A stretch of 64,000 nt of DNA from Buttiauxella gaviniae (GTDB taxonomy: Bacteria; Pseudomonadota; Gammaproteobacteria; Enterobacterales; Enterobacteriaceae): NCBI RefSeq assembly GCF_040786275.1, contig NZ_JBFMVT010000002.1:3906001-3970000 (forward strand), written 5' to 3'. Numbering within the stretch: position 1 is the stretch's first letter; each line of letters opens with the position of its first letter. This document shows positions 1 through 64,000 of this stretch, piece by piece. The translations under genes and the position numbers were made by a program. A model generated the notes under the pieces. That model saw nothing but the letters and a program-made list of their open reading frames with translations. It was not told the DNA's origin and did no database searches.

Positions 1-1
1 T

Positions 2-349
2 AAACTTATGCCGCCACTTGGGGTATTATTGGACCGCTGTTTCAAAATTGCGTTAGTCACTGATGGACGGCTGTCAGGCGCTTCAGGTAAGGTGCCTTCT
101 GCCATCCATGTTACCCCAGAAGCTTATGATGGTGGGCTGCTGGCGAAAGTCCGGGACGGCGATATGATTCGCGTCAACGGTCAAACGGGTGAACTGACAT
201 TGCTGGTCGATGATGCCGAGTTGGAAAAACGCACTGCATACCACCCGGACCTCAGCGCTGAACGCGTTGGAACCGGTCGTGAACTATTTAGCGCGTTACG
301 CGAACAGTTATCTGGCGCGGAACAGGGCGCGACCTGCATTAAATTTTAA
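2..349 (+). CDS. edd: Phosphogluconate dehydratase, C-terminal fragment (window edge)
   Basis: This is the C-terminal part of 6-phosphogluconate dehydratase, which makes 2-keto-3-deoxy-6-phosphogluconate in the Entner-Doudoroff pathway. The reading frame is already open at base 2 (Lys-Leu before the first Met at 8), so the gene is cut by the window edge and is not a short gene. About 115 residues are visible. They include the conserved stretch [19 protein letters not shown] typical of the dehydratase C-terminal domain and end in [11 protein letters not shown], almost as in E. coli Edd. eda follows 64 bases downstream, as in the classical edd-eda operon. The catalytic Fe-S cysteines lie upstream of the window. 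Confidence 0.96.
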
Positions 350-413
350 GGACCGGATGTAGCATTTGCTGCACTGGAAACGAATTATAAAGTTGGTTGA
401 AGAGGCTCTTGAG

Positions 414-1055
414 ATGAAAAACTGGAAAACTACTGCGGAACAGATCCTGAAAACAGGACCGGTCGTTCCGGTTATCGTAGTAAACAAACTGGAACACGCT
501 GTGCCAATGGCTAAAGCATTGGTCGCAGGCGGCGTACGCGTTCTGGAAGTCACCCTGCGTACTCCATGCGCAATGGATGCTATTCGTGCCATCGCTAAAG
601 AAGTCCCGGAGGCGATTATCGGTGCGGGTACCGTTCTGAATCCTCAGCAGTTGGCAGAAGTGACCGAAGCGGGTGCGCAGTTCGCCATCAGCCCAGGCCT
701 GACTGAGCCATTGCTGAAAGCGGCAACCGAAGGCACCATTCCATTGATCCCAGGTATCAGCACCGTTTCTGAACTGATGCTGGGTCTGGACTACGGCTTG
801 AAAGAATTCAAATTCTTCCCGGCTGAAGCCAATGGCGGCACGAAAGCACTGCAAGCTATCGCGGGTCCATTCTCTCAGGTTCGTTTCTGCCCAACCGGCG
901 GTATCTCACCGGCTAACTACCGTGACTACTTAGCGCTGAAAAGCGTTCTGTGCATCGGCGGTTCATGGTTGGTTCCGGCTGACGCGCTGGAAGCGGGTGA
1001 TTACGATCATATCACCCAGCTTGCTCGTGAAGCTGTTGAAGGTGCAAAACTGTAA
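414..1055 (+). CDS. eda: KHG/KDPG aldolase
   Basis: Eda splits 2-keto-3-deoxy-6-phosphogluconate into pyruvate and glyceraldehyde-3-phosphate, the last Entner-Doudoroff step; it also handles 2-keto-4-hydroxyglutarate. The protein is 213 residues, the same as in E. coli and nearly identical throughout. The Schiff-base lysine is Lys133 (in [11 protein letters not shown]) and the general base is Glu45 (VRVLEVTLR). The ATG at 414 was chosen over an in-frame one at 366 because the E. coli protein begins MKNWKT and an AAGAGG ribosome site lies about 9 bases upstream. It is the distal gene of edd-eda and is followed by a strong terminator. In E. coli eda is also controlled by KdgR, whose gene is at 26361 in this window. 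Confidence 0.98.
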
Positions 1056-1063
1056 TTTGAAAC

Positions 1064-1090
1064 CGCTCCCTGCAAAGGGAGCGTTTTTTT
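1064..1090 (+). terminator. Rho-independent terminator after eda
   Basis: An 8-bp GC-rich stem (CGCTCCCT / AGGGAGCG) with a 4-base loop is followed by seven T. It lies just after the eda stop codon and reaches the end of the convergent purT. Confidence 0.92.
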
Positions 1091-2267
1091 AACCTCTAAC
1101 GCTCACCGCTTTTGTCGCCGCAATGGCGCGTCCAATCGCCTCTTCAACGCTCGTTCCTGTCGCCAACGCCACGCCCATTCGACGTTTACCGCTGATTTCC
1201 GGTTTGCCAAAAAGACGCACCTGCAAGCCCGCGCCAAGTGCCGCCCCCACATTGCCATACTGGACGTTATCGCTGGTCAACTCCGGGAGAATCACAGCCG
1301 ATGCGGCAGGGCCGTACTGGCGAATCGCGCCAATCGGCAGGCCGAGAAAAGCACGTACATGCAGTGCGAACTCTGATAAATCCTGAGAGATCAGCGTCAC
1401 CATGCCGGTGTCATGCGGGCGAGGGGAGACTTCACTGAAAATAACGTCGTCGCCACAAACAAAAAGTTCAACGCCAAAGAGCCCAAATCCGCCCAGGGCT
1501 TTCACCACTTTCTCGGCAATCTCCTGCGCACGAGCGAGAGCTATGTCACTCATCTTTTGCGGCTGCCAGGATTCACGATAATCGCCGTCTTCCTGGCGAT
1601 GACCGATTGGATCACAGAAATGCACACCGTCGACCGCGCTGAGGGTCAGCAGCGTGATTTCAAAATCAAAATTGACCACGCCTTCCACAATCACCCGGCC
1701 TTTACCCGCACGACCACCCACCTGCGCATATTCCCAGGCCTGAGCAAGCTGTTCAGCATGGCGAATAAAGCTTTGCCCTTTACCGGAAGAACTCATCACC
1801 GGTTTCACAATACAAGGCAGGCCGATCTCTTCGACGGCGCTAAGAAACGCGGCTTCGCTATCGGCAAAGCGGTAGCTGGAGGTTGGAAGCCCCAGTTCTT
1901 CGGCGGCAAGGCGACGAATACCTTCGCGGTTCATGGTGAGCTGCGTGGCTCTGGCGCAAGGCACAACGCGCTGGCCCTGCTGTTCAAGCTCAACCAGCAT
2001 ATCGGTGGCAATAGCTTCAATTTCGGGAACGATGTAATCGGGCATTTCAGTGGCGACCAGCTTTTTGAGTTCCGCACCATCAAGCATATTAATCACGTGG
2101 CTTCGGTGCGCGACATGCATCGCCGGGGCATTGGCGTAGCGGTCAACCGCGATAACTTCCAGACCAAGACGCTGACATTCAATCGCCACTTCTTTTCCTA
2201 ATTCGCCTGAACCTAACAACATGACACGCGTAGCTGAAGGACGAAGCGCAGTTCCCAACATTGACAT
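1089..2267 (-). CDS. purT: Formate-dependent GAR transformylase (PurT)
   Basis: PurT converts glycinamide ribonucleotide to formyl-GAR using formate and ATP, an alternative to the folate-dependent PurN in purine synthesis. It is an ATP-grasp protein of 392 residues, exactly the E. coli length. Visible are the N-terminal nucleotide-fold start [17 protein letters not shown], the ATP-grasp segment with [14 protein letters not shown], and [14 protein letters not shown] near the Mg site. The ATG at 2267 ([11 protein letters not shown]) matches the family start; an upstream extension in the same frame would run through the promoter. A PurR operator lies about 45 bases upstream, so it is repressed when purines are plentiful. 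It is convergent with eda. Confidence 0.97.
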
Positions 2268-2310
2268 AATCTGTATACCTGAGCGGAGAAAATAGACCGG
2301 CGGATTATAA

Positions 2311-2326
2311 ACGAAAACGTTTGCGT
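2311..2326 (-). promoter_or_regulatory. PurR operator of purT
   Basis: Read on the minus strand the 16-mer is ACGCAAACGTTTTCGT, a textbook PurR box. It directly abuts a perfect TATAAT -10 element (minus strand, 2304-2309), so the bound repressor would block RNA polymerase. This agrees with the known PurR control of purT in E. coli. Confidence 0.9.
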
Positions 2327-2369
2327 GCACAGTTTTTTTCCCACTTGCGATGTGGGGATAACATCATTA

Positions 2370-2389
2370 TACTGGTTAAATAACCAGTT
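2370..2389 (+). promoter_or_regulatory. LexA box upstream of yebG
   Basis: The 20-mer TACTGGTTAAATAACCAGTT is a near-perfect dyad with the LexA CTG-N10-CAG core and flanking TA/TT. It lies 16 bases before the yebG start. yebG is a known SOS gene in E. coli, so DNA-damage control is expected here too. Confidence 0.87.
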
Positions 2390-2405
2390 AAAACGGAGCT
2401 GCACG

Positions 2406-2744
2406 ATGGCGGTTGAAATCAAATATGTTGTAGTACGAGAGGGGCAAGAAAAAATGTCATTTGCCAGTAAAAAGGATGCAGACGCCTATGACAAAATGCT
2501 CGATCTGGCAGAAGTGCTGGGCGACTGGCTCACTCAAAGCCCATTAGCTTTCAAAGAAGGGCAAAATGATGTGCTGGCAATGTGGATGGCCGAAAATAAA
2601 GATGTGCTTTCCACAGTGCTAAGAAGCGGTAAGTTACCCGAAGCCGAACAGGCGGTAACAGAAACTGCAGACGCTCTCACGGAAGAAACTGCAGCAGAAG
2701 ATAACGTTGCCGAGCACCCGCGTAAGCGCACCAAAGCAGCCTGA
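2406..2744 (+). CDS. yebG: SOS-induced YebG family protein
   Basis: This is a small DNA-damage-inducible protein of unknown biochemical role. It has 112 residues. The N-terminal part (MAVEIKYVVVREGQEKMSFASKKDADAYDKML) is closely like E. coli YebG (96 residues), as is the segment KDVLSTVLRSGKLP. The C-terminal 35 or so residues are acidic, differ from E. coli and end in a basic patch (HPRKRTKAA). The ATG at 2406 has a GGAG ribosome site 7 bases upstream; an in-frame extension to 2325 would cross the LexA box and is not credible. In E. coli yebF lies between yebG and yebE; it is absent here. Confidence 0.93.
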   Translation: MAVEIKYVVVREGQEKMSFASKKDADAYDKMLDLAEVLGDWLTQSPLAFKEGQNDVLAMWMAENKDVLSTVLRSGKLPEAEQAVTETADALTEETAAEDNVAEHPRKRTKAA

Positions 2745-2750
2745 TTTTTT

Positions 2751-2780
2751 CGCGCCGGTGCACCGGCGCGTTTCTTTTCT
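2751..2780 (+). terminator. Rho-independent terminator after yebG
   Basis: A perfect 10+10 dyad CGCGCCGGTG/CACCGGCGCG is followed by the T-rich TTTCTTTTCT. A T run also precedes the stem, just after the yebG stop. Confidence 0.85.
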
Positions 2781-2860
2781 CATCTTTAGCCTAATCAGAC
2801 ACTTCTTGACAGCCTTTGGCTTAACCTCAAACGTTAAGTTCCTAATAAAGGATGTCTCTG

Positions 2861-3559
2861 ATGAACAACTGGTTGCAGCAACTTCAGTCTATGCTGGGGC
2901 AGGCGACACAATCCGTGCAGAAACACACGGGTCAAAATCAATCTCCCAACGCCTCTGAGGGGAATAGTCCACAAGGGCTGAGTAAATTACTGGTGCCGGG
3001 TGCGCTGGGAGGCTTGGCAGGTTTGTTGTTGGCGAATAAATCATCGCGTAAATTGCTGACTAAATACGGTACCGGAGCGCTATTAGTTGGCGGTGGTGCG
3101 GTGGCTGGCAGTGTTTTATGGAACAAATATAAAGATCGGGTGCGTGAAGCCCACCAGGGCGAACCGCAGTTCGGGCAACAGCAATCACCTGTTGATGTGC
3201 GCACGCAACGCCTGGTCATGGCGCTGGTGTTTGCCGCTAAAAGCGATGGTCACATTGATGACAAAGAACGTCAGGTGATTGAACAACAATTGCGTGATGC
3301 GGGCATCGAAGGCCCTGGCCGAAATTTGATCGAGCAGGCTATCGATCAGCCACTGGATCCTGAACGTCTGGTGCAAGGGGTTAAGAACGAAGAAGAAGCG
3401 CTGGAACTCTATTTCCTTAGCTGTGCGGCAATTGACGTTGACCATTTTATGGAACGTAGCTATCTCAACGCGTTGGGTGATGCGCTAAAAATCCCGCAGG
3501 ATGTGCGCGAAGGAATTGAGCAGGATATTCAGCAACAGAAACTTAATCTGCCGGGTTAA
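2861..3559 (+). CDS. yebE: Inner-membrane DUF533 protein YebE
   Basis: Function is unknown; the family has a glycine-rich membrane region followed by a TerB-like helical domain (DUF533). The protein has 232 residues against 219 in E. coli. The extra residues sit in a Gln/Ser/Asn-rich linker at about 11-40. Likely membrane segments are about 44-60 ([18 protein letters not shown]) and 71-88 ([17 protein letters not shown]). The C-terminal domain carries [14 protein letters not shown], typical of TerB-like folds. The ATG at 2861 was preferred to 2852 because the AAAGGA ribosome site at 2847-2852 overlaps the latter. In E. coli it responds to envelope stress; no clear CpxR site was seen here. Confidence 0.93.
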
Positions 3560-3640
3560 TCCCGGCATTTTCCTCAAAATCTCACGTTACGCTTGCAAGG
3601 CTGTCTGAATTTGCCACCCTTACAGGGTGTTAACTCAAAA

Positions 3641-5710
3641 ATGAAAATCGACATGCCACCAAAAGCTAAAAAAATTCCTCATGCCATGACCGTACATGGC
3701 GATACCCGCATCGATAACTATTATTGGTTGCGCGACGACGAACGCGCCGATGAGCAGGTTCTTGATTATCTCCATCAGGAGAATGACTACGGCCATCAGG
3801 TGATGAGCACGCAACAAGCATTGCAGGAGCGTTTGCTCAAAGAGATGATCGACCGCATCCCGCAGCGTGATGTTTCCGCGCCCTACACGCAAAATGGATA
3901 CCGTTACCGCCAGGTTTTTGAAACCGGCAATGAATACGCCATTTATCAACGCCAGTCAGTGGTTGCAGCCGAGTGGGAAGTGTGGAATACACTGGTAGAC
4001 GGCAACCGGCGTGCCGCCCACAGCGAGTTTTACACCATGGGCGGGATCAGCATTACGCCTGATAATAGCGTCATGGCGCTGGCGGAAGACTTTCTCTCGC
4101 GTCGCCAGTACGGTTTGCGCTTCCGCAATCTGGAAAGCGGCAACTGGTACCCAGAGGTGCTGGATAATGTCTCTAACAGTTTTGTCTGGGCGAATGATTC
4201 CGCCACGCTCTATTACGTTCGCAAACACCCCAAAACGCTGCTGCCTTATCAGGTTTGGCGGCATACCGTGGGTCATCCATCCACGGAAGATGAACTGGTC
4301 TACGAAGAAAAAGACGATACCTTTTATGTCAGCGTGCACAAAACAACCTCGAAGCACTTTATCTTAATTTATCTCAGCAGTGCCACGACCAGCGAAGTCT
4401 TGCTGCTGGACGCTGAGCTGGTGGATGCCCAACCGCAAAGTTTTGCCCCGCGCCGTAAAGATCACGAATATACCCTCGATCACTTCCAGCACAATTTCTA
4501 CCTGCGTTCCAATCGTGACGGTAAAAACTTTGGTTTATATCGCACCAAAGTGCGTGATGAGAAGCAGTGGGAAGTACTGATTGCGCCGCGTGAAAACGTA
4601 ATGCTGGAAGGGTTTACCCTGTTCACGGATTGGCTGGTGGTAGAAGAGCGTAAGCAAGGCCTGACCAGCTTGCGACAAATCAATCGCAAAACCCGCGAAT
4701 CTATCGGCATTGCCTTTGACGATCCCGCCTATGTCACCTGGCTTGGCTACAATCCGGAACCGGAGTCTTCGCGCCTGCGGTACGGATACTCTTCCATGAC
4801 GACGCCGGATACCTTATTTGAGCTCGATATGGATACTGGCGATCGGCGTGTCATTAAGCAAACCGAAGTAGCCGGTTTTGATGCCAGCCATTATCGCAGT
4901 GAGCATTTGTGGGTCACGGTGCGTGATGGCGTTCAGGTACCCGTTTCACTGGTTTACCATCGCGAGCATTTCCAGCGGGGCAAAAATCCGCTGTTAGTGT
5001 ATGGCTACGGCTCTTATGGCAGCAGTATGGACGCCGATTTTAGCAGCAGCCGTTTGAGCTTGTTAGATCGCGGCTTTGTCTTTGCGATTGCGCATGTACG
5101 TGGCGGAGGCGAGCTTGGTCAGCAATGGTATGAAGACGGCAAGTACCTGAAAAAAATGAACACTTTCAATGACTACCTGGACGTGTGCGATACCTTACTC
5201 AAACTCGGTTACGGTGATGAAAATCTGCTCTACTCGATGGGCGGTAGCGCGGGGGGGTTATTAGTGGGCGCGGCAATCAATATGCGGCCTGAACTGTTCC
5301 ACGGCGTTGTGGCGCAGGTGCCATTCGTTGATGTATTAACCACTATGCTGGATGAGTCTATTCCTTTAACGACCGGTGAATTTGAAGAGTGGGGCAATCC
5401 GCAAGATGAGGAGTATTACCACTACATCAAACAGTACAGCCCTTATGACCAAATCACCGCCCAGACTTATCCGCATATGCTGGTGACCACCGGGCTGCAC
5501 GATTCCCAGGTGCAATATTGGGAACCGGCAAAATGGGTCGCGAAGCTGCGTGAAATACGCACCGACGATAATCTCCTGCTGCTGTGTACCGATATGGATT
5601 CGGGACATGGGGGGAAATCAGGGCGCTTTAAATCTTATGAAGGCGTGGCGCTGGAGTACGCCTTCTTGATTGCCCTGGCGCAAGGGACGCTTCCAGGGCA
5701 GGTGCATTAA
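3641..5710 (+). CDS. ptrB: Oligopeptidase B
   Basis: This cytoplasmic S9A (prolyl oligopeptidase family) serine peptidase cuts peptides after Arg or Lys. It has 689 residues (E. coli 686). An N-terminal beta-propeller is followed by a C-terminal alpha/beta-hydrolase domain. The catalytic triad can be read as Ser536 (GGSAGG), Asp621 ([12 protein letters not shown]) and His656 (DSGHGGKS). Two starts are possible, 3641 and 3653 ([11 protein letters not shown], which aligns with the E. coli start). 3641 was chosen because an AGGGTG sits upstream at about 12 bases, though neither has an ideal ribosome site. The stop lies 7 bases from that of convergent exoX. Confidence 0.95.
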
Positions 5711-5717
5711 CGCGTAT

Positions 5718-6380
5718 TTAGCCTTCAAGATAATGCTTTAACGTCATTCTGAGATCCGGCGCTAATTCTTTGATGTTATTTAACATCCAACGTAAATAGC
5801 CCGGATCTTTATCCGCTATTTCAGCGATCGGCTCACCACGGTATTTACCAAAGGCCATTGTTTTTACAAGCGCAGGGCGACCGGTTATCGTCACCATTTG
5901 GTCTGGCGTCCAACCCGATTCGTCCATAATGCGTATCAGCAAAGCAGCGGTGATATAGCAATCAAACAGTGCGCGGTGGTGATGAAGCCCGGCAGGGGTT
6001 TCGACATTCAGCTTGAGCGATTTATATAAACCCATGTTGCTGTACTTGATGCCGGGCCATAAACGACGCGCCAGTTTTACAGTGCAAATCCATTCGCTAT
6101 CTGGCATTTCCGGCAACATTCGCTGATCAAAACTGGCGTTATGAGCAACGTAATAGGGGCTGCCCTGATAGCGAGGGATAATGTCCTCAATCCACGGCTT
6201 GTCCGCCACCATCTCTTCGGTAATCTTATGGATAGCCATTGCCTGATAGCTAATGGGGCGATCGGGTCGCACCAGGTCGCTCATAGGATTAACAATCTTA
6301 CCGTTTATAATATCGACGGACGCAACTTCCACCACGCCACCCTGCAAACCACAGGTTTCTGTATCAATAATGCGCAGCAT
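5718..6380 (-). CDS. exoX: Exodeoxyribonuclease X
   Basis: ExoX is a DnaQ-superfamily (DEDDh) 3'-5' exonuclease active on single- and double-strand DNA, involved in mismatch repair and recombination. It has 220 residues, the E. coli length. Exo I is Asp6-Thr-Glu8 (MLRIIDTETCG), Exo II is in VAHNASFDQRML and Exo III is the HHHRALFDCY segment. The C-terminal part (FGKYRGEPIAEIADKDPGYL) is the small domain seen in ExoX and related nucleases. It runs with yobB on the minus strand, 38 bases apart. Confidence 0.95.
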   Translation of the reverse strand: MLRIIDTETCGLQGGVVEVASVDIINGKIVNPMSDLVRPDRPISYQAMAIHKITEEMVADKPWIEDIIPRYQGSPYYVAHNASFDQRMLPEMPDSEWICTVKLARRLWPGIKYSNMGLYKSLKLNVETPAGLHHHRALFDCYITAALLIRIMDESGWTPDQMVTITGRPALVKTMAFGKYRGEPIAEIADKDPGYLRWMLNNIKELAPDLRMTLKHYLEG

Positions 6381-6418
6381 ACTTACTCCATCATGCCTTC
6401 ACGGATTTCATTAAGGCG

Positions 6419-7150
6419 TTAGCGTAATGGAATGATTTCTCCGTGCCAACCTTTCTCGTCGCGTCGCCCTACAGCTAACAATTCACCGTGATCGGCACGA
6501 ACCACTAATTCACCGCGATCGTCCCAACAGGCGCTACGTCCGGCAGAGCGATATTTTCCGCTAGAGAAAGCATGATTCGCCAGCAGCACCGGCAAATTGT
6601 ATTTATGGGCCCAGCGCTGAAGGTACATTTCATCTTGCTGATAACTGATTTCGTTGATGAACTTCCCGGTGGCATAAAGACTTGCGCCCATTTCGGCTGC
6701 GCTTCGCGGCCAAGTTTCTTCATCACTGCCCGTGCTAAACCCCATGGCTACACTGCGATTGTGCAACCCGACCAGAGGAGTATGGTGCCCGGGTAAATCG
6801 ATATCGCTTGAAAGCGGTTTACAGCATGCCACGCGTGAACCATCAGGCATGAAGCCTACGGATCCCGATGAAACGCCATTTTCACAGCGCAAAGGCAGCC
6901 CCACGACAATCGTCATTTTGTGTTCAATAGCCGCGTTTTGCAGAGGATTCAAACGTTCATCATTAAAGTGGAGAGCAGAAGTGTGGTTATTCTCTTCGTT
7001 CAGACCGGTGAGTGATAACTCTGGGAAAATCAGTAAATGTATTTTTTCCGCTACAGCGCAGCGAACAAAATCTAAATGGTGTGAGATATTCGAGCTGAGG
7101 TCATCGGGGGTGGCGCCGTACTGCGCCGCAGCAACATTCCAGACAGGCAT
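6419..7150 (-). CDS. yobB: Carbon-nitrogen hydrolase (nitrilase) family protein YobB
   Basis: This is a 243-residue member of the nitrilase/amidase superfamily at the yobB position between exoX and holE. The N-terminal AAAQYGATPDDLSSNISHHL and the catalytic-glutamate motif LLIFPELSLTG are clear. A GASLYATG segment follows the place where the catalytic cysteine elbow should be. That elbow reads AMGFSTGSDEETWP with no cysteine, so the Glu-Lys-Cys triad looks incomplete. Either this branch is not a classical amidase or it uses another residue. The ATG at 7150 has a strong AAGGAAGAG ribosome site; the longer frame to 7186 has none. The substrate is unknown. Confidence 0.8.
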   Translation of the reverse strand: MPVWNVAAAQYGATPDDLSSNISHHLDFVRCAVAEKIHLLIFPELSLTGLNEENNHTSALHFNDERLNPLQNAAIEHKMTIVVGLPLRCENGVSSGSVGFMPDGSRVACCKPLSSDIDLPGHHTPLVGLHNRSVAMGFSTGSDEETWPRSAAEMGASLYATGKFINEISYQQDEMYLQRWAHKYNLPVLLANHAFSSGKYRSAGRSACWDDRGELVVRADHGELLAVGRRDEKGWHGEIIPLR

Positions 7151-7281
7151 ATGCTCTTCCTTAATCAATCTACCCAACGGCCACATCCTGGGCCGCTACC
7201 GGGTATTCCTGTGTTTTTTGGCATCTAAACCGAGAAAAATCTTAACACCAAATTTGTAAGGAAGTTTATTGCTGCGGATAT

Positions 7282-7512
7282 TTATTTCACTTTAGGCTCG
7301 TAAGGAAGACGTGACATATTGACCGATGCCAGGCGATGAGCAATCAGCCTTTCTCTGAACCAGTCTCGCAGATGCGCAGGTTGTTCACGCTCAACCACTT
7401 CGGCAATAACGGGCATGTTGTAACGCTCTTTGAACGCCACGCCTGCCGCCGCAAGATCAACATTGATCTTATCCATTTCGTCCTGGGGTAACTCAGCAAG
7501 ATTGTGATTCAT
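7282..7512 (-). CDS. holE: DNA polymerase III theta subunit
   Basis: Theta is the small third subunit of the Pol III core; it binds and stabilises the epsilon proofreading exonuclease. The protein has 76 residues, the E. coli length. Its conserved features are [20 protein letters not shown], the [19 protein letters not shown] helix-turn region and the C-terminal [10 protein letters not shown]. It is monocistronic on the minus strand and its AGGAGG-type ribosome site lies just upstream (CAGGAGGCC on the minus strand). Confidence 0.96.
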
Positions 7513-7671
7513 ATTGGCCTCCTGTTTTCTGCCGCAAAGGTACTTACTGATGCCGATGATGACAAGTTTTTATGCCAGTCATGGTTTCATTGATAGCTGT
7601 TCTCAACTCGACTTAGCCAGGGCTCAAGGTTATCCTTTTGCCGTCTCGAATAAGAAAAAGGAATAGTTGAT

Positions 7672-8046
7672 ATGGCTTTCACCCACTCTCGTCTCTTTAC
7701 CCTCGCTACACTCTTAACCGCTCTGAGCCTTTCAAGTTCTGCATTTGCTCACGCACATTTGAAACAGCAATATCCGGCGGCAGATGCTGCGGTAACCGCT
7801 TCACCACAGGCGATAACCCTTAATTTCTCCGAAGGTGTGGAAGCGAATTTTAGCGGACTGACGTTGACCGGGCCACAGCAAGCTACGGTAAAAACGGGCA
7901 CCGCAAAACGTAACGAAAAAGATGAAAAACAGCTTATCGTTCCGGTAGAAGAAGCGTTAAAGCCGGGTGACTACCAGGTTGACTGGCATGTGGTATCCGT
8001 TGATGGGCACAAAACTAAAGGGAAGTACCATTTCTCGGTGAAATAA
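7672..8046 (+). CDS. yobA: CopC-domain periplasmic protein YobA
   Basis: This is a CopC-like periplasmic copper-binding domain of 124 residues. It has a clear signal peptide ending AFA, so the mature protein begins with His27 (HAHLKQQYP), the N-terminal histidine brace typical of CopC proteins. The C-terminal motif DWHVVSVDGHKTKGKYHF carries the partner histidine and the usual beta-strand ending. It is the first gene of yobA-yebZ-yebY, with 5 bases to yebZ. A role in copper delivery or tolerance is inferred from the CopC-CopD pairing. No copper-responsive operator was recognised upstream. Confidence 0.93.
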   Translation: MAFTHSRLFTLATLLTALSLSSSAFAHAHLKQQYPAADAAVTASPQAITLNFSEGVEANFSGLTLTGPQQATVKTGTAKRNEKDEKQLIVPVEEALKPGDYQVDWHVVSVDGHKTKGKYHFSVK

Positions 8047-8051
8047 GCCGG

Positions 8052-8924
8052 ATGTTGCCTTCTCTTTATATCGCTCTGCGATTTATCCATTTCTCTGCAT
8101 TAATGGTGCTGCTGGGCAGCACCATATCGTGCTCGTTACTCGCGCCTCAGGTTTTCAAACCGGTACTGATTCGCAGGCTAAAGGGGTTATGTGACTCCGC
8201 AGTCTGGTTGGCAATGCTAAGCGCAATTTTGCTCTTATGTGCGCAGGCCGGAATAATGGGCGGCGGATGGCGAGACGCAATCAATCCGCAGGTCTGGTTG
8301 GCGGTGCTTGGCACACGTTTTGGTTCTGTTTGGTTATGGCAGATACTGCTTGGCGTGGTTACGGTGGCTGTGTTGCTACTCAAACCGCGTAGTTTACAGT
8401 CTCTGTTGCTTATCCTTGCCGCAGCACAACTCATTTTGCTTGCCGGTGTCGGCCACGCGGCGATGCGTGAAGGCTTTGTGGGAGGAGTGCAACGCCTGAA
8501 CCACGCCGTTCATCTCCTGAGTGCGGGATGGTGGGTTGGGGGATTATTGCCGTTGCTAATGTGCATGCGTATGGCACGGAAACCTCGCTGGCGGGGAGCG
8601 GCGATTACCGCGATGATGCGTTTTTCGCGCTATGGGCACCTTGCAGTCGCGGCTGTGCTGCTTAGCGGAGTCATCAACAGCCTGATGATTCTGGGCTGGT
8701 CGCTACCTTTTGAAAGCGATTATTTGCGCTTCCTGTTAGTGAAGATTGCCTTCGTTGCGGGGATGGTTATTATCGCACTCTATAACCGATATTTTTTGGT
8801 GCCGCGATTTAACCGAACCCCTACGGCTACAAAACAGTTTATCCAGTTAACCTGGCTGGAAGTTTTTTTATCGGTAGCGGTGCTTGTTGCTGTTAGCATA
8901 TTCGCGACCTGGGAACCGTACTGA
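8052..8924 (+). CDS. yebZ: CopD-family membrane protein YebZ
   Basis: This is an inner-membrane protein of the CopD family, 290 residues with about eight hydrophobic segments, paired with the CopC-like YobA just upstream. Histidines sit at membrane edges (for example [10 protein letters not shown] near residue 13, [10 protein letters not shown] and [12 protein letters not shown]), as expected for a copper-handling membrane protein. It is probably co-transcribed with yobA (5-base gap) and yebY (26-base gap). Copper import into the cytoplasm or donation to periplasmic enzymes is proposed for the family; direct evidence for YebZ is weak. Confidence 0.92.
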
Positions 8925-8950
8925 AGGCGTTATTAGCCCAAGAGAGAATC

Positions 8951-9292
8951 ATGAAAAAAAGTATTTTGGCGTTATTGCTGCTGGCCTGCGCGGGGAGTGC
9001 AGTGGCCGCACCACAAATTATTACCGTTAGCCGTTTTGAAATGGGCAAAGATAATTGGGCGTTTAACCGTGAAGAGGTGATGTTAAGTTGCCGCGCGGGT
9101 CATGCGCTGTTTGTTATCAATCCGAGCACTTTGATGCAGTACCCGTTAAACGATGCGGCCCAGGCGCTAGTCACGAGCGGTAAAACAACGGGCCAGCCCA
9201 TTTCAGTCATCCAAATTGACGATCCTAAAACTCCGGGACAAAAAAAGAGTCTTGCACCGTTTATTGAACGTGCTGAAAAGTTATGTAGTTAA
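8951..9292 (+). CDS. yebY: Secreted DUF2511 protein YebY
   Basis: This is a small periplasmic protein of unknown function, 113 residues. A signal peptide of about 20 residues ([20 protein letters not shown]) precedes the mature domain. Two cysteines remain in the mature protein ([12 protein letters not shown] and the C-terminal EKLCS) and could form a disulphide. It is the last gene of yobA-yebZ-yebY and a strong terminator follows, so a link to copper handling is plausible by context only. Confidence 0.92.
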
Positions 9293-9320
9293 TACTCACT
9301 AAGACCTTCATCAATAATAA

Positions 9321-9360
9321 AAAACCGCAATAACCGTAACCCGGCTATTGCGGTTTTTTT
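9321..9360 (+). terminator. Terminator after yebY (likely bidirectional)
   Basis: A stem AAACCGCAATA / TATTGCGGTTT is flanked by an A run on the left and seven T on the right. It can therefore end yebY and also transcripts arriving on the opposite strand from the sdsR side. Confidence 0.88.
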
Positions 9361-9444
9361 CTAATGTGTCACCTGTAACGCAGTTTTTTTCCGAACACTT
9401 TTGCGCCGGACTGGAAAACCTGCGCCGGTAATCTATTCTTAGAA

Positions 9445-9549
9445 GGCAAGGCGAAGTCTGCCTGCATTAATGCCAACTTTTAGCGCACGGCTCTCTCCCA
9501 AGAGCCATTTCCCTGGACCGAATATAGGAATCGTATTCGGTCTTTTTTT
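9445..9549 (+). ncRNA. sdsR: Small RNA SdsR (RyeB)
   Basis: This is the stationary-phase, sigma-S-dependent Hfq/ProQ-bound sRNA SdsR. The segment from GGCAAGGC to the final T run reproduces the E. coli RNA almost base for base, including GCATTAATGCCAACTTTTAG, the CGGCTCTCTCCCAAGAGCC hairpin and the terminator hairpin GACCGAATA...TATTCGGTC with seven T. A sigma-S-like -10 (CTATTCT at 9434-9440) lies 4 bases upstream of the inferred 5' end. The position next to yebY is also that of E. coli, where the antisense RNA RyeA/SraC overlaps it. A minus-strand partner is likely but its ends cannot be read here. The rest of 9361-9806 shows nothing else recognisable. Confidence 0.95.
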
Positions 9550-9806
9550 ATCTTATTGATTTTCAGGTTCTTTTTTCTCTTCCCCAAAAAAAAGCCGAAA
9601 TCTTCTGTTCGTTTTATAACGCTTTCCGTAACAGACTCATAACAACATAAACTTCTTTTGGCGTGAATCCAAACACTTTTCAGTCATTTTTTCTGGATGA
9701 TGACCAGAAAATTTCAGCAATAAACTTCCAGATATCGATCGTCGTAATGAGCGAAAAGATCTGCAAAATGGCTTAACGCTTTAATTTTCTGGCAGTTAAA
9801 CCATGC

Positions 9807-10715
9807 TTACAACGAATTGCTATCACTGCTTATGAAGCTATTCTTTTCCTGAATAAGCAACTCTGACATCGGGCGTTGCACGTTATCATCTGGAGCGGTG
9901 AGGGGGGACATAAACCATTTATCGTATAACTTATCAAATCGCTTAGTGATAAACATGGCTTTAATATCTTCATCAATAAGTTTCTTTAAATCTTCCGCAT
10001 TTTTGGGAACGACCAGGCCATATTCTAGTACATTTCCAAAACCATCATTTCCTGTCTGATAATCTTCTTTATCCGGCATTTCAGCCAACTTCCCGCGAAT
10101 AATAACATCATCAGTAATAAATGCTGAGATATGGTTCTCTTCAAGTAAACTAAACCCTTCCTCGAAATCTCTCACCAATTTAACAGAAACGGAATAGTTA
10201 TAATCTCGATTCATCTTTGCCATGACTAAAGCTGCAGTACCGCCGCTGATTACACCAACGGTATGGCCCGTCAGCATCTCTTTATTCATAATATGCGCTG
10301 ACTTTTTAGCAAGATAATTCATATTAGTATAAAGCCACGGAATAGAGAAATTTACGATTTTGTCACGTTGTGCTGAGTTTGCAGCAACGGTACAAAGAAT
10401 ATCTGCCTGATTATGAGAGATAAATTCAAAGCGTGCAGCCGTAGGTATTTTGACCCATTTAACGGCAAGCTGGGTGTTGTGGCGGGTTTCAATACTATGC
10501 ACAATATCCATGCACAAATCGATCGCCATACCTGTCGGTTTATTATCTAATTCCCATGAAATAGGTCTGGTATTATCAACCCAGGCTAGCGTTATGCTTT
10601 TCGTTGTGAGGATTTTATTCAGCACCGGGTCAGCAAAAGAATTTTTACAAAATAACGACATGGCGGCCAACAAGAAAACACCAATTGTTTTACAATAACT
10701 CAGGTGATTAAACAA
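9807..10715 (-). CDS. Orphan periplasmic amino-acid-binding protein (SBP family 3)
   Basis: This looks like an extracellular solute-binding protein of the GltI/polar amino-acid type, about 302 residues. A signal peptide (FLLAAMSLFCKNSFA) precedes LNKILTTKSITLAWVDNTRPISW. The two-lobe family signature is present: GMAIDLCMDIV, AQRDKIVNFSIPWLYT, the hinge GVISGGTAALV and a C-terminal MFITKRFDKLYDKWFM. No permease or ATPase gene is nearby. The start is uncertain: TTG at 10715 has a TGAGGT site 5 bases upstream, while TTG at 10727 has none. It belongs to the accessory block between sdsR and pphA and is more AT-rich than its neighbours. The ligand is unknown. Confidence 0.82.
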   Translation of the reverse strand: MFNHLSYCKTIGVFLLAAMSLFCKNSFADPVLNKILTTKSITLAWVDNTRPISWELDNKPTGMAIDLCMDIVHSIETRHNTQLAVKWVKIPTAARFEFISHNQADILCTVAANSAQRDKIVNFSIPWLYTNMNYLAKKSAHIMNKEMLTGHTVGVISGGTAALVMAKMNRDYNYSVSVKLVRDFEEGFSLLEENHISAFITDDVIIRGKLAEMPDKEDYQTGNDGFGNVLEYGLVVPKNAEDLKKLIDEDIKAMFITKRFDKLYDKWFMSPLTAPDDNVQRPMSELLIQEKNSFISSDSNSL

Positions 10716-10727
10716 AACAGACCTCAA

Positions 10728-11032
10728 TTAATTAAAATGGCCGAAAGTAAAACTATTACCAGGAGCAAATAACGATGGGGGATATTGTAAGTCTTTTCAG
10801 GCATGTTTCCTAATAATAGTGATTTGTATAATAGTCATTTATCTGCAATTTCACTGAGCAGTGATTTCATCTGCCTGCTACGCTGCCATATCACGGCTTG
10901 CACCAAAATCACTGAGAATAATGCGGGTAATATAACCCCTCATATTATTAGGATCCTTACTAACCTCTCTGTACAATCACGCCGGCTTGACGAAGCCATA
11001 ACCAATAAAGACAAACCTGCAAAGACGAAACT
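10728..11032. other. Divergent intergenic region with a 12-codon candidate leader ORF
   Basis: This 305-base AT-rich gap lies between the divergent solute-binding protein and SulP genes. A tiny ORF at 10775-10813 (MGDIVSLFRHVS, then TAA TAA TAG) has a good AGGAG ribosome site 9 bases upstream and could be a leader peptide. A longer plus-strand frame at 10803-11036 has no proper ribosome site and looks like noise. No operator was recognised. Confidence 0.35.
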
Positions 11033-12523
11033 ATGACCACAACTCAAACTGAAAACCACAGTCGGGAAAACTCTCTCACTTATGTTTTGCGCAGCCCGCG
11101 CTTGCTTATCCGGGAATCTCTCGCCGGGGTGGTAACCGCCCTGGCATTAGTCCCCGAGATCATTTCATTTTCGATCATTGCGGGCGTTGATCCGAAAGTC
11201 AGCCTCGTCGCTTCTATTGTGCTCTGTTTATCCATGTCATTTCTTGGTGGACGCCCGGCCATGGTGACGGCAGCCGCCGGTTCAGTCGCGTTAGTGATCG
11301 GGCCCATGGTGCACCAACATGGGGTGGAATATATTTTTCCTGCGGTGTTACTTGCCGGTTTGATTCAGATTTTGTTCGGGGTCTCCGGGCTTGCTCGCAT
11401 GATGCGTTACATTCCGTTATCCGTCATGACCGGGTTTGTGAACGCGCTCGGTATTCTTATTTTCTTCGCACAGGTCCCGCATATCTGGGGGAATAATCCT
11501 CTGGTTTGGGGGCTATTTGCCTTCACATTGGCGATAGTGCTTCTTCTGCCTCGCGTATTCAAAATGGTGCCTTCGCCGCTGGTGGCAATCATCGTCATCA
11601 CTGCGTTATGCTTGGGCATGGGGCTTTCTGTGCCGACGGTGGGGGAATCTGGCCCGATGGCTGCAGGTTTACCGGGGCTGACGGAATTGCTGGTTCCTCT
11701 GAATCTGGAAACATTACGGATTATCTGGCCATGTGCGCTCAGTATCGGGTTTGTCGGGCTGATGGAGTCATTGTTGACCGCAAAATTGGTGGATGAACTG
11801 ACCGATACCCCATCAAGCAAGCGGCGTGAATGTTGGGGATTAGGGTTATCGAATATATTTGCAGGTTTCTACGGGGGGATCGCCGGTTGCGCCATGATTG
11901 GCCAGACCATGGTCAATGTAGAGCTCGGCAAAGGGCGCACGCGTGTGTCGACGCTGGTGGCCGGGTTGGTGCTGCTGCTTTTAGTCACGGGGTTAAGTGA
12001 GCTGATGGCGAAGATCCCCATGGTCGTACTGGCAGGGATTATGGTGATTGTGGCAGTAAAAACGCTCAACTGGCACAGCGTTAAACCTGCCACGTTGAAA
12101 AGAATTCCGCTGCCAGAAACGTTGGTGATGGTGACCACGGTGGCAGTCACCGTTGCGACCGGCAATTTAGCACTTGGTGTGGTTGGCGGTGTGATTTTCG
12201 CGATGATTCTGTTTGCTCGCCGAATTGCTCATGTGGTTAGAGCAGAAAGAACCGTAATGGATGATGGACAAACAGTGCGTTACACCGTCATCGGACCGCT
12301 GTTCTTTGCCAGCAGTAATGATTTATTTGAGCACTTCCGTTATGCCGACGATCCACAAAACGTCGTTATTGATTTATCTCAGGCACAAATCTGGGATGTT
12401 TCAACGGTAGCCGTGCTTGATGCGATTGAAAACCGCTACCAACGTTATGAATGTAAGGTACAAATCGTCGGTCTGGATATACGAAGCAGCGATTTTCACG
12501 AGCGACTGAGCGGTAAAATTTGA
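11033..12523 (+). CDS. SulP-family anion transporter with STAS domain
   Basis: This is an inner-membrane SulP (SLC26-like) permease of 496 residues, likely carrying an inorganic anion such as sulfate or bicarbonate. About 10-12 hydrophobic segments occupy residues 25-395. Family hallmarks include GVVTALALVPEIISFSIIAG at the N-terminal transport core, GGRPAMVTAAAGSVALV and GFYGGIAGCAMIGQTMVN. A C-terminal STAS domain covers about 405-490 (TVIGPLFFASSNDLFEHF, VVIDLSQAQIWDVSTVAVLDAI). Its ATG is at 11033; the ribosome site is weak. It is not present at this place in E. coli and forms part of the sdsR-pphA accessory block. The substrate cannot be told from sequence. Confidence 0.88.
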   Translation: MTTTQTENHSRENSLTYVLRSPRLLIRESLAGVVTALALVPEIISFSIIAGVDPKVSLVASIVLCLSMSFLGGRPAMVTAAAGSVALVIGPMVHQHGVEYIFPAVLLAGLIQILFGVSGLARMMRYIPLSVMTGFVNALGILIFFAQVPHIWGNNPLVWGLFAFTLAIVLLLPRVFKMVPSPLVAIIVITALCLGMGLSVPTVGESGPMAAGLPGLTELLVPLNLETLRIIWPCALSIGFVGLMESLLTAKLVDELTDTPSSKRRECWGLGLSNIFAGFYGGIAGCAMIGQTMVNVELGKGRTRVSTLVAGLVLLLLVTGLSELMAKIPMVVLAGIMVIVAVKTLNWHSVKPATLKRIPLPETLVMVTTVAVTVATGNLALGVVGGVIFAMILFARRIAHVVRAERTVMDDGQTVRYTVIGPLFFASSNDLFEHFRYADDPQNVVIDLSQAQIWDVSTVAVLDAIENRYQRYECKVQIVGLDIRSSDFHERLSGKI

Positions 12524-12620
12524 GTAAATGGCCCATTCACAAAAGAACATATTGAGCTATCAGATGACAAAAATGTGAATCTGCCGTTACTTTTAAAACA
12601 TCATGGCTGCTAGATTAATG

Positions 12621-12769
12621 GCTGTTCCAGCGTGAAACGGAGGTGCCAGAAAGTTTGAAACTGATCCTCAATAGTAAACTGGTGGAGTACACCGTGGGTC
12701 TGATTCCACAGTACTCTTAGGTGAAAACCCTTTGAAACGCTTGAAGAAGCGGAAAAATTTGCCAGATAA
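12621..12769 (+). pseudogene. Possible decayed gene fragment
   Basis: The 410 bases between the SulP and acetyltransferase genes hold no intact gene. A protein-like frame from 12621 (RETEVPESLKLILNSKLVEY) ends at a stop near 12720. A second frame then continues as KPFETLEEAEKFAR and stops at 12769, as if one frameshift or stop had broken a gene tail. No start codon or family was identified. A terminator follows at 12786. This is an inference from amino-acid composition only. Confidence 0.3.
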
Positions 12770-12785
12770 CTCGTATCACACTTCT

Positions 12786-12812
12786 AAAGGCTGCATCTTT
12801 GCAGCCTTTTTT
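12786..12812 (+). terminator. Rho-independent terminator
   Basis: An AAAGGCTGC / GCAGCCTTT stem with loop ATCTTT is followed by a T run. It ends transcription from the SulP gene or from the decayed fragment before the acetyltransferase gene. Confidence 0.85.
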
Positions 12813-12933
12813 AATTCCTGATTTTTACCATTCGTTAGCCACTTCCCTGCATGGCCCACTTGTTGTGTCGTAGCCACTAAGGCGGCAAAATAATTAAAAA
12901 GGGCAGGTTCACACAACTTTAAAGGAAATGAGC

Positions 12934-13461
12934 ATGATCAACGAAGCGCCGCGCCTTGAAACGGAACGTTTAGTTCTTAGGCATTTTACGCCTGGTGATT
13001 TTGAGGATTTAGCTGCCTGCTGGGCTGATCCGGAAATGGTGAAGTTTATCGGCGGTGGTCAACCGCAAGGTCCGGAAATGACGTGGGGCAGGCTGCTGCG
13101 TTATATCGGCCACTGGCAGGCGCTCGGGTATGGCTACTGGGCGGTATTCGAAAAAGAGACTGAGCGTTATATCGGCTCATTTGGTTTTCAGGATGCGCGC
13201 CGTGAGCTGACGCCTGCTCTTGAACTTCCGGAGGCAGGGTGGTCGTTGATTCCTGCGGTTCACGGAAAAGGTTATGCAAGTGAAGCATTGCAGGCGATTT
13301 TGCAGTGGGCCGACCGCGAATTCACCTCACCGGTGTGTTGCATTATCGATGATGACAATTTGCGCTCAATTCATCTTGCGGAGCGGTTTGGCTTCCAGTT
13401 CCAGCACTATGTTGAATACCACGGCAAGAAAATCAAAATGTTCATTCGGGCTGTACGCTAA
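12934..13461 (+). CDS. GNAT N-acetyltransferase (RimJ/RimL-like)
   Basis: This is a 175-residue acetyl-CoA-dependent acetyltransferase of the Acetyltransf_3 (RimJ/RimL) type. It begins with the family signature RLETERLVLRHFTPGDFEDL. The acetyl-CoA-binding segment IPAVHGKGYASEAL (R/QxxGxG/A motif) is at about 110-123, and NLRSIHLAERFGF marks the C-terminal part. The ATG at 12934 is favoured over 12928 because AAAGGA is 7 bases upstream. The substrate (small molecule, antibiotic or protein terminus) cannot be told. It is not part of the E. coli gene order at this place. Confidence 0.9.
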   Translation: MINEAPRLETERLVLRHFTPGDFEDLAACWADPEMVKFIGGGQPQGPEMTWGRLLRYIGHWQALGYGYWAVFEKETERYIGSFGFQDARRELTPALELPEAGWSLIPAVHGKGYASEALQAILQWADREFTSPVCCIIDDDNLRSIHLAERFGFQFQHYVEYHGKKIKMFIRAVR

Positions 13462-13515
13462 GCCTTGTCTCCTGATGGATTATAATTGAGCAATAAATAC
13501 CCATCAGGAGGCGTT

Positions 13516-14160
13516 ATGTACCAGCGAATTGACGGCGAAAACTGGCGGCATGTGTTTATTGTTGGCGATCTACACGGCTGTCTTTCAGACTTCATAAGCC
13601 AGCTAAAAGAGCAAAATTTTGATTATCATAAGGATCTGGTTATTTCTGTAGGTGATTTGATCGACCGGGGTGCGAACAGTGCGGGGTGCCTTGCGTTGCT
13701 CGACAGCAAATGGTTCAGAGCGGTGAAAGGCAACCACGAAGCGATGGCTATCGAAGCGCTGGAAGAGGGTGACGGTATGCTCTGGCAAATGAACGGCGGA
13801 AGCTGGTATCAGGAATTGCCCGAGCAGCGTCAGCAAAATGTGCAGGAAGCCCTCTTGCACTGCCGTGATTTACCGCTGGTGATTGAGTTACATACCCACG
13901 GCAAAACGCTGGTTATCGCGCACGCTGATTACCCCGCGTCCCATTACAAATGGAATCAGCCAGTCGATGAGCATTTATTAGTCTGGAGCCGCGAGCGCTT
14001 AAATAAAAATTTACAGGGGCGGGGCGAGGACATCGACGGGGCAGATGAATTTTACTTTGGGCATACCCCTCTTAAAGAAGCGGGTCATTTTCATAATCAA
14101 TTTTACATTGATACTGGCGCGGTATTTGGTAATAAACTGACTCTCGTCCAGGTGCAATAA
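13516..14160 (+). CDS. pphA: Serine/threonine protein phosphatase PphA
   Basis: PphA (PrpA) is a PPP-family metallophosphatase linked in E. coli to signalling from misfolded proteins. The 214-residue protein has the three metal motifs: GDLHG at 17-21, GDLIDRG at 46-52 and GNHE at 72-75. A further HADYP and the C-terminal FGHTP and YIDTGAVFG complete the active site. The ATG at 13516 sits 4 bases after an AGGAGG ribosome site; an in-frame extension to 13486 is not supported. Similarity to E. coli PphA is moderate, but the position before yebW-yebV-rsmF supports orthology rather than the paralogue PphB. Confidence 0.92.
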   Translation: MYQRIDGENWRHVFIVGDLHGCLSDFISQLKEQNFDYHKDLVISVGDLIDRGANSAGCLALLDSKWFRAVKGNHEAMAIEALEEGDGMLWQMNGGSWYQELPEQRQQNVQEALLHCRDLPLVIELHTHGKTLVIAHADYPASHYKWNQPVDEHLLVWSRERLNKNLQGRGEDIDGADEFYFGHTPLKEAGHFHNQFYIDTGAVFGNKLTLVQVQ

Positions 14161-14161
14161 A

Positions 14162-14353
14162 TTACAGCGAACTGAATTCCTGCGCCGGACGCCAGAAACC
14201 ATCTATAAAGTCTTCCACCGGAAAGCATCCACCGTAACGTATTCGTTGCTCATCCATCGCGAAAAGACATTGTTGCTCGGTATTAAAGACATCGACCACA
14301 ATATCCTCGCAGCCACCGTCCAGGTAGCAAACAAATAAAACCAACGCAAACAT
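14162..14353 (-). CDS. yebW: Small conserved protein YebW
   Basis: This is a 63-residue protein of unknown function, the same length as E. coli YebW and nearly identical (MFALVLFVCYLDGGCEDIVV, then FNTEQQCLFAM and a C-terminal IDGFWRPAQE). The hydrophobic N-terminus resembles a signal or anchor segment. Four cysteines (C9, C15, C29, C43) suggest disulphides if it is exported. Its stop codon lies next to that of the convergent pphA. Confidence 0.95.
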   Translation of the reverse strand: MFALVLFVCYLDGGCEDIVVDVFNTEQQCLFAMDEQRIRYGGCFPVEDFIDGFWRPAQEFSSL

Positions 14354-14459
14354 TCACGCCTCGCAACTGCACCGTTTGGCTTAATTGTAGGGGAAGTCAC
14401 GGGAAGAGGGGTAATCAGACCAGATTAATTAACCCGCCTGAGCGACGGGTCATCTTGAA

Positions 14460-14699
14460 TCATGCAAGACGCATGACCCAGGCATCAGATTTTTGGTCGT
14501 AATGTTGACGGTAGAGGACTGAATGTTCGCCATCAAGGACGGCGGGTATGCTGGTTTCATCATCCCAGGCATCAAGCTGCATGCACAGGTCCGGGTCAGA
14601 TTTACAAGGGATACTTAACGTGCGGTCCCCTTGTTGCTCGCCATGTAATTCAGCATCGTCAATTTCGAAGATGCCTATTCGTACGTTAGTTTTCGTCAT
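14460..14699 (-). CDS. yebV: Small conserved protein YebV
   Basis: This is a 79-residue protein of unknown function, closely like E. coli YebV (78 residues): NVRIGIFEIDDAELHGE, then IPCKSDPDLCMQLDAWDDET and DQKSDAWVMRLA. The ATG at 14699 has an AGGAGAG ribosome site directly upstream. The frame is open further, to 14855, but that part overlaps the rsmF end and has no family similarity. E. coli lists yebV as a stress-induced gene of unknown role. Confidence 0.95.
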   Translation of the reverse strand: MTKTNVRIGIFEIDDAELHGEQQGDRTLSIPCKSDPDLCMQLDAWDDETSIPAVLDGEHSVLYRQHYDQKSDAWVMRLA

Positions 14700-14811
14700 C
14701 TCGCTCTCCTGGGGTCTGGATACATGTGGTATGACCAGTAAGGTCTCCCACACTAGAGCGTAGACAACCCTGTAGAAACTGCAAACACCAGGGCGATTAT
14801 TTTTTAGGCTG

Positions 14812-16254
14812 TCAGTTTCTGGCGGCGAACAGTTTTCCGTCGCGAACAAGTTCACGCGGATAACTGTTTTTCAAACGCGAACCCACTTTTCTTGCCAGAC
14901 CTAGAGGTTGACCTTGATAGGTTACCACGACTTCATTAAGTGACGGTGTCACTTCAGGATAAATATCGCGCCCGTGATACCATTCATCGGCTTCGAATTC
15001 AGTTAATGCAAATGCGAGGGGGGAATCGCCCGGCACTAATGCGATGACCGCTTCGTGTTGCCAGCGATATCCTTTGTTGTATTGCTCCGCAAGGCGCAAA
15101 CCAATGCGCGAAAAACGCACCTGGCCTATCAGCGAAATAATCTCTTTGGGGAACAGCCAGACTTCTTTATCGCGTTGCCAAAGCTGCCGATCGTCTTGCC
15201 ACGTGATGCCTGATTGTTTCGCAGCGGCCCTGATTTCTGCGGCTTGCTTGCCATGCACCGGGGAAAAAGGGAATTTCCCCACTTTATAACCCGGCGCGGG
15301 AAGGGGCTCTACCGAGGCGGTTTTACGCAGACGCGCAACGAAAAAGCCTTCGCAATCGTAAATCTGTGGGAAAACATGCAGGTAACCTTCCGCAGTAAGC
15401 GCTTTGCTGGCTTCCGGGAAGAGATCGTTAAGCGGCAAAATTTCAACCGCATCAGGCCATTCATCAAGTAACCACTGGCAAATCTGTTGATTTTCATCGC
15501 GATTCAACGTGCAGGTGGAGTAGATCAGTGTGCCGCCGGGGCGCAGCGCGTGGAAAGCGCTGGCAATCAGTTCACGTTGCGTATCTGCGATGCTGGCGGT
15601 GCTTTCTGGCGACCAGTTGCGCAGCGCATCGGGGTCTTTGCGAACCACGCCTTCGCCTGAACAAGGGGCATCCAGTAAAATAGCATCAAAACACTCAGGC
15701 AGTGCGGCGCCGAATACGCGGCCATCGAAATGCGTTAACGCCACGTTGCTAATCCCGCAGCGGCTGATATTGGCGTGAAGGACTTTGACCCGGCTGGCTG
15801 AATACTCATTGGCAAGGATCGCGCCGTGATTACCCATACGGGCGGCAATTTGAGTGGTTTTCGAACCGGGAGCGGCCGCGACGTCCATAATGCGCTCAGG
15901 CTCATTTCCGTCGGCAAACAGCGCGGCGACGGGCAGCATCGAACTGGCTTCCTGAATGTAAAACAAACCGCTTAAATGTTCCGCCGTGCTGCCGAGCGGT
16001 AGGCTTTCTTCATCGTCTCGCTCAATCCAGAACCCTTCAGCGCACCATGGCACCGGCGTCAAATGCCAGTCATAAGGGGCGACTAAGGCAAGAAAGTCGC
16101 TGACTGAAATCTTGAGTGTATTCACGCGCAGACTACGGCGCAGTGGACGCTGGCAGTACTCAATAAAACTTTCGAGCGTTTGATCTGCCGGCAGTGCATC
16201 GCGAATGACATCAAGAAAGGCTTGTGGGAGAAAGGCGGTTTGAGAGTGAGCCAC
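14812..16254 (-). CDS. rsmF: 16S rRNA m5C1407 methyltransferase RsmF
   Basis: RsmF methylates C1407 of 16S rRNA in the 30S subunit using S-adenosylmethionine. The 480-residue protein (E. coli 479) has the Rossmann SAM motif [19 protein letters not shown]-like (here [20 protein letters not shown]), the first cysteine in [11 protein letters not shown] and the catalytic cysteine in [12 protein letters not shown]. The C-terminal part carries the PUA-like domain found in RsmF. The start is taken as GTG at 16254 ([12 protein letters not shown] follows), matching the E. coli length; the upstream frame is open to 16296 but lies within the letB terminator. The ribosome site is weak. Confidence 0.94.
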
Positions 16255-16292
16255 GAAGAAAATCCAGAAAAAAATGAAGGGCGCAGTGTAAC

Positions 16293-16320
16293 ACAAACGC
16301 CCCGGTTGGACACCGGGGCG
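16293..16320 (-). terminator. Hairpin terminator between letB and rsmF
   Basis: On the minus strand CGCCCCGG / CCGGGGCG with a 7-base loop is followed by TTTGTGTT. It is a strong stem with a mediocre T tract, just after the letB stop. Confidence 0.6.
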
Positions 16321-16326
16321 CCAGCA

Positions 16327-18960
16327 TTATTGCGGCAGGGCGGTACCCCATTGACGCCATTCTTTCGGCTCACTTTCCTCAAGCAGGAAGTGTTTACCGA
16401 TTTCAGCTTTCGGCGCCAGCGGTGTTCCAGGCGGCGTGGCAAATGCGATGCCGCCGCGAATGAACTGGTTGAAGGTCCCGGTTTTCACCACGCCGCCGGT
16501 TAAGCCGAAATCGAGGCTATAACCTGACGCAAGCCAGAACACCGAGTTGTCACGCACCAGATGCTGGAAGCGCTTGCTGATACGCAGCCCGACCATTACG
16601 CGGTCAGAAAGATTGCCGAGCGTTAATCCTGTTACCGTCCCCACTTCGATACCGCGGAACAGCACCGGTGTGCCGATACTCAGCGCACCTGCTTCCGGAA
16701 CTTCGAGCACGATACTCAGGCCATCCGAGTAACGAGAATCGGTAATCGACGCTTCCTGCAATTCGAAATCACGGCGTGGAGCGCCCCGGCCCGGTTCAAC
16801 GTTAATGTAGGGCTGGAGAATGGTGTCGAGGTGATCGACGCCCGCGGCGGAAATTTGCGGTGTCACCACGGAGAAACGCGTGCCGCCGCGTGCAAAGGTT
16901 TGCACAAATTCAGGATAGAGAACCGCTTTGGCTTCAACTTCATTACGCGAAGCGGTGAGATTGAGCGATTCAAGCTGGCCAATGTTAATACCCAGATAGC
17001 GAATAGGCATGCCTGCCGACAGTTTCCCGGCATCAAAAGTATGCAGTGTTATTTGACTGCCAACGGCACGTGCGGCGGTTTCAGAAGCGTAAAGCACTCG
17101 CTTGTCGCTCTTTTTAAGACCAACGCTTGCACCACTTAAATTATCGAAGCTAATCGCACCTTTTAACGCACGTGAAAGCGGGGAGGCCTGAACCGTCAAA
17201 CCGCTGCCGTTGAGCTGCACGCGAGCGCCACCCTCAGCCCAGAACACGCTGTTAGGCGTAAGCAGGCTGCGATATTCCGGTTTAATGTTCACATCGATAT
17301 CGAAACTATTGGCGCGTGGGCGCACGCTGATAATCTCGCCGACCTGAAATTTACGGTAAAGCACAACGGAGCCGGTCTGGATATCAGGCAGGCTGGAAGC
17401 GGTGAGTGTAAGAGTCGTTGTCGGCAAGTCGCTCAGGCTATTTTCAACCGCTTTTTCCAGGTTGGCATACAGCGGATAGCTTTCTTTCATCTCGCCTTTG
17501 TTACCTGGAATCACTCTCACGCCGCCGTTAATCCACTCGCCAGCGCTGGCCCCAAGGAGCTCGACGCCATCAATCCCAAGCTTCACATCAATGCGGCTAT
17601 TGACGACAAATTTACTGTCGCCCTGAATCAGATGACGATATTTCGGATCGATTGCCGCTGAGAAGCTGACGCCTTTTGCCGAGAGCGTGCGCTCCAGAAT
17701 CTGGCCCACCTGAACGCCGTGCAAAATAATCGGCTGACCGGCGTCGATACCGTAACTTTCAGGTGCCGTCAGGTTTAGCGTCAAAACATTAGGCTGTTGT
17801 AGTGGAGTTTTATCGCTCGGGAATACCGTGAAGTGATTTTGCGGCTCGCCTTCACCCGGCACCAATTCAAAGGTGCTTCCGGTTAACAGACTGCTGATAT
17901 TCGGGTTGCTTAGGGAAAGCCGCGGACTACGCATCTCAATACGCGTGCCGCTGCGCATCAAATCAACCACGCCTGGGTCGACGGTCATTTGGCCGGTTAC
18001 CTTGCCGCCAGGATTGAGATTGAGCTTGGTCAGCGTTCCCACTTCCAGGCCCTGGTACATCAGCGCCGTAGAACCCGCTTTCAAACCGTCACCGCCTGGT
18101 AAGGCCAGGTCAATGATTACACCGCGCTGGCTATGGGCCAGATCTTCATACAGGCCAAATTCATCGTCAGGTTTGGCTGCGGCAGAATTTTCAGGAGAGT
18201 CAAAGGCAATCGCCCCGTTGACTAGCGCTGCGAGGCTTTCTAACTGCACTTGTGCCCCGGAAAGGCCAACGTCGGCTTTCACACCGGAGACATTCCAGAA
18301 GCGGCTGCCTTTTTTCACCAGATGCGTAAAGCGGCGATCGATCAGCACATCAATGGTTACGCCCTGTTTATTGTTGCTGATGGTGTAGTCATAGACGCGC
18401 CCAACCGGAATTTTACGGTAATAGACCAGCGAGCCGCTGTTAAGAGATCCTAAATCGGGTGCGTGCAGGTGAATCATCAACTCGCCGTTATTGAGGCGAT
18501 ATTTCGGTTGGGTATCGAGCGCGGTAAAGTGCTCTTGCGGTTCGCCTTTGCCCGGCATCATGCCGATATAGTTCCCGCCGACTAACGCATCAAGGCCCGA
18601 AACGCCTGCCAGCGAAGCCTTGGGGGTGACCAGCCAGAACTGCGTATCTTCGCGTAGCGCATCTTTCATATCGCTTTTGATGCTTATTTTAACTTCTATT
18701 TTGCGCAGATCTTTACTCAGGCTAATGCTTTGCACGGTCCCGACTTCCACGCCCTGGTAGCGGACAGGCGTGCGCCCGGCCACAATGCCGTCGGCTGAAA
18801 TAAAGTCAATGGTCGCCGTGGTGCCGCGCTCTTCCCAGGTTGTCCAGATGAGCCAACTGGCAATCATTAAGGCGATAATTGGCAGTAACCAGAACGGTGA
18901 AATACGGCGTTTTGTTTTAATTCGCGCCTCAGTCGGTGAAGCGGGCATTTCCTGACTCAT
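16327..18960 (-). CDS. letB: Lipid-transport MCE protein LetB
   Basis: LetB (YebT) spans the periplasm as a stacked tube of MCE rings and helps move lipids between the inner and outer membranes together with LetA. The protein has 877 residues, the E. coli length. One N-terminal membrane helix lies at about 21-40 ([19 protein letters not shown]). Seven MCE repeats follow, seen as recurring pairs such as [67 protein letters not shown] and [11 protein letters not shown]. The ATG at 18960 overlaps the end of letA by 32 bases, which implies translational coupling. Confidence 0.96.
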
Positions 18961-20173
18961 GTGCGTCCCAAAGTAGTCGGCTATCCAGCCATTCGACTGC
19001 AAGAATAGTTAAAATAACCGCCGCGCCAAAATAAAACGCAGCCGGTCCCATAGTAAATGCCAGTAACTGATCGCGATTAACCAGCGACATAGTAAGCGAA
19101 ATAACAAACAGATCGAGAATCGACCAACGGCCAATCCAGGTGATAAAGCGTAGCAGTAAAATACGTGTTCTCAGACCTTTCTCACATTTGAAATGAATAC
19201 TTAGCAGTAAGGAAATCAGCACGATAACTTTAATGAAAGGCACCAGAATACTGGCGATGAAAACCACTGCTGCCACGGCGATATTACTGCTGGCGAGAGA
19301 AATAATACCGGAAAGAATCGTGTCTTCCTGACGCGAACCGTTGACGTAAATAATTGAAATGGGTAGCAGGTTCGCAGGCAATAAAAACATCAGTGAAGCA
19401 AGTAACGCCGCCCAGGATTTTTGCAGGCTGTGGCGACGACGCGTTCTTAAAGGCACATGGCAGCGAGGACAGCGCCCGCGACAGTCCGGCACACCGGTAA
19501 AATGGCAGCCGAGGCACACGCGCAACTGCGGGCTCCAGGCGCGGGGAGGGCGTTGCGGGTAGAAACGGGCCCATAGCTGCTCAACGTTTAAGTGAATGAG
19601 CGTTAACAGGCTTAATACGACCAGCGCTATAAAAGCGACAAGACCGACGCCGGGCTGGATAAAGGCAAATTCGCGGACCTTAATGCAGGCCACGCCAATG
19701 GCGACCAGATAAATATCCAGCATCACCCACTCTTTGAGCTTCTCAAGCATCAGTAAGACCGGGCGTAAATTCATCCCAAGAATATTACCAAAGTAGAGAT
19801 AGACAATGGCGGCGACCAATGTGGCGGGCGCACCCACGGCACAAAACATCACCATCGCAGCGGTGAGAGGATCGCCCTGGCTGGTCATCTGCCAGATGCC
19901 CTGGAACACGTTGGCATCTATTCGCGTACCTAATAGATAGATGCGCACCAGCGGTTCTGAAAAGGCGACAGGCATCAGTAACAGCATGGCCATAGCCATG
20001 GCAGCCAGGCGAGTGAGCGACCAGTCGCGTCCATGGTAAACTTTTGCATCGCAGCGCGGGCAGTAAGCACTCTGCGAGGATTTAACCAACGGTAACGAGA
20101 AAAGGGTATCGCATTCTGGGCAACGCTGATAACGTGCCTGCGGTACAGCATGGTTAATAGCGTGTATTTTCAT
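18929..20173 (-). CDS. letA: Lipid-transport inner-membrane protein LetA
   Basis: LetA (YebS) is the multi-pass inner-membrane partner of LetB (PqiA family). It has 414 residues against 427 in E. coli, with a shorter N-terminus. Two zinc ribbons are visible: CPEC at 18-21 with CPRC at 38-41, and CLGC with CPRC around residues 220-240. Two PqiA-type membrane domains have about four helices each. The long [18 protein letters not shown]-like segment lies in the second domain. The ATG at 20173 has only a weak ribosome site. It heads the letA-letB operon and is divergent from msrC. Confidence 0.95.
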
Positions 20174-20344
20174 GTTTCATCGTATGCAGGGAATACCGTT
20201 GGCGCATGGTTTATCTCAATGGGTTATGAAATATTTGTTAAGCGTATAGTAATTCATAGAATGATACACCTTGTGGCATAACGCATTTAATGCTTATTTT
20301 ACTATGCTATGCAGCTGAGTAAGACAACATACTATGGTTAATCA

Positions 20345-20833
20345 ATGAACAAAGAACAATTTTACGCGGACCTGAACCGCGATTTCAGTGCGTTAATGGC
20401 AGGTGAAACAAGTTTTTTGGCAACGCTTGCGAATACCAGCGCGTTGCTGTTTGAACGTCTCGACGGTGTTAATTGGGCAGGATTCTATTTATTAGAAGGC
20501 GACACTCTGGTTCTGGGGCCTTTCCAGGGCAAAATCGCCTGCGTTCGCATTCCTGTCGGAAGAGGTGTGTGTGGTACAGCAGTATCCACGAATAGCATTC
20601 AGCGTGTCGAAGATGTGCATGCATTCGACGGTCACATCGCCTGTGACGCTTCCAGTAATTCCGAAATCGTCCTTCCGCTGACAGTTAACGGTGAGGTGAT
20701 TGGGGTTCTGGACATTGATAGCACTGAGTTTGGCCGCTTTACGCCTGAAGACCAACTCGGCTTATCTCAACTGGTAACTCAGCTTTCGCTGGTGCTTGCC
20801 AACACGGATTTTAAAAAATTCTTCATTCGTTAG
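20345..20833 (+). CDS. msrC: Free methionine-(R)-sulfoxide reductase
   Basis: MsrC is a GAF-domain enzyme that reduces free L-methionine-(R)-sulfoxide; it is cytoplasmic and thioredoxin-recycled. The protein has 162 residues. The three conserved cysteines are Cys66 (GKIACVRIP), Cys76 (GRGVCGTA) and Cys100 (GHIACDASSNSEIVLP); Cys100 corresponds to the catalytic one in E. coli. VIGVLDIDS marks the GAF core. The gene is divergent from letA across 171 bases in which nothing specific was recognised. Confidence 0.95.
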   Translation: MNKEQFYADLNRDFSALMAGETSFLATLANTSALLFERLDGVNWAGFYLLEGDTLVLGPFQGKIACVRIPVGRGVCGTAVSTNSIQRVEDVHAFDGHIACDASSNSEIVLPLTVNGEVIGVLDIDSTEFGRFTPEDQLGLSQLVTQLSLVLANTDFKKFFIR

Positions 20834-20937
20834 CATGATAAACAACGGATAACGTGGCATTTGCTGAGAGCGTCATTATAATGTCGCCTGTTCATGCCTG
20901 CGGATTGTTGGCAACTCCGTTGTAATCAGGAAATTTC

Positions 20938-21618
20938 ATGGAAAATCAACCTAAGTTGAATAGTAGCAAAGAAGTCATCGCCTTTTTGGCAGAGCGTTTC
21001 CCACAGTGCTTCAGCGCTGAAGGTGAAGCCCGCCCCCTGAAGATTGGTATCTTCCAGGATTTGGTCGCACGCGTTGAAGGGGAGATGAGCCTCAGTAAAA
21101 CTCAACTTCGTTCCGCGTTACGTCTTTATACTTCAAGCTGGCGTTACCTGTACGGTATCAAAGTCGGTGCAACCCGTGTGGATCTCGACGGTAACCCTTG
21201 CGGTGAACTCGATGAGCAACACGTTGAGCATGCTCGTAAGCAGCTTGAAGAAGCAAAAGCTCGTGTTCAGGCACAGCGTGCAGAACAGCAAGCGAAAAAA
21301 CGCGAAGCCGCATTGGCTAACGGCGAAACCGTTACCGATAAGCCTCGTCGCGATCGTAAGCCACGTCCTGCTCCACGTCGTCCAGAGACGACAGAACGTA
21401 AACCTCGTGCAGAAAAACCAGCGCCTCAAGTGAAGCCTGAAGAAAAACGCACTCCGGTTACGGACATCTCTGCTCTGCAGGTGGGTCAGGCAATCAAAGT
21501 CAAAGCGGGTAACAACGCAATGGATGCCACCGTACTGGAAATTACCAAAGATGGCGTCCGTGTACAGCTGACTTCTGGTATGGCAATGATCGTACGCGCA
21601 GAACACTTGCAGTTCTGA
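20938..21618 (+). CDS. proQ: RNA chaperone ProQ
   Basis: ProQ is a global sRNA-binding protein. It has 226 residues (E. coli 232). The N-terminal FinO-like domain (about 1-120) contains [22 protein letters not shown] and [14 protein letters not shown] long basic, helical linker rich in Lys, Arg, Ala and Pro (about 125-175) is followed by a C-terminal Tudor-like domain ([20 protein letters not shown] to the end). It is followed by prc at 20 bases, so the two are co-transcribed. In Salmonella and E. coli SdsR, whose gene is in this window, is among the sRNAs tied to ProQ/Hfq networks. Confidence 0.97.
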
Positions 21619-21638
21619 AACGGAGGCCAGACCCGGGC

Positions 21639-23687
21639 ATGAACAAACTCTTTAAGCGTACGGCTGTCGCTAGTCTGTTGTTTCTTGCAGGTAGCGCACT
21701 GGCCGTCGAAAATATCACGAGTGCCTCTCAAATCCCGCAGTTAAAGGAAGAGACGCAGCATGCTACGGTGAGTGAGCGTGTGACTTCACGCTTTACTCGC
21801 TCGCATTATCGTCAGTTTGACCTGGATGAAAATTTTTCAGCTAAAATTTTCGATCGTTATCTAAATCTTCTCGACTATAGCCATAACGTGCTGCTTGCCA
21901 GCGACGTTGAGCAGTTTGTGTCGCGGAAAAAACAGATTGGCGATGAATTGCGCACCGGGAAGCTAGATGTTTTTTACGATCTCTACAATCTGGCCCAACA
22001 GCGTCGTTTTGAGCGTTATCAATACGCGTTGAAAGTGCTGGAAAAGCCAATGAATTTCACCGGCAACGATACCTTCAATGTGGATCGCAGCAAGTCACCT
22101 TGGCCTGCTAACGTCTCCGAGCTGAATACGCTCTGGGATAGCAAAGTTAAGTTTGACGAACTGAGCCTGAAACTGACCGGCAAAACCGATCAGGAAATTC
22201 GTGAAACGCTGACCAAGCGTTATCAGTTCGCGATTCGTCGCCTGGCGCAATCCAATAGCGAAGATGTTTTCTCCCTCGCGATGACCGCTTTTGCCCACGA
22301 AATCGATCCTCACACTAACTATTTATCGCCGCGTAACACGGAACAATTTAATACCGAAATGAGTTTATCTCTGGAAGGTATTGGTGCCGTGCTGCAAATG
22401 GACGATGATTATACGGTGATTAATTCGATGGTTGCGGGCGGCCCTGCTGCGAAAAGCAAAGCGATTACCGTAGGTGACCGTATTGTTGGCGTAGGTCAAA
22501 CCGGCAAAGCAATGGTCGATGTGATTGGCTGGCGTCTAGACGATGTCGTTGCGCTGATCAAAGGGCCAAAAGGCAGCAAAGTTCGCCTGGAAGTCTTACC
22601 TGCGGGCAAAGGGACCAAAACGCGTATCGTCACGTTAACACGTGAACGTATCCGTCTTGAAGACCGCGCCGTTAAACTGACGATTAAAAACGTCGGTAAA
22701 GATAAAGTTGGCGTGCTGGATATTCCTGGTTTCTACGTGGGCCTGACGGATGACGTCAAAGTCCAGTTGCAGAAAATGGAAAAACAGAACGTGAAGAGCG
22801 TAATCATTGATTTGCGTTCTAACGGCGGCGGTGCGTTAACCGAAGCTGTCTCGCTTTCTGGCCTGTTTATTCCAGGCGGCCCAGTCGTTCAGGTGCGTGA
22901 TAACAACGGCAAAGTGCGTGAAGACAGCGATACCGATGGCGTGGTCTATTACAAAGGTCCGCTGGTGGTTATGGTTGACCGTTTCAGTGCTTCTGCATCT
23001 GAAATTTTCGCCGCTGCGATGCAAGACTATGGCCGTGCGCTGATTGTTGGCGAACCTACCTTCGGTAAAGGCACTGTCCAGCAGTATCGCTCCTTGAACC
23101 GAATCTACGATCAAATGTTACGTCCGGAATGGCCTGCATTAGGTTCTGTTCAATACACCATCCAGAAGTTCTACCGTATTAACGGCGGCAGTACTCAGCG
23201 TAAAGGTGTAACGCCAGATATCATGATGCCGACCGGGACTGAAGAGACGGAAACAGGCGAGAAGTTTGAAGATAACGCGCTGCCGTGGGATAGCATCAAC
23301 GCTGCCACGTACGTGAAATCAGGTGATATGGCGCCGTTTGAGCCACAACTGCTTAAACTGCATCAGGACAGAATTGCAGCCGATCCTGAATTCCAGTACA
23401 TCATGAAGGACATTGCTCGCTTCAATGCCCTGAAAGATAAACGCAATATCGTGTCCCTGAATCTTGTCCAGCGAGAGAAAGAAAACCAGGAAGACGATGC
23501 AACGCGTCTGGAGCGAATTAACGATCGCTACAAACGAGAAGGCAAAGCTCCGTTGAAGAAACTGGAAGACTTGCCGAAGGATTATCAGGAACCGGATCCT
23601 TATCTCGACGAGACGGTTCATATCGCGCTGGATCTTGCCAAAATGGCGCAAGATAAGCCGGCGGAGCAACCGACTCCTGCTAAGTAA
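21639..23687 (+). CDS. prc: Tail-specific protease Prc
   Basis: Prc (Tsp) is a periplasmic C-terminal processing protease that degrades tagged or misfolded proteins and regulates MepS with NlpI. It has 682 residues, the E. coli length. A signal peptide (LLFLAGSALA) precedes the helical N-domain. The PDZ domain (about 238-325) has SLEGIGAVLQMDDDYTVI. The serine-lysine dyad lies in DRFSASASEIFAAA and GEPTFGKGTVQQY, as Ser452/Lys477 of E. coli. The proQ-prc spacing and a strong terminator define the operon end. Confidence 0.97.
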   Translation: MNKLFKRTAVASLLFLAGSALAVENITSASQIPQLKEETQHATVSERVTSRFTRSHYRQFDLDENFSAKIFDRYLNLLDYSHNVLLASDVEQFVSRKKQIGDELRTGKLDVFYDLYNLAQQRRFERYQYALKVLEKPMNFTGNDTFNVDRSKSPWPANVSELNTLWDSKVKFDELSLKLTGKTDQEIRETLTKRYQFAIRRLAQSNSEDVFSLAMTAFAHEIDPHTNYLSPRNTEQFNTEMSLSLEGIGAVLQMDDDYTVINSMVAGGPAAKSKAITVGDRIVGVGQTGKAMVDVIGWRLDDVVALIKGPKGSKVRLEVLPAGKGTKTRIVTLTRERIRLEDRAVKLTIKNVGKDKVGVLDIPGFYVGLTDDVKVQLQKMEKQNVKSVIIDLRSNGGGALTEAVSLSGLFIPGGPVVQVRDNNGKVREDSDTDGVVYYKGPLVVMVDRFSASASEIFAAAMQDYGRALIVGEPTFGKGTVQQYRSLNRIYDQMLRPEWPALGSVQYTIQKFYRINGGSTQRKGVTPDIMMPTGTEETETGEKFEDNALPWDSINAATYVKSGDMAPFEPQLLKLHQDRIAADPEFQYIMKDIARFNALKDKRNIVSLNLVQREKENQEDDATRLERINDRYKREGKAPLKKLEDLPKDYQEPDPYLDETVHIALDLAKMAQDKPAEQPTPAK

Positions 23688-23693
23688 CTCCCC

Positions 23694-23726
23694 AACAGGC
23701 ACAAATTTTTGTGCCTGTTTTTTTTA
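23694..23726 (+). terminator. Rho-independent terminator after prc
   Basis: AACAGGCACAAA / TTTGTGCCTGTT forms a 12-bp stem followed by at least eight T. Confidence 0.92.
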
Positions 23727-23803
23727 CCTCTATCAAGCCGCGTAAACCAACCTCTTCATAAATGTAAAGTTATGTATTATTAACCACTTGGCGACGATGA
23801 ATG

Positions 23804-23830
23804 CTTGAAAATAGCAGGCTTGCCCCTACG
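23804..23830 (+). promoter_or_regulatory. Sigma-32 (heat-shock) promoter of htpX
   Basis: CTTGAAA at 23804-23810 and CCCCTAC at 23823-23829 are 12 bases apart. They match the RpoH consensus CTTGAAA-N11-15-CCCCAT. htpX is a heat-shock gene in E. coli and the start codon follows about 50 bases downstream. Confidence 0.72.
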
Positions 23831-23880
23831 ATGTGGGGTAACGCAGAATGCGTATTTTTAACCGAGGTAAAAAGAAAATT

Positions 23881-24762
23881 ATGATGCGTATCGGGCTTTT
23901 CCTGTTGACCAACCTTGCGGTCATGGTTGTTTTCGGGCTAGTGCTAAGCCTGACGGGGATCCAGTCGAGCAGCGTACAGGGTCTGATGGTTATGGCCGTG
24001 TTGTTTGGCTTTGGTGGTTCAATCATCTCGTTACTGATGTCTAAATGGATGGCATTGCGCTCAGTAGGCGGGGAAGTGATTGAGCAACCGCGTAACGAAA
24101 CAGAGCGCTGGCTGATGGAAACCGTTCGCCAACAGTCACAGCAGGCGGGTATTGCTATGCCACAGGTAGCAATTTACCACGCGCCAGACATCAACGCGTT
24201 TGCCACTGGCGCACGCCGTAATGCGTCGCTTGTCGCGGTCAGCACGGGTCTGTTGCAGAACATGAGCCGTGACGAAGCTGAGGCGGTTATTGCACACGAA
24301 ATCAGCCATATCGCGAATGGTGACATGGTGACAATGACGCTGATTCAGGGCGTGGTGAACACCTTCGTTATCTTTATCTCCCGTATCATCGCGCAGGTTG
24401 CCTCCGGCTTCTTGTCCGGCAACCGGGATGAAGGGGAAAGCAATAACGGCAACCCGTTTGTCTACTTTGCGATTGCGACCGTGCTGGAACTGGTGTTTGG
24501 TATTCTGGCGAGCATCATCACGATGTGGTTCTCACGTCACCGTGAATTCCACGCGGATGCCGGCTCTGCAAAACTGGTTGGTCGTGAAAAGATGATTGCC
24601 GCACTGCAACGCCTGAAAACCAGCTATGAACCGCAAGAAGCCAGCAGCATGATGGCGTTTTGCATCAACGGTAAAGCGAAGTCTATGAGCGAGCTGTTCA
24701 TGACTCACCCGCCGTTGGACAAGCGTATTGAAGCATTGCGTAACGGCGAATATCTGAAGTAG
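23881..24762 (+). CDS. htpX: Membrane metalloprotease HtpX
   Basis: HtpX is an inner-membrane zinc protease (M48B) that removes damaged membrane proteins alongside FtsH. It has 293 residues, as in E. coli. Two N-terminal membrane helices ([18 protein letters not shown] and [19 protein letters not shown]) precede the HEISH zinc motif (about 139-143) in [12 protein letters not shown]. Further hydrophobic segments and the third ligand region [14 protein letters not shown] follow. The ATG at 23881 (MMRIGLF) matches E. coli; the frame is open upstream to 23848. A sigma-32 promoter lies just ahead. Confidence 0.96.
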
Positions 24763-24775
24763 TTGTATGCGATGT

Positions 24776-24808
24776 AAAAAAGCGTGCCATCGCTGGCACG
24801 CTTTTTTT
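24776..24808. terminator. Bidirectional terminator between htpX and yebQ
   Basis: AAAAAAGCGTGCCA / TGGCACGCTTTTTTT has a stem of over 10 bp with A and T runs on opposite sides, so it can end both convergent genes. Confidence 0.9.
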
Positions 24809-26183
24809 ATGCCTGCGAGGAAGTGCTTTGAGACATACGTAAGCTGCTGACAATCGCCGCAACGGTCGCAAAACTGCCTGCCAGTAATAGCGAGGCATGC
24901 GTTCCGTGAGTGGTGAATAGATTAAACATCAGGGCGACCAAAGCGGCCCCGCAACTCTGTCCTAATAACCTTGCCGTGCCTAACATTCCGCTGGCTCCGC
25001 CGCTGCGATGGCGAGGTGCAGACGAAATAATGGTGTGATTATTTGGCGACTGGAAAAGCCCAAATCCTGCGCCGCAGAGCACCATCCGCCAGATGATATC
25101 TATGTCACTTGGGTTATGCGGTAACAGCGCCATAGCAAACAGACCGCACGCCATTACAGCAAGCCCAACCCCACCAAGCAGCCCCGCGTGTACGCGCTCT
25201 ATTAAATATCCTGCAATCGGCGCCATGATCATTGTCGCAATCGGCCATGGGGTGAGCAGCAGACCCGTTTCGACTTCACTTCTGCCAAGCGTCGATTGCA
25301 GGAAGAAGGGGAGTGAAACCATGGCTAACATCTGCGCGGCAAATGAGCATACCGATGTGCCCATGGATAACGAGAAAACAGGAATTCGCAGTAAATCTAC
25401 CGGCAACAGAGGGAAAGGCAGCTTCAACTGGCGACGGATAAAGAAAAAACCGATCACCCCTAAAGCGACCACTTCAGCCATGATAAGCCAGCCTGATTGG
25501 CCCTGAGCAAAGCCGCTAATCGCTGAGATTAATAAGCCGAAGGTTAACGCGTTCATCACCGCGCTTGGGATGTCAAAGCGCTGCCCCTGAGATTTTTGTT
25601 GGTTAGGCGTTAGAAAACGAAGCGCCAGTAAGAGGGCGATGATGCCAATTGGGACGTTAATCAAAAACAGCCATTTCCATGAAGCAACGGAAAGAATCGC
25701 GGCGGCAATGGTTGGCCCTGCTGCAGAGGACACGGCGACAATAAACGAGTTTATTCCCATCCCACGGCCAAGGTATTTTTGCGGATAAATAAGCCGAATT
25801 AGCGCGGTATTTACGCTCATTAATGCCGCGCCGCCAAAGCCCTGAAGTACGCGGGCAAATGTCAGCATGGTTAATGAATCAGAGAGCGCGCAGAAAAGTG
25901 ATGTCATACAAAATAGTACGAGCCCACATTGGTAGACTCGGCGATAGCCAAAAATATCACCCAAAAATGACATAGAGAGTAACGAAACAATGATGGCAAT
26001 TTGGTAGCTATTAACGATCCAGATAGATTCTGCCGGGCTGGCGTTGAGATCTCGGGCAATGGTGGGAAGCGCTACGTTTGCAATGACACCGTCTAGCACC
26101 GCCATCGTAATACCTAACGCAATGGCTAAAATAGCACCATAGCGCTGGGATAATGGCAGCCCATCAACAAGAGTTTTATCCAT
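24807..26183 (-). CDS. yebQ: MFS transporter YebQ (DHA2-type)
   Basis: This is a 458-residue major-facilitator drug/H+ antiporter-like protein with 14 predicted helices (DHA2 family). The N-terminal signature is AILAIALGITMAVLDGVIANVALPTIA-like, with motif A in GDIFGYRRVYQCGL and motif C in VAVSSAAGPTIAAAIL. It is close to E. coli YebQ along its whole length (457 residues). The substrate is unknown. It is divergent from kdgR across 177 AT-rich bases, so KdgR might act on this gap, but no operator was identified. Confidence 0.94.
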   Translation of the reverse strand: MDKTLVDGLPLSQRYGAILAIALGITMAVLDGVIANVALPTIARDLNASPAESIWIVNSYQIAIIVSLLSMSFLGDIFGYRRVYQCGLVLFCMTSLFCALSDSLTMLTFARVLQGFGGAALMSVNTALIRLIYPQKYLGRGMGINSFIVAVSSAAGPTIAAAILSVASWKWLFLINVPIGIIALLLALRFLTPNQQKSQGQRFDIPSAVMNALTFGLLISAISGFAQGQSGWLIMAEVVALGVIGFFFIRRQLKLPFPLLPVDLLRIPVFSLSMGTSVCSFAAQMLAMVSLPFFLQSTLGRSEVETGLLLTPWPIATMIMAPIAGYLIERVHAGLLGGVGLAVMACGLFAMALLPHNPSDIDIIWRMVLCGAGFGLFQSPNNHTIISSAPRHRSGGASGMLGTARLLGQSCGAALVALMFNLFTTHGTHASLLLAGSFATVAAIVSSLRMSQSTSSQA

Positions 26184-26360
26184 AGGGAAAGTTTGACTTC
26201 ATGGGATATATTCGAAGAGGAATAATAATAGCACTAAATTTAGGGGATATGTCGCAGATTTGTAACGAATTAGAATAGATTCATTGCGATGACATGGTAG
26301 TCAATTTATACTAAAAACCAGTTCTGATTTTTATAAAACAAATGCGATCGAGGTGATTTA

Positions 26361-27152
26361 ATGGCTATCGCAGATCTGGATAAACAACCTGATTCTGTCT
26401 CTTCTGTCCTGAAAGTTTTTGGCATCTTGCAGGCGCTTGGCGAAGAACGCGAAATTGGTATTACTGAATTATCGCAACGCGTTATGATGTCAAAAAGCAC
26501 CGTCTATCGCTTTTTACAGACAATGAAATCCTTGGGTTATGTCGCTCAGGAAGGTGAATCTGAAAAGTACTCCCTGACGCTAAAGCTGTTTGAGCTTGGC
26601 GCGCGCGCGTTGCAAAACGTTGATTTGATTCGCAGTGCTGACATCCAAATGCGCGAGCTGTCGCGCCTGACCAAAGAAACCATCCACCTGGGTGCGCTGG
26701 ATGAAGACAGCATTGTCTATATCCACAAAATTGATTCAATGTACAACCTGCGTATGTATTCACGCATTGGTCGCCGTAACCCGCTTTACAGTACCGCCAT
26801 TGGTAAAGTGCTTCTGGCATGGCGCGATCGCGAGGAAGTGCGCGAAATTCTTGCCGATGTGGAATATAAGTGCAGCACCGAACGTACCATTACCTGTACT
26901 GACGAACTGTTAGATGTGCTGGATACCGTGCGTAAGCAAGGTTATGGCGAAGACAACGAGGAACAGGAAGAAGGTTTGCGCTGCATCGGCGTACCGGTAT
27001 TTGACCGCTTCGGTGTTGTCATTGCAGGTTTAAGTATCTCATTCCCAACGCTACGTTTTTCTGAAGATCGCCTTCATGAATATGTGGCTATGCTTCACGA
27101 CGCCGCACGTACTATTTCTGAGCAAATGGGTTATCACGAATATCCATTCTGA
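26361..27152 (+). CDS. kdgR: IclR-family repressor KdgR
   Basis: KdgR represses genes for uptake and breakdown of 2-keto-3-deoxygluconate and other hexuronate products; in E. coli its targets include eda, which is at 414 in this window. The 263-residue protein is nearly identical to E. coli KdgR. A winged helix lies at about 15-75 (EIGITELSQRVMMSKSTVYRFLQTM) and the effector-binding IclR domain follows, with IGKVLLAW and the Cys-containing LRCIGVPVFDRFGVVIAGLSISF. The ATG at 26361 is preceded by a GAGGTG ribosome site. Confidence 0.97.
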   Translation: MAIADLDKQPDSVSSVLKVFGILQALGEEREIGITELSQRVMMSKSTVYRFLQTMKSLGYVAQEGESEKYSLTLKLFELGARALQNVDLIRSADIQMRELSRLTKETIHLGALDEDSIVYIHKIDSMYNLRMYSRIGRRNPLYSTAIGKVLLAWRDREEVREILADVEYKCSTERTITCTDELLDVLDTVRKQGYGEDNEEQEEGLRCIGVPVFDRFGVVIAGLSISFPTLRFSEDRLHEYVAMLHDAARTISEQMGYHEYPF

Positions 27153-27160
27153 TGAAAGAA

Positions 27161-27190
27161 CAAACGCCGCGTAATAGCGGCGTTTGTTTA
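27161..27190 (+). terminator. Terminator after kdgR
   Basis: CAAACGCCGC / GCGGCGTTTG forms a perfect 10-bp stem with loop GTAATA; the T tract is short (TTTA). Confidence 0.75.
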
Positions 27191-27226
27191 TGTTCAGTTT
27201 ATACGATCCGTTAATCTTGTTCTCTA

Positions 27227-27466
27227 TCAACCGTTATCGATGACATTGTCACTTTTACGCAATACAGGGCAATCGCTCAAACCAATAATTCCTGTTTTAG
27301 TATGAATATACTGCGCGGTGGCGACATTTCGTGCAGTCAGATATTTACATTGTAGCCCCATACCCGCCGCATTTTCGTGACTCCCAATCAGAACACCGTA
27401 GCCGGAGAGGAGTAAACCGATCCAAAAAAGCGCTATTACAAGAATAGAGCGGATCATAATACGCAT
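27227..27466 (-). CDS. yobH: Small membrane protein YobH
   Basis: This is a 79-residue protein of unknown function, the same length as E. coli YobH and clearly homologous (WIGLLLSGYGVLIGS, then ENAAGMGLQCKYLTAR and the C-terminal DCPVLRKS). The N-terminal hydrophobic helix (about 5-26) suggests membrane anchoring or export. It lies between kdgR and mgrB, on the opposite strand to both. Confidence 0.94.
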   Translation of the reverse strand: MRIMIRSILVIALFWIGLLLSGYGVLIGSHENAAGMGLQCKYLTARNVATAQYIHTKTGIIGLSDCPVLRKSDNVIDNG

Positions 27467-27625
27467 GCATACCTCTTATTATTAAGTCATTACCCCTCTA
27501 AGCGTAGCTGATTACAAAGTGGTATCAATATGATGATTCTTAAATAATATATGCGCTAGAGTGACGCCCGGTTTAGGGAGCCTATGCCAGACTTAGCATT
27601 AAAAGTTAACGATGTGGAGAATGTA

Positions 27626-27769
27626 GTGAAAAAGTACAGATGGTTCATCCTGCTCGCGGTTTTTGTGGTTTGCCTGCTGCTCTGGACGCAGATGGTCAAC
27701 GTGATGTGCGACCAGGATGTACAATTTTTCAGCGGCATCTGCACAATTAATAAATTTATCCCCTGGTAG
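27626..27769 (+). CDS. mgrB: PhoQ feedback inhibitor MgrB
   Basis: MgrB is a 47-residue inner-membrane protein that binds the sensor kinase PhoQ and damps PhoP activation; its loss causes colistin resistance in Klebsiella. The start is GTG at 27626, with a TGGAGA ribosome site 6 bases upstream; an in-frame ATG at 27584 gives an extra 14 residues not seen in the family. One membrane helix spans about 5-24. Cys28 and Cys39 in the periplasmic part ([13 protein letters not shown]) are the redox pair needed for activity. The C-terminal FIPW is conserved. A PhoP box is expected upstream but was not convincingly found. Confidence 0.95.
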
Positions 27770-27843
27770 AGCCTTTTTATCAACATGGTGCTTACCATAA
27801 GGTGTGGCAGGTGTAGAATAGCGCCTTTTACTGAGGTGGTAAG

Positions 27844-28131
27844 ATGAACGAATTAAGTGTTGGCGCGTTGAATATCGTGTCTCTGACAGTTTCTCTGGTG
27901 GTATTGGTTATCGGCCTCGCTGTCTGGTTCTTTGTTAACCGTGCGAGCAGTCGTACTAACGAGCAGATAGAGTTGCTTGAAGAATTACTTGATCAACAGA
28001 AGCGTCAAAATGCACTGCTACGCCGTTTGTGTGAAGCGAACGAGCCAGAAGTCGTAAAAGAAGAGCCTGAAGAGATTAAGAAAGATGACGCCGAAGACGA
28101 CGATTTTATTCGTCTGGTCGCTGAGCGTTAA
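27844..28131 (+). CDS. yebO: Membrane-anchored coiled-coil protein YebO
   Basis: This is a 95-residue protein of unknown function. A single N-terminal membrane helix (about 9-31, ending LAVWFFVNRASS) is followed by a heptad-rich coiled coil (NEQIELLEELLDQQKRQN). An acidic segment leads to the conserved end FIRLVAER. The similarity to E. coli YebO is strong. It lies 74 bases after mgrB on the same strand, as in E. coli. Confidence 0.94.
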   Translation: MNELSVGALNIVSLTVSLVVLVIGLAVWFFVNRASSRTNEQIELLEELLDQQKRQNALLRRLCEANEPEVVKEEPEEIKKDDAEDDDFIRLVAER

Positions 28132-28167
28132 TCTTCGCACAAACGTTTGTGTTGCTGTGGAGTGACC

Positions 28168-29169
28168 ATGCGCTGGAAAAATCCCTGGTTTGATCCTTTA
28201 AAATATCATCACCAACTCGACGGTTTTCGTAATCTTGAACCCCATTTGCGAAAACCGGGCGATGTTGAGCGTTGGCAAAAGGAGCGAAAAGCACAGGGAT
28301 TACCTCATCCTCCAGGTGGGGGTTATGCCGCTTTCACCAGACAATGGTGGCAGAAGGCGGAACTGAAAGGTACGGACGATCGTGTTTGGTGGTTAGGCCA
28401 TGCCAGCACATTGCTGCGAATAAATGGCCAATATTTGCTAACAGATCCCGTTTTTTCCCGTCGCGCATCACCCATACCCTTTGCAGGCCCTGAGCGTAAA
28501 ACTCCCGCTCCGCTGCGCATCAATGATTTGCACCAGCTTGACGCTGTTCTCATTTCCCATAACCATTACGATCATCTGGACCGTTCAACGGTTGGGCAAA
28601 TTTCCCGCCGTTTTCCTGATACCCACTTCTTTGTCCCGCTGGGTTTAAAGCGCTGGTTCACCCGCCTTGGGATTCGCCATGTTACCGAGTTGGACTGGTG
28701 GCAAAGTTTTAGCTGGCAGGGGATGACGTATACTGCTGTTCCCGCCCAACACTGGAGCATGCGATCGTTCTGGGATCGTAATCGCAGTTTATGGTGCGGC
28801 TGGATTATCGAAAGCCACCCTTTGCGGGTCTGGTTCAGTGGCGACACGGGGTATACCGAAGGGCTAGCGGATATCGCTTTGTATCGTGGCCCGCTGGATG
28901 TGGCGCTAATCCCGATTGGTGCGTACTCGCCTCGCTGGTTTATGAGCAGCCATCATATGGACCCGCAACAAGCGGTTACGCTCTGGCAGCAATTGTCCCG
29001 GCCTTTAACCGTTCCCATACATTGGGGCGTATTTGAGTTGGCGGATGAATCGCTGGACATGCCGCCGCAAGAGCTGCTGGCAGCGCTTAATGATAAGGGG
29101 GAGGAGGGGCAACTTTTTGCTCCATTACGTATTGGACAAAGTCTGCCCATATCTAAAATATTAGTTTAA
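28168..29169 (+). CDS. Metallo-beta-lactamase-fold hydrolase (NAPE-PLD-like)
   Basis: This is a 333-residue protein of the metallo-beta-lactamase superfamily, in the branch that includes N-acyl-phosphatidylethanolamine phospholipase D and UlaG-like proteins. Metal ligands can be read in order: HNHYDHLD (HxHxDH), a later His in PAQHWSMRS, Asp in WFSGDTGYT, and His in VPIHWGVFEL. The first residues (RWKNPWFDPLKYHH) are typical of the NAPE-PLD-like group. There is no signal peptide. Start ATG 28168 follows GTGGAGTG. It has no counterpart between yebO and yobF in E. coli K-12. The substrate, possibly a lipid phosphodiester, is unknown. Confidence 0.86.
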   Translation: MRWKNPWFDPLKYHHQLDGFRNLEPHLRKPGDVERWQKERKAQGLPHPPGGGYAAFTRQWWQKAELKGTDDRVWWLGHASTLLRINGQYLLTDPVFSRRASPIPFAGPERKTPAPLRINDLHQLDAVLISHNHYDHLDRSTVGQISRRFPDTHFFVPLGLKRWFTRLGIRHVTELDWWQSFSWQGMTYTAVPAQHWSMRSFWDRNRSLWCGWIIESHPLRVWFSGDTGYTEGLADIALYRGPLDVALIPIGAYSPRWFMSSHHMDPQQAVTLWQQLSRPLTVPIHWGVFELADESLDMPPQELLAALNDKGEEGQLFAPLRIGQSLPISKILV

Positions 29170-29518
29170 ATAACATCCAACTTTTAATGTGTTAATTAAT
29201 GAGCACTGCGGACGTTATATTATACGCTTAATATAGCGAAACGTTTTTATTGCCTCATGGCGAGGCAGGGTGTCATTAAAGTTTCATTATTTTGGTGCAA
29301 TATAAAGAGCTGACTGCTCAACCTTTATTCATACTTTCTTCTACACCCATTCAGTTACGTATTTAACCGTTTCTTTAGCCGCAGTGCATTGTTCGTTTTT
29401 TGAATAGCTATGCTAAAAAAATCATATGCATAATGTCGGTATTGTCGACTTTTTCGCACTTCGCCTGGACGAAAAGATATCTTTGGGCTATGGTAAAAAC
29501 GTTGTCTGAGGTCATCTC
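29170..29518 (+). promoter_or_regulatory. Upstream region and likely leader of yobF-cspC
   Basis: This AT-rich stretch lies between the MBL-fold gene and the first reading frame of the yobF-cspC unit. It contains several T-rich runs and a short inverted repeat (TGCCTC...GAGGCA near 29251-29265). E. coli cspC is also transcribed from upstream of yobF. No promoter could be fixed by eye. Confidence 0.35.
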
Positions 29519-29680
29519 ATGAATACCCTGTTTCACATTTGTTCACCGTTAATTCTATGCACATTTTGTGCATTTCATTTTCGTGAACAATATGAGTTTC
29601 AGAATTTGTGCGACAGATCGATACACACCGAAAAATGGCTTGCCATTGATTGCGTTGTATGTGATAACACTTTGGGTTAA
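29519..29680 (+). CDS. Candidate 53-residue Cys-rich small protein upstream of yobF
   Basis: This unrecognised small ORF starts with ATG at 29519, 7 bases after a GAGG ribosome site, and ends at TAA 29678-29680, just before the yobF ribosome site. It would encode 53 residues, seven of them cysteine, beginning [20 protein letters not shown]. The N-terminal third is hydrophobic; the rest is polar. A palindrome ATGCACATTTTGTGCAT lies inside it. It may be a true microprotein, a leader ORF regulating yobF-cspC, or a chance frame; the ribosome site and the exact fit before yobF argue for translation. Confidence 0.4.
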
Positions 29681-29699
29681 ACGAGGTACAGTTCTGTTT

Positions 29700-29843
29700 A
29701 TGTGTGGCATTTTCAGTAAAGAAGTCCTGAGTAAACACGTTGTCGTTGAATACCGCTTCTCTGCCGAGCCTTATATTAGTGCCTCATGCAGTAATGTCTC
29801 TGTTTTAGCTAAGTTATGCCTGCGGGCGAAGAAAACAATCTAA
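29700..29843 (+). CDS. yobF: Small DUF2627 protein YobF
   Basis: YobF is a 47-residue protein of unknown function encoded before cspC and reported as stress-induced in E. coli. Here it runs [20 protein letters not shown] to CLRAKKTI, nearly identical to E. coli. The ATG at 29700 has a GAGG about 13 bases upstream; the frame is open further upstream but only this part is conserved. It is 13 bases before cspC, so the two are co-transcribed. Confidence 0.95.
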
Positions 29844-29856
29844 GGAATTTTGCAAA

Positions 29857-30066
29857 ATGGCAAAGATTAAAGGTCAAGTTAAGTGGTTCAACGAGTCTAA
29901 AGGTTTTGGTTTCATTACTCCTGCTGACGGCAGCAAAGACGTGTTCGTACACTTCTCTGCAATCCAGGGTAATGGCTTCAAAACTCTGGCTGAAGGCCAG
30001 AACGTTGAGTTCGAAATCCAGGACGGCCAGAAAGGCCCAGCTGCAGTTAACGTTACTGCTATCTAA
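29857..30066 (+). CDS. cspC: Cold-shock-domain protein CspC
   Basis: CspC is a constitutive cold-shock-family RNA chaperone and transcription antiterminator that also affects RpoS-dependent mRNAs. All 69 residues appear the same as in E. coli. RNP1 is KGFGFI (about 16-21) and RNP2 is VFVHF (about 29-33). Ribosome site TAAGGA precedes the ATG at 29857. It forms an operon with yobF and is followed by a terminator. Confidence 0.98.
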
Positions 30067-30110
30067 TTCTGTTGAATTAGACCTGGCGCGAATAACGCCA
30101 AATTTTGATG

Positions 30111-30139
30111 AAAGCCCCGCTCTTGTAGCGGGGCTTTTT
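30111..30139 (+). terminator. Rho-independent terminator after cspC
   Basis: AAAGCCCCGC / GCGGGGCTTT with a 7-base loop and five T. Confidence 0.9.
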
Positions 30140-30299
30140 CATGTCTGAAAAGTAACCATTCTCTTTCTAAGTGTTTCCAAATATAGACCTCAGTTATGTC
30201 TTGTAGCAAAGCAGAGCATCTTGTAGCACAGTTCCAGTCCGGTTGGTTTCAAGATTATGTTTAAATTTTCAATCGCTTAGTGTTTGTTAAGGATTGAAT

Positions 30300-32045
30300 G
30301 TGAGAAAAATCGCCCCTGGAATCGTGGGTAACTTTATTCAGTGGCGTTTTGCTTTACTTTGCATCGCTATTTTTATGTGTCTGGTTTTCCTGCTTGGACG
30401 GGTTGCGTGGTTGCAAATTATCTCGCCCGATAATCTGGTAAAACAGGAAGACATGCGCTCTTTACGTGAAGAGTCGGTTATTGTGCCACGCGGGATGATA
30501 GAAGATCGTAATGGTCGCCCCCTGGCTGTTAGTGTCCCGGTCAAAGCGATTTGGGCTGACCCCAAAACAGTCATGGAAAAAGGCGGGGTGCAGGTTAACG
30601 ATCGCTGGCAGGCTCTGGCAACCACATTACATCTTTCCCTGGATGATATTGCCGCCCGGATTCGCCGTAACGCTACGGATCGATTTATCTATCTCGCCCG
30701 TCAGTTAGATCCTCAGCAAGCCCAATATATCGAAAGCCTAAAATTGCCTGGCATTTCATTGCGCGATGAGTCCCGCCGCTTTTACCCCGCAGGTCATGTC
30801 GCGGCAAATTTGCTCGGCTTTACCAATATTGATGACCAGGGTATCGAAGGCATCGAGAAGAGCTTTAATCGCCAACTGACGGGAAAAGCAGGTGAGCGAT
30901 TAGTTCGCAAAGACCGCCACGGCTACGTGATTGAAAATATCACCGAAACGGCAGCCAATCCGGCTCACAACATTATGCTGAGCATTGATGAGCGCCTGCA
31001 AACGGTCACCGAAGATGCGCTGAGTAACGCGGTGTCCTGGAATAAAGCTGAATCGGCGGCGGCGGTTATCATTGATATTAATACCGGTGAAGTGCTTGCG
31101 ATGGCGAGTTGCCCTACTTTTAACCCGAATAATCGCGATGGCGCAACGCTAAACGATTTCCGTAACCGGGCAATCAGTGACACTTTCGAACCCGGTTCTA
31201 CCGTCAAACCGATGGTGATTATGACCGCGTTGCAACAGGGCATCGTACAGCCTGACAGCGTAGTGGACACCCATCCGTATACCATCGACGGCCATCGCAT
31301 CCGCGACGTAGGCTTTTATCCACAATTGACGCTCACGGGCATTTTGCAAAAATCGAGTGATACCGGCGTTTCACGTCTTTCGCTGGCGATGCCTGTTCAA
31401 AAACTTCTCGATACTTATAAAAACTTTGGTTTCGGCACACCGACTGGCCTCGGGCTGACAGGTGAAAGCAGCGGACTATTGCCACACCGCAAATTTTGGG
31501 GAGAGTTGGATCGCGCCACATTCTCCTTTGGCTATGGTTTGATGGTAACCCCGCTGCAGTTAGCGCATGTTTACGCCACCATTGGCAGCTACGGTATTTC
31601 CCGGCCGCTTTCTATCACGCGGGTCGATCCGCCGGTTGTTGGGCAGCGGGTGATGTCTGATGTGATTGCCCACCAGGTTGAACACATGATGGAAAGTGTC
31701 GCGCTACCAGGCGGTGGTGGGGTAAAAGCCGCCGTTCGGGGTTATCGCGTTGCGATAAAAACCGGTACGGCCAAGAAAATTGGTGACGACGGAAAATACG
31801 TCGATAAATACATCGCTTATACCGCAGGTGTTGCGCCAGCAAGTAACCCGCGCTTTGCGCTGGTGGTGGTGATAAACGATCCAGAAAACGGGGCTTATTA
31901 CGGCGGAGCCGTTTCTGCCCCCGTATTTAGCCAGATTATGAGTGACGTTCTACGTCTGGAAAATATTGAACCGGATGGTTTGCCGCCGGGCGATAGCAAT
32001 TTAACTGTGTTAAATAAACCTGTAGGTGATAACTCAGCAGGGTAG
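30300..32045 (+). CDS. Second FtsI-type penicillin-binding protein (PBP3SAL-like)
   Basis: This is a class B penicillin-binding protein closely related to FtsI (PBP3), the septal transpeptidase, and placed like Salmonella PBP3SAL, which supports division in acidic host compartments. It has 581 residues, with one N-terminal helix at about 18-36 and then the pedestal domain. Transpeptidase motifs are Ser300-Thr-Val-Lys303, Ser352-Ser-Asp354 and Lys487-Thr-Gly489. FtsI of E. coli has Asn in the second motif, so Asp is notable. The start is GTG 30300 with AAGGA 6 bases upstream; TTG 30294 is too close. It is not in the dcw cluster, so it is a paralogue. Strong similarity extends to the end of the catalytic domain (YGGAVSAPVF). 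Confidence 0.9.
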   Translation: MRKIAPGIVGNFIQWRFALLCIAIFMCLVFLLGRVAWLQIISPDNLVKQEDMRSLREESVIVPRGMIEDRNGRPLAVSVPVKAIWADPKTVMEKGGVQVNDRWQALATTLHLSLDDIAARIRRNATDRFIYLARQLDPQQAQYIESLKLPGISLRDESRRFYPAGHVAANLLGFTNIDDQGIEGIEKSFNRQLTGKAGERLVRKDRHGYVIENITETAANPAHNIMLSIDERLQTVTEDALSNAVSWNKAESAAAVIIDINTGEVLAMASCPTFNPNNRDGATLNDFRNRAISDTFEPGSTVKPMVIMTALQQGIVQPDSVVDTHPYTIDGHRIRDVGFYPQLTLTGILQKSSDTGVSRLSLAMPVQKLLDTYKNFGFGTPTGLGLTGESSGLLPHRKFWGELDRATFSFGYGLMVTPLQLAHVYATIGSYGISRPLSITRVDPPVVGQRVMSDVIAHQVEHMMESVALPGGGGVKAAVRGYRVAIKTGTAKKIGDDGKYVDKYIAYTAGVAPASNPRFALVVVINDPENGAYYGGAVSAPVFSQIMSDVLRLENIEPDGLPPGDSNLTVLNKPVGDNSAG

Positions 32046-32108
32046 TGGCTTTTCGAAATAGCCTATTTAGCGGTACACTTGCGCCCTTTATGATTGCCTG
32101 GAGTTCCC

Positions 32109-32921
32109 ATGTCCTACCTTTGCCCGCTTTGTCATGCGCCACTTGCTCCCGAGGGGCGGAGTTTTGTCTGCCCGCAAGGTCACCAGTTTGATAAAGCAAA
32201 AGAGGGATATGTGAACTTGCTGCCCGTCCAGCATAAGCGTTCAAAAGATCCGGGTGACAGCACAGAAATGATGCAGGCTCGTCGAGCATTTTTAGATGCT
32301 GGCCATTATCAGCCTTTGCGGGATGCGATTTGCCAGATACTGGAGCACGCAGCGCCTGGTGAAATGCTGGATATTGGCTGCGGGGAAGGGTATTACACTG
32401 CCGGTTTCGCGCAAATTGCTGAAAAGCAAAACGGTACAACCTGGGGATTGGATGTCGCAAAAGTCGCTATTCGCTATGCCGCTAAGCGTTATCCGCAGGT
32501 GCAGTTTTGTGTCGCGTCGAGTCATCGCCTGCCGTTTGCAGATGAAAGCCTGGATGCGGTAGTGCGTATTTTTGCCCCGTGCAAAGCCGAAGAGTTGGCG
32601 CGAGTGGTAAAGCCCGGCGGTATTGTGATTACGGCAACACCCGGACCTCGCCATTTAATGCAGCTGAAGGGTTTAATCTATGAAAGCGTCATGCTGCACA
32701 GCACGGAGACGGAATCGTTACCAGGATTTGTGGCCGAACAAACGGAGCAAATTGGCTGGCCAATGATGCTGCAGGGCAGTGAAGCTGCCGCACTACTGCA
32801 AATGACGCCGTTTGCCTGGCGTGCACGCCCTGAAGTGTGGCAGGGGCTAGCGGCAGAAACGGCCTTCCATTGTGAGACTGATTTTGTAGTTCGCGTCTGG
32901 CGACGCGATACCTTAGTTTAA
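32109..32921 (+). CDS. rlmA: 23S rRNA m1G745 methyltransferase RlmA
   Basis: RlmA (RrmA) methylates N1 of G745 in 23S rRNA. The 270-residue protein (E. coli 269) starts with a zinc finger (Cys5, Cys8, Cys21, His25) used for RNA recognition. A SAM-binding Rossmann fold follows with [17 protein letters not shown], and [17 protein letters not shown] and [12 protein letters not shown] mark later motifs. The ATG at 32109 follows a TGGAG site. Its last 9 bases overlap the end of the convergent mntP. Confidence 0.96.
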
Positions 32922-33485
32922 GGTGCTAAAATGGCTGTAAAGAATCTGACAGCCAATCCCAATTAACACCACGCCGCCGAGAATTTCGGCGCGTTTGCCA
33001 AGCAGCGGGCCGATAAAACGGCCCAGCATCATACCCAGCGTAGACATGATCATGGTCGCGCAGCCAATAGCCAGAGCGGTTTCAATAATATTCACTTTCA
33101 GGAACGCGAGCCCAACACCTACCGCCATGGCATCAAGGCTGGTGGCAATCGCCGTGGTCACTAACAACCAAAAACCGTGCCGTTGAAGCTTCGGCGCTTC
33201 TTCGTCATCCGTGCCGCGCACACCCTCATAAACCATTCGGATACCGAGAAACGTTAGCAGGATAAAGGCGACCCAATGGTTCCATTCCAGCACGACCTGG
33301 CTTGCCAAAATGCCCAAACACCAGCCAATCAGCGGAGTGAGTGTTTCAATAACGCCAAAGATGAGTCCGGTTCGTAATGCTTCGGAAAACTTAGGTTTAT
33401 GAAGGGTGGCACCTTTACCGATTGATGCAGCAAAAGCATCCATCGACATGCCAAAAGCGAGAATAAGGGTAGCGGAGAGATTCAT
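32913..33485 (-). CDS. mntP: Manganese exporter MntP
   Basis: MntP (YebN) exports Mn2+ from the cytoplasm and protects from manganese excess. It has 190 residues (E. coli 188) and six membrane helices. Conserved acidic residues in membrane segments include [15 protein letters not shown] and the paired [14 protein letters not shown], which form the metal path. The ATG at 33485 follows a GAGG ribosome site. The 382-base upstream region carries a yybP-ykoY riboswitch, a MntR box and a Fur-like box. Confidence 0.97.
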
Positions 33486-33500
33486 GCAAAAACGCCTCAG

Positions 33501-33662
33501 TTGGGGATATCCATATACACGTCAACCATCCCCAACTTAAATGATGGCTACGTGCCTATGGTCTCGCCTACTCAGTGTTTGAGTCGTACATGCCACGTTC
33601 TTCGAACGAGTATGTTGACATGTACATTTTCACTATAGTGAAAATCGGCTACTCCCCAACGA
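33501..33662 (-). promoter_or_regulatory. yybP-ykoY manganese riboswitch in the mntP leader
   Basis: On the minus strand the leader holds the conserved 5' arm GGGGAGTAGC (about 33649-33658), an internal GTACATGTCAACATACTCG, and the 3' arm GGCGAGACC (33560-33568). These are the signature strands of the yybP-ykoY aptamer, which binds Mn2+. The aptamer spans roughly 33545-33662. Downstream, TTGGGGAT / ATCCCCAA (33501-33535) can pair near the ribosome site and is probably part of the expression platform. E. coli mntP has the same element. Confidence 0.92.
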
Positions 33663-33731
33663 CGGGCGCAACCTTAACATATTTTTTGAATATAAAACAA
33701 TAATTGAAACTATTATTCTTGACATTCAAAT

Positions 33732-33750
33732 GATAACTATTTTCATTTAC
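33732..33750 (-). promoter_or_regulatory. Fur-like box upstream of mntP
   Basis: GATAACTATTTTCATTTAC matches the 19-bp Fur consensus GATAATGATAATCATTATC at 13 positions. It lies between the MntR box and the riboswitch. Fur influence on mntP is known in E. coli; the site here is a motif match only. Confidence 0.5.
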
Positions 33751-33796
33751 TTGATTAGGTAAATGATTCGTTAAAATAAGAGCACACTAATTGTGC

Positions 33797-33816
33797 GAAA
33801 TAGCATCGGCTATATT
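33797..33816 (-). promoter_or_regulatory. MntR box upstream of mntP
   Basis: GAAATAGCATCGGCTATATT contains ATAGC-N4-GCTAT, matching the core of the enterobacterial MntR operator AACATAGCAAAGGCTATGTT. In E. coli Mn-loaded MntR raises mntP expression from such a site. Confidence 0.72.
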
Positions 33817-33867
33817 TTTAACACTGTTCAAATAATAGAAGAATATAGTCTTTGCTATAAGTTCAAC

Positions 33868-34326
33868 CTATTGATTATTAACCATTAACTTATAAATTCT
33901 TTCAAGGTCATCAATGTTTTTAACCCGAATAAGTAAACGTCTTTGTTCTAATTGCATCACCAGCACGCCGTCCTCAGATAAATTCATCTCTTTAATTCGG
34001 GAATATAAAATCCAGACATTCGCGAAGAAGAAGCCTTCTGTTTTGAACAACAGTTTAGGCTGGCGAATCCAGGAGATATAAATAGCGAGCAATGCCAGCG
34101 CAGATAATAACCAGGTAGTGAGTGGGGTACCGTGAGTGGTGACGTTGTTATAGATGAGGATCGCGACCAGGCCAACAAAGATAGTACTGTCGATACGATT
34201 GCGGCGCAGCAGGGTGATTTTTAGCAGGGTTTTACCCTTGAGCTTATCCATGATGAACTCATCGTAAATCGCCCAGGCAAGCAGTAGCACAATAAAAATC
34301 AATAAAACAATATCCGTCAACGTCAT
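33868..34326 (-). CDS. yobD: DUF986 membrane protein YobD
   Basis: This is a 152-residue inner-membrane protein of unknown function (UPF0266/DUF986). There are three hydrophobic segments: about 5-21 ([17 protein letters not shown]), 48-62 ([15 protein letters not shown]) and 68-88 ([19 protein letters not shown]). The cytoplasmic C-terminal part contains [22 protein letters not shown]. The ATG at 34326 has a GGGAAGAG ribosome site. It follows manZ beyond a strong terminator, as in E. coli. Confidence 0.93.
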
Positions 34327-34345
34327 AACTCTTCCCGTTTATACA

Positions 34346-34374
34346 ATAAAAAAACCGGGGGCAGGCCCCCGGTT
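34346..34374 (-). terminator. Rho-independent terminator after manZ
   Basis: On the minus strand AACCGGGGG / CCCCCGGTT with a 4-base loop is followed by a long T run, just after the manZ stop. Confidence 0.92.
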
Positions 34375-34390
34375 GCACTCATAACATCAA

Positions 34391-35245
34391 TTACAGACCC
34401 AGCAGGCCGATAGCATAGCCGACAATACCGATAACGAAGAAGCCCATGATGATCCACAGCGCGTTGACTTTCTTACGCAGTAGCCACATACAAGCAAATG
34501 TTAACAGCAGCGGCACAAGGCCCGGCATCAACTGATCGAGGATGGTTTGAACGGTGGTCACTTTAACCGCGCCGGTCTGGTCGGTAATCTTCGACACGAC
34601 CAGCGGTATATTAACGTGCGTCCACTTGTTAACCAGCGCCCCCATGACAAACAGGCCGAGAATTGACGCCCCCTCTGTCAGTTTTTGCAAGAAGCCGCCG
34701 CCCATATCTTTAACGATATCGATCCCTTTGCGGTAACCGTAAGCGACGCCGTAGTAGCGCGTCAGCAAACGTACTGCGTTGAACAGAATGAAGAACAGAA
34801 GTGGCCCGAGCAGGCTACCGCTCATCGCAATACCCGCACCCAGCGCTGCGAATACCGGACGCACCGTACCCCAGAAGATTGGGTCACCCACACCTGCCAG
34901 CGGCCCCATCAAACCGACTTTAATACCGTTAATAGCACCATCGTCGATCTCTGCGCCGTTTGCACGTTGCTCTTCCATCGCAAGGGTAACGCCCAGTACT
35001 GGAGCCGCTACATAAGGATGGGTGTTAAAGAATTCCAGGTGACGCTTAATCGCTTGTTTACGCGCATCGTTGTTCTCAGGATACAGGCGTTTGATTGCCG
35101 GAATCATGGAGAAGCAGAAGCCCAGCGCTTGCATACGTTCGAAGTTCCATGAACCCTGGAACAGGTTAGAACGCAGGAATACGCCACGAATATCACCTGG
35201 GGTGAGTTTCTTCTCGGTAGTCGTTGTTTTGGTGGTATCAACCAT
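34391..35245 (-). CDS. manZ: Mannose PTS permease component IID
   Basis: ManZ is the IID membrane subunit of the mannose phosphotransferase system, which with ManY imports mannose, glucose and amino sugars. It has 284 residues (E. coli 283). Conserved parts are RGVFLRSNLFQGSWNFERMQ, GLMGPLAGVGDPIFWGT and the C-terminal helices. The ATG at 35245 follows AGGTGA; a GTG at 35254 would leave no room for a ribosome site. It is the third gene of manXYZ, 12 bases after manY. ManYZ is also a receptor for phage lambda DNA injection and class II bacteriocins in some species. Confidence 0.97.
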   Translation of the reverse strand: MVDTTKTTTTEKKLTPGDIRGVFLRSNLFQGSWNFERMQALGFCFSMIPAIKRLYPENNDARKQAIKRHLEFFNTHPYVAAPVLGVTLAMEEQRANGAEIDDGAINGIKVGLMGPLAGVGDPIFWGTVRPVFAALGAGIAMSGSLLGPLLFFILFNAVRLLTRYYGVAYGYRKGIDIVKDMGGGFLQKLTEGASILGLFVMGALVNKWTHVNIPLVVSKITDQTGAVKVTTVQTILDQLMPGLVPLLLTFACMWLLRKKVNALWIIMGFFVIGIVGYAIGLLGL

Positions 35246-35257
35246 TTCGCTCACCTA

Positions 35258-36058
35258 TTAATCTAATTCGTTATCGAGGTCGTTAGCACCGGCAGCAGGC
35301 GCTGGAGCACCGGCGGTACGGTTGTATTTCGGGCTCAACTGGATGTACAGAATTGCCATCACAGCACCAATCACACCTAATGCAACCAGGTTGAAGTTGG
35401 TGAAAGCCGCGGTAACGAAGCCCAGATAGAAGAATGGCATCAGGTAGCCTGCGCGCATCATGTTGATGACCATCGCATAACCTACTACCACAATCATGCC
35501 ACCGGCGATGTTCAGACCGCTGGTCACCACTTCAGGAATGGCATTCAGCAGGTTCTGTACTTCGCTGGTACCGACAGAAATCGCGACGATAACGGCAGGA
35601 ATTGCGATACGCATTGCTTGCAAGAACAGGGAGGAAACGTGAATCCAGGAGAGCGCTGATAGGTTGCCACTTTCGGCCGCCTTATCTGCTGCGTGCTGGA
35701 AGCCTACTGTGATGGTACGAACAATAATGGTCAGAACCTGGCCTGCTGCTGCCAGCGGAATGGCGAGCGCGATACCAGAACCAATACCCTGATGCCCGGC
35801 GATAACCAGTATGGTCGAGATAATTGACGCAAGGGCCGCATCGGGAGCAACCGCCGCACCGATGTTCATCCAACCCAGGGCGATCATTTCAAGCGTACCA
35901 CCGATAATAATACCGGTTTTCATGTCACCTAAAACCAGACCAATTAAGGTACAGGCGACGAGCGGACGGTGGAACTGAAATTCATCGAGCACCGACTCCA
36001 TACCGGCAATACAGGCTACGATAAACACCAGCACAATCTGAAGAGTGGTAATCTCCAT
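35258..36058 (-). CDS. manY: Mannose PTS permease component IIC
   Basis: ManY is the IIC membrane subunit of the mannose PTS. The 266 residues match E. coli in length and are almost identical. Hydrophobic helices cover most of the chain; MEITTLQIVLVFIVACIAG is the N-terminal helix and GGTLEMIALGWMNIGAAVAPD the family signature. The C-terminal tail after the last helix (LSPKYNRTAG) is Ala/Pro-rich. It lies between manX and manZ. Confidence 0.97.
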   Translation of the reverse strand: MEITTLQIVLVFIVACIAGMESVLDEFQFHRPLVACTLIGLVLGDMKTGIIIGGTLEMIALGWMNIGAAVAPDAALASIISTILVIAGHQGIGSGIALAIPLAAAGQVLTIIVRTITVGFQHAADKAAESGNLSALSWIHVSSLFLQAMRIAIPAVIVAISVGTSEVQNLLNAIPEVVTSGLNIAGGMIVVVGYAMVINMMRAGYLMPFFYLGFVTAAFTNFNLVALGVIGAVMAILYIQLSPKYNRTAGAPAPAAGANDLDNELD

Positions 36059-36131
36059 TGTACTTCTCCTTAAACGTGTGACTTATGTGTGAAAACTGAG
36101 AAACCGTAAGTTAAGCAAATTACATCGGTAA

Positions 36132-37100
36132 TTAGCTTTTCACCTTCGCGATCAGGTCCATCATTTTCAATTTTTGATCGGTTGAAACTTTCCGCGCTTC
36201 CAGCTCAATACCGCGCTCGTTCAGTTTCTTAAAGGCTTCAATATCTTTTTCATCGACAGAAATCGCGTTGTTCACCTGGGTTTTTCCCTGGCGGAACGCC
36301 ATACCACCGATATTGACTGACTTAATATTCACTCCCCCTTCCACAACGCGTTCAACATCGGTTGGGTTAGTGAAAAGCAGCATCACACGGTCGCCTGCGT
36401 ATTTCGGGTTGTTGTAAACGCGGATCATTTTGGCCACATCAACCACGTGCGCAGTCACCCCAGGAGGAGCAACCTGCGTCAACAGTGTTTTACGCACGGT
36501 ATCGGCTGCGACTTCATCACTGACCACAATAATGCGAGTGACGTTGGTTTCTTTAGTCCAACGGGTTGCCACCTGGCCATGAATCAAACGGTCATCGATA
36601 CGAGCCAGACCAATGTTCATGTAATCATTTGGCCCCATTGGTTTCACCGGTGCAGCTGCTTTAGGGGCAGCGGCCACCGCAACGGGAGCAGCTTTTTCAA
36701 CAGGTTTGGCTTTCAGGGCTTTAACCCCTTCGCGGCCTGTTTCTACTGCCAGTGACACTAACTCATCAAATGAAGGGTTATCATCGCGGGCCATCAGGGT
36801 TTCGACCAGCATCGGAATGTTGACCCCGGCTACAACTTCATAATGCTCTTTATCGACGACAATACGGCTAGCCGCATTAAACGGGCTACCGCCCCAGGTA
36901 TCGACGAGAAACAGCACACCTTTTTCTGTGTTCAGGTTTGCCAGTTGAGCGTTGTACTTCTCGATCAGAGTTTCGGCATTTTCGCCAGGAACGAAATCTA
37001 TCCAGCCAACGTTTTCTTGTTCGCCCAATAGCATTTCTGCGGTTTTCAGCAATTGTTCTGCTGCCCAGCCATGCGTGCCTATGACAATAGCAATAGTCAC
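36132..37100 (-). CDS. manX: Mannose PTS component IIAB
   Basis: ManX is the soluble two-domain phosphotransfer protein of the mannose PTS. It has 322 residues (E. coli 323). The IIA domain (about 1-130) carries the phosphorylated His10 in VIGTHGWAAEQL. An Ala/Pro-rich linker (about 137-155) leads to the IIB domain with its active His in RIDDRLIHGQVATRW. The start is GTG at 37100, with an AGGAGGT ribosome site 8 bases upstream, as in E. coli. In enteric bacteria the message is also silenced by the sRNA SgrS. Confidence 0.97.
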   Translation of the reverse strand: MTIAIVIGTHGWAAEQLLKTAEMLLGEQENVGWIDFVPGENAETLIEKYNAQLANLNTEKGVLFLVDTWGGSPFNAASRIVVDKEHYEVVAGVNIPMLVETLMARDDNPSFDELVSLAVETGREGVKALKAKPVEKAAPVAVAAAPKAAAPVKPMGPNDYMNIGLARIDDRLIHGQVATRWTKETNVTRIIVVSDEVAADTVRKTLLTQVAPPGVTAHVVDVAKMIRVYNNPKYAGDRVMLLFTNPTDVERVVEGGVNIKSVNIGGMAFRQGKTQVNNAISVDEKDIEAFKKLNERGIELEARKVSTDQKLKMMDLIAKVKS

Positions 37101-37220
37101 TTGCTACCTCCTGTGTTGGTCTTAACCACACCCTTAAATGGGTATTTTGTAGATTATCCGTCTCGTGAAGCGAATCGATTCAGATAACGGTATGAGTAAA
37201 GATGTGAAACGTGAGTCGGA

Positions 37221-37266
37221 TTTATTTTAGACAGTGAAAAAATTATTTTATGTGATGAAGATCCGT
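37221..37266 (-). promoter_or_regulatory. Likely manXYZ promoter with CRP and Mlc/NagC-type sites
   Basis: On the minus strand a -10 TAAAAT lies at 37224-37229, about 125 bases before manX. A CRP half site TGTGA-N6-TCCGT (plus strand 37251-37266) is centred about 41 bases upstream of the inferred start, the class II activator position known for E. coli manX. The AT-rich dyad around 37221-37246 (TTTATTTTAG...GAAAAAATTA) resembles a Mlc/NagC operator. All are read by eye. Confidence 0.5.
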
Positions 37267-37391
37267 AATTTAGCTTTGCTACAAACATAATGATTCGTGG
37301 TACAAAATATGAACCAGGTCAATGACAGTAAAATTGCAAAATCAGGTAAATCTTTGCAAAAGGGTATTTTGCTCTGATATTGTTTGTTTCT

Positions 37392-37579
37392 CGTTTAATG
37401 ACTAAGGAGTAAAGGGCAGTAGCCCACCGTATGGACCGTCACCGACGTCTTTTCAATTTCAGGTCTGAATGTTCAGCCCTTCAAATTGGCGTTTCACGCC
37501 CCGTTAACACCACAACTTATCTTTCAGCGTCCGCGCTATGCGGGATGCCGGCTAGTTATTCCCAATGCAGGAGCTTGTC
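37392..37579 (+). other. Long hairpin-rich leader upstream of yoaE
   Basis: This non-coding stretch before yoaE holds several short stem-loops: GGGC-AGTA-GCCC (37414-37425) and GGCG-TTTCA-CGCC (37488-37500), plus a GC-rich stretch near 37529-37553. It looks like a structured 5' UTR. It lacks the GGCGAGACC arm of the yybP-ykoY riboswitch that serves other TerC-family genes. Confidence 0.35.
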
Positions 37580-39142
37580 ATGGAACTCTTAATGGATCCC
37601 CAAATATGGGTGGGTTTACTGACGCTTATTGTGCTGGAAATAGTACTGGGTATTGATAACCTGGTGTTTATTGCCATCCTTGCAGACAAACTTCCGCCAA
37701 AACAGCGAGATAAGGCCCGACTTATCGGTTTATCCCTCGCTTTGGTGATGCGACTCGGTTTACTGTCATTAATTTCATGGATGGTGACGCTCACGCAGCC
37801 GTTGTTTAGCGTCGCGAATCTGACATTCTCCGGGCGCGATCTCATCATGCTATTTGGTGGCTTGTTCTTGCTGTTTAAGGCAACGACGGAGCTACACGAA
37901 CGGCTGGAAAACCGCCAGCATGATGACGGACACGGAAAGGGATACGCCAGTTTCTGGGTCGTGGTATTGCAGATTGTGATACTGGATGCGGTATTCTCGC
38001 TCGACGCAGTAATTACTGCGGTGGGCATGGTCAACCATCTGCCGGTTATGATGGCTGCGGTTGTCATTGCCATGGGTGTGATGCTTCTTGCGTCTAAGCC
38101 GTTGACTAACTTTGTGAACCAGCATCCAACGGTTGTCGTACTGTGTCTGAGCTTCTTGTTGATGATTGGTCTGAGCCTGGTAGCTGAAGGCTTCGGGTTC
38201 CATATTCCTAAAGGCTACCTGTACGCCGCTATTGGCTTCTCGATTATTATCGAGTTTTTCAACCAGATAGCGCGTCGCAACTTTATTCGTCATCAGTCCA
38301 ACGTGCCGTTACGCGCGCGTACCGCTGACGCGATTTTGCGTCTGATGAACGGAAAGCGCCAACAGCCGCGCACCCCAAGCGAAGACAATAAAACGATGAC
38401 GCCAATTGAAGCGGAATCCTTCGCTGAAGAAGAGCGTTACATGATCAACGGCGTGCTGACCCTGGCTTCCCGTTCGTTGCGTAGCATCATGACGCCACGC
38501 GGTGAAATCTCCTGGGTTGATGCGGATAAAACGACGGCTGAAATTCGTGAGCAATTGCTGGAATCTCCGCACAGCCTGTTCCCGGTATGCCGGGGTGAGC
38601 TGGACGAAATTATCGGTATTGTGCGTGCAAAAGAGCTGCTGGTGGCCCTGGAAAATAATGGCGATGTCGCCGCAATCGCCGCGCAATCTCCTGCGATAGT
38701 GGTTCCAGAAACGTTGGATCCTATTAACCTGCTGGGTGTGCTGCGTAGGGCTCGCGGTAGCTTTGTCATCGTAAACAACGAGTTCGGTGTTGTACAAGGC
38801 CTGGTGACGCCCCTGGATGTGCTGGAAGCGATTGCCGGTGAATTCCCGGATGCGGATGAAACGCCTGAAATTGTCCGTGATGGCGACGGTTGGCTGGTGA
38901 AAGGCTCCACCGACCTGCACGCGATTCAGCAACATCTCGATATCAACACGCTGGTGAACGATGATGAAGATATTGCCTCGATTGCCGGTTTAGTAATCTC
39001 AGTGAATGGTCATATCCCGAAAGTAGGGGATGTGATTGAGTTTGCTCCGCTTCGCATCAAGATTGTTGAAGCCAACGACTACCGCGTAGACTTGGTTCGC
39101 GTGGAAAAAGAACGTTCGCAACACGAAGATGAAGAAGAGTAA
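37580..39142 (+). CDS. yoaE: TerC/CorC-domain membrane protein YoaE
   Basis: This is a 520-residue inner-membrane protein (E. coli 518). An N-terminal TerC domain of about seven helices (ending near 235) has the motif [16 protein letters not shown] and a second copy-like [15 protein letters not shown]. Two CBS domains (about 300-420; [33 protein letters not shown]) and a C-terminal CorC_HlyC domain (about 435-510) follow. An ion-transport or metal-related role is inferred from TerC and CorC families. The ATG at 37580 follows AGGAG. Its stop is back-to-back with that of convergent pdeD. Confidence 0.94.
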
Positions 39143-40741
39143 TTAGCGCAGCGGAATGACAGGAATCGGATGGCCGTTATGGCGCGGGGGAGGCATATTA
39201 TTCCCCCTCAGCCAACGGGGAAATTCGCTCAGTGGCATTGGTCGCGCATATAAATAACCCTGCAATACATTCACACCGTGGCTACGTAGATAGTCTGCCT
39301 GCTGCGGTGTTTCAACTCCCTCCGCAACCAAATCAATTCCCAGTCGCTGTGCGAGCGCAATAATAATATCTGTCACCGTTGAGTTCACCGCATCCGTACC
39401 AATCGCCGCCGTAAATGACTTATCAATTTTCAGCACGTTGGGATTGAGCGTTTCCAGATAAGCCAGCGAACTCTGGCCGGTGCCAAAATCATCGATAGCC
39501 AATTCCACCCCCATACTTTGCAAATCACGCACGACGCGATGATCGACATCCGGCAAAGCATCACGTTCTGTTAACTCAAGGGTAAGTTTTTGAGGCGCAT
39601 GGGCAGGGAACCAAGAGCGGCGTAAATCAGCAATAATTTCACCCTCATGAAAATGGCTGGCGGCCACATTCAGCCCGATATGGAAATCGCGTGACTTTGG
39701 AAATATATCGAGATAACTCACCGTTTCTTCTAGTACGAAGCGGGTTAGGGGGGCTATCAGATTTTGCTGCTCAGCCAGCGGGATAAATACATCAGGGGAG
39801 ATCCACCCCTGGCGAGGATTGTTCCAGCGCAGCAGCAGCTCCACGCCAACGCACTGCAGATTACGTGCGCTCACCAGAGGCTGGCAGAAAACTTCAAATT
39901 CACGCGAGGCTAGTCCAACGTTAATTTCCCATGAAAAGCTCATACGGTTGGCGGTGGCAAGCCAGGTGATATAGCCGATCAACATACTGAGAATCAACGC
40001 CAGCGGCAGTTGCGTGGGTAGATTACTTAACGCTAATGCTCCGGGCGAAGGCCCAATCGTCATCACAGAAAAAGCGAATCTCTCAGAGGCGATTTGATGG
40101 CTCACCATACCCGCTTCAACGCTAATTTGTTGCAATAATCCTTTGCCATATTCAAGGTGCGAATCAGCGACGTTGAGTACCGCACGCGAAACCCACGGGC
40201 GCTCCGGCTCAAGTATCAACCCGGTTAGCAATTCAATATTAATAATCTGCATCACGCCATCGTGGCTACTGTTTGCCGAAGGGATCCAGGAGAGCAGAAT
40301 CGGTGAGCCTTTAAGCAATGAATGGTCAATCGTCAAGAACAGCAGCGGGAGCGCGGAAGGTAATCGCGGTTGTAGCAAATTAACCGGGACGGCGCGTGAG
40401 CCAAAAATACTCGAACAATAAAGAATATCATCTTTAATAAGCCCGATAGATCGCACCGTTTGCAGGCGGGCCGCGTATTCACTCATTTTTAGCTGTGCCG
40501 CCTGGCAGGGTATTCCCACCAGAGGAACGATATCTTTATTGGCCTGCTCAAGAGGAATAAGAATGTTTTCGAGGGTGCCGATAACGCGCTGATTAAACGC
40601 CAGAACGCGCTGCTCATTAATATTACGCTCAGCGACATAACGCGCGCTAAGGGTCAGGAGCAGTGCCAGAACAGCTAACGCTATACAGACTATTAAACGT
40701 CTGCGGCGATAACCTCTTAAAATGCGTTGTGCCGTCTGCAT
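39143..40741 (-). CDS. pdeD: c-di-GMP phosphodiesterase PdeD (CSS-EAL)
   Basis: PdeD (YoaD) is an inner-membrane EAL phosphodiesterase that degrades cyclic di-GMP. The 532 residues equal the E. coli length. Two membrane helices (about 15-33 and 240-258) enclose a periplasmic CSS-motif domain with cysteines in GIPCQAAQL and ILYCSSIFG, which can sense redox state. The C-terminal EAL domain begins FEVFCQPLVSARNLQCVGVELLLRW. The catalytic segments LTLELTERD, LAIDDFGTGQSS, LKIDKSF and LVAEGVET are intact, so it is probably active. Confidence 0.95.
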   Translation of the reverse strand: MQTAQRILRGYRRRRLIVCIALAVLALLLTLSARYVAERNINEQRVLAFNQRVIGTLENILIPLEQANKDIVPLVGIPCQAAQLKMSEYAARLQTVRSIGLIKDDILYCSSIFGSRAVPVNLLQPRLPSALPLLFLTIDHSLLKGSPILLSWIPSANSSHDGVMQIINIELLTGLILEPERPWVSRAVLNVADSHLEYGKGLLQQISVEAGMVSHQIASERFAFSVMTIGPSPGALALSNLPTQLPLALILSMLIGYITWLATANRMSFSWEINVGLASREFEVFCQPLVSARNLQCVGVELLLRWNNPRQGWISPDVFIPLAEQQNLIAPLTRFVLEETVSYLDIFPKSRDFHIGLNVAASHFHEGEIIADLRRSWFPAHAPQKLTLELTERDALPDVDHRVVRDLQSMGVELAIDDFGTGQSSLAYLETLNPNVLKIDKSFTAAIGTDAVNSTVTDIIIALAQRLGIDLVAEGVETPQQADYLRSHGVNVLQGYLYARPMPLSEFPRWLRGNNMPPPRHNGHPIPVIPLR

Positions 40742-40822
40742 CCGCGATCACCTTGAGTGGAACCACGACCGAAATCGGCACGCGGAACATTCAAAGTGTA
40801 GTGGGGGATTGGATTTACGATG

Positions 40823-40850
40823 AAAAAAATGGCCCTCTTTACGAGGGCCA
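40823..40850 (-). terminator. Rho-independent terminator after sdaA
   Basis: On the minus strand TGGCCCTC / GAGGGCCA with a short loop is followed by seven T. Confidence 0.9.
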
Positions 40851-40857
40851 GAACAGA

Positions 40858-42222
40858 TTAGTCACATTGCACTTTGATGGCCAGGCCACCGCGCGATGTT
40901 TCACGGTATTTGGCATTCATGTCTTTGCCCGTTTCGTACATGGTTTCAATCACCTTATCGAGAGAAACGCGCGGCTCGCTGGTGCGGCGCATTGCCATAC
41001 GTGTGGCGTTGATCGCTTTTACCGATGCAATGGCGTTACGTTCGATACACGGCACCTGAACCTGGCCTGCAACCGGGTCGCAGGTCAAACCGAGGTTATG
41101 CTCCATCCCGATTTCAGCGGCAACACAAACCTGCTCTGGGCTTGCGCCTAAAATCTCTGCAAGACCCGCTGCGGCCATAGAACAGGCCACGCCCACTTCG
41201 CCCTGACAGCCGACTTCCGCACCAGAAATAGACGCGTTCATTTTATACAGCGCACCGATAGCACCGGACGCCAGGAAATAACGGATATAGGTGTCCGGGC
41301 TCACGGATTCGATAAAGTGGTCATAGTAGGCCAACACTGCCGGAACGATCCCGCAGGCACCGTTTGTCGGAGCGGTCACTACACGCCCGCCCGCGGCGTT
41401 TTCTTCGTTAACAGCCAGCGCAAACATATTCACCCAATCGACCACATTCATTGGGTCATTGGAAAGTTTATCGCTGGAAACCAGCATACGGCGCAGGGCA
41501 GAAGCACGGCGCGGCACACGCAGTGGGCCTGGCAGCACACCTTCAGTGTTCACACCGCGATCGATACAGGCGCGCATGGTTTGCCACACGTTAGCAAAAT
41601 AGTCTTCGATCTCTTTGCGGCTGTGCAGAGCCAGCTCGTTCTGCATGATGACGCCAGACAGCGACATACCGGTTTCGCGGCAGTGCTGAAGCATTTGTTC
41701 GGCAGAATTAAACGAATAAGGCACAACCACTTCGTTCGTCGCTTCTTTACCAAAATGCTCTTCATCGACGATAAAACCCCCGCCGATGGAATAATAGGTT
41801 TTGCTGAAGATCTCTTCCGAGCCGTTGTAGGCATGGATGGTCATACCATTTTCATGCAGCGGCAAGTTGTCATTTTGGAAGCGCATTCCGGAATCTTTCG
41901 GGAAATCGACTTCATGACGACCCTGCGCAAGCCAGAGACGTTCGCGGGTTTCGACATCGCGAATAAACGCCGGAATAGAGTCAATATCCACATTGTCAGG
42001 CTGGTTTCCCGCAAGGCCCATGATAATTGCGATATCGGTATGGTGCCCTTTACCTGTCAGAGACAGGGAACCGTAAACATCAACACCAATGCGTGTCGTA
42101 GTTTCCAGTAATCCTTTTTCGAGCAGGGAGTCGACGAACAACTTACCGGCCTTCATCGGGCCGACGGTATGGGAACTGGATGGCCCAATGCCGACTTTGA
42201 ACATGTCGAATATGCTAATCAC
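40858..42222 (-). CDS. sdaA: L-serine deaminase I
   Basis: SdaA is an iron-sulfur L-serine ammonia-lyase giving pyruvate and ammonia. It has 454 residues, as in E. coli. The N-terminal beta domain starts ISIFDMFKVGIGPSSSHTVGPM. Cysteines for the 4Fe-4S cluster lie in SGAEVGCQGEVGVACSMAAAG and LGLTCDPVAGQVQVPCIERN. The start is GTG at 42222, 8 bases after AAGGAG; the frame is open to 42270 but that part is not conserved. In E. coli it is regulated by Lrp. Confidence 0.97.
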   Translation of the reverse strand: MISIFDMFKVGIGPSSSHTVGPMKAGKLFVDSLLEKGLLETTTRIGVDVYGSLSLTGKGHHTDIAIIMGLAGNQPDNVDIDSIPAFIRDVETRERLWLAQGRHEVDFPKDSGMRFQNDNLPLHENGMTIHAYNGSEEIFSKTYYSIGGGFIVDEEHFGKEATNEVVVPYSFNSAEQMLQHCRETGMSLSGVIMQNELALHSRKEIEDYFANVWQTMRACIDRGVNTEGVLPGPLRVPRRASALRRMLVSSDKLSNDPMNVVDWVNMFALAVNEENAAGGRVVTAPTNGACGIVPAVLAYYDHFIESVSPDTYIRYFLASGAIGALYKMNASISGAEVGCQGEVGVACSMAAAGLAEILGASPEQVCVAAEIGMEHNLGLTCDPVAGQVQVPCIERNAIASVKAINATRMAMRRTSEPRVSLDKVIETMYETGKDMNAKYRETSRGGLAIKVQCD

Positions 42223-42384
42223 ACTTAAACTCCTTTCAGGACACCGGGTAAATAAAATTTGCTGCTGCAAAATCGCAGTTGGCTAGTTTAAAAATTTATT
42301 GCTCACCGTAGTAAACTATTCACATGAATTAAACTAATGCTTAACTTTAGCTACTCTAATAGCAGCCAAACTACGGCGAAACAC

Positions 42385-42411
42385 TCTGCTAAATATAGCC
42401 GATTTAGCAGA
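42385..42411 (-). terminator. Perfect inverted repeat downstream of nudL
   Basis: TCTGCTAAAT and ATTTAGCAGA form a perfect 10-bp dyad around 7 bases, 13 bases after the nudL stop on the minus strand. The following sequence has no clear T tract, so it may be a weak terminator, an mRNA-stabilising hairpin, or an operator for sdaA. Confidence 0.4.
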
Positions 42412-42423
42412 ATTAAAGAGTGA

Positions 42424-43002
42424 TCACGGTTCCACCCCAATCTGTAAAGCCAACTCCCGGATGATTCCTGCGGTCATACCCCAGACAAAATAGTGCTGAT
42501 ACCAGGAAAGCCAGACGCGATGGGCATTTCCCCGGCGGTGAATATCCAGGGGATGATAACGACCCAGGGTGAGCGCTTCCATCAATGGCATTTCGAATAC
42601 CGCAGCCACTTCGTCTTCACTGGCCTGATAGGGTAAATCAGGAGGAATGATGCCCACCACAGGTGTCACCTGAAATCCCGTAACGCTGTCCACGGGCGGC
42701 AGGGTGCCGATAACTTCCACACTGTCGGGAGAAATAGCAACTTCTTCCCAGGCTTCCCGCAGCGCTGCCGCGATCGGCGATTTATCAGTGTCATCAACTG
42801 CCCCGCCAGGAAACGCGACTTGCCCCGCATGTTTACGCAACATCGCCGAGCGCTGGGTCAGTAACAAGCCAGGCTGCGGGCGGCGCACAATAGGGATCAA
42901 AACCGCCGCCTGTCGTTTATTGCCGCTCATCCGGGCGGCAGGTGGCTGCATCAGTTGAAATCGCGATAAAAATTCGTTCATGGTCAGGGACAAACCAGAC
43001 AT
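42424..43002 (-). CDS. nudL: Nudix hydrolase NudL
   Basis: NudL is a Nudix protein likely hydrolysing coenzyme A or related nucleotide-linked compounds (CoA-type UPF0035 signature). It has 192 residues, the E. coli length. The Nudix box reads [25 protein letters not shown], split across residues about 66-90, and is preceded by the family motif [18 protein letters not shown]. It starts 5 bases after the pabB stop, so translation is probably coupled. Confidence 0.94.
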
Positions 43003-43006
43003 CTCA

Positions 43007-44362
43007 TCAACTCTCTAGTTGCGGCAGAATACGGTTAACTTTATCAAAAGTTTCCTGATATTCCGCAGATTCAAGACTATCGGCCACAATGCCGCCGCCA
43101 GCCGAGCAATATAATTTTCCGCCTTCAGCGGTGAGCGTTCTGATAGTAATGCTGGTGTCCATATTGCCGCAGAAGCTCAGATAACCAATGCTGCCGCACC
43201 AGGCGTTGCGCCGCTGCGGCTCAAGTTCTTCGATAATTTCCATAGCCCGAACTTTCGGCGCGCCGGTAATGGAACCGCCGGGGAAGCTGGCGCGCAGTAA
43301 ATCGGTGGCCTGCAAATCTTGCGGTAATTGCGCGGTGATGGTGCTGACCAGGTGATGCACGGCAGGAAACGGTTCGACGACAAACAGCTCCGGCACTTTT
43401 ACACTGCCAGGTACCGCGACGCGGCCAATATCATTGCGCAGCAAATCGACGATCATCAGGTTTTCGGCGCGATCTTTCGCTGAGTTCGCCAGCTTTTCAG
43501 CCTGCTGTGCATCGGCAATCGGGTCTTGCAGGCGCGGCAATGTGCCTTTTATCGGGCGCGTCTGGATATTTTTGCCTTCGAGCAAAATAAAACGCTCGGG
43601 TGACAGACTCAGGATGGCACTTTCAGGTAGGCGAATAAACGCGCTGAACGGCGCACTGTTTGCTGCGTTCAGGCGCTCGAACGCTTGCCACTCATCGCCT
43701 TCGTAACTGGTGGTAAAACGTTGCGCGAGGTTAACCTGGTAGCAATCGCCACTGATGAGATATTCCTGTACCTGACGGAATTTAAGTCCATACTGCTCGC
43801 GGGTCATATTGGACTGCCATTCGCTCGTCAGGCGAAACGGCTCAACATCCGGTGCTGACTGGCCTTCAAGCCAGGCAAGTCGCTGCGAAATATCTCCCCA
43901 GCAAAGCAGCGTGAGCTTTTTATGATGGTGGTCGGCAATCAACGCCCAGTCATAAATGCCAATCGCCATATCAGGCGTCGTGAGATCGGCCTGGGCATGC
44001 TCAGGTAATTTTTCGAAGTGACGGCCTAAATCATAACCAAATAACCCCAGCGCGCCGCCTAAAAAGGGGAGATCCGGATGCGTGGCTGGCTGATAGCCAA
44101 AATGGTCCAGCGTTTGCTGAAGCAAATGTAGCGGATCGTCACGGTGCGTTTGGTTTTCGCCATCTACCCAGAGGGTGGTTTCAGCGCCACGGGTCACTAA
44201 TGTTGCGCGTGGCTCGGCCACCAGAATATCAAAACGGTTATGGGGATGATCGGCGAAACCCGAATGCAGCAGCATGGCCCAGGGTTGCTGCGCGAGCGCT
44301 TTAAAAGTGTGTTGAACAGCATTCGGATGCCACGGCAAAGTTCGAAAAGTTAGAGTGTGCAA
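43007..44362 (-). CDS. pabB: Aminodeoxychorismate synthase component I
   Basis: PabB, with PabA glutaminase, turns chorismate into 4-amino-4-deoxychorismate for folate synthesis. It has 451 residues (E. coli 453). Family motifs are [13 protein letters not shown], the active-site lysine in [25 protein letters not shown] and the C-terminal [22 protein letters not shown]. The start is unclear: TTG at 44362 gives MHTLTFR, which aligns with E. coli MKTLSPA and has a GTGG-like site upstream; TTG at 44377 is the alternative. It is followed by nudL. Confidence 0.95.
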
Positions 44363-44477
44363 CGTCGTAAACCACAACTAAAAAAGAGACAGATCATCCT
44401 GCTATGCCGGGGAATCCTCTGGAAACCCTGAAAGCAGCGTGAAATAATTAACCCAGGCAATGTAACAGGAGTCGAAA

Positions 44478-44738
44478 ATGATTTCAGGATTACCCGCATT
44501 ATCCCACGAGCAGCAGCAAAAAGCAGTCGAACGTATTCAGGAACTCATGACTCAGGGCATGAGCAGCGGTGAAGCCATTGCGCTGGTGGCCGCAGAAATT
44601 CGCGCCAACCATACCGGTGAAATGGTCGCCGTCCGCTTTGAGGACGACGACGAAGGCAACGCCGAAAGCGAAGACAATAACGAAGCAGACAAAGAAGAAA
44701 GATACGTAGACCGCTACGAAGAAAACGACGACGAGTAA
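44478..44738 (+). CDS. yoaH: UPF0181 protein YoaH, with extended acidic tail
   Basis: This small protein has unknown function. The first 60 or so residues ([20 protein letters not shown], then [22 protein letters not shown]) match E. coli YoaH, which stops at 59 residues after FEDEDE. Here the frame continues for 27 more residues, mostly Asp, Glu and Asn, to give 86. An AGGAG ribosome site precedes ATG 44478. It is divergent from pabB. yoaC, which is next in E. coli, is missing. Confidence 0.92.
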
Positions 44739-44761
44739 CGTAAGTTCACGTCTGCGTTGCT

Positions 44762-45106
44762 TTACACGGCCGCAATAATCTTAATTTCTACTTTAAAGCG
44801 CGGGTTCATCAATTTTGCCTGCACGGTACAACGTACCGGCGCATGACCCGCGACAACCCACTCATCCCAGGCTTTATTCATCGCAGCAAAGTCGGCGCTT
44901 TCCGGCAGGAAAATGGTGGCGTCGAGAATGTTACGCTTATCGCTGCCCTGTTCCTGTAACACCGCGTCAATCTGCGCAAGTGTGTTTGCGGTTTGCTCAT
45001 AGGCATTCGCATCCAGCTTTTCTGGCACACCGGTGTAGTAAAGCGTGTGGTTATGAATCACCGCGTCAGACCAACGTGCTTCCGGTTTTATACGCACAAT
45101 ACTCAT
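44762..45106 (-). CDS. yoaB: RidA-family protein YoaB
   Basis: This is a 114-residue YjgF/RidA-superfamily protein. Such proteins hydrolyse reactive enamine/imine intermediates; the exact substrate of YoaB is unknown. The sequence SIVRIKPEARWSDAVIHN, TLYYTGVPE and the C-terminal GHAPVRCTVQAKLMNPRF are close to E. coli YoaB. The arginine in PVRCTVQA corresponds to the conserved RidA active-site Arg. The ATG at 45106 is 7 bases after AAGGA; a GTG lies one codon earlier. It is convergent with yoaH. Confidence 0.94.
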   Translation of the reverse strand: MSIVRIKPEARWSDAVIHNHTLYYTGVPEKLDANAYEQTANTLAQIDAVLQEQGSDKRNILDATIFLPESADFAAMNKAWDEWVVAGHAPVRCTVQAKLMNPRFKVEIKIIAAV

Positions 45107-45227
45107 CACTGTTTCCTTTTCAGTTTATTCATAAAGCGCTACAGCCTGACACAATCCGCAGGCGGCTTCCACTGGCTTAACCTCGCTCAGACTGACATAA
45201 TCACTGGTATTAAACCCAGGGGGTAAT

Positions 45228-47138
45228 GTGACAGACGATTTTGCAGCAGACGGCCAACTCGCCACGGCGATAAAGGGTTTTAAACCGCGTGAACCGCAAC
45301 GCCAGATGGCGCAAGCCGTCAGCAAAGCTATCTCCACCGGACGTGAGCTGGTGGTTGAAGCGGGCACCGGTACCGGTAAAACCTATGCGTACCTAGCTCC
45401 GGCGCTGCGTTCAGGCAAAAAAGTCATTATCTCAACCGGGTCAAAAGCGTTACAGGATCAGCTCTTTTCCCGCGATTTACCGACGGTGGCGCAGGCGCTC
45501 GATTTTAAAGGGCGGCTGGCGCTGCTTAAAGGGCGGTCTAACTATTTGTGCCTGGAACGTCTGGAGCAACAGGCCCTGGCGGGCGGCGACCTGCAAGTTC
45601 AGACGCTAAGCGATATCGTCAAACTGCGTGGCTGGGCGATTGAAACGGTCGACGGGGACATCAGCACCTGTGTAAGCGTTGCTGAAGACTCTCCCGTCTG
45701 GCCGATGGTGACCAGCACCAACGATAACTGCCTTGGGCAAGATTGCCCGCTCTACAAAGACTGTTTCGTGGTGAAAGCGCGTAAAAAAGCCATGGATTCC
45801 GACGTGGTAGTGGTGAACCATCACCTCTTTCTGGCCGATATGGTGGTGAAAGAGGGCGGCTTTGGCGAGCTGATTCCCGAGGCAGAAGTGATGATTTTCG
45901 ATGAAGCGCACCAAATCCCTGACATCGCCAGCCAATATTTCGGCCAGTCTGTTTCCAGCCGCCAGTTGCTGGATATCGCCAAAGATATTTCCATCGCCTA
46001 TCGCACCGAAGTGCGCGACGCCCAGCAACTCCAAAAAAGCGCTGACCGCCTGGCACAAAGCACGCAGGATTTCCGTTTGCAAATGGGTGACCCTGGCTAT
46101 CGCGGAAATCTGCGAGAGTTACTGGCTGAACCCTCTATCCAGCGGGCATTGCTGCTGCTTGATGACGCGCTTGAGCTTTGTTATGACGTGGCCAAACTGT
46201 CTCTTGGCCGCTCGGCCTTACTGGACGCCGCCTTTGAGCGCACGGTTATTTTGCGCGGGCGAATTAAGCGCCTGAAAGACGTTGATACCCCCGGCTATAG
46301 CTACTGGTATGAGTGCAATTCGCGCAACTTCACGCTGGCGCTAACGCCGTTGTCGGTTGCCGATAAATTCCAGGAAGTGATTAACCAGAAAGCCGGAACC
46401 TGGATCTTCACCTCGGCAACGCTTTCTGTAAACGACCAACTCAGCCACTTCACCGAACGTTTGGGCATTGCTAATGCCGAAACGTTACTGTTAGCGAGCC
46501 CGTTTGATTACGCAAGCCAGGCGCTGTTGTGTGTGCCGCGCGGTTTGCCAACGCCGAACCAACCTGCGGCGGGCAGGCACCTGGCAAAAATGCTCAAACC
46601 GCTGATTGAAGCGAACAACGGTCGCTGCTTTATGTTATGTACTTCCCATTCAATGATGCGCGATTTAGCCGAGCAGTTTCGCGCCACCATGACACTACCC
46701 GTTTTGCTGCAAGGCGAAACCAGTAAAGGCCAACTGCTCCAGCAATTTGTGGATGCGGGTAACGCGCTACTGGTCGCAACCAGTAGTTTTTGGGAAGGGG
46801 TCGACGTGCGCGGCGACACACTTTCGCTGGTGATTATCGACAAACTGCCGTTCACCTCTCCGGACGATCCTTTGCTGAAAGCGCGCATGGAAGATTGCCG
46901 CCTGCGCGGGGGCGATCCGTTTGAAGACGTGCAGCTTCCTGAAGCCGTCATCACATTGAAACAGGGCGTAGGGCGCTTAATTCGTGACGTTGATGACCGG
47001 GGCGTTTTAGTGATTTGTGATAATCGCCTGGTGATGCGCCCCTATGGTGCTGTATTCCTCAACAGCCTACCGCCGACCCCGCGTACCCGGGATATAAATC
47101 GGGCAGTTGAATTTCTTAACCACCGTGCGGCGCAGTAA
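45228..47138 (+). CDS. yoaA: XPD/DinG-family DNA helicase YoaA
   Basis: YoaA is a Fe-S superfamily 2 helicase that works with HolC in repair of stalled replication forks. It has 636 residues, as in E. coli. Walker A is EAGTGTGKT (about 44-52). The Fe-S cysteines are in STCVSVAEDS, NDNCLGQDCPLYKDC. The DEAH box is in MIFDEAHQIPD, followed by HD2 motifs TWIFTSATL and GVGRLIRDVDDRG. The start is GTG 45228 after AGGGGG. tsaB follows 70 bases downstream. Confidence 0.95.
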   Translation: MTDDFAADGQLATAIKGFKPREPQRQMAQAVSKAISTGRELVVEAGTGTGKTYAYLAPALRSGKKVIISTGSKALQDQLFSRDLPTVAQALDFKGRLALLKGRSNYLCLERLEQQALAGGDLQVQTLSDIVKLRGWAIETVDGDISTCVSVAEDSPVWPMVTSTNDNCLGQDCPLYKDCFVVKARKKAMDSDVVVVNHHLFLADMVVKEGGFGELIPEAEVMIFDEAHQIPDIASQYFGQSVSSRQLLDIAKDISIAYRTEVRDAQQLQKSADRLAQSTQDFRLQMGDPGYRGNLRELLAEPSIQRALLLLDDALELCYDVAKLSLGRSALLDAAFERTVILRGRIKRLKDVDTPGYSYWYECNSRNFTLALTPLSVADKFQEVINQKAGTWIFTSATLSVNDQLSHFTERLGIANAETLLLASPFDYASQALLCVPRGLPTPNQPAAGRHLAKMLKPLIEANNGRCFMLCTSHSMMRDLAEQFRATMTLPVLLQGETSKGQLLQQFVDAGNALLVATSSFWEGVDVRGDTLSLVIIDKLPFTSPDDPLLKARMEDCRLRGGDPFEDVQLPEAVITLKQGVGRLIRDVDDRGVLVICDNRLVMRPYGAVFLNSLPPTPRTRDINRAVEFLNHRAAQ

Positions 47139-47208
47139 TTTGTGCCAGGCTATGGTATGATGCGCGCCGATTTTTGACCCTATTTTCCCGCCAGAGGTTG
47201 GCAACGCC

Positions 47209-47904
47209 ATGCGAATTTTAGCCATTGATACCGCGACAGAAGCTTGTTCAGTTGCTCTGTACAATGAAGGGGCATCCTGTGCCCATTTCGAACTCTGCCC
47301 ACGTGAACATACTCAACGTATTCTGCCGCTGGTGCGCGACATCCTGAACGAAGGGGGCGTTGCGCTTAACCAATTGAACGCCCTCGCTTACGGGCGGGGT
47401 CCGGGGAGTTTTACTGGCGTACGCATTGGCATTGGTATCGCCCAGGGCCTGGCTTTAGGTGCAGAACTGCCTATGATCGGCGTTTCAACGCTTGCCACGA
47501 TGGCGCAAGGCGCATGGCGTATGACCGGTGCAACACGTGTGCTGGCTGCCATCGACGCGCGCATGGGCGAAGTGTATTGGGCTGAATATCAGCGTGATGA
47601 GCATGGCGTCTGGCATGGCGAAGAAACTGAAGCAGTGTTAAAGCCGGAAGCGGTTGCTGAACGGTTGAAACAACTCCAGGGCGAATGGGCTACAGTCGGC
47701 ACTGGCTGGCAGGCCTGGCCTGATATGGCGCAGGGCAGTGAACTGGTCATTTGTGATGGCGCGGTTTCTCTTCCTGCGGCTGAAGATATGCTGCCTCTGG
47801 CGATTCAGGCTCTGAATGCCGGGCGTACGGTCGCGGTTGAACACGCCGAGCCGGTTTATCTGCGTAATGAAGTGACATGGAAGAAACTTCCTGGCAGAGA
47901 GTAG
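47209..47904 (+). CDS. tsaB: tRNA t6A modification protein TsaB
   Basis: TsaB (YeaZ) partners TsaD and TsaE in threonylcarbamoylation of A37 in ANN-reading tRNAs and is essential in E. coli. It has 231 residues, the E. coli length. The ASKHA-fold N-terminus reads [19 protein letters not shown], and [22 protein letters not shown] is the family signature. It lies between yoaA and yeaY, as in E. coli. Confidence 0.97.
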
Positions 47905-47948
47905 TTCTAACGTTTTCGTGAAGCGAAACTGCGTTAAGGAGAAAGGAT

Positions 47949-48551
47949 ATGGCTGGTCTACATGTCAGGATTGTTACCCAATTACTCGCAACCGCGGCGG
48001 TCGTTTTGCTCAGCGGCTGTGTCAGCATCCCTGATGCCATCAAAGGCACCAGCGCCATGCCTCAACAAGATTTAGCGCGAGTGATGAATGCACCGCAGCT
48101 TTACGTCGGGCAGGAAGCTCGTTTCGGCGGGCGAGTGGTGAATATCGATAATCGACAAGGTAAAACCCGTCTTGAGATTGCTACCGTTAATCTCGATGAA
48201 GGCGCGCGCCCGCAACTGGGTGAACCTTCCAGAGGGCGAATTTACGCTGATGTAAACGGCTTCCTTGACCCGGTGGATTTCCGTGGCCAACTGATTACCG
48301 TGGTTGGGCCTATCACCGGCGTGGTTGAGGGGAAAGTCGGCGAGACGGCATACAAGTTTATGGTTATGCAGGTGAATGGCTATAAACGCTGGCGCATCAC
48401 GCAACAAGTTGTGATGCCGCCGCAACCGATTGACCCGTGGTTCTGGGGCGGGCCGTATCCTTATCGTGGTCGTTACGGCTACGGCGGGATGTGGGGCGGT
48501 GGATGGTACAATCCAGGCCCAGCTCAGGTGCAGACTATCGTAACTGAGTAA
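47949..48551 (+). CDS. yeaY: Slp-family outer-membrane lipoprotein YeaY
   Basis: This is a 200-residue lipoprotein of the Slp family (E. coli YeaY 193). A signal peptide with lipobox LLSGC puts the lipidated cysteine at residue 24, followed by Val and Ser, so outer-membrane sorting is likely. The mature domain contains [24 protein letters not shown] and [18 protein letters not shown]; the C-terminal part is rich in Gly, Tyr and Trp. Start ATG 47949 follows AAGGAG. In E. coli it belongs to the sigma-E regulon; no clear sigma-E promoter was seen. Confidence 0.94.
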
Positions 48552-48571
48552 CTGTTTGTTTTGCTGAATTT

Positions 48572-48606
48572 AATAGGCAGCGGCTCACCCGCTGCCTATT
48601 CATTTT
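48572..48606 (+). terminator. Hairpin terminator after yeaY
   Basis: AATAGGCAGCGG / CCGCTGCCTATT is a perfect 12-bp stem with loop CTCAC, followed by TCATTTT. Confidence 0.78.
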
Positions 48607-48666
48607 CAAAATGGAATAAAAATAATTAGTGATGTGCTTCGCAACCTTAAATCAGTCTAATTAATA

Positions 48667-48683
48667 AACTGGTACGCTGAGTT
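48667..48683 (+). promoter_or_regulatory. FadR operator of fadD
   Basis: AACTGGTACGCTGAGTT matches the FadR consensus (core CTGGTNCGACCAG) and closely the known E. coli fadD site AGCTGGTATGATGAGTT. It lies 73 bases before the fadD start codon. FadR itself is encoded at 59623. Confidence 0.78.
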
Positions 48684-48755
48684 AATATTATGTTAACGAT
48701 GTGTTTATGTATTGGGGTTGTGATGACGACGAATAATAAATTCAGAGGTGGATCC

Positions 48756-50441
48756 TTGAAGAAGGTTTGGCTTAACCGCTACCCAGCCGATGTTGCGGCT
48801 GAGATAAATCCTGACCGTTATCAGTCCCTGGTTGATATGTTTGAGCAGGCAACGGCGCGCTATGCCGATCAGCCTGCATTCATGAACATGGGCGAAGTTA
48901 TGACGTTCCGCAAACTGGAAGAGCGGAGCCGTGCGTTTGCTGCCTATTTGCAACAAGGTCTTGGGCTGCAAAAGGGCGATCGCGTTGCGTTAATGATGCC
49001 AAACCTGTTGCAGTACCCTGTTGCGCTGTTTGGTATTCTGCGTGCAGGCATGGTGGTGGTAAACGTCAACCCGCTTTACACCCCGCGCGAGCTTGAACAT
49101 CAGCTCAATGATAGCGGTGCCAGCGCAATTGTGATTGTTTCAAACTTTGCGCATACCCTGGAAAAAGTGGTCGATAAAACCCAGGTTAAGCACGTTATTT
49201 TGACGCGCATGGGCGATCAGCTCTCTGCGGCAAAAGGCACGATAGTTAACTTCGTGGTTAAGTACGTTAAACGCCTGGTGCCAAAATACCATCTGCCTGA
49301 CGCCATCTCTTTTCGTAGCGCCTTGCAACACGGCTATCGCCTGCAATACATCAAGCCTGAAATTCTCAATGCCGATCTCGCTTTCTTGCAATACACCGGC
49401 GGGACGACGGGCGTGGCAAAAGGGGCGATGCTGACCCACCGCAACATGCTGGCAAACCTTGAACAAGTCAGAGCCGCTTACAGTCCGCTGCTGTTTGAAC
49501 GCAAAGAGCTGGTGGTCACCGCGTTACCGCTTTACCACATCTTTGCGTTGACCATGAATTGCCTGCTGTTTATTGAGCTGGGCGGGCAGAACCTGCTCAT
49601 CACCAACCCGCGTGACATTCCAGGGCTGGTTAAAGAGCTGGCTAAATATCCGTTTACCGCGATGACGGGCGTAAACACGCTCTTCAATGCGCTACTCAAC
49701 AATAAAGAATTCCAGCAGCTCGATTTCTCCAGCCTGCACCTTTCCGCTGGCGGTGGGATGCCGGTGCAGCACGTTGTAGCGGAGCGCTGGGAAAAACTCA
49801 CCGGGCGCTTCCTGCTGGAAGGTTATGGCCTGACCGAGTGCGCGCCGCTGGTGAGCGCAAATCCGCATGATATGGATTATCACAGCGGCAGTATCGGCCT
49901 GCCGGTACCCTCTACCGAAGTGAAGCTGATTGATGACGAAGGCGAAGAAGTGCCTCCGGGTGAACCGGGCGAACTGTGCGTAAAAGGCCCGCAGGTGATG
50001 CTCGGCTACTGGCAGCGCCCGGATGCTACCGATGAAATTCTGCAGGACGGCTGGCTGCGAACCGGTGATATTGCGGTTATGGACGATGAAGGTTTTATGC
50101 GTATCGTCGATCGCAAAAAAGATATGATTCTGGTTTCCGGCTTTAACGTTTACCCGAACGAAATCGAAGACGTGGTGATGCAGCATAGTGGCGTGCTTGA
50201 AGTTGCAGCCGTTGGTGTGCCGGGCGGTGCTTCCGGAGAAACGGTTAAAATCTTCGTGGTGAAGAAAGATCCGGCGCTAACTGAAGAAGCGTTGATTGTT
50301 TTCTGTCGCCGCCATCTGACGGGTTACAAGGTGCCGAAGCTGGTGGAGTTTCGCGAAGAGCTACCAAAATCAAACGTTGGCAAAATATTACGACGAGAAC
50401 TACGTGACGAATCGGCCAGTAAAGGCAACAATAACGCCTGA
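48756..50441 (+). CDS. fadD: Long-chain acyl-CoA synthetase FadD
   Basis: FadD activates imported long-chain fatty acids to acyl-CoA at the inner membrane, the entry to beta-oxidation and the source of the FadR ligand. It has 561 residues, as in E. coli. The ATP/AMP site reads [25 protein letters not shown] and the FACS segment [22 protein letters not shown] follow. The start is TTG at 48756 with AGAGGTGG upstream; the E. coli gene also starts at TTG and the sequences align from KKVWLNRYP. Upstream ATG codons in frame (48690, 48720) are not conserved. Confidence 0.97.
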
Positions 50442-50460
50442 GCTCCGAGTCAGTCGCCCT

Positions 50461-50486
50461 AACGCCGGTTCTGCCGGCGTTTTTTA
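50461..50486 (+). terminator. Rho-independent terminator after fadD
   Basis: AACGCCGG / CCGGCGTT with loop TTCTG is followed by a T run; it lies between fadD and rnd. Confidence 0.88.
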
Positions 50487-50512
50487 TGGGCGCAAACCTA
50501 AGAGAACTGAAT

Positions 50513-51634
50513 TTGACTTACCAAATGATTACCACCGATGAATCCCTTGCCATTGTATGTGAAGCGGCTCGTCAATTTCCGGCCATCGCGCTGGATACCG
50601 AATTTGTGCGCACTCGCACCTACTACCCGCAACTGGGTTTGATCCAGTTGTACGATGGTAAAACGGTTTCGCTTATCGACCCGTTGACTATCTCTGACTG
50701 GTCACCATTCAAAACGCTCTTGCAAGATAAAGCGGTGATCAAGTTCCTGCACGCAGGGAGCGAAGATCTGGAAGTGTTTCTGAATGCCTATGGCATGCTG
50801 CCCGATCCCTTTATTGATACGCAGATCCTGGCTGCATTTAGCGGCCGTCCGCTTTCCTGTGGTTTTGCCACCATCGTTGAGTCTTTTACCGGCATTGCGC
50901 TGGATAAAAGCGAGTCACGTACCGACTGGCTGGCGCGCCCGTTGACGGAGCGCCAGTGCGATTATGCTGCGGCCGATGTGCTTTACCTGCTGCCTATTGC
51001 GCACAAGCTGATGGAAGAGACGGAAGCCGCGGGTTGGATGGACGCCGCACTGGATGAATGCAACCTTATGGCCGCGCGCCGTCAGGATGTGCTTGATCCG
51101 GAAGAAGCCTGGCGTGAAATCGGCAACGCATGGCAGTTAAGAACGCGCCAGTTGGCGTGCCTGAAGAAACTGGCTTCCTGGCGTCTGCGTAAAGCGCGTG
51201 AGCGAGATATGGCGGTGAATTTCGTGGTACGCGAAGAACACCTCTGGCAGGTCGCTCGTTATATGCCGGGCTCATTAGGTGAACTGGAACACCTCGGCCT
51301 GAGCGGGAGCGAAATCCGTTTCCACGGTAAAACGCTACTGGGGCTAGTGGCTGAAGCGCAGGCATTATCTGATGATGAATTACCTGAGCCGCTGAGCAAT
51401 CTGGTTGATATGCCGGGCTATCGCCGCGTGTTTAAAGCGATAAAAGCGCAGGTCTTACAGGTGAGTGAAACCTGTGGTTTAAGCGCTGAATTGCTGGCGT
51501 CTCGCCGTCAAATTAACCAGCTCTTAAACTGGCACTGGCAATTAAAACCGCAGGCAATGCAACCGGAATTAATCAGTGGCTGGCGCGGACGCGTAATGGG
51601 CGAAGCGTTAAAAACGTTACTGGCAGATTATTAA
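50513..51634 (+). CDS. rnd: Ribonuclease D
   Basis: RNase D is a 3'-5' exoribonuclease for tRNA and small-RNA 3' maturation. It has 373 residues (E. coli 375). The DEDDy exonuclease motifs are AIALDTEFVRTRTYYPQ, KFLHAGSEDLEVF and the QCDYAAADVLYL segment with its tyrosine. Two HRDC domains follow (about 210-290 and 300-370). The start is TTG at 50513 (MTYQMITTD), matching the E. coli UUG start that limits its expression; the frame is open to ATG 50486, which lies in the fadD terminator. Confidence 0.95.
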   Translation: MTYQMITTDESLAIVCEAARQFPAIALDTEFVRTRTYYPQLGLIQLYDGKTVSLIDPLTISDWSPFKTLLQDKAVIKFLHAGSEDLEVFLNAYGMLPDPFIDTQILAAFSGRPLSCGFATIVESFTGIALDKSESRTDWLARPLTERQCDYAAADVLYLLPIAHKLMEETEAAGWMDAALDECNLMAARRQDVLDPEEAWREIGNAWQLRTRQLACLKKLASWRLRKARERDMAVNFVVREEHLWQVARYMPGSLGELEHLGLSGSEIRFHGKTLLGLVAEAQALSDDELPEPLSNLVDMPGYRRVFKAIKAQVLQVSETCGLSAELLASRRQINQLLNWHWQLKPQAMQPELISGWRGRVMGEALKTLLADY

Positions 51635-51767
51635 TATACCCATATTCTTCAAATGTTACTGGGAATAATTACAGGGGTGAGTGAAGTAATACTGGAATAT
51701 TAATTTAGAAAATCTAGTCAACCTGTAAGAATAGTCTGTATTCAAAAAGTTGTCAGAGCGTAAAATA

Positions 51768-51800
51768 AATAAACCCCCGAATATCATTCTGGGGGTTTAT
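51768..51800 (-). terminator. Terminator after minE (possibly bidirectional with rnd)
   Basis: AAACCCCC / GGGGGTTT with a 12-base loop is flanked by AT-rich sequence on both sides, between the convergent rnd and minE. Confidence 0.75.
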
Positions 51801-51814
51801 TATACGAAGTTGTA

Positions 51815-52093
51815 TTACGCAGATTTTGTTGTGGCTTCCTGCGCTTCTGGCAACGTTACGTTTAGTTCCAGAACAGAAATATCATCATCTTTTTGATCAA
51901 GAACGACGGTTAACATCTCTGGATCGATTTTTACATATTTGCAAATCACTTCCAGAATATCGCGCTTTAACTGCGGTAAATAATGCGGTTCACTATCACC
52001 ACGACGGCGTTCTGCAACGATAATTTGCAGGCGTTCTTTTGCAATGTTGGCGGTGTTCTTTTTCCGTGAGAGAAAAAAGTCTAGTAATGCCAT
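51815..52093 (-). CDS. minE: Division topological-specificity factor MinE
   Basis: MinE stimulates the MinD ATPase and drives pole-to-pole oscillation, keeping MinC inhibition away from midcell. It has 92 residues (E. coli 88). The N-terminal membrane-targeting and anti-MinCD segment is [31 protein letters not shown]-like, split here as [19 protein letters not shown] and [13 protein letters not shown]. The topological domain includes [20 protein letters not shown]. The C-terminus is longer by a few residues. It is 3 bases after minD. Confidence 0.98.
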
Positions 52094-52096
52094 AAC

Positions 52097-52909
52097 TTAT
52101 CCTCCGAACAGGCGTTTGAGGAAGCCTTTCTTCTCTTCTTCAATGAAGCGGAAAGGGCGATCTTCGCCAAGCAGGCGCTCAACAGTATCCGCGTAAGCTT
52201 TACCTGCATCAGCCTCCTGGTCAAGAATGACCGGCTCACCCTGGTTTGACGCGCGCAGAACAGATTGATCTTCTGGGATAACGCCAACCAGTGGAATGCG
52301 CAGGATCTCCAGCACATCTTCCATGCTCAGCATATCGCCACGGTTTACACGACCTGGATTGTAGCGAGTTAACAGCAGGTGTTCTTTTATCGGCGCTTCA
52401 CCGTTTTCTGCACGGCGAGATTTCGAAGAAAGAATACCGAGAATACGGTCTGAATCGCGTACTGATGAAACTTCAGGGTTAGTGGTAATAACCGCTTCAT
52501 CAGCAAAATAGAGCGCCATCAGCGCACCAGTTTCAATACCTGCCGGGGAATCACAAACGATAAATTCGAAGTCCATATTTTTCAGGTCTTCTAATACTTT
52601 TGCTACGCCTTCACGGGTGAGAGCGTCTTTATCGCGAGTTTGTGAAGCCGGGAGAATATAGAGTTGCTCGGTGCGTTTATCTCTGATCAACGCTTGGTTT
52701 AATGTGGCATCGCCCTGGATAACGTTAACGAAATCGTAGACCACACGGCGTTCGCAGCCCATGATCAAATCCAGGTTACGCAGGCCAATATCAAAATCGA
52801 TTACGACGGTTTTTCTTCCCTTCTGGGCCAAACCTGTAGCGATGGCCGCGCTGGACGTGGTCTTACCGACGCCCCCTTTACCCGATGTAACAACAATAAT
52901 GCGTGCCAT
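52097..52909 (-). CDS. minD: Septum-site determining ATPase MinD
   Basis: MinD is a ParA/MinD ATPase that binds the membrane as an ATP-dimer and recruits MinC and MinE. It has 270 residues, as in E. coli. The deviant Walker A is SGKGGVGKTT (about 9-18); DSPAGIE marks Walker B. The C-terminal membrane-targeting amphipathic helix reads EEEKKGFLKRLFGG. It is the middle gene of minC-minD-minE, 24 bases after minC. Confidence 0.98.
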   Translation of the reverse strand: MARIIVVTSGKGGVGKTTSSAAIATGLAQKGRKTVVIDFDIGLRNLDLIMGCERRVVYDFVNVIQGDATLNQALIRDKRTEQLYILPASQTRDKDALTREGVAKVLEDLKNMDFEFIVCDSPAGIETGALMALYFADEAVITTNPEVSSVRDSDRILGILSSKSRRAENGEAPIKEHLLLTRYNPGRVNRGDMLSMEDVLEILRIPLVGVIPEDQSVLRASNQGEPVILDQEADAGKAYADTVERLLGEDRPFRFIEEEKKGFLKRLFGG

Positions 52910-52933
52910 AAAGGAATTCCTTGTTAAAAGGGC

Positions 52934-53641
52934 TTAATTCAAAGGTTGAACGGAGAGAGCACCACTTGCCAGACTCAGGCGTGCTGCTTTCCCATAATAA
53001 TCGGCTGGTATCTGTTCACTCAGCCAGTATTCACCTGCTATTGAAACCAGTTCAGCAGCAAGATTTGTACAGAATATTTGTGCATCACGATCGCCACTGG
53101 CACCCGCCAGGGCGCGGCCACGCATCATGCCGTAAACATGAATATTACCATCAGCGATAAGTTCTGCACCGGCACTGACATGATTGGTGATAATCAAATC
53201 ACAGTTTGGGGCATAAATACGCTGGCCGGAACGAACCGGAGCATCAATCAATCGTGTTTTTGTGACCGGGTTAACAACTGGCTCGACAGAGGCTGCAGCC
53301 TCAACGGGCGCAGGCTTTGTGCGTGAATTTTTTTCTTTCCCTTCTGTCAGAAGTGGCAAGCCGGCGCGCTCAATTTCTTTTTTCAGCGCTTCGTCTTTAC
53401 AACCACTAATTCCGACCACTCGCAAACCGGAAGAAACCACCGCTTGCTGGACTCTCTTCCAATTAACTGAACCATCGAGGTTGGCAACGTTCACCACCAC
53501 CGGTGCATTTTTCAGAAAAGCGGGAGCCTGGGATACTTTGTCCTGAAGGGCCTGGAGAATGACCTCGGGTTGTGCATCATGTAAGTGAAGCACTGATAAG
53601 GTAAAACTGCTGCCTTTTAACTCGATTGGCGTGTTTGACAT
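52934..53641 (-). CDS. minC: Septum inhibitor MinC
   Basis: MinC blocks FtsZ polymerisation away from midcell. It has 235 residues (E. coli 231). The N-terminal FtsZ-inhibiting domain (about 1-105) starts [19 protein letters not shown] variable Ala/Pro/Glu linker leads to the C-terminal beta-helix ([35 protein letters not shown]), which binds MinD and a septal partner. The ATG at 53641 matches the family; the frame is open to 53674 without support. Confidence 0.97.
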
Positions 53642-53767
53642 CCTGGCCTTACTCAATTCAGTTTTAATCCCCACCTGTGTGGGACGATATTCCGAAGTAC
53701 ATCTGGCATGTTATAGTCACAGGTATATTCAGGCAAGCCACCATCTGGCGAAAATAGAGTAAAAAAA

Positions 53768-54043
53768 ATGTTTTGTGTGATCTACAGAAGTAGTAAACGT
53801 GACCAGACATATCTTTATGTCGAAAAAAAAGACGATTTCTCGCGTGTTCCTGAAGAATTGATGAAAGGTTTTGGTATACCGCAATTGGCGATGTTATTAC
53901 CGCTTGATGGCAGTAAAAAACTGGCTAATGCAGATTTCGATAAAGTTAAACAAGCACTCAAAAATGACGGCTATTATTTACAATTACCACCACCTCCAGA
54001 AAGTTTGTTAAAAATCCATCTTGAAAATAGTCCGAAAAAATAA
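53768..54043 (+). CDS. ycgL: YcgL-domain protein
   Basis: This is a 91-residue protein of unknown function with the YcgL domain ([20 protein letters not shown], then [13 protein letters not shown] and [14 protein letters not shown]). It is divergent from minC, a pairing conserved in many gamma-proteobacteria, so a link to division has been suggested without proof. The C-terminal tail is shorter than in E. coli. Confidence 0.95.
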
Positions 54044-54117
54044 GTTTCGGAGGATGCCTAATCTTTCTCAGGCATAAAAGGAGATGATGTTTAGAACAAA
54101 AAACCGCGGGGAAAAAG

Positions 54118-55185
54118 ATGAATACTCCAGCAATTTGTTTAACCGTCATCGCCTTTGTGCTCAGTAGTTATACCGCCTCATCCGCTATGGCGCAGACGCA
54201 ATCCCTTGTTAACACACCGGTTGGTACGCAGCCTGCGAGCAAACCTGCGCCAGTTACGCTTGCCGAGCAGGGACGTAACCCCGCTGAATTTCCCGCTTAC
54301 GTTGAAACCCTCAAAACCCAGGCGCGGCTTCAGGGGGTGAGTGACAACACAATCTCCAGCGCCTTCGCCAACGTTCATTTTGTTGATCGGGTCATAAAAT
54401 CCGACCAGAACCAGCTTGAGAAGAAAATTATGCTGGATGAATACCTGGCCCGGGTCATTACCCCGGAAAAGATTGAAAAAGCGCGGGAACAGTACCAACT
54501 CCATCAAAACGAATTAAGCACTATAAGCCGCCGTACGGGTGTGCAAAGCCAGTACATCGTTGCGTTGTGGGCGATGGAGAGCCATTTCGGTGAAATACAG
54601 GGAAAAGAAGACATTGTTTCTGCGCTGGCGACACTGGCTTTTGAAGGCCGACGCGAAGCCTTTTTCACCAAAGAGCTGATGGCATCGTTAAAAATACTCG
54701 ATCAAGGTCATGTCTCGGTACAAGAGCTCAAAGGCTCGTGGGCGGGTGCGATGGGGCAAAACCAGTTTATGCCTAGCTCTTACCTGCGCTATGGCGCTGA
54801 TGGCGATGGCGACGGGAAAATAGATATCTGGAATAACACCAGCGATGTATTTGCATCAACGGCCAATTATCTGGAAACCGAGGGTTGGAAAGCGGGTGAA
54901 AATTGGGGAAAGGAGATTATTCTGCCGGAAGGTTTCGACAACGTGCTTGCGGGCACGAAAACGGAGCAGGGGAAAACCGTCAGCCAGTGGCAGCAGTTGG
55001 GCGTCACCTTTAAAGACGGGACTCAGCCACCGCCCGCGACACAAAAAGCCTGGATTATTACGCCGGATGATAATTTGGCACGCTCATTCCTTGTCTATAA
55101 CAACTTCCGCACCATCATGCACTGGAATCGTTCTTACTACTTCGCCCTTAGCATCAGCACGATGGCAGACGCAATTGCACAATAA
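54118..55185 (+). CDS. Lytic murein transglycosylase (MltB/SltB family)
   Basis: This is a 355-residue periplasmic peptidoglycan lytic transglycosylase of the MltB family, which cuts glycan strands leaving 1,6-anhydro-muramic ends. A signal peptide ends SSAMA, followed by Gln-Thr-Gln and no lipobox, so it should be soluble. The catalytic Glu is Glu154 in VALWAMESHFGEIQG. GSWAGAMGQNQFMPSSYLRYGADGDGDG-like family residues follow (GAMGQNQFMPSSY; YGADGDGDGKIDIWN). There is no C-terminal peptidoglycan-binding domain. It stands between ycgL and ycgM; E. coli K-12 has no such gene in that place. Confidence 0.92.
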   Translation: MNTPAICLTVIAFVLSSYTASSAMAQTQSLVNTPVGTQPASKPAPVTLAEQGRNPAEFPAYVETLKTQARLQGVSDNTISSAFANVHFVDRVIKSDQNQLEKKIMLDEYLARVITPEKIEKAREQYQLHQNELSTISRRTGVQSQYIVALWAMESHFGEIQGKEDIVSALATLAFEGRREAFFTKELMASLKILDQGHVSVQELKGSWAGAMGQNQFMPSSYLRYGADGDGDGKIDIWNNTSDVFASTANYLETEGWKAGENWGKEIILPEGFDNVLAGTKTEQGKTVSQWQQLGVTFKDGTQPPPATQKAWIITPDDNLARSFLVYNNFRTIMHWNRSYYFALSISTMADAIAQ

Positions 55186-55263
55186 CGAACAGGCACCAGT
55201 GTTCAGCGGTGATTTTTTTCTCTAGTATCAAAAGTCATTAACACAACGACGCAGAGGAAAGGC

Positions 55264-55923
55264 ATGTATCAGCATCATAACTGGCAGGGTGCGCTGCTGG
55301 ATTTTCCGGTCAGCAAAGTAGTGTGTGTAGGCAGTAACTACGCAAAACATATCAAAGAGATGGGCAGTGCAACGCCTGATGAACCGGTGGTGTTTATTAA
55401 ACCGGAAAGTGCGCTGTGCGATATTCGCCAGCCGCTGGTGCTGCCGCAGGAGTTCGGCTCTGTTCATCATGAAGTGGAGCTGGCGATTCTTATTGGCTCG
55501 ACGTTAAGGCAGGCAACGCAAGAGCATGTCACGAAAGCCATTGCGGGCTATGGCGTGGCGCTTGATCTTACGCTGCGTGATTTACAGAGCAAACTGAAAA
55601 AAGCTGGTCAGCCGTGGGAAAAGGCTAAAGGGTTTGATAATTCCTGCCCGATCTCTGGTTTTATTCCTGCCTCTGAATTTAACGGCGATGCGCAGAACAC
55701 GCCCATTGCTTTAAAAATCAACGGTGAAATACGCCAGCAGGGAAATACCGCCGATATGATCCACAAGATCGTACCGCTGATTGCCTACATGAGCCGCTTC
55801 TTCACTCTACGCGCAGGCGATGTGATTCTCACAGGAACACCAGACGGTGTCGGGCCGCTAAACAGCGGTGATGAACTGGAAGTTAGCTTTGCCGACCGCA
55901 GTTTTACCACTCGCGTTCTATAA
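55264..55923 (+). CDS. ycgM: FAH-family oxaloacetate tautomerase YcgM
   Basis: This is a 219-residue fumarylacetoacetate-hydrolase-fold protein, the E. coli length. Members of this group (FAHD1-like) have been shown to act on oxaloacetate enol/keto forms. The metal ligands are in HHEVELAILIG (Glu, Glu) and VALDLTLRDLQ (Asp). KGFDNSCPISGF and VILTGTPDGVGPL are family signatures. It lies upstream of ycgN on the same strand. Confidence 0.94.
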   Translation: MYQHHNWQGALLDFPVSKVVCVGSNYAKHIKEMGSATPDEPVVFIKPESALCDIRQPLVLPQEFGSVHHEVELAILIGSTLRQATQEHVTKAIAGYGVALDLTLRDLQSKLKKAGQPWEKAKGFDNSCPISGFIPASEFNGDAQNTPIALKINGEIRQQGNTADMIHKIVPLIAYMSRFFTLRAGDVILTGTPDGVGPLNSGDELEVSFADRSFTTRVL

Positions 55924-56013
55924 TCAATTTGCCGCCTCAGGGCGGCAAAACTTGCATCTCAGGCCCAGACTGTTTATAAGGTGCGCTTGTTTTTTTATTA
56001 CCGGACAAACATC

Positions 56014-56460
56014 ATGACTACAGCGCCGTTCTGGCAGAGCAAAACGCTTGACGAAATGAGTGACGCGGAGTGGGAATCCCTTTGCGATGGCTGCGGCCAG
56101 TGCTGTCTGCATAAATTGATGGATGAAGACACGGATGAAATTTATTTCACCAACGTCGCCTGTAAGCAATTAAACATCAAAACCTGTCAGTGCAAAAATT
56201 ACGCGCGCCGTTTTGAATTTGAACCCGATTGCATCAAATTGACCCGCGATAATTTGCCAACGTTTGAATGGCTGCCGCACTCCTGCGCCTATCGTCTGTT
56301 AGCCGAAGGCAAAGATTTACCGACATGGCACCCGTTGTTGACCGGTTCTAAAGCGGCGATGCACGGCGAACGCATTTCTGTGCGCCATATTGCGGTTAAA
56401 GAGTCGGAAGTGCGCGATTGGCAAGCACATATTTTAAACAAGCCTGAGTGGGCAGATTAA
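56014..56460 (+). CDS. ycgN: Cys-rich YkgJ/YcgN-type (UPF0260) protein
   Basis: This is a 148-residue protein of unknown function close to E. coli YcgN (153). It is rich in conserved cysteines: [42 protein letters not shown] and HSCAYRLL, suggesting a bound metal or Fe-S cluster. The ATG at 56014 ([15 protein letters not shown]) has a weak ribosome site; the open frame to 55981 is not conserved. It follows ycgM by 90 bases. Confidence 0.94.
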
Positions 56461-56474
56461 TCCACCAGAATTAG

Positions 56475-56530
56475 AAAAGAACACCAAAATAAATCGTACA
56501 AAGTGAAATCTTTATGATACGGTGTTCTTT
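56475..56530 (+). repeat. Inverted repeat ahead of the 56556 microprotein ORF
   Basis: AAAGAACACC (56476-56485) and GGTGTTCTTT (56521-56530) form a perfect 10-bp inverted repeat around 35 AT-rich bases. It may be a weak terminator for ycgN, or a 5'-UTR structure of the next ORF. A possible -10, TATGAT, lies at 56513-56518. Confidence 0.5.
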
Positions 56531-56555
56531 CAATAACAAGTAAAAGAAGGTTTTT

Positions 56556-56732
56556 ATCCAGTACTTAACATTTAAGTGTCCGTCTTGTGGCGGTTCACAG
56601 TATCGCACCTCCCCCTACGATGTCCGAGAAACAAATCCCCACGGCGCTGTTTGTATCTTCTGTAAATCAGGGATGCACACTATCCATCGTCCGATGAGTG
56701 CGATTCATCAATATAACGTAGCTGCTCGCTAA
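56556..56732 (+). CDS. YmcF/YnfQ-like zinc-ribbon microprotein with ATC start
   Basis: This 58-residue ORF lacks ATG, GTG or TTG. The frame opens at a TAA and the only sensible start is ATC at 56556, 5 bases after an AGAAGG ribosome site. The product (M)QYLTFKCPSCGGSQYRTSPY has CPSC and, 22 residues later, CIFC (in NPHGAVCIFCKSGM), a four-cysteine zinc ribbon. It closely resembles the E. coli cold-shock microproteins YmcF and YnfQ, as I recall them (pattern FRCPCCHGSQYRTS...NPLGAKCIFCKS), which also start at non-AUG codons. It lies between ycgN and a lipoprotein gene. Function is unknown. Confidence 0.72.
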   Translation: MQYLTFKCPSCGGSQYRTSPYDVRETNPHGAVCIFCKSGMHTIHRPMSAIHQYNVAAR

Positions 56733-56803
56733 GAGCGTATTCCGCTGGTTTTGCTTTCCCCATTCCTGCACTGTTAACATTCAGCCTCCATAACGGAGGA
56801 ATA

Positions 56804-57040
56804 ATGAAAAAAATAACATTACTGTTCGGGGCGCTCATTCTCAGCGGCTGTTCATCGCCGCAACCTGTTGCACCTAAACCGCCTCAGGTCATCGGCATGC
56901 CGAACCCGGCGTCAGTTTACTGCAAAGATAAAGGCGGTGAATTGAGAACGGTGAAAACCGATCTGGGAGAGCGGGGTGACTGCCTCTTGCCGGGCGGTGA
57001 ACGCATTGACCAGTGGACGCTTTACCGCCGCGACCACTAA
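56804..57040 (+). CDS. DUF333 lipoprotein (YoaF-like)
   Basis: This is a 78-residue putative lipoprotein. The signal peptide has lipobox ILSGC with Cys16, followed by Ser-Ser and a Pro-rich stretch. The DUF333 (Hlj1-like) domain reads MPNPASVYCKDKGGELRTV and DCLLPGGERIDQWTLYRRDH, similar to E. coli YoaF and related proteins. Two cysteines in the domain may pair. The ribosome site is GGAGG. A terminator follows. Confidence 0.85.
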   Translation: MKKITLLFGALILSGCSSPQPVAPKPPQVIGMPNPASVYCKDKGGELRTVKTDLGERGDCLLPGGERIDQWTLYRRDH

Positions 57041-57044
57041 TAAT

Positions 57045-57070
57045 AAAAAACCCGCCATCGGCGGGTTTTT
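57045..57070. terminator. Bidirectional terminator between the lipoprotein gene and dsbB
   Basis: AAAACCCGCC / GGCGGGTTTTT with loop ATC and A/T runs on both sides, between convergent genes. Confidence 0.9.
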
Positions 57071-57088
57071 GCTTTATAAATCTTGAGA

Positions 57089-57619
57089 TTAGCGCCCGAA
57101 GAGATCGCGACGTTTTGGTTTGAAAGGCTGGGCAATCAACACCAGCAGAGCAATCAACAAGAATACAGCGAAAATCCCCACTAACCACTGTACCATCTCC
57201 AGGGACAGGAATTCCCATTGACGAACGGAACAGTCTCCGGTGGCGACAAACACTGACGGCAGCCATTTATCGAGCGGCAGCCAGCCTGGGAAACGTGCGG
57301 CAAAATCACAGGTCACAAACGGGGAAGGGTGAAGCTGAATCATGGTGTGTTCCCATGCCAACTGAAGACCTTTCCCGGCGCTGTAAATCCACAGTGCAAT
57401 GCCTGCATAACGCAAAGGTGTTTTTGGCGCAATCGCCCCCACAATCCCTGCACCCATAACGCCAAACAGTGCGCAACGCTCATAAATACACATCACACAT
57501 GGTTTGAGCATCATGACGTGCTGGAACCACAATGCCACCATTTCCAGCGCAAAAGCCGTGAGTGCCAGCAGAATCCAGGCACCGCGCCCGCGGGAGCATT
57601 GGTTTAAATATCGCAACAT
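57089..57619 (-). CDS. dsbB: Disulfide bond formation protein DsbB
   Basis: DsbB re-oxidises periplasmic DsbA and passes electrons to quinones. It has 176 residues, as in E. coli, with four membrane helices. Both periplasmic cysteine pairs are present: Cys41-Val-Met-Cys44 and Cys104/Cys130 ([14 protein letters not shown] and [12 protein letters not shown]). It is transcribed from the nhaB side and is convergent with the lipoprotein gene. Confidence 0.97.
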
Positions 57620-57723
57620 AATCAGTATCCCTGCAACATACGTTTAGTCGGCAGTGTAAACGAATTCATTTTCAGCGCCAGTAGGCACATCAAAATAACA
57701 CGCTAATCGAATGTTTATCAGAC

Positions 57724-57753
57724 AAAAAAGTGAACGGGCAGCTCACTGCCCGT
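57724..57753 (-). terminator. Rho-independent terminator after nhaB
   Basis: On the minus strand ACGGGCAG / CTGCCCGT with loop TGAG is followed by TCACTTTTTTG. Confidence 0.8.
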
Positions 57754-57762
57754 GAAATTTAG

Positions 57763-59328
57763 TTAATGTGGAATGGCATGGATGTCGGGTGAGGAAATCC
57801 ACCCTGCGTGTAGCATCCATTCGGTTGCGGGCACCAGCGTAAACTCGACGCAGAGCAATCCAACCAGCGTCAGCACCAGCGTGTATGGAAGCGCCATCAA
57901 CACCATACGGCCATAAGAGAGGCGAATCAGCGGCGCAAGGGCTGAGGTGAGCAAGAATAAGAACGCAGCCTGGCCGTTAGGCGTGGCTACGGACGGCAAG
58001 TTCGTTCCCGTGTTAATTGCGACCGCCAGTAATTCAAACTGTTTGAGGTCGATAATCCCGTTGGTCAGGGCATTTTTAGCTTCATTGATATAAACGGTGC
58101 CGACGAAAACATTATCGGAAATCGACGACAAAATACCGTTGAACACGTAGAACAGGGCTAACTGCGAATGTGGTTCAGCTTGCAATACAAAATGAATAAC
58201 CGGCGTAAACAGATGCTGATCGATAATCACGGCGACAACCGCGAAGAAGACCGTCAGCAGGGCGGTGAACGGAAGCGCTTCAGTAAAGGCTTTGCCTATT
58301 TGATGTTCATCGGTCACGCCGCACAGCGCGGTAGCGAAAATAATTACCGATAGACCGATTAACCCCACTTCGGCCAAATGCAGCGCTAGCGCAATCACCA
58401 GCCAAATGCCGATCAGCGCCTGAACCACTAATTTCACGCGATCCTGGCGAGTTCGTTTTTGCGCACTTTTCGTATCGTAATCCTGCAAAATATCGCGCAC
58501 TTTTTCCGGCAATTTTTCGCCGTAACCAAGAATTTTAGTGGACTCAAGCAGCACGCAGGTTACCAGGCCGCAAATCAGAACCGGAACAGTTACAGGCGCC
58601 ATACGTAGTAGGAAATCGCCAAAGTGCCATCCGGCGTTTTTGGCTATGATAAGATTTTGCGGCTCGCCTACCATCGTCATCACGCCACCCAGCGCGGTGC
58701 CAACGCCCGCATGCATCATCAGGCTGCGTAAGAATGCGCGGAACTGCTCAAGCGTGCCGCGTGCAGCAGAATCGAGCTGCGCATCGTCTTGCATTTCACC
58801 GTCGGGAGCACCGGTAGACGCGACACGGTGGTAAATGTCATAAAAACCAACCGCAACGCTTATCACCACTGCAACAACGGTAAGAGCATCCAGAAAGGCC
58901 GATAAAAAAGCCGCAGCGATACAAAATGCGAGGGAAAGTAAAATCTTTGAACGGATGCCCAGCAGCAATTTGGTGAACACCAGCAGCAAAAGCTGCTTCA
59001 TAAAGTAGATGCCTGCCACCATAAATATCAGCAGCAGCAACACTTCGAGGTTTCCGGCAATTTCTTCACGTACATGCTCGGCGCTGGTCATGCCGACAAA
59101 CACGGCTTCAATCGCCAGAAGGCCGCCTGGCAGTAACGGATAGCATTTCAGGGCCATTGCGAGGGTGAAAATAAACTCGGCGACCAGAAGCCAGCCTGCA
59201 ATAAAGGGGCTAATGAACCAAAAAACCAAAGGGTTAATCACTAAAAAAGTTAACAAAGTCAGTTTGTACCAGTTCGGTGACTGACCTAAAAAGTTGCGAA
59301 ACAGCGCACGCCCGGTCGATATTTCCAT
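57763..59328 (-). CDS. nhaB: Na+/H+ antiporter NhaB
   Basis: NhaB is an electrogenic sodium/proton antiporter of the inner membrane. It has 521 residues (E. coli 513) and about 12 hydrophobic segments. Family stretches include [17 protein letters not shown] at the start, [22 protein letters not shown] and [22 protein letters not shown] with the conserved intramembrane Asp. The C-terminus has a few extra residues. It is divergent from fadR, the E. coli order dsbB-nhaB-fadR. Confidence 0.96.
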
Positions 59329-59373
59329 CGTAGAATTTACATGCTCCCGTTATCCGGCAATTTCAAATCTCAG

Positions 59374-59394
59374 AAAGGTGACGCTGTCACTTTT
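59374..59394. promoter_or_regulatory. Palindromic candidate operator between nhaB and fadR
   Basis: AAAGGTGACGCTGTCACTTTT is a dyad with arms GTGAC-N3-GTCAC and A/T flanks, 46 bases upstream of nhaB in the 294-base divergent region. The regulator was not recognised; it does not match FadR or LexA consensus. Confidence 0.35.
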
Positions 59395-59622
59395 ACTGGA
59401 ACTGAGCAAAGTCGAATAAAGATAAAGTTGCGTTCATTTGAGATGTTTCAGGTTACTCGCGCATAAGAATTCAATCAAGGCATAGGAATATTCCTTGGTT
59501 GTGTGATTGCCTGCAAAATTAAACCATGATTCCACATTTGGCGGTTGCCGCCGCTACCTGCGCCGCACGGCATCTGGTATGATGAGTCTCTTTAGCAAAA
59601 CCTGTGTAATGGAAAGCATACT

Positions 59623-60342
59623 ATGGTCATTAAGGCGCAGAGCCCAGCGGGTTTCGCGGAAGAATATATTATCGAAAGTATCTGGAATAACCGCTTCGCT
59701 CCGGGAACCATTCTTCCAGCGGAACGTGAATTATCCGAACTTATTGGCGTGACGCGAACCACATTGCGCGAGGTGCTTCAGCGTCTGGCGCGTGACGGAT
59801 GGTTAACCATTCAGCATGGCAAACCGACCAAAGTGAATAACTTCTGGGAAACTTCCGGTTTAAACATTCTGGAAACCCTGGCGCGTCTCGATCACGACAG
59901 CGTGCCGCAGTTAATCGATAACTTGTTATCAGTGCGAACTAACATTGCCACTATCTTTATTCGTACCGCTGTTCGTCAGCATCCGGATAAAGCGCAAGAA
60001 GTTCTGGCGACGGCAAACAGCGTTGAAGACCACGCTGATGCGTTTGCTAAGCTTGATTACAATATTTTCCGCGGTTTGGCTTTCGCTTCCGGGAACCCGA
60101 TTTACGGTCTTATCCTCAATGGAATGAAAGGATTGTATACCCGCATCGGGCGTCACTATTTCTCAAGCCCAGAAGCGCGCAGTCTGGCGTTAGGTTTCTA
60201 TCACCGTTTGGCAGAAATTTGCCAACAAGGTTTGTACGACCAGGTCTTTGATACGGTTCGTACCTACGGACGTGAGAGTGGGGAAATCTGGCATCGGATG
60301 CAGAAAAATTTACCGGGTGATTTGGCGATGCACAGCCGCTAG
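59623..60342 (+). CDS. fadR: Fatty-acid metabolism regulator FadR
   Basis: FadR is a GntR-family, acyl-CoA-responsive regulator that represses fad genes and activates fabA/fabB. It has 239 residues, as in E. coli. The N-terminal winged helix includes [38 protein letters not shown], here spanning about 35-72. The C-terminal helical domain binds long-chain acyl-CoA ([24 protein letters not shown]). Its operator is recognisable in front of fadD at 48667. Confidence 0.97.
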
Positions 60343-60373
60343 TCTGGCATTTTCCTCACCCACAGCAATACGA

Positions 60374-60402
60374 AAAACGCTTCCCCAAGGAAGCGTTTTT
60401 TT
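60374..60402. terminator. Bidirectional terminator between fadR and ycgB
   Basis: AAAACGCTTCC / GGAAGCGTTTT with loop CCAA and a T run to 60402 on the right and A run on the left, between convergent genes. Confidence 0.88.
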
Positions 60403-60406
60403 ATAC

Positions 60407-61942
60407 TTACAAACTGTTCAATCGCGGCGGGCAGCGTTCAAGTAACTCCACACTTCCATCCTCATTTTGTTGCTCAAGCGTCACATCAAAGCCCCACAGG
60501 CGATGGACATGTTTCAGCACTTCGCGACGCCCTTTATCCAGCGGGGCGCGATTATGTGGGATATAACGCAGCGTGAGCGACCGGTCCCCGCGTAAATCGA
60601 CATTCCACACCTGAATGTTCGGCTCAAGATTACTCAGATTGTACTGAGCGGAAAGCTCGGCGCGAATTTTCCGGTAGCCCTCTTCGTTATGAATGGCGGC
60701 AATTTCCAGATAGTTATTGCGATCGTCATCCAGCACCGTAAACAGGCGGAAATCACGCATTAATTTCGGCGACAGGAACTGGCTAATAAAGCTCTCGTCT
60801 TTGAAATCACGCATCGCGAAATGCAGTGTCTCCAGCCAGTCTTTACCGGCGATGTCCGGGAACCAGTAGCGGTCTTCTTCAGTTGGCGACTGACAAATCC
60901 GTTTGATGTCCTGGAACATGGCAAAACCGAGCGCATACGGGTTAATGCCGTTGTACCACGGGCTGTTATACGGCGGCTGAAACACCACATTGGTATGGCT
61001 GTGTAAAAATTCCAGCATAAAGCGATCGGTCACTTTCCCTTCATCATACAGGTGGTTCAGAATCGTGTAGTGCCAGAACGTCGCCCAGCCTTCGTTCATC
61101 ACCTGCGTCTGCTTTTGCGGGTAAAAATATTGGCTGACCTTACGCACAATGCGCAAAATCTCACGCTGCCAGGGTTCCAGCAACGGCGCGTTTTTCTCCA
61201 TAAAATAGAGCAGGTTTTCTTGCGGCTCAGAAGGGTAACGCCGCGCTTCAGCGACAGTTTTCTCTTCTTCACGACGCGGCAGTGTACGCCACAGCGTATT
61301 CACCTGGCTTTGCAGATACTCCTCGCGGCTTTTTTGCCGGGCTTTCTCTTCCTGCAACGAAATTTTTTGCGGACGTTTGTAGCGGTCAACGCCGTAATTC
61401 ATCAGCGCATGGCAGGAGTCGAGCAGGCGTTCCACTTCATCCACGCCATAACGCTCTTCGCACTGGGTAATGTAGTTACGGGCGAAAATCAGGTAATCAA
61501 TAATCGAGCTGGCATCCGTCCAGCTACGGAACAAATAGTTATTTTTAAAGAAAGAGTTATGACCATAACAGGCGTGAGCGATAACCAGCGCCTGCATTGT
61601 AATGGTGTTTTCTTCCATCAGATAGGCAATGCACGGGTTCGAGTTGATGACGATTTCATAGGCCAGCCCTTGCTGCCCATGTTTATACATGCGCTCCGTT
61701 TCGATAAACTTTTTCCCGAACGACCAGTGGGGATAGTTAATCGGCATCCCAACGCTTGAGTAAGCGTCCATCATCTGTTCGGAAGTAATCACTTCAATTT
61801 GATGAGGATAGGTATCCAGGCGATAGAGTTTAGCAACACGATCTATCTCAGCGAGATAGACATCAAGCAGCTCGAACGTCCAGTCTGGTCCATCACTTAG
61901 ACGTTTAGAATCCTTTGTGGCGGAATCAGTATTAATAGCCAT
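60407..61942 (-). CDS. ycgB: SpoVR-family protein YcgB
   Basis: This is a SpoVR-family protein of unknown biochemical function, 511 residues (E. coli 510) and nearly identical to E. coli YcgB. In E. coli it is RpoS-dependent and usually appears with yeaG/yeaH. Conserved stretches include RLSDGPDWTFELLDVYLAEI, EEKTVAEARRYPSEPQENLL, and KQTQVMNEGWATFWHY with its HY residues. The ATG at 61942 follows GAGGG at 7 bases; the frame is open to a TTG at 62005 without a usable ribosome site. Confidence 0.96.
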   Translation of the reverse strand: MAINTDSATKDSKRLSDGPDWTFELLDVYLAEIDRVAKLYRLDTYPHQIEVITSEQMMDAYSSVGMPINYPHWSFGKKFIETERMYKHGQQGLAYEIVINSNPCIAYLMEENTITMQALVIAHACYGHNSFFKNNYLFRSWTDASSIIDYLIFARNYITQCEERYGVDEVERLLDSCHALMNYGVDRYKRPQKISLQEEKARQKSREEYLQSQVNTLWRTLPRREEEKTVAEARRYPSEPQENLLYFMEKNAPLLEPWQREILRIVRKVSQYFYPQKQTQVMNEGWATFWHYTILNHLYDEGKVTDRFMLEFLHSHTNVVFQPPYNSPWYNGINPYALGFAMFQDIKRICQSPTEEDRYWFPDIAGKDWLETLHFAMRDFKDESFISQFLSPKLMRDFRLFTVLDDDRNNYLEIAAIHNEEGYRKIRAELSAQYNLSNLEPNIQVWNVDLRGDRSLTLRYIPHNRAPLDKGRREVLKHVHRLWGFDVTLEQQNEDGSVELLERCPPRLNSL

Positions 61943-62147
61943 CAGCGCGCCCTCATTGTTGGCGGCTCTCTCTGAATGGAAAGCCTCACTTTCAAGAATA
62001 GACAACTCCTGGAAGTTAGCGGCGATAAGAAAAATAATTTGCGCGCGATTTACTGATTTCGATTTCCCGTATTTTACAATATAAGCAGAATAATATTCTG
62101 ACGATAATATCTTCCCGCGCAGGAGGTCCTAATTATCGCTGTCCCGC

Positions 62148-62264
62148 TATACCCGTCATACCTCAAGTTGTGGGGGTGCTAGCTGCACTCGCTTACCTCA
62201 GTCACTTACTTCCAGGGATAAGCTCCCTGGCCGCCTACCCACAACTCGAATTATTTAGGGTATA
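62148..62264. repeat. ERIC (IRU) intergenic repeat, variant form
   Basis: This 117-base imperfect palindrome in the ycgB-dadA gap has ends TATACCC and GGGTATA. Inner arms CAAGTTGTGGG and CCCACAACTCG and the core CTCAGTCACTTACTT are hallmark ERIC sequences, as is AACTCGAATTATTTAGGG. The usual TATGTAAGCTCCTGGGG segment is replaced by CCAGGGATAAGCTCCCTGG, itself a short hairpin, and the element is a little shorter than the typical 126-127 bases. ERIC elements are non-autonomous MITE-like repeats. The remainder of 62006-62383 shows nothing else recognisable. Confidence 0.85.
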
Positions 62265-62383
62265 TATCAGGTTGGGTTGTGAGGAAAGTCACTATAACAA
62301 AGCCATATGTTGAATAACATTTTCATCTGAGTTATCAATTTGTAATCAGAAGATTATTCTTTTAGCTAAATGGTGGAACAGTT

Positions 62384-63682
62384 ATGCGTGTTGTGGTGCT
62401 GGGAAGTGGCGTTATCGGTGTCAGCAGTGCCTGGTATTTACGTCAGGCAGGGCATGATGTCACGGTTATCGACAGGGAGGCTGGGCCTGCAATGGAAACC
62501 AGTGCGGCAAATGCCGGGCAAATTTCTCCGGGCTATGCGGCACCCTGGGCCGCACCTGGCGTTCCCCTTAAAGCTATTAAGTGGATGTTCCAGCGCCATG
62601 CTCCGCTGGCAATTAGCCTCGATGGCACACAATTCCAACTGAAGTGGATGCTGCAGATGTTGCGTAACTGCGATATGCGCCATTACATGGAAAACAAAGG
62701 CCGTATGGTGCGACTTGCCGAGTACAGCCGTGATTGCCTGAAAGAGTTGCGTCACAGCACCGGTATTCAATACGAGGGGCGGCAGGGCGGTACGCTGCAA
62801 CTATTCCGCACCGCTCAGCAGTATGAAAACGCAGCCAAAGATATTGCCGTGCTTGAAGATGCTGGCGTGCCGTACCAATTGCTGGAATCTTCCCGCCTGG
62901 CAGACGTTGAACCGGCGCTGGCCGATGTGGCCCATAAACTTACCGGCGGTTTGCGTTTACCCAACGACGAAACCGGCGATTGCCAGTTATTTACGCAAAA
63001 TCTTGCGCGAATGGCCGCCGAGGCGGGCGTTGAGTTTCGATTCAATACGTCGGTCGATCGCCTGCTGTATGAAGGCCAAAATATCTATGGCGTTCAGTGC
63101 GGCAAAGAGGTGATAAAGGCCGATGCATATGTGGTCGCCTTCGGGTCCTACTCAACCGATCTGCTGAAAAAAATCGTTGATATTCCTGTCTATCCGCTCA
63201 AAGGTTACTCGCTTACCATCCCGATTGCCGACGAGCAGGGCGCGCCGGTTTCGACTATTCTCGATGAGACATACAAAATTGCTATTACGCGTTTTGATAA
63301 GCGTATTCGCGTCGGCGGAATGGCAGAAATCGTCGGTTTTAATACGGAATTATTGCAACCCCGCCGTGAAACGCTGGAGATGGTGGTTCGCGATCTTTAC
63401 CCGCGCGGAGGGCACGTTGAACAAGCGACATTCTGGACGGGCTTGCGCCCAATGACGCCAGACGGTACGCCAATTGTCGGGCGCACCCCGTTCAAAAATC
63501 TTTGGCTCAACACCGGGCACGGAACGCTTGGTTGGACGATGGCCTGCGGTTCAGGCCAGATGTTGAGTGATTTAATTTCAGGAAGAACGCCTGCGATACC
63601 CTTTGACGATCTCGCGGTTGCGCGTTACTCCCCGGGTTTCAGGCCGACAGGCTCACAGCGCCTGCATAACGCTCATAACTAA
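62384..63682 (+). CDS. dadA: D-amino acid dehydrogenase, small subunit
   Basis: DadA is a membrane-associated FAD enzyme oxidising D-alanine and other D-amino acids to keto acids and ammonia; with DadX it lets the cell use L-alanine. It has 432 residues, as in E. coli. The FAD motif is [16 protein letters not shown] (about 3-18), with [17 protein letters not shown] following. The C-terminal part has [21 protein letters not shown]. The ATG at 62384 follows GGTGGAAC. dadX follows at 20 bases. In E. coli control is by Lrp and CRP. Confidence 0.97.
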
Positions 63683-63702
63683 TTTCAAACAAGGAGAGGG
63701 CA

Positions 63703-64000
63703 ATGTCCCGTCCGATTGTTGCGACGCTGAAGCTCAGCGCGCTGCGTAACAATTTAAATGTTGTCCGCCAGGCAGCCCCCCATTCGCGCGTCTGGTCGGT
63801 GGTTAAAGCGAATGCGTATGGTCATGGACTGGAGCGCGTCTGGTCGTCGCTAAGAGAAACTGACGGCTTTGCGATGCTAAACCTTGAAGAGGCTATTTTG
63901 CTGCGAGAACGCGGCTGGAAAGGGCCGATCCTGATGCTAGAAGGCTTCTTCCACGTCGATGAACTCCCGCTGTTTGACCAATATCGCCTCACCACCAGTT
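63703..64000 (+). CDS. dadX: Catabolic alanine racemase, N-terminal part (window edge)
   Basis: DadX interconverts L- and D-alanine, supplying DadA. The ATG at 63703 follows AAGGAGAG. Ninety-nine residues are visible before the window ends. The PLP-binding lysine lies in the motif VVKANAYGHG (about 33-42), preceded by SRPIVATLKLSALRNNL typical of DadX. The frame is still open at 64000, so the gene is truncated only by the window. Confidence 0.96.
   Translation, partial: MSRPIVATLKLSALRNNLNVVRQAAPHSRVWSVVKANAYGHGLERVWSSLRETDGFAMLNLEEAILLRERGWKGPILMLEGFFHVDELPLFDQYRLTTS

Follow-up and report, generated by a model that had tools for sequence, protein, structure and literature searches.

A putative AUC-initiated YmcF-like microprotein at the ycgN-dsbB locus of Buttiauxella gaviniae, outside the csp operons

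A 58-codon frame in Buttiauxella gaviniae very probably encodes a functional, autonomously transcribed YmcF-like microprotein of the zinc-ribbon type, translated from an AUC codon. The frame lies in a 64,000-nucleotide stretch of DNA (the window, Table 1), and this reading is drawn from sequence comparison. Both the YmcF-like family and its use of non-AUG starts were known before, E. coli ymcF being annotated with an ATT start in RefSeq; the non-AUG usage, which the initial annotation had put forward as an extension of the family, is therefore not new in itself. What appears to be new is a lineage located outside csp operons that keeps ATC or ATT at one position and shares an extended -10-like motif. 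In the literature searched on YmcF and YnfQ, in which subscription journals are thinly represented and articles were partly accessible, no account of a csp-less lineage with an AUC start was found.

Table 1. Positions (window numbering) of the microprotein frame, its putative expression signals and its neighbors.
Feature	Position	Strand	Basis
ycgN (CxxCxxCC domain), upstream neighbor	56014..56460	+	PF03692
AAAATAAAT, conserved A-rich block just 5' of the -35-like hexamer	56486..56494	+	alignment of relatives
CGTACA, weak -35-like hexamer, 17 bases before TACGGT	56495..56500	+	comparison with relatives
TGATACGGT, extended -10-like element (TGnTAnnnT)	56515..56523	+	near-fixed distance in relatives
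In-frame TAA bounding the open frame	56541..56543	+	sequence
AGAAGG, Shine-Dalgarno-like, followed by five T and ATC	56545..56550	+	sequence; AGTAGG or GAGAG at the matching place in relatives
ATC, inferred start codon	56556..56558	+	conservation, upstream in-frame stops
YmcF-like microprotein frame, 58 codons/residues, ATC start, TAA stop	56556..56732	+	sequence, PF23641, conservation, pN/pS
First Cys pair, C-P-S-C (Cys8, Cys11)	56577..56588	+	both Cys invariant, 31 aligned relatives
Second Cys pair, C-I-F-C (Cys33, Cys36)	56652..56663	+	both Cys invariant, 31 aligned relatives
TAA stop of the YmcF-like frame	56730-56732	+	
DUF333 lipoprotein-type gene, 78 residues, downstream neighbor	56804..57040	+	PF03891
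dsbB-type gene, convergent neighbor	57089..57619	-	

From stop to stop, the frame spans 62 codons with no ATG, GTG or TTG. Therefore, an ORF listing based on common starts misses the 58-codon frame, as the initial annotation had predicted for ORF callers limited to these three codons; the coordinates, length and sequence that it gave for this frame without a standard start were also correct. The 58-residue product matched the PF23641 (YmcF-like) profile with 68.1 bits (cut-off 27, E 8e-19), which bears out its initial description as a YmcF/YnfQ-like CPSC...CIFC protein. Each of the 12 Buttiauxella genomes contained a single match to the window protein, of full or nearly full length and with 88-100% identity. 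The uncorrected pN/pS among 16 distinct full-length sequences was 0.18 over the 58 codons (0.085 for codons 2-41 and 0.35 for codons 42-58), and the same DNA read in two shifted frames gave 2.18 and 1.82. When Cedecea was added (20 distinct sequences), the value was 0.15 over 40 codons. This substitution pattern shows that the frame is under purifying selection. Both comparisons suggested by the initial annotation, of frame conservation and of synonymous versus nonsynonymous change, thus turned out in favor of the frame. Altogether, the PF23641 match, the matches in all Buttiauxella genomes and the difference in pN/pS between the true and shifted frames place the frame far from chance.

The alternative that the frame is a decaying remnant, its conservation reflecting promoter and spacer DNA, is extremely improbable. 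A PF23641 match was detected in only 95 of 295 genomes sampled from the bacterial family, representing 45 of 154 genera, so the protein is dispensable in many of them, but the low pN/pS, above all in the core, the lack of internal stops in all 16 distinct sequences and the four invariant cysteines argue against decay. As a separate observation, in genomes G082, G200, G275, G093 and G280 (L171-type; L082/L093/L153 families) some PF23641 matches cross one stop codon (TAA/TAG), and in those listed the core frame is open to the second Cys pair.

The PF23641 match covered profile positions 3-45 of 62. The C-terminal part of the profile was not matched, and several other members above the cut-off likewise match only in the core. 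Among the 14 control genomes, only E. coli gave a PF23641 match. With the window protein as the query, 92 of the 295 genomes matched at E <= 1e-10; Cedecea and Dryocola also had one match per genome, and the named relatives include Enterobacter sp. R1(2018), Dryocola boscaweniae, Cedecea colo, C. sulfonylureivorans, C. neteri and C. davisae. The gene had initially been called a paralogue. However, only one of the four PF23641 matches found at E <= 10 in the window genome exceeded the cut-off, so a paralogue within the same genome was rejected; the gene is the sole family member in this genome and comes from a csp-less lineage. A phage origin of the window copy was rejected as well: in viral contigs, three stretches matched the pattern used to search for relatives of this copy and none was confirmed, and the 9 phage records holding relatives (of 50,697) held only weaker ones. 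E. coli YmcF, used as a query, retrieved 69 viral loci. PHROGs gave weak matches only, and window positions 56400-56800 had no DNA match to E. coli in 20,395 records.

The closest points of comparison are two E. coli proteins of the same family with the same CxxC...CxFC core. YmcF (b4723) is 67% identical to the window product over the shared core (tblastn), and both genes have a non-AUG start near a Shine-Dalgarno-like site, ATT for ymcF and ATC in the window. The ymcF gene starts 11 nt after the cspG stop in E. coli K-12, whereas the window gene adjoins no csp gene, has its own promoter-like element and encodes a different C-terminal tail. YnfQ (b4724, Qin prophage; 57% identity, tblastn) is encoded next to cspI inside a prophage, in contrast to the chromosomal ycgN-dsbB setting of the window gene; the initial annotation had named cspB as the neighbor of ynfQ, but in E. 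coli K-12 it is cspI. The ECs_2282 family (NF047912), in which we presume YnfU to be placed, also consists of small putative zinc-binding proteins of CxxC...CxxC type. It gave the best NCBIfam match, at 23.7 bits against a cut-off of 37, and all NCBIfam matches were sub-threshold.

The neighbors of the window gene, which we take to be ycgN and dsbB, are also found in relatives: in loci reaching far enough, the gene is preceded by ycgN and followed by the DUF333 lipoprotein gene and dsbB. The sole CspG-like stretch detected by tblastn in the window is at 29863-30063, consistent with the initial placement of the gene beside ycgN, apart from any csp gene. A tree built from 101 distinct core sequences (39 columns, with many unresolved forks) placed the ycgN-locus rows in one group with a support of 89/78. 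This group joined 11 csp-less rows of a single clade, here called Erwiniaceae-type although names are available for only some of them, in a 26-row group (87/86) that also holds the long branch L065.

The start codon was ATC in 23 of 23 aligned rows; the pattern locating these rows itself begins with ATC, and every row tried passed. In the same rows, codon 34, which encodes the other core isoleucine, was ATC in 21 and ATT in 2. Over the ycgN/dsbB-locus and Erwiniaceae-type lineage, the aligned start was ATC in 27 and ATT in 5 of 32 distinct sequences, a count that leaves out L065, which has ATG there and would make it 32 of 33. The proposal of an ATC start is thus upheld. As initially noted, AGAAGG precedes the ATC by five bases, all of them T. 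Conservation of this arrangement is partial: the ATC is constant in the 23 rows but the exact AGAAGG is not, being common to the window, Enterobacter sp. R1(2018), Dryocola boscaweniae, Cedecea colo and a MAG named uncultured Buttiauxella, with AGTAGG in the other 11 Buttiauxella genomes and GAGAG in the Cedecea neteri/davisae group. In 11 of the 12 Buttiauxella genomes, the window genome being the exception, an in-frame TAG stands in place of AAG about three codons before the ATC. Only GTT, TTT, ATC or later codons are left in these genomes, and the start must therefore be non-AUG. Translation thus probably begins at the AUC with formyl-Met, aided by the Shine-Dalgarno-like AGAAGG.

Initiation elsewhere, either at the in-frame ATG at 56514 combined with stop readthrough or frameshifting, or at another upstream AUG, seems very unlikely. 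Seven of the 11 Erwiniaceae-type members do carry an ATG in frame, four codons upstream of the ATC/ATT, but the other four lack it and all 11 keep ATC/ATT. In the window, the ATG at 56514 runs for only nine codons before a TAA (mini-frame 56514-56543), and TAA plus TAG intervene in 11 of 12 Buttiauxella. This ATG is replaced by GTG or CTG in the rows of relatives, and it overlaps the -10-like element, hence lying upstream of the predicted transcript. The mini-frame is probably an accident of the TG motif. The seven Erwiniaceae-type members in question (L053, L064, L094, L096, L097, L109 and L110) read ATG AAG GTN NNN ATC/ATT; their ATG overlaps the Shine-Dalgarno-like stretch, and AUG initiation is possible there.

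Start codons were also compared across 118 family members, which had been freed of duplicates on the basis of a 155-base stretch and are not independent (the set excludes L155 and L161, in which the motif was absent, and loci from L162 onward). Fifty-six members have an IHFR-type N-terminus; their aligned codon was ATT in 29, ATG in 12, ATC in 5, ATA in 2 and another codon in 8. Such exchange between ATT and ATG at one column is the expected behavior of a start codon. An in-frame canonical codon within 13 codons of the first Cys was missing in 41 of the 63 csp-linked members (ATG in 15, GTG/TTG only in 7), in all 21 ycgN/dsbB-locus members, and in 9 of the 34 members outside both contexts (ATG in 22, GTG/TTG only in 3). 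The ATG in 22 of these 34 indicates that a non-AUG start is unnecessary for the function of the family. When a Shine-Dalgarno-like match was also required, 66 of the 118 members had no canonical codon but ATT, ATC or ATA at a fitting distance, 47 had some canonical codon, and 5 had neither. Annotation limited to ATG, GTG and TTG thus loses or misplaces the YmcF-like family.

These distributions bear on the reason for which the lineage has kept its start. The protein might be translated from AUC, with the non-AUG start being a relic inherited from a csp-linked ancestor and tolerated as the Shine-Dalgarno-like site compensates and little protein is needed; the start would then be neither regulatory nor linked to cold. 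We give this explanation slightly less than an even chance. The csp-linked relatives mostly lack a nearby canonical codon already and carry ATT/ATC, so the start could have been inherited, and the lineage is a single tree clade. Against this, the ATG found at the same aligned codon elsewhere in the family indicates that a change to AUG is possible, and yet all 32 sequences of the lineage retain ATC/ATT after leaving the csp operons. Whatever its cause, AUC initiation in this lineage is of use for study. Natural AUC starts with conservation support are few. The csp-less lineage supplies a clean case: 11 of 12 Buttiauxella genomes leave room for no alternative start, and the codon persists from genus to genus, whereas other branches of the family show ATG in the matching column.

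Autonomous transcription, the other component of the preferred reading, is suggested by conserved elements upstream of the frame. The TGnTAnnnT motif occurred 60-64 bases before the first Cys codon in 21 of 21 distinct ycgN/dsbB-locus sequences, in 9 of 11 Erwiniaceae-type members and in none of 24 other members, one of which (L124) lies 199 nt downstream of a csp stop; the motif was defined only once the alignment had been inspected, and mononucleotide shuffles gave null rates of 8.6% and 4.0% per sequence. The -35-like hexamer is CGTACA or AGTACA in Buttiauxella and neighbors, CCTTTA or CCTTCT in the Cedecea neteri group, and CAGACA, CAGACG or GAGACA at the corresponding place in the nine motif-bearing Erwiniaceae-type members. 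Moreover, the A-rich block, the -10-like element and the leader are retained in three Buttiauxella rows (B. izardii and two B. agrestis) in which ycgN lies about 2 kb away from the gene. A consensus promoter scan did not report the proposed promoter at 56495-56523, whose -35 is poor; its one site, at 56594-56621, lies inside the frame (shuffled mean 0.7). A structured leader or known RNA was rejected: the fold z-score was -0.40, the centroid fold left the Shine-Dalgarno-like site and the ATC unpaired, and Rfam had no match over 55800-57700. Altogether, the gene is probably driven by its own extended -10 promoter at 56495-56523, with a predicted leader of about 26 nt. A site scan found no terminator-like site between the microprotein gene and the DUF333 gene, and the transcript possibly runs on into the latter. 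A microprotein located apart from csp operons means that YmcF-type function and its odd start can be studied without the csp leader.

How such a start would affect synthesis can be proposed by analogy. E. coli YmcF and YnfQ are reportedly cold-induced with an ATT start (D'Lima et al. 2017), and promoters of the extended -10 type open readily in the cold. The AUC might hold synthesis low at 37 degrees, through rejection of non-AUG starts by IF3, and might be more permissive in the cold, like the AUU start of infC. Such IF3-sensitive, cold-permissive initiation is a guess; if it applies, this copy outside the csp operons could do without the thermosensor leader of csp genes. The genes encoding IF3 (infC) and Streptomyces SigR (sigR) resemble the window gene in having a conserved non-AUG start behind a Shine-Dalgarno site; their proteins are unrelated to the window product, and IF3 control has been shown for them whereas it is only proposed here. 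In the accessible part of PMC5472188, IF3 is described as repressing non-AUG starts, with infC starting at ATT in E. coli and ATC in Streptomyces, and with an IF3-repressed GTC start of sigR conserved in 32 of 34 species, the remaining two having GTT. The accessible part of PMC10158994 adds that IF3 excludes weak third-base pairs. According to that of PMC6511841, IF1 and IF3 increase relative to ribosomes after a cold shift, and infC auto-repression is lower in the cold. Taken alone, the rise of IF3 would lead to stronger, not weaker, rejection of AUC, which counts against release in the cold. In its full form, the proposal is a two-part cold switch: on leaving the csp operons, the lineage would have lost the long csp leader and kept an extended -10 promoter and an AUC/AUU start, repressed by IF3 at 37 degrees and freed from this repression in the cold. 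The thermal control would then be the start codon itself, selected over an assumed tens of millions of years. We consider this scenario rather unlikely.

AlphaFold2 (31 sequences) predicted four short strands with a mean pLDDT of 79.3 and a pTM of 0.59; confidence was high across residues 11-40, with a pLDDT of about 90, and low toward the C-terminus. A Foldseek search of the PDB with this model returned 128 matches at E <= 10 and none at E <= 0.001; many of the best 50 of the 128, among them chains of TFIIE alpha zinc finger, Nop10, eIF2 gamma and MCM, are ones that we take to be zinc-ribbon bearing. A sequence profile search of the PDB gave no significant match (best E 0.23). In the accessible part of PMC13348028, YnfQ modeled with AlphaFold-3 matches the rubredoxin topology. 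The zinc-ribbon-type chains among the Foldseek matches and the rubredoxin-like model of YnfQ suggest that the microprotein may bind zinc, and it might act on nucleic acid or the translation machinery.

Finally, some loci of the lineage appear rearranged near ycgN. In L087 (B. agrestis), the one examined among the three rows with the 2-kb spacing, the insert between ycgN and the putative microprotein promoter holds an ORF of 518 residues (1300-2856) that contains GGEEL and presumably encodes a GGDEF protein of diguanylate-cyclase type. In L076, L080 and L088, no YcgN match was found in the 3 kb upstream (of 3001), yet the final ycgN codons (NKPEWAD-stop) adjoin the gene, and the upstream ORFs of L080 are presumably of acyltransferase-like and SRAP-like types. 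From the sequence, this arrangement suggests an insertion close to the 3' end of ycgN.
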